A stretch of DNA of 36,676 bases from Actinomycetota bacterium (GTDB taxonomy: Bacteria > Actinomycetota > Actinomycetes > Nanopelagicales > Nanopelagicaceae). Location of the stretch: NCBI GenBank assembly GCA_016870835.1, contig VGAG01000010.1:1-36676 (forward strand). Direction: 5' to 3'. A program made the translations under genes and the position numbers. The first letter of the stretch is position 1, and each line of letters starts with the position of its first letter. The notes under the pieces are model-generated. The model had not been told where the DNA came from and made no database searches. It saw only the letters and a program-made list of their open reading frames with translations. Of this stretch, positions 1-36,676 are shown piece after piece.

Positions 1-210
1 TGCAGCAACGCGAGCAACAATTGTTGCGGCTGCCTTAGTTGAGAGCTGTTGGCTCAAAATCGAATCGGCGAGAGATTCAAAATTGCTTGAAGTAGGACGG
101 CGAACTCCAATTGGAGCAGGTCCGAATTTTGAGACGACTTCTTTAAAGCGCGGCTCGATTTTTACGATCCTTCGACCTATTTGCTGAGAATTCTCAGCCG
201 TAATTCGCAC
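1..210 (-). CDS. DNA-3-methyladenine glycosylase II-like (HhH-GPD), N-terminal part; gene runs off the window
   Basis: Reverse-strand translation VRITAENSQQIGRRIVKIEPRFKEVVSKFGPAPIGVRRPTSSNFESLADSILSQQLSTKAAATIVARVAA is open to the window edge; 'F..L..SILSQQLS.KAA.TI' is typical of AlkA/HhH-GPD. Not in the supplied ORF track. Confidence 0.7.
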   Translation of the reverse strand, partial: MRITAENSQQIGRRIVKIEPRFKEVVSKFGPAPIGVRRPTSSNFESLADSILSQQLSTKAAATIVARVAA

Positions 211-317
211 GATGTGACCTTAACAGGGAGTAGCCAAATTCTGGAGTTACCGATATTTTTCACTCTTACAGTTTTTTACAGTTCCAAAAATCGCTTTTTC
301 AGTGGAGGGCGCTAGAA

Positions 318-1328
318 ATGTCGATAGGCATAAAAGAAGTCGCAGCTGAGGCCGGCGTCTCAATTGCAACAGTTTCGCGCGCACTTCGCGGGATGCATCA
401 CGTAAACCCCGATACCCGCAAAAAAATCCTCGATGTTGCCGAGAAAATGAACTACCCAATTCCACGAGCCAATGCGAGGGCTATCTTTAGTAGAACTAAC
501 TCAGTAGGAGTCGTTGCTCCATATATATCCCGCTGGTATTTCGCCCAAGTAATTAGCGGTGCAGAGCAGGCGCTCCGTGAAGCAGGGCTAGACCTACTTC
601 TTTATAACTTTTCACAACTCAGAGGGCGCGAGCGACTTTTCCAACACCAACTCTTAAGGGGTCGAGTTGATGCGCTAATCGTTATTAGCTTGCCACCGAC
701 TGAGGAAGAGTTTGAATCGATGTTAAGTCTTGGCATTCCTATCGCACTAGTTGGAATGCATCATGAGCGTTGCGCTAGCGTTGCTATTGATGACGTTGCC
801 GGTGCAAGAACCGCGACCCAACATCTTGTAAATCTTGGCCACAAAAAGATTGGACTTCTATCCGGTAGACCTGATGATCCATTTGGATTTAGCGTCCCAC
901 AAGATCGTCGTCGCGGATTTATGCAAGTACTTGCCGAAAATGGTTTGGAGTGGGTTCCATCGCGAGAGGTTTACGGAGATTTCACCATGCATGGTGCGAG
1001 TAGAGCTATGGATGATTTACTTGCAAGGCCAAATCGCCCCACCGCAATCTTCGCTCTCTCAGATGAGATGGCGCTAGGCGCGCTGCAAGCAATTCGACGC
1101 AATGGATTAAGAGTTCCAGATGACATTTCAATTATTGGATTTGATGACCATGAAATGGCCGAGTTTTCAGATCTCACTACTATCGAACAGCCAGTGCCAT
1201 TAATGGGAGAGATGGCAGCTTGGTCAATTATGGAACGGCTTAAGTCTCCAAAGAGTGAGCCGCACTCATTGACCCTGCCTACAACTCTGGTTGTGAGAAA
1301 TTCGACGCGGAGGCTAAACCCTGAGTAA
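318..1328 (+). CDS. LacI family transcriptional regulator
   Basis: N-terminal HTH 'IKEVAAEAGVSIATVSRALRGMHHVNPDTRKKILDVAEKMNY' and a periplasmic-binding-protein-like sensor domain ending in 'IIGFDDHEMAEF'. Confidence 0.95.
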   Translation: MSIGIKEVAAEAGVSIATVSRALRGMHHVNPDTRKKILDVAEKMNYPIPRANARAIFSRTNSVGVVAPYISRWYFAQVISGAEQALREAGLDLLLYNFSQLRGRERLFQHQLLRGRVDALIVISLPPTEEEFESMLSLGIPIALVGMHHERCASVAIDDVAGARTATQHLVNLGHKKIGLLSGRPDDPFGFSVPQDRRRGFMQVLAENGLEWVPSREVYGDFTMHGASRAMDDLLARPNRPTAIFALSDEMALGALQAIRRNGLRVPDDISIIGFDDHEMAEFSDLTTIEQPVPLMGEMAAWSIMERLKSPKSEPHSLTLPTTLVVRNSTRRLNPE

Positions 1329-2973
1329 AGAATCTTCGTGGTGGCGAAATAGCGCCATTTATCAGGTCTATCCACGCTCTTTTCAAGATAGTAATGGAGA
1401 TGGCGAGGGAGATCTTCGTGGCGTGATTGCCCGACTTGATTACCTCAAGTCTCTCGGAGTTGATGCAATCTGGCTTAGTCCATTTTATAAATCACCAAAC
1501 AAAGATGGTGGTTACGATGTTGCAGATCCACGAGATGTCGATCCTAAATTTGGAAATTTACTTGACGCTAAGTGCCTAATTGAGGAGGCGCACAGAAGAG
1601 AGTTAAGGGTCATCTTCGATATTGTGCCTAACCATTTTTCAACCGAACACCTTTGGTTCAAAGAGGCGCTTGCCTCACCAAAAGGCTCGGTGGCTAGATC
1701 TCGATTTCATTTTTACGATGGTCGCGGCGAAAGCGGAGAAATTCCACCAAATAATTGGAACTCTATCTTTGGTGGCCCGGCATGGACTCGATTAACGGAA
1801 GTCGATGGTTCCAAAGGCCAGTGGTATTTACATCTATTTGACTCGACTCAGGCAGACTTAAATTGGGACAATCTTGATGTACGAGATGACTTTGAGAAGA
1901 CTTTACGTTTTTGGCTTGATTTGGGAGTAGATGGTTTTCGAATTGATGTGGCTCATGGCCTTGCGAAGGAGACAATTCTTCAAGATCACCCAGATCCTGA
2001 AGGTTTGACAAGAGCACTTCGCTTAGATGTAAGTGATATGAGACAAGAAGATCGCGAAAGACTGCTAAGCGATGTTCCATTCTTTGATCGCGAAGGTGTT
2101 CATGAGATTTATCGAAGTTGGCGAAAGATTTTTGATTCATATAGTGGCGGACGGATTTCAGTAGCTGAAGCTTGGGTTCACCCCAGTTCGCGAGCAGCTC
2201 GATACGTTAGAAGTGATGAACTACATCAAATTTTCAATTTTGATTTTCTAATTGCGCCCTGGGATGCTGAATTCTTAGTCGCTGCAATAAAGCGAACCTT
2301 GAGTGAAGTTGGCTCGGTCGACGCGCCTCCCACCTGGGTACTTTCTAACCACGACTCACCCCGACTTGTAACGCGACTAGGTGGTGGAGATTTAGGGGAG
2401 AGAAAAGCGCGGGCATTTGCTCTACTCACTCACGCGCTTCCTGGTGGAATTTATATATTTCAAGGCGAAGAGTTGGCTCTTGTTGATGGAGCACTTCCAG
2501 ATAGCGCTCGTCAAGATCCGGTTTTCTTTAGGACTAATGGAAAAGATAAAGGTAGAGATGGTGCGCGCATTCCACTTCCATGGGAATCCGCAGTAAATTT
2601 CGGATTCTCAACTGGAACTCCCTGGTTACCTATTCCTAAAGATTGGGAAGATAAAACAGTTGCTCAACAGAGTATTAATGAATCAAGTTCATTAGCGCTG
2701 TATAAGAAGAGTCTTGAAATAAGAAGTTTGCATCCTGCTCTAAAGAAATCTTCTAACTACAACATTGAGTGGATCAACGCGCCTAAAGGCGTCATTGGAA
2801 TTAAGCGCGCACCAGGATTTCTGTTGATTGCGAATACCAATGTGGAAGAGATTTCCGTAGAAATTGGCGAGGGAGCCGAACTGCTCCTCGCATCAAACTC
2901 TGAAGTAGTGGTCAAGGTAGGAAGGGCCGTCGTAGCTGGCCACACAACCTGCTGGCTCAACTTGCCCAAGTAA
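1321..2973 (+). CDS. GH13 alpha-amylase family alpha-glucosidase; proposed CTG start at 1321
   Basis: GH13 motifs 'DIVPNH', 'GFRIDVAHG', 'VAEAW', 'VLSNHD'. Extending in frame upstream of the listed GTG (1423) adds the conserved N-terminus '(M)SKESSWWRNSAIYQVYPRSFQDSNGDGEGDLRG'. The frame is closed by TAA at 1315-1317; CTG 1321 is preceded by GGAGG. Confidence 0.9.
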   Translation: MSKESSWWRNSAIYQVYPRSFQDSNGDGEGDLRGVIARLDYLKSLGVDAIWLSPFYKSPNKDGGYDVADPRDVDPKFGNLLDAKCLIEEAHRRELRVIFDIVPNHFSTEHLWFKEALASPKGSVARSRFHFYDGRGESGEIPPNNWNSIFGGPAWTRLTEVDGSKGQWYLHLFDSTQADLNWDNLDVRDDFEKTLRFWLDLGVDGFRIDVAHGLAKETILQDHPDPEGLTRALRLDVSDMRQEDRERLLSDVPFFDREGVHEIYRSWRKIFDSYSGGRISVAEAWVHPSSRAARYVRSDELHQIFNFDFLIAPWDAEFLVAAIKRTLSEVGSVDAPPTWVLSNHDSPRLVTRLGGGDLGERKARAFALLTHALPGGIYIFQGEELALVDGALPDSARQDPVFFRTNGKDKGRDGARIPLPWESAVNFGFSTGTPWLPIPKDWEDKTVAQQSINESSSLALYKKSLEIRSLHPALKKSSNYNIEWINAPKGVIGIKRAPGFLLIANTNVEEISVEIGEGAELLLASNSEVVVKVGRAVVAGHTTCWLNLPK

Positions 2974-2984
2974 CGGAACCGTTA
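2971..2984. promoter_or_regulatory. Candidate LacI-type operator: TAACGG-AA-CCGTTA inverted repeat
   Basis: Perfect 6-bp inverted repeat with AA centre, overlapping the alpha-glucosidase stop codon, upstream of the binding-protein gene and downstream of a LacI gene. Confidence 0.45.
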
Positions 2985-3097
2985 GGATTTTCATACCTTT
3001 TACATAGGCCCACCTGTTGCCAGCGGGCACGGAGCGGAGAAAACTACAACCAACTTTCTGGGAGAAACCCGGGAGTTACCTTTCGAAAGGGGAAAAA

Positions 3098-4447
3098 ATG
3101 ACCGCTTTTTTGCGGCGTCGTCTAATTCTGGCGACCAGCTTGTTCGCAGCGCTCTCCCTTGTTATCTCTGGATGTGGAAGTTCAGAAGATTCAGCTGGTG
3201 GGGCAAATTGCGATGCGTATGAGTCATATGGAAATTATGAAGGCGTCGAAGTCGAAATCTATTCACCAATTCGAGACCCAGAGGCAACTATCTACAAAGA
3301 ATCCTTTGCTGAATTTGAAGAGTGCACGGGGATTACAATCAATTGGAATGGAACTGCTGAATTTGAAGCACAACTGCCAGTTCGTGTAGAGGGTGGCACT
3401 GCTCCTGATCTCGCCGTCTTCCCACAGCCAGGTCTTCTAAAGGCAATGGTTGCAACGGGCAAGATGTTCCCAGCTTCAGATGATGTATCTGCAGCTACCG
3501 ATGAGTATTACGGCGCAGATTGGAAGGCATATGGAACCGTTGATGGAACCTTCTACGCCGCTCCACTTGGTGCAAACGTTAAGTCATTCGTCTGGTATTC
3601 ACCAAAGACATTCACTGATAATGGTTGGACAATTCCAAAAACTTGGCCAGAGTTACTAGCCCTTTCCGACAAGATTGCTGCTGAAGGCAAAGTTCAACCA
3701 TGGTGCGTTGGCTTTGGTTCTGGAGATGCAACTGGATGGGTTGGCACTGACTGGATGGAGGACATCATGCTTCGCCTCCACGATGCAGCGACCTATGATG
3801 CTTGGGTCACTCACACTATGCCATTCAATGATCCAAAGGTTGCAGCAGTTCTTAAAGAGGCCGGTAAGGTTCTAAAGAATGCCAAGTACGTTGGAAACGT
3901 CCCTGCAATTGCTACTACCACTTTCCAAGAAGGTGGTAAGGGACTTGTTGACGGATCCTGCGCAATGCACCGTCAAGCTTCCTTCATCGGAGGAATCTTG
4001 AGCGCTGACTACGGTGCAACAATCGTCACTCCAGATGACACCACTACGGAAGGCGGAATCACAACCTTCTACTTCCCAGGTGTAACCGCTGATCAGCGTC
4101 CAGCCCTTGGTGGCGGCGAGTTCGTCGGTTCATTCTCGGAGCGTCCTGAAGTAGCAGCGGTTCAGCTCTACCTCACGTCGCCAGAATGGAATAACAAGAA
4201 GGCTGCACTTGGTGGCTGGTTCTCAGCTAACAAGGGTCTTGATGTTGCAAATGTTGCAGATCCCGTAAATAAGAATGCTGTCGAGATCCTCAAGAGCGCG
4301 ACAACATTCCGTTTCGATGGTTCTGATGCGATGCCAGCAGCAGTTGGCGCTGGTTCATTCTGGAAGGAAATGACTGCTTGGGTTGCTGAGAACAAGTCCG
4401 ATAAGGCTGTTCTCGATGCGATCGAGAAGTCCTGGCCTAAGTCCTAA
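3098..4447 (+). CDS. ABC transporter sugar-binding lipoprotein
   Basis: Likely start at ATG 3098 after AAAGGGGA, not the listed 3017; lipoprotein signal 'RRRLILATSLFAALSLVISGCGSS'; extracellular solute-binding family 1 layout. Confidence 0.92.
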   Translation: MTAFLRRRLILATSLFAALSLVISGCGSSEDSAGGANCDAYESYGNYEGVEVEIYSPIRDPEATIYKESFAEFEECTGITINWNGTAEFEAQLPVRVEGGTAPDLAVFPQPGLLKAMVATGKMFPASDDVSAATDEYYGADWKAYGTVDGTFYAAPLGANVKSFVWYSPKTFTDNGWTIPKTWPELLALSDKIAAEGKVQPWCVGFGSGDATGWVGTDWMEDIMLRLHDAATYDAWVTHTMPFNDPKVAAVLKEAGKVLKNAKYVGNVPAIATTTFQEGGKGLVDGSCAMHRQASFIGGILSADYGATIVTPDDTTTEGGITTFYFPGVTADQRPALGGGEFVGSFSERPEVAAVQLYLTSPEWNNKKAALGGWFSANKGLDVANVADPVNKNAVEILKSATTFRFDGSDAMPAAVGAGSFWKEMTAWVAENKSDKAVLDAIEKSWPKS

Positions 4448-4472
4448 AAGGACTAAATAAGTAAGTAGTAAC

Positions 4473-4506
4473 AGAGGTGTGGTGGCGGTAAAGTCACCAC
4501 ACCTCT
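4473..4506 (+). terminator. Strong intercistronic stem-loop (12-bp perfect stem, 10-nt loop), attenuator/mRNA stabiliser
   Basis: AGAGGTGTGGTG-gcggtaaagt-CACCACACCTCT followed by a moderately T-rich stretch, between binding-protein and permease genes. Confidence 0.75.
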
Positions 4507-4555
4507 TCTTATCTTGGTTCTTCTCTTGATAAGTTATTGAAAACAGGAGACCTAA

Positions 4556-5557
4556 ATGATTGAGATTGCTGCTCGCCAGTCTCAGTTAGAGCAAGCGGTC
4601 TCAAAGTTAACTGGCCTCACGCTCACGATCCTGATTTTTGGTGCGCTAGTTGCAATCGCATTTGCGCTCTCTGAGCGCACTAGTGAGCGGGTCCAAAGGT
4701 TTCTCAAATATGTAATCTTTCTAGCCCCAGCCTTGATCTTCCTCTTTATCGGTTTAGTTGCTCCAGCAATTAGAACCCTGTATCTCTCATTTCGTGACGC
4801 ACGTGGTGAAGAAAGTGTCGGTTGGGCGAATTTCAAATGGGCTTTCACCCAACCGGAAATTCTCGATGTACTCCGTAACACCGGCGTCTGGATGATTGTT
4901 GCTCCAATTGCCTCGACTGGTTTTGGTTTATTGATAGCTGTCCTTACCGATCGGATGCGCCGCCCAGGCCTTGTTAAGTCATTGATTTTTATGCCGATGG
5001 CAATCTCATTTGTGGGCGCTGGAATCATCTGGAAATTTGTCTATCAATTCGAACCAAATGATCGAGTGCCAGAAATCGGACTCCTAAGTCAGATTGCCGA
5101 GTGGCTGGGCTTTGTGCCATCCAATTGGTTGCTGGTAAATCCACTAAATACTTTCCTTTTGATTGTTGTCTTTGTCTGGATCCAAACTGGATTTGCGATG
5201 GTGGTGCTATCGGCGTCAATCAAAGCCATCCCAGATGAAATCCTGGAAGCATCGATGCTCGATGGCGCAAGTGGCTGGAAGCGATTTGCACGCGTTACCG
5301 TTCCAATGATTAGAGGCACAATCATCGTCGTTTTGAGTACGATAACTATCGGAGCGTTAAAAGTATTCGACATCATCCGCACTATGACTGGTGGAAATTT
5401 CAAGACCAGCGTTATTGCAAATGAGATGTACAACCAGTCGTTCCGTGCACTTAACTATGGAACAGGTAGCGCCCTCGCAATAATTCTTTTCCTTGGAGTT
5501 TTACCGCTAGTTGCTTACAACGTTATGCATCTACGTAGGGAAAGGAGTGAGCGTTGA
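4556..5557 (+). CDS. ABC transporter permease, MalF-like
   Basis: Multi-pass membrane protein with EAA-type loop 'EILEASMLDGASGWKRFARVTVPMI'; follows the binding protein. Confidence 0.92.
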   Translation: MIEIAARQSQLEQAVSKLTGLTLTILIFGALVAIAFALSERTSERVQRFLKYVIFLAPALIFLFIGLVAPAIRTLYLSFRDARGEESVGWANFKWAFTQPEILDVLRNTGVWMIVAPIASTGFGLLIAVLTDRMRRPGLVKSLIFMPMAISFVGAGIIWKFVYQFEPNDRVPEIGLLSQIAEWLGFVPSNWLLVNPLNTFLLIVVFVWIQTGFAMVVLSASIKAIPDEILEASMLDGASGWKRFARVTVPMIRGTIIVVLSTITIGALKVFDIIRTMTGGNFKTSVIANEMYNQSFRALNYGTGSALAIILFLGVLPLVAYNVMHLRRERSER

Positions 5558-6480
5558 TGGCCCGAAAGTCACGTAGACGCGATGTTGAAGCAGTAAAGAC
5601 CCATTTAAGTAGTCCTTGGGCTAGTTTCGCTGCAATCCTTATCGCAACAATTTGGACGATTCCTACCTTTGGATTATTTGTTACATCATTTAGGCCAAGT
5701 ACCGGAATAAATGGTTCTGGCTGGTGGACTGTATTCACCAATCCAGAATTCACTTTCACCAATTACACGCGCGTGCTTTTTGAGGGTCGCGGCGCAACGC
5801 CTCCACTTAGTCAGTACTTCCTAAACACATTTGCGATTGTTATTCCTTCAACAATTATCCCGATCACAATTGCGATGTTTGCAGCTTATGCAATTGCCTG
5901 GTTTAACTTCAAAGGCAGAAACTTCCTCTTCTTCACGATTTTTGCTCTGCAAGTTATTCCGCTTCAGATGTCCTTAATTCCTTTGCTCCAACTCTTCTCC
6001 GGTGGCTTACACATCGGTAACTTCACTGTTATACCTAGCTTTGGTATCACTGGAACATTTATTCCGATTTGGTTAGCTCATACAATGTTTGGCCTTCCGC
6101 TCGCAATATTCCTCCTTCATAATTTCATTGCTCAACTTCCAAGGGAATTAATAGAGGCGGCTAGAGTTGATGGAGCTGATCACTTCAAATTGTTCCGTCA
6201 GATAATTCTGCCTTTGAGTATTCCAGCAATCGCGTCATTTGCGATATTCCAGTTTCTTTGGACTTGGAATGATCTACTTGTCGCACTAACTTTTGGTGGA
6301 GGAAAGCGAGATATCGCCCCATTGATGGTACGACTCGCTGAAATGACGGGCACACGCGGAGGGGATTGGGAGTTGTTAACCGCAGGGGCATTTGTATCAA
6401 TTCTCGTTCCGGTCGCTGTCTTCTTCGCATTACAACGTTACTTTGTGCGCGGCCTGCTTGCCGGTTCGGTTAAAGGTTAG
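5554..6480 (+). CDS. ABC transporter permease, MalG-like
   Basis: EAA loop 'ELIEAARVDGADHFKLFRQIILPLSIPAIASFAIF'; overlaps the upstream permease by 4 nt. Confidence 0.93.
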   Translation: MMARKSRRRDVEAVKTHLSSPWASFAAILIATIWTIPTFGLFVTSFRPSTGINGSGWWTVFTNPEFTFTNYTRVLFEGRGATPPLSQYFLNTFAIVIPSTIIPITIAMFAAYAIAWFNFKGRNFLFFTIFALQVIPLQMSLIPLLQLFSGGLHIGNFTVIPSFGITGTFIPIWLAHTMFGLPLAIFLLHNFIAQLPRELIEAARVDGADHFKLFRQIILPLSIPAIASFAIFQFLWTWNDLLVALTFGGGKRDIAPLMVRLAEMTGTRGGDWELLTAGAFVSILVPVAVFFALQRYFVRGLLAGSVKG

Positions 6481-6519
6481 TTTTTCGCTCCGCTCAATCA
6501 AAGTGGCATACTCGCTTCC

Positions 6520-7668
6520 ATGGCCGAAGCAGTTCAAGCTTTTCCGCTCGCTGAGTTAAGGAAAAGAAAGAGCGTTAAATGGCGTAATTTCCCAGCCGAT
6601 GTCCTTCCGCTCCCAATCGCAGAGATGGACTTTCCAATAGCGGAGCCGATAAAAGCAGCGCTGCGTGACATGATTGATAGATCAGATACCGGCTATCTTG
6701 GACCATTTCCTGAAATGTTTGAGGCCTTTCAGAATTTCTCCCAAACTAAGTGGGGTTGGAAACCAGATTTAAATCAGATGCGAATTGCAACTGATGTCGG
6801 AGTTGGCTCAGTTGAAGTGATTAGAACGCTGATAAACCCGGGTGACAAGGTGGTTCTGAATTCCCCTGTCTATGACAATATGTGGCGTTGGATTACTGAG
6901 GCAAAAGCTGAACTAGTTGATGTTCCACTTAAAGAAAATGGGATGGAATATTCCTTTGATTTTGAAGGTCTAGAGCGGGCGTATTCCTCAGGAGTAAAGG
7001 TTCATCTCCTATGCAGTCCACATAATCCGGCCGGAATTCTCTTCACCAAAGAAGATCAAGTACAAATAGCAGAATTAGCAAAGAAATATGGCGTTATCGT
7101 CATCAGCGATGAGATTCACGCAGCACTCACATTTCCGCCACATAAATTTCTTCCATTCTTATCGGTCTCAGAGGTTGCAAAAGAGGTTGGAATCTGCGTA
7201 ACTAGCGCCAGCAAAGCCTTTAATCTCGCCGGACTGAAGTGCGCCATGATTATTACGGAAAATGAAGCGCTGAAAGCAAGGATAAATACGATGCCTATGT
7301 CCTTTGCATTCCGCGCCTCTCTCTTTGGAGCGGTCGCAGCAACAGCGGCCTATAATGATGGAAGAGATTGGTTAGATGGAGCGCTAAAAACTTTAGATCA
7401 AAATCGGTTACTGATTCGCACTCTCATAGATACCAAGATTCCTGCAATCGGATACCGCGTACCCGATTTCGGATATCTGGCCTGGCTAGATCTATCGAAT
7501 CTTGGTTTGGGAGAGGATCCAACCAAGACACTCCTTGAACAAGGCAAGCTTGCTGTGAACTCTGGAGTCGTCTATAGCCCTAAACATAGGAACCATGTAC
7601 GCCTCAACTATGGAACTAGTGGCGAAATTATTGAAGAGGCTTTTAATCGAATCCTCCGCTGTCTTTAG
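6520..7668 (+). CDS. PLP-dependent aminotransferase, PatB/MalY-like (cystathionine beta-lyase type)
   Basis: 'LPLPIAEMDFPIAEPI', 'LLCSPHNPAGILFTKEDQ', 'VISDEIHAALTF', 'TSASKAFNLAGLKCA'. Confidence 0.88.
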   Translation: MAEAVQAFPLAELRKRKSVKWRNFPADVLPLPIAEMDFPIAEPIKAALRDMIDRSDTGYLGPFPEMFEAFQNFSQTKWGWKPDLNQMRIATDVGVGSVEVIRTLINPGDKVVLNSPVYDNMWRWITEAKAELVDVPLKENGMEYSFDFEGLERAYSSGVKVHLLCSPHNPAGILFTKEDQVQIAELAKKYGVIVISDEIHAALTFPPHKFLPFLSVSEVAKEVGICVTSASKAFNLAGLKCAMIITENEALKARINTMPMSFAFRASLFGAVAATAAYNDGRDWLDGALKTLDQNRLLIRTLIDTKIPAIGYRVPDFGYLAWLDLSNLGLGEDPTKTLLEQGKLAVNSGVVYSPKHRNHVRLNYGTSGEIIEEAFNRILRCL

Positions 7669-9201
7669 ATGAATAAGGTCTACGACGCAATTGTCGTTGG
7701 CGGTGGCCATAACGGTTTAGTTGCAGCTTGTTATCTCGCAAAAGCGGGTAAGAAAGTTCTGGTGCTTGAAAAGCGCCACGAGTTTGGTGGCGCAACTAAA
7801 AGTAGCTACGCCTTTGAGGGAGTAGCTGCAAAGATTTCGCGCTACTCGTATCTGGTAGCACTACTTCCTGATCAGATAATCCAAGATCTTGATTTGGAAT
7901 TCCAAACATTAAGTAGGACTGTCTCCTCATATACCCCATCTGATTCGACTGGAGTTTTGATAAATCGGATTTTTGATGAGGATTCTTCGAAATCAATTGA
8001 ACAAATCGCTGGAGATAAATCCGAAGCTCTGGCATGGAGAGAGTTTTATTCCCGAATCGCGAAAGTAGCTGAATTGCTCGCCCCTACGATGCTCGAGCCA
8101 CTCAAGGGTGAGGGCGAGATCAAGAAGCTAATTGGGCCGACTCTGTGGAGCGAGTTCATGGATCGACCAATCTCAGAATCTCTAAATCAGAACTTCAAGA
8201 GCGATTTGATTAAAGGAATAGTCCTAACGGATGGGTTGATTGGTACTTTTGCAAGTGCAACTGAGCGCCTTGCCAATATCTGCTTTCTTTATCACCTCAT
8301 CGGTAATGGAACAGGGGAGTGGAAAGTTCCAAAAGGTGGCATGGGCGCCCTAATCTCGGCACTTCTGCAGCGTGCTCGAGAACTTGGAGTAGAACTTCGA
8401 GAAGGAGTGGAAATCACGAGAGTTTCAAATTCAGAATCCGGTGTAATGGTTGAAAGTGATAAAGGCGAGTTATTTGATTCAAAATTAGTGATCGCAGGAT
8501 GCGCCCCTACTGTTCTTGCGAAAATCTCAGGTTTAGCAGCGCCAAAGAGTCGAGATGGCAGCCAAGTAAAAATCAATATGGTTTTAAAACGACTTCCCAA
8601 ATTGAAGAGCGGAATTGATCCAGAGATTGCATTTGCCGGAACATTTCATATCGATGAGAGCTACTCGCAGCTAGAGCGAGCCTTTCAACAGGCTAAATCA
8701 GGTGAGATACCGGATGTGATTCCGGCTGAGATGTATTGCCACACATTGACTGATCCATCAATTCTGAGCAAAGAGATGCATGCTGCAGGAAATCACACCC
8801 TTACTCTCTTTGCATTGCATACCCCAGCCCCCTTATTTGATAAAGATCATGAGAACGCAAAGGCAGAGGTGACTAAACGGATTCTGCATGGTCTGAACTC
8901 TTATCTAGCAGAACCGATTGAGGACCTTCTTTTGAGGGATAGCTCTGGAAGACCTTGTATAGAGATAAAGACACCGCAAGAGTTAGAAGCTGAGATTGAT
9001 TTGCCAAGGGGAAACATCTTTCACGCCGACTTAAGTTTTCCTTGGAAAAGTGAGGGTGAAGTTGGAAAGTGGGGAGTTGAGACATCAAATGAGCGAATTC
9101 TGTTGGCTGGCGCTGGTTCTAAACGCGGCGGCGGGGTAAGTGGGATTGGTGGACATAACGCCGCGATGGCTGCGCTAGAGAGATTAGAAGTAATCAATTA
9201 G
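7669..9201 (+). CDS. FAD-dependent oxidoreductase, phytoene desaturase-like family
   Basis: N-terminal 'YDAIVVGGGHNGLVAACYLAKAGKKVLVLEKRHEFGGA' dinucleotide-binding fold; C-terminal 'AGAGSKRGGGVSGIGGHNAA'. ATG directly follows the preceding TAG. Confidence 0.88.
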   Translation: MNKVYDAIVVGGGHNGLVAACYLAKAGKKVLVLEKRHEFGGATKSSYAFEGVAAKISRYSYLVALLPDQIIQDLDLEFQTLSRTVSSYTPSDSTGVLINRIFDEDSSKSIEQIAGDKSEALAWREFYSRIAKVAELLAPTMLEPLKGEGEIKKLIGPTLWSEFMDRPISESLNQNFKSDLIKGIVLTDGLIGTFASATERLANICFLYHLIGNGTGEWKVPKGGMGALISALLQRARELGVELREGVEITRVSNSESGVMVESDKGELFDSKLVIAGCAPTVLAKISGLAAPKSRDGSQVKINMVLKRLPKLKSGIDPEIAFAGTFHIDESYSQLERAFQQAKSGEIPDVIPAEMYCHTLTDPSILSKEMHAAGNHTLTLFALHTPAPLFDKDHENAKAEVTKRILHGLNSYLAEPIEDLLLRDSSGRPCIEIKTPQELEAEIDLPRGNIFHADLSFPWKSEGEVGKWGVETSNERILLAGAGSKRGGGVSGIGGHNAAMAALERLEVIN

Positions 9202-9210
9202 GATTCATTC

Positions 9211-9357
9211 ATGAAGCTTTTCCGCCGTTTATTCGCATTAATTGCGCTAATTGCCGTGGCGATGAAAGGCATTCTCTCTTTCCTCTCTTGGTTTGAAAAG
9301 CAAGAAGAAGTAAGCACGGTTTGGACCGACGATGAGGAATATGAGGATGCTTTTTAA
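9211..9357 (+). CDS. Small membrane protein (48 aa), hypothetical
   Basis: MKLFRRLFALIALIAVAMKGILSFLSWFEKQEEVSTVWTDDEEYEDAF; TAATGA overlap with the next CDS; one hydrophobic span plus acidic tail. Not in the ORF track. Confidence 0.65.
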   Translation: MKLFRRLFALIALIAVAMKGILSFLSWFEKQEEVSTVWTDDEEYEDAF

Positions 9358-9737
9358 TGACCTATTCCTATATTCCTGGAACTTGCAATCTCGGCAAGGC
9401 TGAAGTTAGACGTCGCCAAATCGTTGCACTATTTGGAGCTTTTCTGACCATCTCAAGTTTCATCGGACTTCAAGCAGCTGGCACCGCGAATTCAGCGCGC
9501 TGGTCTCTCTTTGTACCGTTGATGGTCTTCTCGGTTGGCTTTATCCAATCTCGTAAGAAGTTCTGCCTTGCGTATGGCCTCATGGGAACTTTTAATCTCG
9601 GTCGACTTGGTGATATCACTCGGGTACAAAGTCCAGAAGACCGAAAAGCTGATCGAAGAACTGCTGCCGTGATTCTTATTCAGAGCGCGTTCTTGGCTTT
9701 AGTGTTGACGCTGCTCTTTGTTCTCCTGCCGCTTTAG
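9357..9737 (+). CDS. Hypothetical membrane protein
   Basis: 126 aa, at least two hydrophobic spans, motif 'YSYIPGTCNLGKAEVRRR'; translationally coupled to the preceding small ORF. Confidence 0.75.
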   Translation: MTYSYIPGTCNLGKAEVRRRQIVALFGAFLTISSFIGLQAAGTANSARWSLFVPLMVFSVGFIQSRKKFCLAYGLMGTFNLGRLGDITRVQSPEDRKADRRTAAVILIQSAFLALVLTLLFVLLPL

Positions 9738-10252
9738 TTCTTAGCGCGAGCATCCGCGCTCTCTTCTCCACCTTTTAGAAACTTAGATGCACTTATGTAA
9801 TCCACATAGAAGTCAGCATTCCACTCACCAGTTTCAGCGCTAAAGCTAGTGTTCAAGTAATCAATTGCAGCTTGAGTTTCATCAAGAAGCGTTGGTAACT
9901 CATCTTTTCGCGATTCCAATAGGCATGAAGGGTACTTATTCATCCGCTCATAGATCTTCAAATCGTGCTCTAAGACTTTAAGGACCGATGTGACCATTGA
10001 TTCAACTAGAGAAGTTCGGTTAGCTTCAACATCTAGGGCTAGGTACTCACTTACTTGCCTCTTATAAATAGTCCAATCTGCTTTTCCCGCCATCTCTTCA
10101 TCCAAGATGAATGTCTTTAGCGTGTCACATTGTTTAGCTAGGTAGGCCTTGGAACCGGATGGGCCAAAACGAAAAGTTCCCCAGATTGATCCAAGCGCAA
10201 GCACTAAACAGAGCGGCACCAGGATCCAGAGAGCTCGGTTCACCTTTTTCAC
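9734..10252 (-). CDS. Hypothetical secreted or membrane-anchored protein
   Basis: 172 aa with N-terminal hydrophobic anchor 'RALWILVPLCLVLALGSIWG'; convergent with 9357-9737 and divergent from 10273. Confidence 0.65.
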   Translation of the reverse strand: MKKVNRALWILVPLCLVLALGSIWGTFRFGPSGSKAYLAKQCDTLKTFILDEEMAGKADWTIYKRQVSEYLALDVEANRTSLVESMVTSVLKVLEHDLKIYERMNKYPSCLLESRKDELPTLLDETQAAIDYLNTSFSAETGEWNADFYVDYISASKFLKGGEESADARAKN

Positions 10253-10272
10253 CGGCTTAGACTAACTCAGTA

Positions 10273-12757
<2,485 letters not shown>

Positions 12758-12759
12758 AA

Positions 12760-14403
12760 ATGGCAACGAAGATATCTGGCATTCTCGATACTTTTATGGA
12801 AGAGGGCATAAAGCTAACCCCGATTGGAGCAACGCTTCTCGGAGTCCCAGGTGCGGATGACAAGCTTGATGATTTCTCTATGGTCGGCCAGAAAGCAAGG
12901 GAAGATTTAACGCGCAAGACCCTTGAATCACTAAAGAGCGCAAGGCCCGAGAATGAATTTAATCGAATCGCTCAATCCGTTGCGATCGAGAGACTTTCAT
13001 CTGAACTTAGATTAAGTGAGAGCCACGAATCTAGAGCTCTTTTTAATCTCATCTCCTCGCCCGTGACTTCGATCCGCCAAGTATTCGAGATGATGAAGAA
13101 AGATAATCCTGATTCGTTGGCTAACGCCACAGCGCGTTTAAATGCAATCGGTGAAGCGCTAAGAGGTTGGTGCTCAACGCTTGAGACCGTTGCCGGCGAA
13201 GGCAGAGTTAATTCTGCTCGCCAAGTTAAGGCAACTATTGGACAACTTGAGACAATTTCAAAGGGCGCCTACCAAACCGTCGCTAAGAAATTTGATGCAA
13301 AGGGTGAAAATTCAGCTCTATTAGATGCCGCAAAAAACGCGGAATCTGCTTGTTTGGAAGTCTCCAAATGGCTCCGTGATTCGTATCTTCCTAAGGCTGC
13401 GCCGAAAGATGGAGTTGGCGAAGAGCGTTACAAGATGTGGGCTAGGCACTTCACCGGAGCAGATTTAAATCTGCGCGATACATACGAGTGGGGAATTGCT
13501 CAACTAGAAGAGATAAATGCGCGGATGAAGCGGGCATCAGAACGTCTCTATCCAGATGCAACCTCCCTTCGCGAAGTAGCCGATCGCCTCGATAAAGACC
13601 CTCGCTACGTTGTTGAAGGTGAAGCAGAACTTCTCCGTAAGTTAAAAGAATTCATTGAGAAAGCAGTCGAGAGATTAGATGGCAAAGAGTTCTACATCGA
13701 TCCGCGCATTAAGAGTTGTGAAGCAAGACTTGCACCTGAGGGAAGCGCCTCGGCTGCGTACTACATGGGACCAAGTGAGGACTTATCTCGCCCAGGAACT
13801 ACTTGGTATCCAACTATGGGCAGAAAGACTTTTGGTTGGTGGCACATAGTCTCAACTTGGTATCACGAAGCAGTTCCTGGTCATCATCTTCAAGTTGCAA
13901 CAACAAAAATTAACACCGAACGCCTAACGAGATTCCAGAGAAATAGAGTATGGGTTTCTGGTTATGGTGAAGGTTGGGCTCTATACGCCGAGCGGTTAAT
14001 GGATGAATTAGGAGCTTTTGAAGATCCGGGATTTGAGATGGGTTATCTATCCGCTCAAGGACTGCGCGCTGCGCGAGTTGTTGTCGATATCGGAATGCAC
14101 TGTGGCTATAAGGATTTCAATGGCGAAGTTTGGAATGCAGAATCCGCATTTAAGATTCTTCATGAGCGCGCGCTACTAGATGAGATCTCAGCTCGAAGCG
14201 AAGTTGATCGTTATCTCGGCTGGCCCGGACAAGCAATCTCTTACAAAGTAGGAGAGCGTTTTATGATGGAAGCTCGTGAAGATGCAAAGCGCAGACTCGG
14301 TGCAAACTTTGATCTCAAGAAATTCCACTCATATGTTCTAAATCTTGGACCGATGGGTCTTGATCCATTTAAGGCTGAAATGGCCGCTTGGAACGGGCAA
14401 TAA
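12760..14403 (+). CDS. DUF885 family protein (putative metallopeptidase)
   Basis: 'TWYHEAVPGHHLQVATT', 'GYGEGWALYAERLMDELG', 'WPGQAISYKVGE'. Confidence 0.85.
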   Translation: MATKISGILDTFMEEGIKLTPIGATLLGVPGADDKLDDFSMVGQKAREDLTRKTLESLKSARPENEFNRIAQSVAIERLSSELRLSESHESRALFNLISSPVTSIRQVFEMMKKDNPDSLANATARLNAIGEALRGWCSTLETVAGEGRVNSARQVKATIGQLETISKGAYQTVAKKFDAKGENSALLDAAKNAESACLEVSKWLRDSYLPKAAPKDGVGEERYKMWARHFTGADLNLRDTYEWGIAQLEEINARMKRASERLYPDATSLREVADRLDKDPRYVVEGEAELLRKLKEFIEKAVERLDGKEFYIDPRIKSCEARLAPEGSASAAYYMGPSEDLSRPGTTWYPTMGRKTFGWWHIVSTWYHEAVPGHHLQVATTKINTERLTRFQRNRVWVSGYGEGWALYAERLMDELGAFEDPGFEMGYLSAQGLRAARVVVDIGMHCGYKDFNGEVWNAESAFKILHERALLDEISARSEVDRYLGWPGQAISYKVGERFMMEAREDAKRRLGANFDLKKFHSYVLNLGPMGLDPFKAEMAAWNGQ

Positions 14404-14424
14404 CACTCGGCTAGAATCACGCTG

Positions 14425-14548
14425 TTGTTTCCGGGGTCGGTGTAATTCCGAACCGGCAGTTAAAGTCTGCGACCCGCTAGCACCCAGCTATCGGTGGACT
14501 TGGTGAAATTCCAAGACCGACGGTTAAAGTCCGGATGAGAGGAAACAA
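14425..14548 (+). promoter_or_regulatory. FMN riboswitch aptamer (RFN element)
   Basis: Conserved blocks 'CCGGGGTCGGTGTAATTCCGAACCGGCAGTTAAAGTCTGCGACCCG' and 'TCGGTGGACTTGGTGAAATTCCAAGACCGACGGTTAAAGTCCGGATGAGAGGAAAC'; closing P1 TTGTTTCC (14425-14432)/GGAAACAA (14541-14548); upstream of rib genes. Confidence 0.97.
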
Positions 14549-14614
14549 ATACGCGCACTTCTGCGCGTCCTCTTTTGCGCACCCCGGAATCATTTAAAGG
14601 GGGTGGCGATCTTG
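14549..14614 (+). promoter_or_regulatory. Riboswitch expression platform: hairpin plus SD sequestor/anti-sequestor
   Basis: Hairpin ACGCGCA-cttc-TGCGCGT (14551-14568). CACCCC (14580-14585) pairs with GGGGTG (14600-14605) over the SD. ACCCCGGAA (14581-14589) is exactly complementary to TTCCGGGGT (14429-14437) in the aptamer 5' side. Confidence 0.65.
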
Positions 14615-15637
14615 ATCAATGAATCAAAGGCGATGCAACGCGCGCTTGAACTCTCAGAGCTAGGTCTTGGCCTAACCGCCCCAAATCCAATTGTTGGCGC
14701 AGTAATTGTTGATGATTCCGGAGAAACTATTGGTGAAGGTTTTCATCAACGCGTAAATATCGGAGCACACGCAGAGGTAATTGCGCTCAATGCTGCTGGA
14801 AAGAAGGCAGAAGGCGCAACACTCGTTCTAACTTTAGAACCATGTAATCACACCGGTAAAACTCCTCCTTGTGTGGATGCAATTATCGCTGCTGGCATTA
14901 AGCGAGTTATATTTTCAATGAAGGATCCAAATCCAATCGCTCAAGGTGGCGCCGAGCGACTTCGTGTCAAGGGAGTTGAAGTAGTAGAAGGTGTTCTAAA
15001 AGAGAAGGTTAGTTTTTCAAATCGCGCCTGGCTCAAGAAGATTGATGAGAAGCGTCCATATATAACGCTTAAAGTTGCTTCCTCTCTCGATGGAAAGATT
15101 TCGGCAGCAGATGGTTCTTCAAAGTGGATTACAAATGAGGTTTCTAGAAGTAATGTAGCGCGACTGCGCAGCGAATGTGATGCCATTGTTACTGGAACTG
15201 GAACGGTGATTGCTGATGATCCATCACTAACCGTCAGGGGAATTGTTAGGGCGGGTGCAAAATTTGCTCCAACAAGAGTTGTTCTAGGTAAACGTGGGAT
15301 TCCTAGCGGCGCAAAGTTGCTTGATGACTCTGCGCCCACGATTCATCTGCAAACAAACGAAATCTCTCAACTTATTGAATTGGCGAATTCCAAAGGCTGG
15401 AACCGCATCTTGATTGAAGCTGGCCCAACCCTCACGGGAGCGCTCTTGAAAGAAGGGCTATTTGATGAGCTATTTCTCTACCAAGCTCCCACTCTTCTGG
15501 GTGGAAACTTTGATTTCACGCGCGATCTTGGGCTTCGAAGCATTTCAGAGCGCCTAGATCTACAACTTCATGGCGTTGAAACCCTCGGTGACGCTCAAAA
15601 AGATCTTCGCCTTCATTTATTGGCGGTGAACTCCTGA
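14612..15637 (+). CDS. ribD: Bifunctional diaminohydroxyphosphoribosylaminopyrimidine deaminase / uracil reductase
   Basis: '[13 protein letters not shown]', 'GAHAEVIAL', '[22 protein letters not shown]', '[16 protein letters not shown]'. TTG 14612 is preferred over the listed GTG 14603, which lies inside the GGGGG SD. Confidence 0.95.
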
Positions 15638-16239
15638 TGTTTACCGGACTAGTAGCAGATAGAGGGAAAGTTCTCTCAATTTCACAAGAAAGCGAATCTG
15701 CCGTAATTGAGATTCAAAGCGCCCTTCTAGATCAAGTAAAAGTTGGAGATTCAATAAGTGTTAATGGGGTCTGCTTAACCGCGATCGAGTTAGACGGAAA
15801 GAGCTTTAAGGCAGATGTCATGATCCAAACACTTAAAGTCACAAGTTTGAGTGAAATCAAAGTTGGCGATGATGTAAATCTAGAACTTGCAGCAAGAGCT
15901 GACTCAAGACTTGGTGGCCATATCGTGCAAGGGCATGTTGATGGGGTAGGCGTAGTGCAAGAGAACTCATCGGGGGAGAAGTGGAACAAGTTTGTGATTG
16001 CAGTTCCAAAGGCTCTTACTAAATACATAGTCAATCAAGGTTCGATTGCCATTGATGGCGTATCACTTACTGTTGGTGAAATTAGCGGTGAAAATGTAAC
16101 GCTCTGGTTAATCCCAGAAACTCTGACAAAGACAAATCTCGCTGCTAAAACTCCGGGAAATAAGGCGAATATTGAAGTTGATCTCATCGCTAAATATGTA
16201 GAGCGCTTGATGAAGCGAGGTGATGAGAATGGCAACTGA
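15637..16239 (+). CDS. ribE: Riboflavin synthase, alpha subunit
   Basis: '[12 protein letters not shown]', 'GDSISVNGVCLTA', 'GGHIVQGHVDGVG', 'IDGVSLTVGE'; starts within the ribD stop (TGATG). Confidence 0.96.
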   Translation: MFTGLVADRGKVLSISQESESAVIEIQSALLDQVKVGDSISVNGVCLTAIELDGKSFKADVMIQTLKVTSLSEIKVGDDVNLELAARADSRLGGHIVQGHVDGVGVVQENSSGEKWNKFVIAVPKALTKYIVNQGSIAIDGVSLTVGEISGENVTLWLIPETLTKTNLAAKTPGNKANIEVDLIAKYVERLMKRGDENGN

Positions 16240-17428
16240 GATGCACTTAGCCTTAGATAAATTTAAAAGTGGCGGCTTTGTAATAGTCACTGATGATGCT
16301 GATCGCGAGAATGAAGGCGATCTCTTCTTGCTCGCTAGCGCAGCTACGACCGAGAAGATTGGTTTTATGATCCGCCACACTTCTGGGGTCATATGTGTAG
16401 CAATGACTGAGGAGCGTTCCCGCCAACTACACCTGCCCCTTATGGTGAAACAGAATCAGGATACAAAGCGAACAGCTTTCACAGTTACTGTAGATGTAAA
16501 GCATGGAATCACGACTGGGATAAGCGCGCAAGAGCGGGCCAACACAATTAGAGCGCTAGCAGACTCCAATTCGACTGCTGAGGACTTCATTAGACCTGGT
16601 CACATATTCCCGTTAATTGCTGATGAAGGCGGGCTCGCAGCACGACGCGGTCATACCGAAGCGGTTATTGAGATGTGCCTTCGTGCCGGTGAGACTCCGG
16701 TCGGTGTAATTAGTGAAATTGTTAATGAGGATGGCTCGATGATGCGCGGAAGTGCGTTATTTGAATTCGCCAAGAAATTTGAGACACCAATCATCTCAAT
16801 TGCAGAATTGTCAAAAACTCTCTCTCCGGTTAAGCCAAGAAGTAGCGAGAAATTGGATTGGGCAAAGCTTCCGAGAAACGATAAAAACTGGCGGATTGCA
16901 ACGCATTCTGGTCAAGGCGGAGTAACCCACTCCGTTATGGCACTTGGTGAGATAAAGAGCGAAACTCTTCTTCGCATACATTCTGAATGCTTAACCGGCG
17001 ATGTTTTTGGTTCAATGCGTTGTGATTGTGGCGATCAGCTCTCGATTGCGCTAAGTGAGATTGAAGCAGCTGGAAGCGGTGTAATCATCTATCTCCGGGA
17101 ACATGAAGGTAGAGGTATTGGACTTAGCGAGAAGATCCGAGCATATAAGTTGCAAGATGAAGGACTAGATACTGTTGACGCAAATCTTGCGTTGGGCCAT
17201 GAAGCAGATGAGCGCGACTATCAAGATGCAGTCGAAATCCTAAAGGATCTTGGCATTTCTAAAGTTTCATTACTAACAAATAACCCAGATAAAGAGAGAG
17301 CCTTAAGCGCCGCTGGTATTCAAGTCAAATCTAAGAAAATTGGAGTTAAGCCGAATCTACATAACATTGAGTATTTACGGGTTAAGGCCGAGCGTATGGG
17401 CCACTCAAATATAGAGAAAGAGGCATAG
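16229..17428 (+). CDS. ribBA: Bifunctional 3,4-dihydroxy-2-butanone 4-phosphate synthase / GTP cyclohydrolase II
   Basis: 'FVIVTDDADRENEGDLFL', 'RRGHTEA', 'HSECLTGDVFGSMRCDCGDQL', 'YLREHEGRGIGLSEKIRAYKLQD'. ATG 16229 has GAGG 8 nt upstream. Confidence 0.96.
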   Translation: MATEMHLALDKFKSGGFVIVTDDADRENEGDLFLLASAATTEKIGFMIRHTSGVICVAMTEERSRQLHLPLMVKQNQDTKRTAFTVTVDVKHGITTGISAQERANTIRALADSNSTAEDFIRPGHIFPLIADEGGLAARRGHTEAVIEMCLRAGETPVGVISEIVNEDGSMMRGSALFEFAKKFETPIISIAELSKTLSPVKPRSSEKLDWAKLPRNDKNWRIATHSGQGGVTHSVMALGEIKSETLLRIHSECLTGDVFGSMRCDCGDQLSIALSEIEAAGSGVIIYLREHEGRGIGLSEKIRAYKLQDEGLDTVDANLALGHEADERDYQDAVEILKDLGISKVSLLTNNPDKERALSAAGIQVKSKKIGVKPNLHNIEYLRVKAERMGHSNIEKEA

Positions 17429-17914
17429 ATGTCGGGTAACGCGCCGAAAATTGAAACGACAAGGCTGGAGAACGCAAAGGTCGCAATCATTTCAGCTAGA
17501 TGGCACCAAGAAATCTGCGACTCTTTAATTTCTGGCGCAAAGCGCGCTCTTGAAGAATCAGGCGTCAAAGAAATTTCAATCGACTATGTAGCCGGATCAT
17601 TTGAACTTCCGCTTGCTGCTCAATATGCCCTTAAGTCAGGCGCTGATGCTGCTGTAGTCCTTGGAGTTGTCCTTCGCGGAGAGACACCTCATTTTGATTA
17701 TGTCTGCCAAGGGGTAACGGATGGAATCATGCGGGTCTCACTCGATCTCGATAAACCAATCGGGTTTGGTGTTCTTACAGTTGATACAGTCGAACAAGCG
17801 ATTGCAAGAAGCGGTGTAGCTGGAAGTAAAGAAGATAAGGGATATGACAGCGCTATTGCTGCGCTCGACCTACTTCGCGTTAAGCGTGAGTTCTTTGGTA
17901 GGTTCGCTAAGTGA
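17429..17914 (+). CDS. ribH: 6,7-dimethyl-8-ribityllumazine synthase
   Basis: '[18 protein letters not shown]', '[32 protein letters not shown]', '[11 protein letters not shown]'. Confidence 0.96.
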
Positions 17915-18795
17915 GTTCAGCCGGCTCAAAATTTCGTGAGGCGCTTCGCGCTGAATCACCGGTACAAATAATCGGAACCATAAATGCAAATCATGCGCTC
18001 TTAGCAAAGCGAGCTGGGTATAAAGCAATCTATCTATCAGGTGGGGGCGTCGCTGCCGGATCACTAGGGGTTCCTGATCTTGGAATCACAACACTCGAAG
18101 ATGTCCTTATAGATGTTCGGAGAATCACCTCTGCTTGCGATCTACCGTTACTTGTGGATATCGATACTGGATTTGGTCCATCAGCTTTCAATATAGAGCG
18201 AACAATTAAGTCACTAATTGGCGCGGGAGCTGCCGGCGCACATATAGAGGATCAAGTGGGCGCCAAGCGTTGCGGCCATAGACCAAATAAGGAAGTTGTA
18301 AGCAAAGAAGAGATGGTAGATCGAATCAAAGCTGCAAAAAGTGCTCGCGGAGATAATGAGTTCTATCTAATCGCGCGTACTGATGCGGTCGCAGTTGAAG
18401 GAATCGAGAGCGCAATTGAGCGCGCCCTTGCTTATCTCTCGGCCGGCGCTGATGCGATATTTGCTGAAGCGATAACCACACTTGATGACTATCGCCGTTT
18501 TACTTCTGCCGTAAAGGCTCCAGTTCTTGCGAATATAACTGAGTTTGGCTTGACCCCGCTCTTCACAATTGAGGAGTTAAGAAGTGCCAATATTGCGATG
18601 GCTTTATATCCGCTCTCGGCATTTAGGGCGATGAATAAGGCCGCTGAAAAAGTCTTTGAGACAATCCGTAGAGATGGCACCCAGAAGTCGTTAGTTGGAG
18701 AGATGCAGACCAGAGAAGAGCTTTACGAACGGATAAATTATTATGAATACGAAAAGGCTTTAGATAAATTCAACTCTGAGAAGCGCGGAGAATGA
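17911..18795 (+). CDS. prpB: Methylisocitrate lyase
   Basis: '[30 protein letters not shown]', '[10 protein letters not shown]', '[27 protein letters not shown]'. GTG start overlaps the ribH stop (GTGA). Confidence 0.93.
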
Positions 18796-19928
18796 GCGAA
18801 TTTAAGGCAAAAAAGTCGGTGGCCCTATCGGGCGTTCCGGCAGGAGATACCGCTTTATCTACCGTTGGACAGAGCGGAAACGATCTTCACTATCGTGGTT
18901 ATGACATCAAAGACCTTGCTGAGAATTGTGAGTTTGAAGAGGTTGCATTTTTAATTCTTTATGGCCGATTACCCAAGGAAAGCGAACTAGCAAATTACAA
19001 AAATGAATTGGAGAAGTTAAGGGCTCTGCCTAGCGCAGTTTTAACAATTCTTGAGAACTTGCCGAAGAGCGCACATCCTATGGATGTCATTCGAATTGGA
19101 GTCTCGGCGCTCGGAACTCATTTGCCTGAGCCGATAAATCACAACGATGAGGGAGCGCTAGGAATCGCCAACAAACTTATTGCTTCCACTCCCTCCATGC
19201 TGCTTTATTGGTACCACTTCACCCATAGCGGCAAGCGGATTAACCTTGAAACTGGCGCAAAATCAGTTGGTGAACATTTCTTAACACTTCTACACCAAAC
19301 TAAACCTAAGGATTCTTGGATAAAGGCGATGCACGCCTCTTTGATTCTCTACGCTGAACATGAATTTAATGCCTCTACTTTTACCGGAAGGGTAATTGCA
19401 GGGACCGGTTCTGATATCTACTCCGCAATTACTGGAGCAATCGGGGCTCTTCGTGGACCGAAGCATGGCGGCGCAAATGAAGTAGCACTTGAGATTCAAG
19501 AACGCTACCCCAATCCCGCTGAAGCCGAAGTAGATATACGAGCCCGAGTAGCGAATAAGGAAGTAATAATCGGATTTGGACATCCGGTCTACACCATCTC
19601 GGATCCAAGAAATCCGATAATCAAGGAGATTGCCCAAACACTTGCAAAGGAGAATGGAGATACGAATCTCTTCCAAGTTGCGGAACGAATAGAAAGTGTG
19701 ATGTGGGAAGTAAAGAAGATGTTCCCAAATCTAGATTGGTTCTCGGCCGTTGCTTATAAAGAGATGGGAATCCCAACCTCATTTTTCACACCTATATTCA
19801 TCTTTGCCCGATTAACTGGTTGGTCTGGACACATAATCGAACAACGTCATGACAACAAGATCATCCGCCCCAGTGCAAACTACACCGGTCCTGCAAACCG
19901 CTCCTTTGTAAGAATTAAGGATCGATAA
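18792..19928 (+). CDS. prpC: 2-methylcitrate synthase / citrate synthase
   Basis: '[16 protein letters not shown]', '[42 protein letters not shown]', '[13 protein letters not shown]'; overlaps the prpB stop by 4 nt. Confidence 0.93.
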
Positions 19929-21386
19929 ATGTCAGCAAATTACACAAAGTCCGATCTTCCTTTTGATCAGGAAATCGTAGATATCGTCGACTATGTATTG
20001 AATTACAAGGTTGATTCTGAGTTAGCAAAGAAGACTGCTTGGTACTGTTTCTTAGACACGATTGGTTGTGGCCTTGAGGCTCTTGAATATGAGGCCTGCC
20101 GAAAACTTCTAGGGCCAATAACTCCTGGAACAAAAGTTGTTAATGGTGCTCGCGTTCCCGGTACGGATTATGAACTCGATCCAGTACAAGGCGCTTTCAA
20201 TATTGGCGCTGCTATCCGTTGGTTGGATTTCAACGATACCTGGCTCGCCGCTGAGTGGGGACACCCATCCGATAATTTGGGTGGCATTCTTGCTGTTGCC
20301 GATTGGCTCTCTCGAAATTCGGTCACTAACGGTGGCAAGCCGTTAATGATGAGCGAGGTCTTTAGCGCCATGATTATGGCTCATGAAATTCAAGGTTGTA
20401 TTGCACTTGAGAATTCATTTAACAAAGTCGGCCTTGACCATGTGATTCTCGTGAAAGTCGCATCGACGGCGGTAGTGGGAAAGATGCTTGGTTTAACTCG
20501 TGATCAACTTCTAAATGCAGTCTCACTCGCTTGGATTGACGGTCAATCACTTCGCACCTACAGACATTTTCCAAATGCCGGTTCTAGAAAATCTTGGGCA
20601 GCCGGAGATGCAACATCTCGAGCTGTACGCCTAGCGCTAATTGCAAAGACCGGTGAGATGGGATATCCATCTGCGCTAACTGCGAAAACTTGGGGCTTCT
20701 ATGATGTTTCATTTAAGGGAAACAAATTCAAGTTTCAACGCACCTACGGTTCATACGTGATGGAAAACGTCCTCTTCAAGATCTCATTTCCCGCAGAGTT
20801 TCACGCCCAAACTGCCGTTGAAGCAGCCTTCAAACTACATAGCGAAATGCTCGCTAAGGGTAAGAGTTTGGATGACATAGAGCGGATAGAAATCCGCACC
20901 CATGAAGCTTGTATCCGAATTATTGATAAAAAAGGTCCACTTAGAAATCCTGCTGATCGCGATCACACAATCCAATACATGGTTGCTGTTCCACTCATAT
21001 TTGGCCGGTTAACGGCGCGGGATTATGAGGATGACATTGCCCAAGACCCAAGAATTGATGCTCTTCGCGAGCGAATAGTCTGCAAAGAAGACCCAGAATT
21101 CACCAAGGATTACCACGACCCAGAAAAGCGCTCTATTGCTAACGCTCTCACTCTAATTTACAAAGATGGCACAAAGAGCGATGAAGTGGCAATCGAATAT
21201 CCCGTCGGACACAAGCGGCGCAGAGAAGAGGGTATGCCGCTTCTCATCGAGAAGTACAAGACAAATCTCGCTCGCATCTTTGATAAGAATCAAATTGAAA
21301 AGATCGAGAAGGCAACTTTGAATTATGAGGATCTAGCAAAAACTCCGGTAAATGAATTGATGGAGATATTTGTAAAGCGGGCCTAG
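19929..21386 (+). CDS. prpD: 2-methylcitrate dehydratase, MmgE/PrpD family
   Basis: 'WYCFLDTIGCGLEAL', 'LDFNDTWLAAEWGHPSDNLGGILAVADW', 'TYRHFPNAGSRKSWAAGDATSRAV'; starts directly after the prpC stop. Confidence 0.93.
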   Translation: MSANYTKSDLPFDQEIVDIVDYVLNYKVDSELAKKTAWYCFLDTIGCGLEALEYEACRKLLGPITPGTKVVNGARVPGTDYELDPVQGAFNIGAAIRWLDFNDTWLAAEWGHPSDNLGGILAVADWLSRNSVTNGGKPLMMSEVFSAMIMAHEIQGCIALENSFNKVGLDHVILVKVASTAVVGKMLGLTRDQLLNAVSLAWIDGQSLRTYRHFPNAGSRKSWAAGDATSRAVRLALIAKTGEMGYPSALTAKTWGFYDVSFKGNKFKFQRTYGSYVMENVLFKISFPAEFHAQTAVEAAFKLHSEMLAKGKSLDDIERIEIRTHEACIRIIDKKGPLRNPADRDHTIQYMVAVPLIFGRLTARDYEDDIAQDPRIDALRERIVCKEDPEFTKDYHDPEKRSIANALTLIYKDGTKSDEVAIEYPVGHKRRREEGMPLLIEKYKTNLARIFDKNQIEKIEKATLNYEDLAKTPVNELMEIFVKRA

Positions 21387-22879
21387 CGATTCTGCGGAAA
21401 GCCTAGATTTATGCCACCGTGGCTTGGGTCAAGCCATCTACTTGTGACTACTTTGCCACGTGTAAAGAAATGAACCCCCTCACTTCCATGTGCATGAGTA
21501 TCGCCAAAGAGCGAGCTCTTCCAACCGCCGAATGAGTAGTAAGCCGTCGGGACTGGGATTGGAACGTTAATTCCGATCATTCCTACTTGGACTTCGTTCT
21601 GGAATCTGCGGGCAGCGCCACCATCATTGGTGAAGATTGCAGTTCCATTTCCGTATCGATGGCTATTGATAAGAGTTAAGCCCTCCTCATAGCTCTTAAC
21701 GCGAATAACAGATAAGACTGGACCAAAAATCTCATCGGTATAGATACTCATGTTGGGTTTTACTTGATCAAAGAGGGTAGGCCCTAACCAGAACCCGCTA
21801 GCGGCGCCATCGATCTTTGGATTTCGCCCATCGACAACTAACTTCGCACCTTCGCCTTCACCAGCATCAATATATGAAGCGACTTTGTCGCGATGCACAG
21901 AAGTAACAAGCGGTCCCATATCGGCGCCGGCACTTCCATCTCCGGTTCTAAGTTTGCTCATTCGTTCGGCAATCTTCTTAACTAACTCATCGCCAATCGG
22001 TTCGACTGCAACGAGAGCCGAGATTGCCATGCATCTCTCACCGGCAGAGCCAAAACCGGCATTAACAGCGGCATCGGCTGCGAGATCTAGATCAGCATCG
22101 GGCAGAACCAGCATGTGATTCTTTGCCCCACCCAAAGCCTGGATTCGCTTACCTGCTTTAGTTCCATTTTCATAGATGTATTTAGCAATCGGAGTTGAAC
22201 CAACGAAAGAAACGGAAGCAATATCGGGATGTTCCAAAATCGCATCTACCGCGACTTTATCGCCATGTACAACATTAAATACGCCATCGGGTAGACCCGC
22301 CTCTTTCCAATACTTAGCAATGAGTAGTGAAGGAGTTGGATCTTTCTCACTTGGCTTCAAGACAACGGTATTTCCAGTCGCAATCGCAATTGGGAAGAAC
22401 CACATCGGAACCATCGCAGGGAAATTAAATGGCGAGATGATCGCAACCACGCCAAGTGGTTGCCGGATTGAGTAGACATCGATTCCGGTTGAGACCCCTT
22501 CGCTAAATCCACCCTTTAAGAGATGGGGAATACCACAAGCAAACTCAACAACTTCAAGTCCGCGGGTTACTTCACCAAGAGCATCAGATAGAACCTTCCC
22601 ATGCTCGAGCGTGATCGCTTTAGCCAACTCCTCTTTGCGCGCATTCACTATCTCGCGAAATGCAAAAAGTACCTGAGTGCGCTTTGCAAGTGATGTGTTG
22701 CGCCAATCTAAAGACGCCTTCTTGGCAGCGCTTACCGCATCATTTATAACCGCAGCGCTAGCAAAATCGACCTTTGCAGTTACCTCACCAGTTGCTGGAT
22801 TGAATACATCGCCACTTCGCTCAGAGGTTCCGCTCCAAGGCGCGCCATTTATAAAGTGAGTTATCCGTTCTACGCTCAA
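21383..22879 (-). CDS. mmsA: CoA-acylating methylmalonate-semialdehyde dehydrogenase
   Basis: 'QPLGVVAIISPFNFPAMVPMWFFPIAIATGNTVVLKPSEKDP', 'GGAKNHMLVLPDADLD', 'GSAGERCMAIS', 'GMIGINVPIPVPTAYYSFGGWKSSLFGD'. Confidence 0.94.
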   Translation of the reverse strand: MSVERITHFINGAPWSGTSERSGDVFNPATGEVTAKVDFASAAVINDAVSAAKKASLDWRNTSLAKRTQVLFAFREIVNARKEELAKAITLEHGKVLSDALGEVTRGLEVVEFACGIPHLLKGGFSEGVSTGIDVYSIRQPLGVVAIISPFNFPAMVPMWFFPIAIATGNTVVLKPSEKDPTPSLLIAKYWKEAGLPDGVFNVVHGDKVAVDAILEHPDIASVSFVGSTPIAKYIYENGTKAGKRIQALGGAKNHMLVLPDADLDLAADAAVNAGFGSAGERCMAISALVAVEPIGDELVKKIAERMSKLRTGDGSAGADMGPLVTSVHRDKVASYIDAGEGEGAKLVVDGRNPKIDGAASGFWLGPTLFDQVKPNMSIYTDEIFGPVLSVIRVKSYEEGLTLINSHRYGNGTAIFTNDGGAARRFQNEVQVGMIGINVPIPVPTAYYSFGGWKSSLFGDTHAHGSEGVHFFTRGKVVTSRWLDPSHGGINLGFPQNR

Positions 22880-22881
22880 TA

Positions 22882-24237
22882 TTAATCCTTGCCTTCATAG
22901 AAATTCGAAATTGTGCCAAGCGCAGCGTCAAGAATTGCAATTCCTTCACGCGCTTCCTCTGCCGTTATGTTGCAAGGAGGGACAACATGTAAGCGATTGA
23001 AGTTTGTAAATGGCATAAGGCCACGCTTCTTACATTCATTTACTAGCGCGGTCATTGCTGGACTAGTTCCTCCGTAGGGAGCAAGTGGCGCTCTAGAGCT
23101 TCGATCCGTTACGAGATCTAGCGCCCAGAACACTCCGAGTCCGCGGACCTCACCAATCACTTTATGCTTCTTAGCTAATTCACGAAGTCCAGGGCCAATT
23201 ACCTTCTCACCAATTTCAGCAGCCTGTTCGACAATTTTCTCTTCTTTCATGACATCAATCGTTGCCACTGCTGCGGCGCAGGCAAGCGGATGCCCCGAGT
23301 AAGTGAGTCCGCCCGGAAATACTCGATCATTAAAGGATTCAGAAATCGGAGTTGAAATTACAACGCCACCAAGTGGGACATAACCTGAGTTAACCCCTTT
23401 AGCAAAAACAATTAGGTCGGGCTCTACAGCAGAGTGTTGATAAGCAAACCACTTCCCAGTTCGTCCGAAGCCAGACATAACTTCATCGCCAATCCAGAGA
23501 ATTCCATACTTATCACATAGTGCGCGTACGCCCTCGAGATAACCTTTTGGCGGAATTAGAACTCCAGCGGTTCCAACTACGGACTCGATCAAGATTGCGG
23601 CAATTGTTTTAGAGCTTTCGAAAATGATTGTGTTCTCAAGATGCTCGAGCGCCCGTGCACATTCCTCTTCTTCTGATTTTGCCCAGAAGGCGCTGCGATA
23701 GGCATAAGGGCCAAAGAAATGAACATGTCCATATGCAAACTCATTTGGCCAACGGCGCGGATCACCGGTAGCTGAGATCGCCGCCGAGGTATTGCCGTGA
23801 TACGAGCGATAAAAAGAGAGAATCTTGTGACGTCCAGTAAACAAACGAGCCATTCGAATCGCATTCTCAATTCCATCGGCGCCACCGTTTGTAAAGAAGA
23901 CCTTGGCAAATTTTGAGCCAGCAAGTTCGACTATTCGCTTAGCGGCCTCGCTTCTCACATCATTTGCAACTTGTGGTGCAACGGTGGCAAGTACATCTGC
24001 TTGCTTCTTGATGGCATCAATGACTTTCGGATGTTGGAAACCTATGTTGGTGAAAACTAATTGACAGGAGAAATCAAGGTATTTCTTGCCATCGAAATCC
24101 CAGAAGTAAGCGCCTTTGCCGCCAGCGACTGGGAGTGGAGAAATCTGCCCCTGTGCAGACCAAGAATGAAAAACATATTTTCGATCTAGATCAAATACTT
24201 CTTTACCGCGCTCGGGGTTGGGGATGATCTCCGACAT
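22882..24237 (-). CDS. Class III aminotransferase (omega-amino acid:pyruvate / beta-alanine / GABA type)
   Basis: 'FFTNGGADGIENAIRMAR', 'LSFYRSYHGNTSAAIS', 'LWIGDEVMSGFGRTGKWFAYQHSAVEPDLIVFAKGVNSGYVPLGGVV'; gene ends 2 bp before mmsA begins. Confidence 0.9.
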   Translation of the reverse strand: MSEIIPNPERGKEVFDLDRKYVFHSWSAQGQISPLPVAGGKGAYFWDFDGKKYLDFSCQLVFTNIGFQHPKVIDAIKKQADVLATVAPQVANDVRSEAAKRIVELAGSKFAKVFFTNGGADGIENAIRMARLFTGRHKILSFYRSYHGNTSAAISATGDPRRWPNEFAYGHVHFFGPYAYRSAFWAKSEEEECARALEHLENTIIFESSKTIAAILIESVVGTAGVLIPPKGYLEGVRALCDKYGILWIGDEVMSGFGRTGKWFAYQHSAVEPDLIVFAKGVNSGYVPLGGVVISTPISESFNDRVFPGGLTYSGHPLACAAAVATIDVMKEEKIVEQAAEIGEKVIGPGLRELAKKHKVIGEVRGLGVFWALDLVTDRSSRAPLAPYGGTSPAMTALVNECKKRGLMPFTNFNRLHVVPPCNITAEEAREGIAILDAALGTISNFYEGKD

Positions 24238-24281
24238 ATCGCTATCTAATCACTACTACCTATCGATACGCAAAAGTTCAA

Positions 24282-25184
24282 TCAGTGGCGAAGAGTTTCC
24301 GACGCGACATGGGTGCACTCTATATTCGCTGGATTCGATAAGCACTTGCCGCAGAGGAGATAGAGCTGGTGGCAAGACTGGTTCGCACAATTAGTAAAAG
24401 ACTTTGTTGGGCTGCCGCAGAGATCACATTCACCGATGATCTTGGTATCAGGGGAGAAATCAACAGTCATGCGACCATCGAAGGTATACAAAGAGCCCTC
24501 CCAATAACCTTGATTGCCATACCTCTCGCCGTACAGAACTATTCCACCTTCAATCTGATAAACCTCTTCAAATCCGCGCTTTTTCATGACGCTAGAGAGG
24601 ATTTCGCAGCGAATGCCACCAGTGCAATAGGTAACAATCGGCTTTGTTTTTAGGTGATCAAACTTTCCACTTTCAATTTCGCCGATAAAGTCCTTAGTTG
24701 TCTTTACTTCAGGAACCACGGCATTCTTGAATTTACCAACCTTTGCCTCATAAGAATTACGACCATCGAAGAAGACAACCTCATCGCCGCGCTCTTCAAT
24801 CAGTTTATGTACTTCTTCTGGGGTTAAGTGTTCGCCACCATCAATCACACCTTTTGCATCTACTTTAATCTCATCAGCAACTCCAAATGAGACTAATTCA
24901 TCTCGTACCTTGACGCTAAGCCTTGGAAAATCTTCTCCAGTTCCATCAGACCATTTGAAATCAATCTTCTTAAACCCTGGATATTGCCTAGTCTGCTTTA
25001 CGTAACTCTTAAGTGCAGACATATCGCCACCGAGTGTTCCGTTGATTCCATGGCGCGAGATGAGAATTCGCCCTTTAAGTCCTAAGGAGTCGCAAAGAGT
25101 TGTCTGCCACAAACGCACAGCTTCCGGATCTGTTACCGGAGCAAAGCCGTAATAAAGGATGATTTTCTGCAATTCCACAGCCAA
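24282..25184 (-). CDS. trhO: Rhodanese-domain tRNA uridine(34) hydroxylase (TrhO/YceA family)
   Basis: '[17 protein letters not shown]', '[21 protein letters not shown]', '[42 protein letters not shown]'. Confidence 0.88.
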
Positions 25185-25233
25185 ATGATAGGACTTTTCG
25201 ATAGTTTATACGTATGCGTGAGAGACTTGGGTA

Positions 25234-25602
25234 ATGGCAGCCCGTAAGAAACCAGAACCAAAAGCCAGTGCGCCGGAAACACGTAGTCGCGAAGGAATTG
25301 ATTGGTTCTCGCTTTACATTTATGCAGTATCTCTAATAACCATTTTGATTTGTTTGTTCTCAATGGTTGCCATAGTCCGCGGGGTTGTTGATGCTGCGTG
25401 GCCTGATCCAGGTTACTTTGATCCTTACAACATTCCCAAGGATAGTAATTTGTCTCCCGAGCAAATTAAAGAGAATTTTATAGAGCAAAATAGAAGGTCA
25501 GCAATTAAATCAATAGTGACTTCTTTCGCTACCTTCCTTGTGGCCGGTCCGCTCTACCTGTATCACTGGCGTTTAGCTAAACGTCGCCGTGGAGAAGCAT
25601 AA
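25234..25602 (+). CDS. Hypothetical membrane protein
   Basis: 122 aa with two hydrophobic segments ('YAVSLITILICLFSMVAIVRGVV', 'SFATFLVAGPLYLYHW'). Confidence 0.7.
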   Translation: MAARKKPEPKASAPETRSREGIDWFSLYIYAVSLITILICLFSMVAIVRGVVDAAWPDPGYFDPYNIPKDSNLSPEQIKENFIEQNRRSAIKSIVTSFATFLVAGPLYLYHWRLAKRRRGEA

Positions 25603-25605
25603 AGA

Positions 25606-26187
25606 CTAGCCCGCCTTAAAAGTCTCCTTAATCATTGCAAGCAGTAATTTCTCATCTACCTTCCAATCCACAGGAACTCGCACTGTCTTCTTATTCACTT
25701 CGTACCCCGAAAGTTCCTTTTTCAATTTCTTCAGAACGGCTGTATTCCAAGGAGCTATGAGCAGGTGATTTTTTGATGCCGAACAACCAAATACATACCT
25801 ATCGCCATCTTTTAGCATCGGCTGATTCCAAGCGATTACTAATTCCAATTTCGGGTATTTCTTCTTAATCACACTAAAGATCTTGCGCATGGTTTTTGCT
25901 TTGATCGGCTCAAGCGATGCAAAGAAGTCTTTTGGCGACTCATGTCGTTTGGAAGTTAGAGAGCCCCTTGAATACATAACTAAGGCATTTGCATGTGCTT
26001 GAGAAAAACCAAAATTCTCCCGAAGGAAAGCGACCTGTTCCGGATACTTTTTACCAGCTACCTTCTTCATCTGGGCAAACCAAAAGCTCATAGGTTCGCC
26101 ATACCGCTTCTCAATTGCGGGAAAGTGTGATTCTCGCTTCGACTTATCTTTCATATCGACCCTAACAATAGTAATAAGTGGTGGCAA
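25606..26187 (-). CDS. DUF4287 / DUF1801-like (YdhG-type) domain protein
   Basis: 'FWFAQMKKVAGKKYPEQVAFLRENFGFSQAHANALVMYSRG', C-terminal 'LELVIAWNQPMLKDGDRYVFGCSASKNHLLIAPW'. The true start may be internal to the listed ORF. Confidence 0.72.
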   Translation of the reverse strand: MPPLITIVRVDMKDKSKRESHFPAIEKRYGEPMSFWFAQMKKVAGKKYPEQVAFLRENFGFSQAHANALVMYSRGSLTSKRHESPKDFFASLEPIKAKTMRKIFSVIKKKYPKLELVIAWNQPMLKDGDRYVFGCSASKNHLLIAPWNTAVLKKLKKELSGYEVNKKTVRVPVDWKVDEKLLLAMIKETFKAG

Positions 26188-26214
26188 ATCGAACTCTCTT
26201 GTATCTTCACCAAC

Positions 26215-26910
26215 ATGCTCGCATTCATCACTGGCGGAAGCCGGGGCCTAGGTAAGGAAGTCGCCAAGGCGCTCGTTAATAAGGGCTACGACGTTGTCAT
26301 CATCGGCAAAGATAAAGCGCGCGCAGAATCCACAGCCGGTGAACTAGGAGTTAAGTTCGAAATAGCTGATCTTGAAGACCAGCAACAGGCAAGAGCTATA
26401 TCTGAATCGATGCTTACAAATTATGGCACTCCTCAGGTACTCGTTCTCGCACATGGTGTAATGAGCGAGAAGTTAGCCAAGACCTTAAGAACTAATGATG
26501 CTGAGTGGAATCGCGTACTAAACATAAATCTCAATTCAACTTTCACTCTCGTAAATTCAATCGGCGCAAAAATGGCAGAAGCTCGATTGGGAAGAATCAT
26601 CATTTTCTCCGCATGTCTTGGACGAATGTCCGGTCCGGGAAATGCTGGCGGCCTTGCTCCGTATCGAATCTCTAAAGCTGGGGTAAACGCTCTAGTCCGA
26701 AATCTCGCTCACGAAACTGGTCATGGATCTAGGGGACTACTCGTTGATGCAATCTGCCCCAACCACAGTCGTACTGATATGGGCGGACCCGATGCACCAA
26801 GAAGCGCAGCAGAGGGAGCCGAGACAGCGATTTGGTTAGCGACCCGTGAATTCAATAGTGGAGATATAACGGGCGTGCTTTGGGAAGATCGAGAAGTGAT
26901 TCCTTGGTAA
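26215..26910 (+). CDS. Short-chain dehydrogenase/reductase (SDR)
   Basis: 'AFITGGSRGLGKEVAKAL', 'VLAHGV', 'YRISKAGVNALVRNLAHE'. Confidence 0.9.
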   Translation: MLAFITGGSRGLGKEVAKALVNKGYDVVIIGKDKARAESTAGELGVKFEIADLEDQQQARAISESMLTNYGTPQVLVLAHGVMSEKLAKTLRTNDAEWNRVLNINLNSTFTLVNSIGAKMAEARLGRIIIFSACLGRMSGPGNAGGLAPYRISKAGVNALVRNLAHETGHGSRGLLVDAICPNHSRTDMGGPDAPRSAAEGAETAIWLATREFNSGDITGVLWEDREVIPW

Positions 26911-26951
26911 GCCTTACCGTTATATTGAAACCACAGGCGTAACCTAAGTTC

Positions 26952-27041
26952 ATGGAACTCTTCGATATTCTCTACCCACTTGGTGTTTTCATCTTTGCAT
27001 GGCTTTGGGGCTGGTCTTTCACGCACTTCATTGACCAGTAA
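26952..27041 (+). CDS. Very small single-span membrane protein (29 aa)
   Basis: MELFDILYPLGVFIFAWLWGWSFTHFIDQ; between SDR and DUF2256 genes; not in ORF track. Confidence 0.4.
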   Translation: MELFDILYPLGVFIFAWLWGWSFTHFIDQ

Positions 27042-27062
27042 CCCCTACCCATTTAAGTAACC

Positions 27063-27203
27063 GTGAAAGCTAAAATAAAGAACGGCTTTGCGCCCAAAGT
27101 TTGTATTCGTTGCAACCGCGAATTTGAATGGCGTAAAAAATGGGCCCGGGATTGGGAAAACGTGAAGTACTGCTCTGACCGATGTCGAGGCGGCAAAAAC
27201 TAG
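27063..27203 (+). CDS. DUF2256 zinc-ribbon-like small protein
   Basis: [46 protein letters not shown]; the C..C...[18 protein letters not shown] pattern is diagnostic of DUF2256. Not in ORF track. Confidence 0.9.
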
Positions 27204-27685
27204 TTCTTATCTACACCCTTAGTCGCAAATGCAAATACAGCTAGGCCAAGAACTAGCGCGCCTGCGCCAACTCCATAAGAAATAACATCATCAGAGCGAT
27301 TTGAATCTACAAACACTCCCACAAAAACCACTGCAAGTATCGCTACCACAACACCAATTAACTTCGACTTTAACTCATCAAGATCTCTTACGCGCAGCCA
27401 CCGAGGAACGTCGATATTGGCATCAATAAACAACTCATAAAGACCATAACCAATCACAAGAATTACTGTCCCAAGCAAAATGGCATCGATCGCGGTAAGA
27501 ACCTCAACTATCGTCTCTTTCAAACCTAGATCATTCAGAATTGCATCAACCACTACTATCGCAATCGCAATCGAGCCCTGTGCCATCAAAAGTATCCCCC
27601 CAAAAATCGAAGCCAGAGCAGGGACAAAGACCGCATACCGAGTGAGCCCAATTACTCGCTTCATCGAGTTAAGCCTCGCACCCAC
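27200..27685 (-). CDS. UPF0114/YqhA family membrane protein
   Basis: '[36 protein letters not shown]', '[23 protein letters not shown]', '[19 protein letters not shown]'. Confidence 0.82.
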
Positions 27686-27840
27686 CTGATGCGATTACAA
27701 GCACCGCGGCATCATTACCGTTTGGATGCCGGAGCCCTGGTCCCGATTCTGGCTCTACTTACTCTCTGTCTATACAGCTATCGCTTTGCCATCACCAAAA
27801 CCCCAAGTCTGAGATATAAAAATCTAATATAAAATGGAGA

Positions 27841-27989
27841 GGTGATTGGGCACAGGAACTCGGCAAGTCCTCGATATCGTCTCCGAGGGGCAGTTGTATC
27901 TCAAGGGATTAAGTCCCTAACTTCTATGACACCAAGAGTCTTTGGTCTAATCGTTTTTCACTTGTCGCCTCAGAAGTCTTAGGCTAATA
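27841..27989 (+). other. Candidate structured leader or small RNA with several short stem-loops
   Basis: GGGA..TCCC (27905-27917), ACCAA..TTGGT followed by TTTTT, and GCCT..AGGC just before the 27990 ORF, in an unusually long gap for this window. Confidence 0.25.
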
Positions 27990-28115
27990 ATGGAAATTGG
28001 AATTTTGATTATTGCTTTTTTTACGATCTTAATTGGGGTCCTTATATATTGGGTTGATCACCCTACTAAACCTCCGCGGAAGATCACTGGTCGGGGCGGA
28101 GACTTCAACGAGTAG
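27990..28115 (+). CDS. Very small single-span membrane protein (41 aa)
   Basis: MEIGILIIAFFTILIGVLIYWVDHPTKPPRKITGRGGDFNE; one hydrophobic helix and a basic tail; not in ORF track. Confidence 0.5.
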   Translation: MEIGILIIAFFTILIGVLIYWVDHPTKPPRKITGRGGDFNE

Positions 28116-28134
28116 TGGAAAATCTAGATCTAAA

Positions 28135-28623
28135 TTATGACTTTGGCTTGCGAGCAGATCTAGACAAGAAAAGTGCAAATACCAATGCCAGAACTATTCC
28201 TGTGTTGACACCCATCTCATATAGCGATCGATTAAACGATTCCCCGAGTTTGTCCTTCTCCATTGTAAGAGCTGCGCCTACGGTCAATATATGGCGTACC
28301 GCGGCTATCACACCAATAATCAAGAAACTATCTAATTGAAAAATACCGTCAGTAAAACGAACGACAACAGTGCGCATAATCTCGAGAATAATTACCACAA
28401 GTAGGATGTCATTTATTCCTTGAATCATGCCAGTTGGGAAAAAAGGGCGAGTGTCAATTAATCGCTGGAGACTAAATAGGGCTGCGAGTACCGCAATAAT
28501 GAAAAGGAGTATTCCGAGAAAACCGTGGACGATGTCTTCTAACTTATCTATAAATTTGGAGGGAATGAGTGACTTGTCTTCCTTGAGTGTTTTTTTAAGT
28601 GAGCCAAAGTACCTAGAGAGCAT
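28135..28623 (-). CDS. PsiE family (phosphate-starvation-inducible) membrane protein
   Basis: 'MRTVVVRFTDGIFQLDSFLIIGVIAAVRHILTVGA' is typical of PsiE; four hydrophobic segments. Confidence 0.8.
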   Translation of the reverse strand: MLSRYFGSLKKTLKEDKSLIPSKFIDKLEDIVHGFLGILLFIIAVLAALFSLQRLIDTRPFFPTGMIQGINDILLVVIILEIMRTVVVRFTDGIFQLDSFLIIGVIAAVRHILTVGAALTMEKDKLGESFNRSLYEMGVNTGIVLALVFALFLSRSARKPKS

Positions 28624-28763
28624 TCATTCTCTTTTCTACACGAAGTGAAGACTGGAAACGGCGAACGAGGGCAACGGATGACCACCGAATGCACTCCATC
28701 TGCAGAGAGTAGCGGTCGCACTATACGATTTCTAGAATCCCCAACAAGGGGTAGATTCCCCAG

Positions 28764-29147
28764 ATGCAGAAGTACTTACAGGTTCTCCTTGGATTTATGC
28801 TCTGTTACACGGGCATTCTGCACCTAACTAAAAGACGGGAGGAATTCCAGGCACAAGTACCATACTGGCTCGGGATTGACGCAGATCTTGTAGTTGTCGC
28901 CTCAGGAGCAATAGAGATACTTCTTGGTATTGCCTTAGTGACCTTATGGCGAATTCGAAAGCAAGTCGGGGTTGTTACTGCCTTGTTTTTTGTCGTGGTC
29001 TTTCCTGGAAATATCTGGCAATATATCGATGGGATTGATGCATTTGGGCTTAATAGCGACAGGGATAGAGCACTTCGGTTACTCTTCCAGCCAATCTTGA
29101 TTCTTTGGGCGCTTTTTGCCACGCAAACTATAGGAAAGAAGTCATAG
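28764..29147 (+). CDS. DoxX-like membrane protein
   Basis: 127 aa, four hydrophobic spans, 'GFMLCYTGILHLTKRREEFQAQVPYWL', 'SGAIEILLGIALV', 'FPGNIWQYIDG'. Confidence 0.75.
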   Translation: MQKYLQVLLGFMLCYTGILHLTKRREEFQAQVPYWLGIDADLVVVASGAIEILLGIALVTLWRIRKQVGVVTALFFVVVFPGNIWQYIDGIDAFGLNSDRDRALRLLFQPILILWALFATQTIGKKS

Positions 29148-29277
29148 ACAAGGCTTTTTGACAGCTCAATAACAAGCATCTGGCATTCGTTTGACTTATG
29201 TCCCAAAGCCACCTCGTCTCACTCCTTGCAGGTAGGCTTCAGCTAAGTCAGGCGTCTGCCTGGGATAGGATAAAAAA

Positions 29278-29652
29278 ATGGAAGAAAGAGTTTTCCTTCA
29301 GTTATGGAACCAAAAGCGTCTACAAATCATTATCGCCCAAATTGGCCCAACAATAGTGTTAATTCCAGTTCTGGTCTTGGCCGCTCAAGGAACATTTGCG
29401 TCTGCAAATGATGCCGCGGGCTATCTGGCGATCGCTGTAGTGGCTGCTACCGGATTTTTAGGAATCGTCTCACAATACGCGGCTATTCGCGAGGCACAAG
29501 CGCTTCTACTTGATATGAACAAAGTTACGAATCCAACGGCTCTCACGCAGAAAGTTGCGTCATCAAGTAAGCATCTATCCCTCACCGCTTTGGCGGTGGT
29601 GGGCTTAGGTCTGATCACCTTTGCGTCGGTTGTTTTGGCAGTAATGGGCTGA
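29278..29652 (+). CDS. Hypothetical membrane protein
   Basis: 124 aa, three hydrophobic segments; good coding context, no family recognised. Confidence 0.65.
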   Translation: MEERVFLQLWNQKRLQIIIAQIGPTIVLIPVLVLAAQGTFASANDAAGYLAIAVVAATGFLGIVSQYAAIREAQALLLDMNKVTNPTALTQKVASSSKHLSLTALAVVGLGLITFASVVLAVMG

Positions 29653-29710
29653 TGATTGGTTGCTTTCAAACTTATCGGCAGTTTCAACGACTGAGACACA
29701 GGCTAGAAAG

Positions 29711-29950
29711 GTGAGGAGGGCGCCAATTCGTGTAGGAACAATTGTGACATGGCGTCACCGTGGCGGAAAGGCATCAGGAAAGATCTTACGAATAGTAAGA
29801 AAGGGGCGATTAAAATTGCCTAACTCAAATTTTTCTCTGAACGCAAACCCGGATGAACCTGTGGCATTGATTGGATTGCTTAAAGAGGGGGACTTGACTT
29901 CTGTTCGGGTTGTTCATCGTCTGAGATCTCTTAAGCGAAAAGCCAAGTGA
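29711..29950 (+). CDS. DUF2945-like (hypervirulence-associated TUDOR-like) small protein
   Basis: 'VGTIVTWRHRGGKASGKILRIVRKGRLKLPNSNFSLNANPDEPVALI...VVHRLRSLKRK' fits the DUF2945 layout. Start uncertain (GTG 29711 or TTG 29660); ends 3 bp before the next gene. Confidence 0.65.
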   Translation: MRRAPIRVGTIVTWRHRGGKASGKILRIVRKGRLKLPNSNFSLNANPDEPVALIGLLKEGDLTSVRVVHRLRSLKRKAK

Positions 29951-29953
29951 AAC

Positions 29954-31171
29954 GTGGCCTTTGATAACTCGTCGCTGAAATTAGTTAATCTCGAGGATGA
30001 TTTACTAGAGATAGTTGAGAGAGATTTTGTCAATCTTTACTCAGGGACTCCCAGTCGTAGTCCCATACCTGGTGGACAAAGTGCGGCAAATAGGGCGCTA
30101 GAGAGCCTTGACATTTCGGGGTATGCCCGCGATCGCTCACAGGTATTGCCCAAAGAGGCGCGGGGAGCCAGCATGCTCTCACCCTATATTCGTCACAACC
30201 TTCTGACTCTCAAGCAGGTGTACGAAGCAGTAAGTAATGCACCTTTCAAAGATCGCCTGAAATATCAAGATGAACTTTTGTGGCAAGAGTATGCCCGCCA
30301 TCTTTACGCCCGAATCGGCGTGAGGCTTTTTGATAATTTACGGTACAACGCTAACCGGGATAGCTCAGGTGCCGGTTGGGAGACAGAGATGCTGTGTATC
30401 AAGAGCGTTGTAGGCGAATTGGAAACAGATGGCTGGTTAGTAAATCAAGCTCGGATGTGGCTAGCCTCGCACTGGAGTGTTCGCAACGATAAAGGCTGGA
30501 TACATGGGCAAGAGGAAATGTTTCGCCACTTGATCGACGGCTCAAGAGCTGCAAATCTTCTGGGTTGGCAATGGAGCGTAGGAGCTGGCACGGGCAGGGC
30601 CTATGGCTTTGCCAGGTGGCAAGTGGAAAAAAGAGCGCCAGGGTTGTGCAAAAGATGTCAGTTGAGATTGGGCTGTCCAATTCAGAACTTTCCGGACGAA
30701 AGAATTCTCAAGCAACTTCCCAGGGAGCCCCTCTTGGAGTCTGATCGCGATTTGGCTGCTACCGCCGGCCCAAAAAAGCCGGAAATTCTTAGTAAGCCTC
30801 GATATGTCCTTTTAACCATTGATTCTTTGGGAGATGGTGATCCAGCGCTAATGGCCAATCCAGGGATTCCGGCAGTGTTCATTTTTAATCAAATGGCTCT
30901 TGCAAAACTACAATTGAGCGCAAAGAGAATAAGTTTTTACCTTGAGACTCTAAAGGATCTTAGTTGTCGACGCGAGCTCAATGTCTTTCTAGGCGATCCT
31001 TATCTGTTTGCGACACAAAATCCAGTAGCAATTACCTTTGCCCCAGTTCCGTCATTTAAAAAGTTTACTCAGCGAGCTGTGACTTATCCCTACCCCTGGC
31101 TCGTTTATCCCCACGGTAAATCTCTCAAAAGCTTCTCCGCCTGGAGGGGGGCAATCACTCTTTCGGTATGA
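29954..31171 (+). CDS. Cryptochrome/photolyase-family protein with N-terminal FAD-binding domain and C-terminal photolyase alpha/beta-like domain
   Basis: N-terminal part: 'GGQSAANRALE...YARDRSQ...GASMLSPYIRHNLLTLKQVYEAV', 'LLWQEYARHLY', 'GWLVNQARMWLASHWSVRNDKGWIHGQEEMFRHLIDGSRAANLLGWQWSVGAGTGRAYGF'. C-terminal part: 'YVLLTIDSLGDGDPAL...AVFIFNQMALAKLQLSAKRISFYLETLKDLSCRRELNVFLGDP...SFSAWRG'. Confidence 0.85.
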   Translation: MAFDNSSLKLVNLEDDLLEIVERDFVNLYSGTPSRSPIPGGQSAANRALESLDISGYARDRSQVLPKEARGASMLSPYIRHNLLTLKQVYEAVSNAPFKDRLKYQDELLWQEYARHLYARIGVRLFDNLRYNANRDSSGAGWETEMLCIKSVVGELETDGWLVNQARMWLASHWSVRNDKGWIHGQEEMFRHLIDGSRAANLLGWQWSVGAGTGRAYGFARWQVEKRAPGLCKRCQLRLGCPIQNFPDERILKQLPREPLLESDRDLAATAGPKKPEILSKPRYVLLTIDSLGDGDPALMANPGIPAVFIFNQMALAKLQLSAKRISFYLETLKDLSCRRELNVFLGDPYLFATQNPVAITFAPVPSFKKFTQRAVTYPYPWLVYPHGKSLKSFSAWRGAITLSV

Positions 31172-31337
31172 GCATTCGGCCTTTCTTCGCATGCTTTATT
31201 CTCATCACAATAGCTGTCTCTTCCCAAAAAGTGTATTTGGGTTAAGCACGGACCAGAGGGCATGAACTGTTGGTTAGTGTGTGTCTCCGCCTTCTGTCTA
31301 CAAGGGACTCGTGTTTGTTAACCTATGTTGAGATTAA

Positions 31338-31829
31338 GTGCTTGTGAGGGGGGATATGCGAAACCTTTTTGATATTAGGAACTTCAACATCAAAACATTC
31401 GATGTTTTGTTGATAAATTATTTGAACAGAATTTCGATGCCTGTGCTTCGAGTATCTCTTGGTGTGGTTTTTATCTGGTTTGGGGCCCTAAAACCTTTTG
31501 GTAACTCACCCGCAAACGAAGTAATAGTCAAAACAATTTACTGGTTTGATCCTGACATCTTCATCCCTATTTTGGGTTATTGGGAGATGCTAATTGGCCT
31601 GTGCCTGCTCTTTACTCCCTGGATTCGCTTTGGCCTCTTTTTGCTAGCGCTACAAATGCCTGGAACTTTTTTGCCCTTGCTTCTGCGCCCCGAGATCTGC
31701 TTCACAAACTTCCCATTTAACTTGACTCTGGAGGGTCAATACATTGTCAAAAACTTGATTTTGATCGGTGCCGCTATGGTTGTTGGTAGCAAATTAATCC
31801 CATTAAAGAGCAGAAATCTTGTAAAGTAA
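31338..31829 (+). CDS. DoxX/YkgB-like membrane protein
   Basis: 'VLRVSLGVVFIWFGALKPFGNSPANEVI', 'PILGYWEMLIGLCLLF', 'TLEGQYIVKNLILIGAAMVVG'. Confidence 0.75.
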   Translation: MLVRGDMRNLFDIRNFNIKTFDVLLINYLNRISMPVLRVSLGVVFIWFGALKPFGNSPANEVIVKTIYWFDPDIFIPILGYWEMLIGLCLLFTPWIRFGLFLLALQMPGTFLPLLLRPEICFTNFPFNLTLEGQYIVKNLILIGAAMVVGSKLIPLKSRNLVK

Positions 31830-31877
31830 GCGACAGGGGAATAGGGAGGCAATTTTCAAGGTTTGCTTTCCTCAGTC

Positions 31878-32675
31878 CTAGTGGTGCAAAGGTACTGATA
31901 GCGCATTCTTCATGTCCTCGACCGTCATTTTATTTTCGTTTTTTGTCACACTACTACAGAGGGTGCAGCAAAATTTCCACTGCCAGAATGTGTTCGCGTA
32001 GTACCCCAACTTATACTTAGCCACAAAAGTGTGAGCTGGTAAGAGGTGACAGTTCATACATCGTCTTGGTAATGACAACTTATTTACCTGTTGCACCTCC
32101 GCTCTATATCCTTTGGTATAAACAAAACCCATTCCGTAGAGTTCAACATCGATTAAGAAGGCTCCAGGATTAAGCGTCAATTCAAATTTTGCATCACGAT
32201 ACTCCCGATAGGCATAAAATCCACAATCGCAATCTGCTATTGGAGGAATGTGCTCTTCCTTAATATCGCATCTCGCATGGTCATCTGCATAGTAAGTTTC
32301 CCCCGTCAAGCCTGTAAGCATGGGGGGGCGATTCGTAATTAACGCTAACTTATATCCCACCATGGCTTCACTTGGAAGAAGAAAAGGATCGGACGTAATT
32401 AATTTTTTTCTGTTGCGCTGCGACTGCACCATGGCATGGTCCGATCGTGCTCCCACGAAAACGAAACCGGTAATAAAAAGTAGCGGAACGAGACCTACAA
32501 AAGCGTAGAGCGAGTTGAGCACAAGGCTCCTCGAAATTAAGGGATTTTCACTTTTACTGAAAGCTCCTAGAAAGTGAGCCAAAACTAAAACTCCCACTGC
32601 AAGGATTGGATAAAGACGAACACCACGAATCAAGCCACGCCTGAGGGTCGCTGTTGACACCCCAAGAGTAAACAC
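31878..32675 (-). CDS. Hypothetical membrane protein with Cys-rich (zinc-ribbon-like) cytosolic part
   Basis: Two N-terminal hydrophobic spans, then 'CDIKEEHIPPIADCDCGFYAYREY' and 'CMNCHLLPAH...FCCTLC'. Confidence 0.65.
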   Translation of the reverse strand: MFTLGVSTATLRRGLIRGVRLYPILAVGVLVLAHFLGAFSKSENPLISRSLVLNSLYAFVGLVPLLFITGFVFVGARSDHAMVQSQRNRKKLITSDPFLLPSEAMVGYKLALITNRPPMLTGLTGETYYADDHARCDIKEEHIPPIADCDCGFYAYREYRDAKFELTLNPGAFLIDVELYGMGFVYTKGYRAEVQQVNKLSLPRRCMNCHLLPAHTFVAKYKLGYYANTFWQWKFCCTLCSSVTKNENKMTVEDMKNALSVPLHH

Positions 32676-32780
32676 TGTTGCGCTGGTTTTTTCCTCCTAA
32701 GAACCGGGGAGATAAAAGTGGCGAAATCTGAGAACTTGGCTACATTAGGAACCTGCTACATCAATGACTAAGGAGTCTCT

Positions 32781-32894
32781 TTGGCTGAGATTGGACAACC
32801 TGAGCGAGTGGTTCGGCGTGAACGCGAAGTTTCGCCAGCCCCTATCCCAAGTGAGCCCCCTGTGACCCCTGAATTGGAGCCAGCAGGAAAGTGA
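32781..32894 (+). CDS. Small Pro/Glu-rich hypothetical protein (37 aa), TTG start
   Basis: (M)AEIGQPERVVRREREVSPAPIPSEPPVTPELEPAGK preceded by AAGGAG at 5-6 nt; not in ORF track. Confidence 0.5.
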   Translation: MAEIGQPERVVRREREVSPAPIPSEPPVTPELEPAGK

Positions 32895-32970
32895 AAGTAC
32901 AAAAGTGGTACCGGCCCCCTCTCTCTGCGCCCAACATGGAGGATGTAGCGACTCAAAAGATCAATTAGAG

Positions 32971-33654
32971 GTGAAGGATATTACCTCGTTAGATACGGGA
33001 CTACTCCTTGCCCTCGCGTCAGGACTTGCGACTCTTATCGGCTGGTGTGTTGTTGGCCTTCGGAAGAATCCGTCGGAGCGCTTTGTAGCTATCACGCTTC
33101 TTATCGTGGCAATTGTCATGCTAACCATTAGCACCGGACAACTGATCCCATCTGCTTTGGATAGTGGTCTTGATAAAACACAAGTGGCTATCGCAACGAC
33201 GGTCGGTCTGTTTCTCGTGCTCTCGTTTTCCTCTATTCCTCTCCAGAGGGACGGTTCACGGGCAAAAAATCAGGTACTTCTAATCACCGTTGCTCTCAGT
33301 TTCCATAACCTTCCCGAGGGTGCGGCTCCAATCGGCGCAACTTTGGTTAATGTTCAAACGGGGATCTCTACAGCCATTGTTCTTGCATTGCACAATATTC
33401 CTGAAGGCATCGCCATAAGCGCGACGGCCCTAATGGCAGGCTATGGTCGAAGAATTGCATTTTATCTGACACTCACCGCAACGCTTGCAGAGATTTTGGG
33501 CGCCATTGCTGTTTACTTAAGTAAACCGCTTCTCCAAAGTGAGCAGTCTGTAGGATTTCTTCTTAGTGGTGTTGCAGGCATAATGATTGCAATTTGTGTA
33601 AAAGAATTAATCCCACACTCTTTCAAAGTACTTCTTCGCAGTCGTCATGTCTAA
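32971..33654 (+). CDS. ZIP family metal transporter
   Basis: Paired ZIP motifs 'SFHNLPEGAA' and 'ALHNIPEGIAIS'; multi-pass. GTG 32971 preferred over the listed 32905. Confidence 0.88.
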   Translation: MKDITSLDTGLLLALASGLATLIGWCVVGLRKNPSERFVAITLLIVAIVMLTISTGQLIPSALDSGLDKTQVAIATTVGLFLVLSFSSIPLQRDGSRAKNQVLLITVALSFHNLPEGAAPIGATLVNVQTGISTAIVLALHNIPEGIAISATALMAGYGRRIAFYLTLTATLAEILGAIAVYLSKPLLQSEQSVGFLLSGVAGIMIAICVKELIPHSFKVLLRSRHV

Positions 33655-33898
33655 AAAATACATTTTTTGCAGTTTTAGATAACTAGTCACTCATGGGCGA
33701 AAATTGAGTGCTTAAAGCAATCTTTACACATGAATCACCGTTTAACGCGTTGAGTATTTTAAGGTGCCAGTACAAGGTCCCGAAAAAGGAGACTTAGGAT
33801 TCCGTTTTTTGAACTCCTCTAGCGACCGGATAAGCGTCACCCTTAATTTCCTTTTGATACTTGATGTATGCCGAGACCTTCTTGTACCCTCCCATGGT

Positions 33899-34045
33899 AT
33901 GTACGATGATGAGGACTGGAAAGATGACCTGCGGGAGAAAAAGCGGCTAAGAGATGACGAAATTAAAAAGAATAAAAAAACTTGGAAAAGAATCTCATTT
34001 ATTACCCTTTTTGTTATTGCAGTTATTGGAATCTTTAAAGGATAG
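33899..34045 (+). CDS. Small charged protein with C-terminal membrane anchor (48 aa)
   Basis: MYDDEDWKDDLREKKRLRDDEIKKNKKTWKRISFITLFVIAVIGIFKG; the listed ORF start (33764) lies well upstream of this compact unit. Confidence 0.5.
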   Translation: MYDDEDWKDDLREKKRLRDDEIKKNKKTWKRISFITLFVIAVIGIFKG

Positions 34046-34054
34046 CGTCTGCTC

Positions 34055-34650
34055 TTACTTTCGACTTAATTTTTCATACGCGGCGATCTCATTCTTCAAT
34101 TCCTGATACTCCTCACACGAGGTGCCACAAATGTCCTTCAATTTAGCAAGATTGTTCTTTGCTTGGCGAAGCTGCTTCAGTTTAAGAAAGAGCTCGCCCT
34201 GGTATTCCAACGCCCCTAGGTGTTTACTGTCAAGAGAGAGCGCTCTTCGGTAGTACTTCGTTGCATTCTTGATGTCCCCCATATTTCGAGCGGCGAATCC
34301 CGAAAGATTCCAAACCTCCGGATTGTTCTTATCTTCGCTCCGCAACTCCTTAAGAATTTTCTCCGCCTTAACCCAATTCTCTGATTTTAGAAGTGTAAGC
34401 GAGGTAGCCAAGCGCTCCACCAGAGTTAATTTTGTCGGAGTTGGCGTCGGAGTTGGCGTCGGAGTTGGAGTTGGCGTCGGAGTTGGAGTTGGCGTCGGAG
34501 TTGGAGTTGGCGTCGGAGTTGGAGTTGGCGTCGGAGTTGGAGTGGGCGCACAGTAGAGCTATTGCCGCTGGGAGCGGCCTGCGCTGGGTGGATTCCTGCC
34601 ACTACAGTAGAGAGGGCAGTAACACACAAACACGCAACCCAAAATCTCAT
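34055..34650 (-). pseudogene. Secreted TPR protein with Pro-Thr linker, apparently interrupted by a 1-nt frameshift (or base-call error)
   Basis: Signal peptide MRFWVACLCVTALSTVVAGIHPAQA from 34650. The (TP)n repeat runs in frame into the TPR part 'TKLTLVERLATSLTLLKSENWVKAEKILKELRSEDKNNPEVWNLSGFAARNMGDIKNATKYYRRALSLDSK', but signal and linker frames differ by one nt at the GGG run 34544-34546. Confidence 0.65.
34434..34543. repeat. Short tandem repeat: 12- and 18-bp units built from 6-bp blocks, encoding (Pro-Thr)n on the minus strand
   Basis: gtcggagttggc x2, then gtcggagttggagttggc x4, then a partial unit. Confidence 0.95.
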
Positions 34651-34693
34651 ATCGATAAGATAACAGAACGCTCGCAGGACAGTAGCCTTTCCC

Positions 34694-34936
34694 ATGGAGT
34701 TCGTGATGTACACAACCCCCTGGTGCGGTTATTGCAAAAGATTGAAGGCACAGTTAATCGAGATGAGTATTAGCTTCCAGGAGGTCAATATTGAGGAAAC
34801 TCCAGGTGCCGCACAAATTGTAGAGAGAGCAAATGGGGGTAATCAGACCGTTCCAACCTTAATTTTCTCCGATGGAAGCGTCATGACAAATCCTTCCGCA
34901 CGGCAGGTCCAACAGAAACTTGCCAAGTTATCTTGA
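34694..34936 (+). CDS. Glutaredoxin / mycoredoxin-like
   Basis: 'VMYTTPWCGYCKRLKAQL', 'NIEETPGAAQIVERANGGNQTVPTLIFSDGSVMTNPS'. Confidence 0.9.
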   Translation: MEFVMYTTPWCGYCKRLKAQLIEMSISFQEVNIEETPGAAQIVERANGGNQTVPTLIFSDGSVMTNPSARQVQQKLAKLS

Positions 34937-35605
34937 AGAGCTCAATTCGGTCAGAACGGGACTCACGATTAAAATTACGAAGACTGCCACGAGAATCAAG
35001 AAAATTAAGAGTAGAGAAAGCCCTCGTCCCACCCTTTGAGGCAATCCTCTTATTTGACTTTTTCTATCGGCATCAAGGTCTTTTAAGACATTAGCAAAAT
35101 GAAAAGCCACGCCAAGAAGTGACCCAATTACAAGAACCAGAATCGGTGGACTGCGATCAACAGCATAAAAAATTGAGGCGGGAAGAGCAGCGCAAGCGAT
35201 TAGGTAAGGCAGCGGCGACGTAATCTTAAATTTAAAGTAAAAATTGTAAGTGATGCCGCAGCCAACCCCAAGTAAGTAAACTGCGCCACCCTTAAATCCA
35301 AGCGGTCCCAGCAAGATGGCTATCACTGCGAAAGGCGTAAGCAGAGATGTTGCTCGCTTGAGGCTCCTGGTTGTGATTTCTCCGCTGACGAGGGGTTTTT
35401 TTATCCGATGATGAATCAAATCATCTCGATAGTCATAGATGTCATTACTCCAACCAATTAATAGTTGTCCAAGAAAGACAGTGAAGGCAAGTGCAACCGC
35501 TGGCCCCTCTCGCCATAGCAGTGTAGACAGGGCATAAGAAATTGTTGTAATGAGCATCGCTGGGCCAAAATGAGCCGCCCGAGCGAAGGCCACTACAATC
35601 ATCAC
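34928..35605 (-). CDS. UbiA family prenyltransferase
   Basis: 'LLIGWSNDIYDYRDDLIHHRIKKPLVSGEI' and 'NVLKDLDADRKSQIRGLPQRVG'; multi-pass. Confidence 0.87.
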   Translation of the reverse strand: MMIVVAFARAAHFGPAMLITTISYALSTLLWREGPAVALAFTVFLGQLLIGWSNDIYDYRDDLIHHRIKKPLVSGEITTRSLKRATSLLTPFAVIAILLGPLGFKGGAVYLLGVGCGITYNFYFKFKITSPLPYLIACAALPASIFYAVDRSPPILVLVIGSLLGVAFHFANVLKDLDADRKSQIRGLPQRVGRGLSLLLIFLILVAVFVILIVSPVLTELSSSR

Positions 35606-35696
35606 AACCGAAGAGTGCCACAGTCTTCACATGGATTCTAAAGCTTTCGCAGAAATGAAGGGTAGAAACGTTTAGACCTCAACTACCCTGTGGGCG

Positions 35697-35795
35697 ATGG
35701 TTGTGTATATTCGTCAGATGGAATTTCTTCTGGTGGGTTTAGCGATACTTATTATTCTCTTGGTTGCCAAAAGTGGATCGAGTAAAAGGAAATGA
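35697..35795 (+). CDS. Very small single-span membrane protein (32 aa; possible internal start at 35718)
   Basis: MVVYIRQMEFLLVGLAILIILLVAKSGSSKRK; hydrophobic span plus basic tail; not in ORF track. Confidence 0.4.
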   Translation: MVVYIRQMEFLLVGLAILIILLVAKSGSSKRK

Positions 35796-35883
35796 GCATG
35801 CGAAAATGCTACTTTCTGTTTTTCTGTTTTAAAATCTACGGGCAGTGCTCAAGTGATCATAATAATGTTCAAATAAATTTCTA

Positions 35884-36189
35884 ATGGAATCGCTTGTGCT
35901 TGCTGCACTTATTGTCGCGGGGCCTGCTCTATACGGTGGTCCTATCGCCCTCCTACTCTCACTGTTGCGCCGTCATAAAATGTCTCGTTTCCGTCGCAGG
36001 TTGATATTTGCCCTTGCAACCTTGGCTATTATCAGTGGAGCCTATGTGCTGGCTGAAGAGGCAAATAACTGGATAAACGGCCAAACCCACTTCGGAAACT
36101 TAGGAATGATCGGTCTCTTGGGGGTATCAACTGGATTTGTTGCTATGTGGCGCGCGCGTTTGTCCCCTGCAGCATGGCGTGGGAATTAG
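35884..36189 (+). CDS. Hypothetical small membrane protein (101 aa)
   Basis: MESLVLAALIVAGPALYGGPIALLLSLLRRH...; three hydrophobic segments. Confidence 0.6.
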   Translation: MESLVLAALIVAGPALYGGPIALLLSLLRRHKMSRFRRRLIFALATLAIISGAYVLAEEANNWINGQTHFGNLGMIGLLGVSTGFVAMWRARLSPAAWRGN

Positions 36190-36216
36190 CGATTGTAGCG
36201 ATGGAAATTGAATCTT

Positions 36217-36241
36217 TTTGTCGGAGCTGATCTCCGACAAA
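36217..36241. terminator. 10-bp perfect stem-loop after the 35884 ORF
   Basis: TTTGTCGGAG-ctgat-CTCCGACAAA; no downstream U tract, so termination itself is uncertain. Confidence 0.5.
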
Positions 36242-36287
36242 CCACGAGCTTCTCCCACCCTTACCCCCCTCAGGTTAAACTTCTTCA

Positions 36288-36449
36288 ATGGAATTAGCGT
36301 TTCTTCTTTTGTTAATCCCCGCGGCCGCTCTATTCCTCTGGTACTGGCTCTATTTCAGACATCAGAAGGACGAGTCTTGTGACAAGCGATTGCGCTCGCG
36401 TGATGAATTCAAAGGTAAAATTCAGAAGCGTACGGGCGGTACTGAATAA
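36288..36449 (+). CDS. Very small single-span membrane protein (53 aa)
   Basis: MELAFLLLLIPAAALFLWYWLYFRHQKDESCDKRLRSRDEFKGKIQKRTGGTE; not in ORF track. Confidence 0.45.
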   Translation: MELAFLLLLIPAAALFLWYWLYFRHQKDESCDKRLRSRDEFKGKIQKRTGGTE

Positions 36450-36518
36450 GCACCCCGTTCATATCGCAACTACTCTCGTCGATATTGCTCCGGCTGTTTC
36501 TCACTTGAGTGTGAATTC

Positions 36519-36556
36519 CACGATTGACTCATTTGTGCCACACTTGAGTCATCGTG
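36519..36556. promoter_or_regulatory. Imperfect inverted repeat (12 bp, one bulge) upstream of the partial 3'-edge CDS
   Basis: CACGATTGACTCA-tttgtgccacact-TGAGTCATCGTG; CACTTGAGT occurs at 36502-36510 and 36541-36549. Confidence 0.45.
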
Positions 36557-36569
36557 AAAGGATTTAAGT

Positions 36570-36676
36570 TTGCCCTCTTCACCGCGTAATGAGACGGTCA
36601 ACATTCGAGAGAATCTCGGTCTTCACTGCCTTGTCTGGGACAATAACGAGATCCCAACAGGCACAGCATTTTTACT
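36570..36676 (+). CDS. Partial CDS running off the window, product unknown
   Basis: (M)PSSPRNETVNIRENLGLHCLVWDNNEIPTGTAFL from TTG 36570, preceded by GAAAGGA; open to the edge. Confidence 0.35.
   Translation, partial: MPSSPRNETVNIRENLGLHCLVWDNNEIPTGTAFL

What the first reader, a model, noticed from the sequence alone, without database searches (positions are those of the whole stretch)
29954..31171. Cryptochrome/photolyase homologue with apparently circularly permuted domains
Canonical photolyases and cryptochromes carry the alpha/beta (antenna) domain first and the helical FAD domain second. Here residues ~1-240 read as the FAD domain (GGQSAANRALE, SMLSPYIR, GWLVNQARMWLASHW, LIDGSRAANLLGWQWS). 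The last ~130 residues read as the alpha/beta domain: YVLLTIDSLGDGDPAL resembles VWFRRDLRLxDNPAL, AVFIFNQ..LSAKRISFYLETLKDL resembles the SPKR..FL.ESL..L helix, NVFLGDP follows, and terminal SFSAWRG resembles the FTPFWRAW linker. The antenna domain thus appears to have moved to the C-terminus. The middle also has a Cys cluster, LCKRCQLRLGCPIQNFP. A permuted antenna or photoreceptor in a putative sunlit-water actinobacterium would be notable.
Basis: partly seen in the sequence, partly recalled or inferred. Interest (0 to 1): 0.8.

Follow-up and report, generated by a model that had tools for sequence, protein, structure and literature searches.

The report
Photolyase with its two domains swapped

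Summary
ORF 29954-31171 (+, GTG start, 405 aa) begins with a photolyase FAD domain (PF03441) and ends with a shortened alpha/beta domain related to the photolyase antenna domain (PF00875). The order is shared end to end by 76 aligned homologues from Actinobacteriota, so it is neither a frameshift nor an assembly error. Deinococcus relatives show it most clearly: PF03441 first, PF00875 second, and in one strain two overlapping genes in that order. Four invariant cysteines (C148, C232, C235, C241) match the Fe-S ligands of FeS-BCP photolyases. CPD-contact residues and a Trp pair (W182, W205) are conserved. Best explanation: an FeS-containing, domain-inverted CPD photolyase, probably for single-stranded DNA, whose reduced C-terminal domain caps the FAD site rather than harvesting light. 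This kind is known: NewPHL/SPL proteins (Emmerich 2020; Xu 2021) and cyanobacterial Phr4/Phr5/Phr6 (mBio 2022), the latter with the same C-x2-C-x5-C motif. Apparently new: recognition of the actinobacterial clade as domain-inverted, its unusual invariant pocket residues (Q111, S197, R198, nearly Q165), Deinococcus fused and split forms, and an adjacent rhodopsin gene in Cryobacterium. Activity and cofactors were not tested.

The parts
29954..31171 (+). CDS of the domain-inverted photolyase, 405 aa, GTG start, TGA stop
   Evidence: end-to-end homologues
29954..30688 (+). Residues 1-245: N-terminal photolyase FAD domain with the Cys cluster at its end
   Evidence: PF03441 at residues 153-216; class I photolyases over residues 37-218; fold match to class I photolyases
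30272..30283 (+). E107 and W110 (A. nidulans E283, W286), CPD-contact residues, invariant
   Evidence: alignment
30395..30397 (+). C148, first predicted Fe-S ligand, aligned with FeS-BCP C351
   Evidence: invariant in 77 sequences; hhalign with L126
30443..30457 (+). N164 and M168 (A. nidulans N349, M353), CPD-type active-site pair
30497..30499 (+). W182 (A. nidulans W367), electron-transfer tryptophan
30536..30574 (+). Residues 195-207 DGSRAANLLGWQW: FAD-contact motif with S197/R198 (usual D/L), N201, W205, W207
30647..30676 (+). C232-x2-C235-x5-C241, three further predicted Fe-S ligands
   Evidence: invariant in 77 sequences; C232 and C235 align with FeS-BCP C439 and C442; same spacing as Synechococcus Phr4
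30689..30802 (+). Residues 246-283: linker between the two domains
   Evidence: AlphaFold2 secondary structure and lower conservation in the alignment
30803..31153 (+). Residues 284-400: shortened antenna-type alpha/beta domain, C-terminal instead of N-terminal
   Evidence: PF00875 in 29 of 60 members; hhalign chain via Deinococcus; model pLDDT 87

Best explanation
An FeS-containing photolyase of the domain-inverted kind (NewPHL/SPL/Phr6). SHOWN by sequence: photolyase FAD domain first, reduced antenna-type alpha/beta domain second; four cysteines equivalent to the FeS-BCP cluster ligands; conserved CPD-contact residues; two of the three classical electron-transfer tryptophans. INFERRED: the protein binds FAD and a structural [4Fe-4S] cluster; light reduces FAD through W182/W205; excited FADH- donates an electron to a cyclobutane pyrimidine dimer held by E107, W110, N164, M168 and W207 and splits it; the substrate is probably single-stranded DNA, because relatives have that specificity and the genome already has a class I photolyase and an FeS-BCP but apparently no DASH; the C-terminal domain caps the FAD cleft, with little or no light harvesting.
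For: Domain identities and order. Fixed order across Actinobacteriota and in Deinococcus. Fe-S ligands. CPD-type residues: E107, W110, N164, N201, W207 invariant in 77 sequences, M168 in 73. Trp pair W182/W205; Dinoroseobacter NewPHL is also described as having a Trp dyad (PMC8948257). NewPHL/SPL repair CPDs in ssDNA and have inverted topology (PMC13274461). Other photolyases of the genome: class I, FeS-BCP. Well-defined model: pLDDT 91.7, pTM 0.91.
Against: R287, R350 and D382 of A. nidulans photolyase are replaced by Q111, Q165 and S197 in this clade, so substrate or redox chemistry may differ. The Fe-S-bearing cyanobacterial Phr4/Phr5 were suggested by their authors to act on (6-4) lesions. 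No activity, cofactor or spectrum was measured. The genome is about 76% complete, so absence of DASH or CofG is weak. The cap role is recalled from the abstract of Emmerich 2020, which could not be read.
Confidence: 0.68

Rival explanations
1. A blue-light photoreceptor (cryptochrome-like): repair lost, flavin photoreduction used for signalling.
For: Invariant, clade-specific replacement of FAD/substrate-pocket residues (Q111, S197, R198); a class I photolyase and an FeS-BCP are already present; adjacent rhodopsin gene in Cryobacterium.
Against: CPD-contact residues E107, W110, N164 and W207 are invariant, unexpected if repair were lost; characterised inverted relatives are repair enzymes; no signalling domain, and no neighbour conserved across the family.
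Confidence: 0.14
2. A (6-4) photolyase, as suggested for the Fe-S-bearing inverted Phr4/Phr5 of marine Synechococcus.
For: Same four-cysteine set and inverted order as Phr4/Phr6; loss of phr4/phr5 hurt survival after UV-C more than UV-B (PMC9426592).
Against: Active-site pair N164/M168 is CPD-type (the assignment of His/His to (6-4) enzymes is general knowledge); the genome already has an FeS-BCP, the usual bacterial (6-4) enzyme; Fe-S cysteines alone do not set the substrate.
Confidence: 0.1
3. The C-terminal domain is an unrelated Rossmann-like domain (for example universal-stress-protein type) fused to a photolyase FAD domain, so nothing is inverted.
For: Foldseek with the isolated C-terminal model gives a universal stress protein first and class II photolyase second, all weak; the direct hhalign match to class I antennas is only 62%; the window's own C-terminus has no Pfam hit.
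Against: 29 of 60 members hit PF00875 and no competing family recurs; Deinococcus C-termini hit PF00875 (E 2e-4 to 1e-3), align with class I antennas at 95% and with this family at 99%.
Confidence: 0.05
4. Artefact: misassembly, frameshift or chimeric contig joining two gene pieces.
For: None found; the source is a metagenome-derived genome in 49 contigs.
Against: Same order end to end in isolates and complete chromosomes of other laboratories (IMCC25003, IMCC26077, several Cryobacterium strains) and in Deinococcus; the two halves co-vary (Mantel r 0.88).
Confidence: 0.01

Closest known systems
Cyanobacterial Phr6 and split Phr4/Phr5 (Synechococcus/Cyanobium; PMC9426592)
   Same: FAD domain before photolyase domain; four Fe-S cysteines with C-x2-C-x5-C and 85- vs 84-residue spacing to the first; both fused and split gene forms exist, as in Deinococcus here.
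   Different: Sequences could not be fetched, so relationship was not tested directly; here the alpha/beta domain is shortened and the pocket has clade-specific residues. Its authors suggest (6-4) repair.
NewPHL (Dinoroseobacter shibae, Methylobacterium mesophilicum; Emmerich 2020)
   Same: Inverted topology, short C-terminal domain, Trp dyad, CPD-type FAD domain.
   Different: The alphaproteobacterial relatives examined lack the Fe-S cysteines (sequences), their Z-domain shows no significant profile match to this C-terminus, and their FAD domains form a separate clade. Neither characterised NewPHL sequence was itself fetched.
SPL (short photolyase-like; Xu 2021, Rhodococcus fascians; SephrC of S. 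elongatus)
   Same: Described as CPD-repairing relatives of class I/III, with an Fe-S cluster in the proposed ancestor; R. fascians SPL with FAD, Fe-S and CPD activity is from memory. Our family is common in an unnamed actinobacterial family, f4, which may be that of Rhodococcus (10 of 101 genomes; inference).
   Different: [quoted passage not shown] here it is present at the C-terminus. Whether R. fascians SPL belongs to this clade could not be checked.
FeS-BCP / prokaryotic (6-4) photolyases (PhrB, CryB)
   Same: Four Fe-S cysteines: C148, C232, C235 align with C351, C439, C442 of the genome's own FeS-BCP.
   Different: FeS-BCPs have an N-terminal PF04244 domain and normal order; this protein has no PF04244 hit.
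Class I CPD photolyases
   Same: Best sequence and fold match of the FAD half; CPD-contact residues and two of three Trp.
   Different: Opposite domain order; no Fe-S cysteines; R287, R350 and D382 replaced here.

Membership tests
Domain-inverted photolyases (NewPHL/SPL/Phr6) | FAD domain N-terminal to the alpha/beta (photolyase or Z) domain | tested here: met
   same order in 76 aligned homologues
Domain-inverted photolyases (NewPHL/SPL/Phr6) | FAD domain close to class I/III CPD photolyases | tested here: met
Domain-inverted photolyases (NewPHL/SPL/Phr6) | Electron-transfer Trp dyad (reported for NewPHL) | tested here: met
   W182 and W205 invariant; no Trp at the aligned third position in the window, though that stretch aligns poorly
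Domain-inverted photolyases (NewPHL/SPL/Phr6) | Fe-S cysteines (Phr4/Phr6; some SPLs) | tested here: met
Domain-inverted photolyases (NewPHL/SPL/Phr6) | Common clade with the characterised members | tested here: inconclusive
   Groups with Deinococcus at 93/94 with a long-branch warning, alphaproteobacterial relatives on the other side; no characterised sequence could be fetched
Domain-inverted photolyases (NewPHL/SPL/Phr6) | Light-dependent CPD repair in ssDNA | not testable with these tools
   needs an enzyme assay
Class I CPD photolyase | N-terminal PF00875 domain followed by the FAD domain | tested here: not met
   class I of the same genome aligns only over residues 69-215
Class I CPD photolyase | CPD-contact residues E274/W277/N341/M345/W384 (E. 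coli) | tested here: met
   E107, W110, N164, M168, W207
FeS-BCP | N-terminal PF04244 (DPRP) domain | tested here: not met
   no PF04244 match in this protein; the genome's PF04244 protein is another gene
FeS-BCP | Four [4Fe-4S] cysteines | tested here: met
   the fourth (C241 to C455) lies beyond the aligned stretch and is assigned by order

The most novel reading that the evidence does not exclude
The actinobacterial clade is a functionally distinct branch: its replaced, invariant pocket residues (Q111, S197, R198, nearly Q165) and reduced alpha/beta domain make it an Fe-S flavoprotein photoreceptor or a repair enzyme with another substrate, coupled in Cryobacterium to a rhodopsin in one operon.
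Probability: 0.15. Interest if true: 0.65.

Novelty: new member of a known kind. Interest (0 to 1): 0.36.

Why it matters
Domain inversion bears on how photolyases and cryptochromes arose: SPLs have been proposed as ancestors partly because they were described as lacking the alpha/beta domain. This widespread actinobacterial clade, with fused and split Deinococcus relatives, indicates that FeS-type members carry that domain at the other end, which should be checked before SPLs are treated as primitively one-domain. It also adds an untested third photolyase to abundant freshwater bacteria that face strong sunlight.

Tried and rejected
Direct Pfam and NCBIfam of the window's C-terminal 129 aa: no hit. 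Foldseek of the isolated C-terminal model: weak and mixed. A first hhalign ranking ran in global mode and was repeated in local mode. Alphaproteobacterial Z-domain vs this family or class I antennas: no significant profile match, so common origin of the two C-terminal domains is not claimed. Gene context: no neighbour conserved across the family. Viral contigs: no relative by the patterns used. Phage records hold only FAD-half matches (at most 51% of the query), and on plasmids the full order was found only in Deinococcus. Paper search for circular permutation in photolyases: nothing relevant. Emmerich 2020 and Xu 2021 are not held. Genomes of other phyla could not be chosen as search centre.

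Full report
WHAT IS THERE. The ORF at 29954-31171 (+) is intact, 405 aa, GTG start. Its first 245 residues are a photolyase FAD domain: PF03441 at residues 153-216, E 7.7e-7, and class I CPD photolyases in the PDB over residues 37-218. AlphaFold2 with 52 sequences gives mean pLDDT 91.7 and pTM 0.91, and the best PDB fold matches are class I photolyases.

IS THE C-TERMINUS AN ANTENNA DOMAIN? The single sequence is too divergent for Pfam. Four lines support it. (a) Of 60 family C-termini 29 hit PF00875, and no other Pfam family hits more than one. (b) Two of three fused Deinococcus plasmid proteins of the same layout hit PF03441 first and PF00875 second (E 7e-4 and 1e-3), and Deinococcus sp. QL22 has the two halves as overlapping genes in the same order, the second hitting PF00875 at 2e-4. 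(c) hhalign: family C-terminus vs Deinococcus 99.1% (E 4.4e-19); Deinococcus vs class I antenna 95.0% (E 3.9e-8), in register from the first strand; direct 62% (E 7.5e-5); FAD-half control 0.3%. (d) Against 1076 ORFs as single sequences the split Deinococcus gene ranks 1st and class I photolyases 2nd-4th. Structure adds little: the isolated domain (pLDDT 87) finds class II photolyase and universal stress proteins about equally weakly. The Pfam E-values in (a) and (b) are below Pfam's curated cut-off.

IS THE ORDER REAL? It is shared end to end by 51 loci aligned with the window (A1) and 25 more from a phylum sample; 16 of 201 genomes of the window's order (one partial) and 26 of 397 of its phylum, own included, have it. 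The two halves have correlated distances (Mantel r 0.88, 0 of 999 permutations), as expected of one gene. All 23 sampled actinobacterial FAD domains form one clade (100/100), grouped with Deinococcus at 93/94 with a long-branch warning.

CATALYTIC PARTS. Mapped on A. nidulans photolyase (alignment; the chain numbers there are one lower than the usual ones), E283, W286, N349, M353 and W392 are E107, W110, N164, M168 and W207; N386 is N201; W367 and W390 are W182 and W205. All are invariant in 77 sequences except M168 (73 of 77). N/M rather than His/His at 164/168 is CPD-type (general knowledge). R287, R350 and D382 are Q111, Q165 and S197, followed by R198; Q111, S197 and R198 are invariant in all 77, Q165 in 76.

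IRON-SULPHUR. C148, C232, C235 and C241 are invariant. hhalign aligns C148, C232 and C235 with C351, C439 and C442 of the genome's own FeS-BCP (69%, E 4.4e-5); the fourth, C455, lies beyond the aligned stretch and is assigned by order. Synechococcus Phr4 has C169, C254, C257 and C263 (PMC9426592): spacings 85, 3, 6 against 84, 3, 6 here. That a cluster forms is inferred.

CONTEXT. The genome (about 76% complete) also has a class I photolyase, an FeS-BCP and a rhodopsin, but no third PF03441 protein, so apparently no DASH, and no CofG for 8-HDF. A Tudor-like ORF ends three bases before this gene; among fetched loci only the near-identical relative L031 shares it.

WHAT IS KNOWN. PMC13274461 states that NewPHLs or SPLs repair CPDs in ssDNA and have inverted topology, citing Emmerich 2020. 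PMC9426592 describes Phr4/Phr5 and Phr6 with inverted domains and Fe-S cysteines, and Phr7 with a Z-domain. [quoted passage not shown] The two primary papers could not be read; that R. fascians SPL has FAD, Fe-S and CPD activity, and that the NewPHL C-terminal domain seals the FAD site, are from memory of the abstracts.

VERDICT. This is a widespread actinobacterial branch of the known inverted photolyases. Function is inferred: CPD repair most likely, photoreceptor or (6-4) repair possible.

Noticed in passing
L066:5035-5874 (also L068, L071, L072, L073, L083; opposite strand in L070; 3.7 kb away in L069): In eight Cryobacterium loci a microbial rhodopsin gene (PF01036 E 1.1e-39 in L066) lies near the inverted photolyase, in six directly upstream on the same strand (ORFs overlapping or up to 61 nt apart), suggesting a rhodopsin-photolyase operon. 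No paper on it was found.
   Followed up: partly
29660-29950: Small ORF resembling Hva1_TUDOR (PF11160, E 1.2e-4, just below cut-off) ends three bases before the photolyase start; shared only with near-identical L031.
   Followed up: partly
L116:3941-5232: Deinococcus sp. QL22 plasmid carries the FAD and antenna halves as two overlapping genes in inverted order; the second is annotated only as hypothetical protein.
   Followed up: yes
L012 (G105:C50:9536-10717): One family member has an internal TAG stop in an otherwise full-length match: pseudogene or sequencing error.
   Followed up: no
G000:C34, C7, C21: The window's genome also holds a class I photolyase, an FeS-BCP and a rhodopsin, all on other contigs.
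   Followed up: yes
34269-34773: Long low-complexity repeat read as (GV)n, (EL/AS)n or (QLRR)n in different frames.
   Followed up: no
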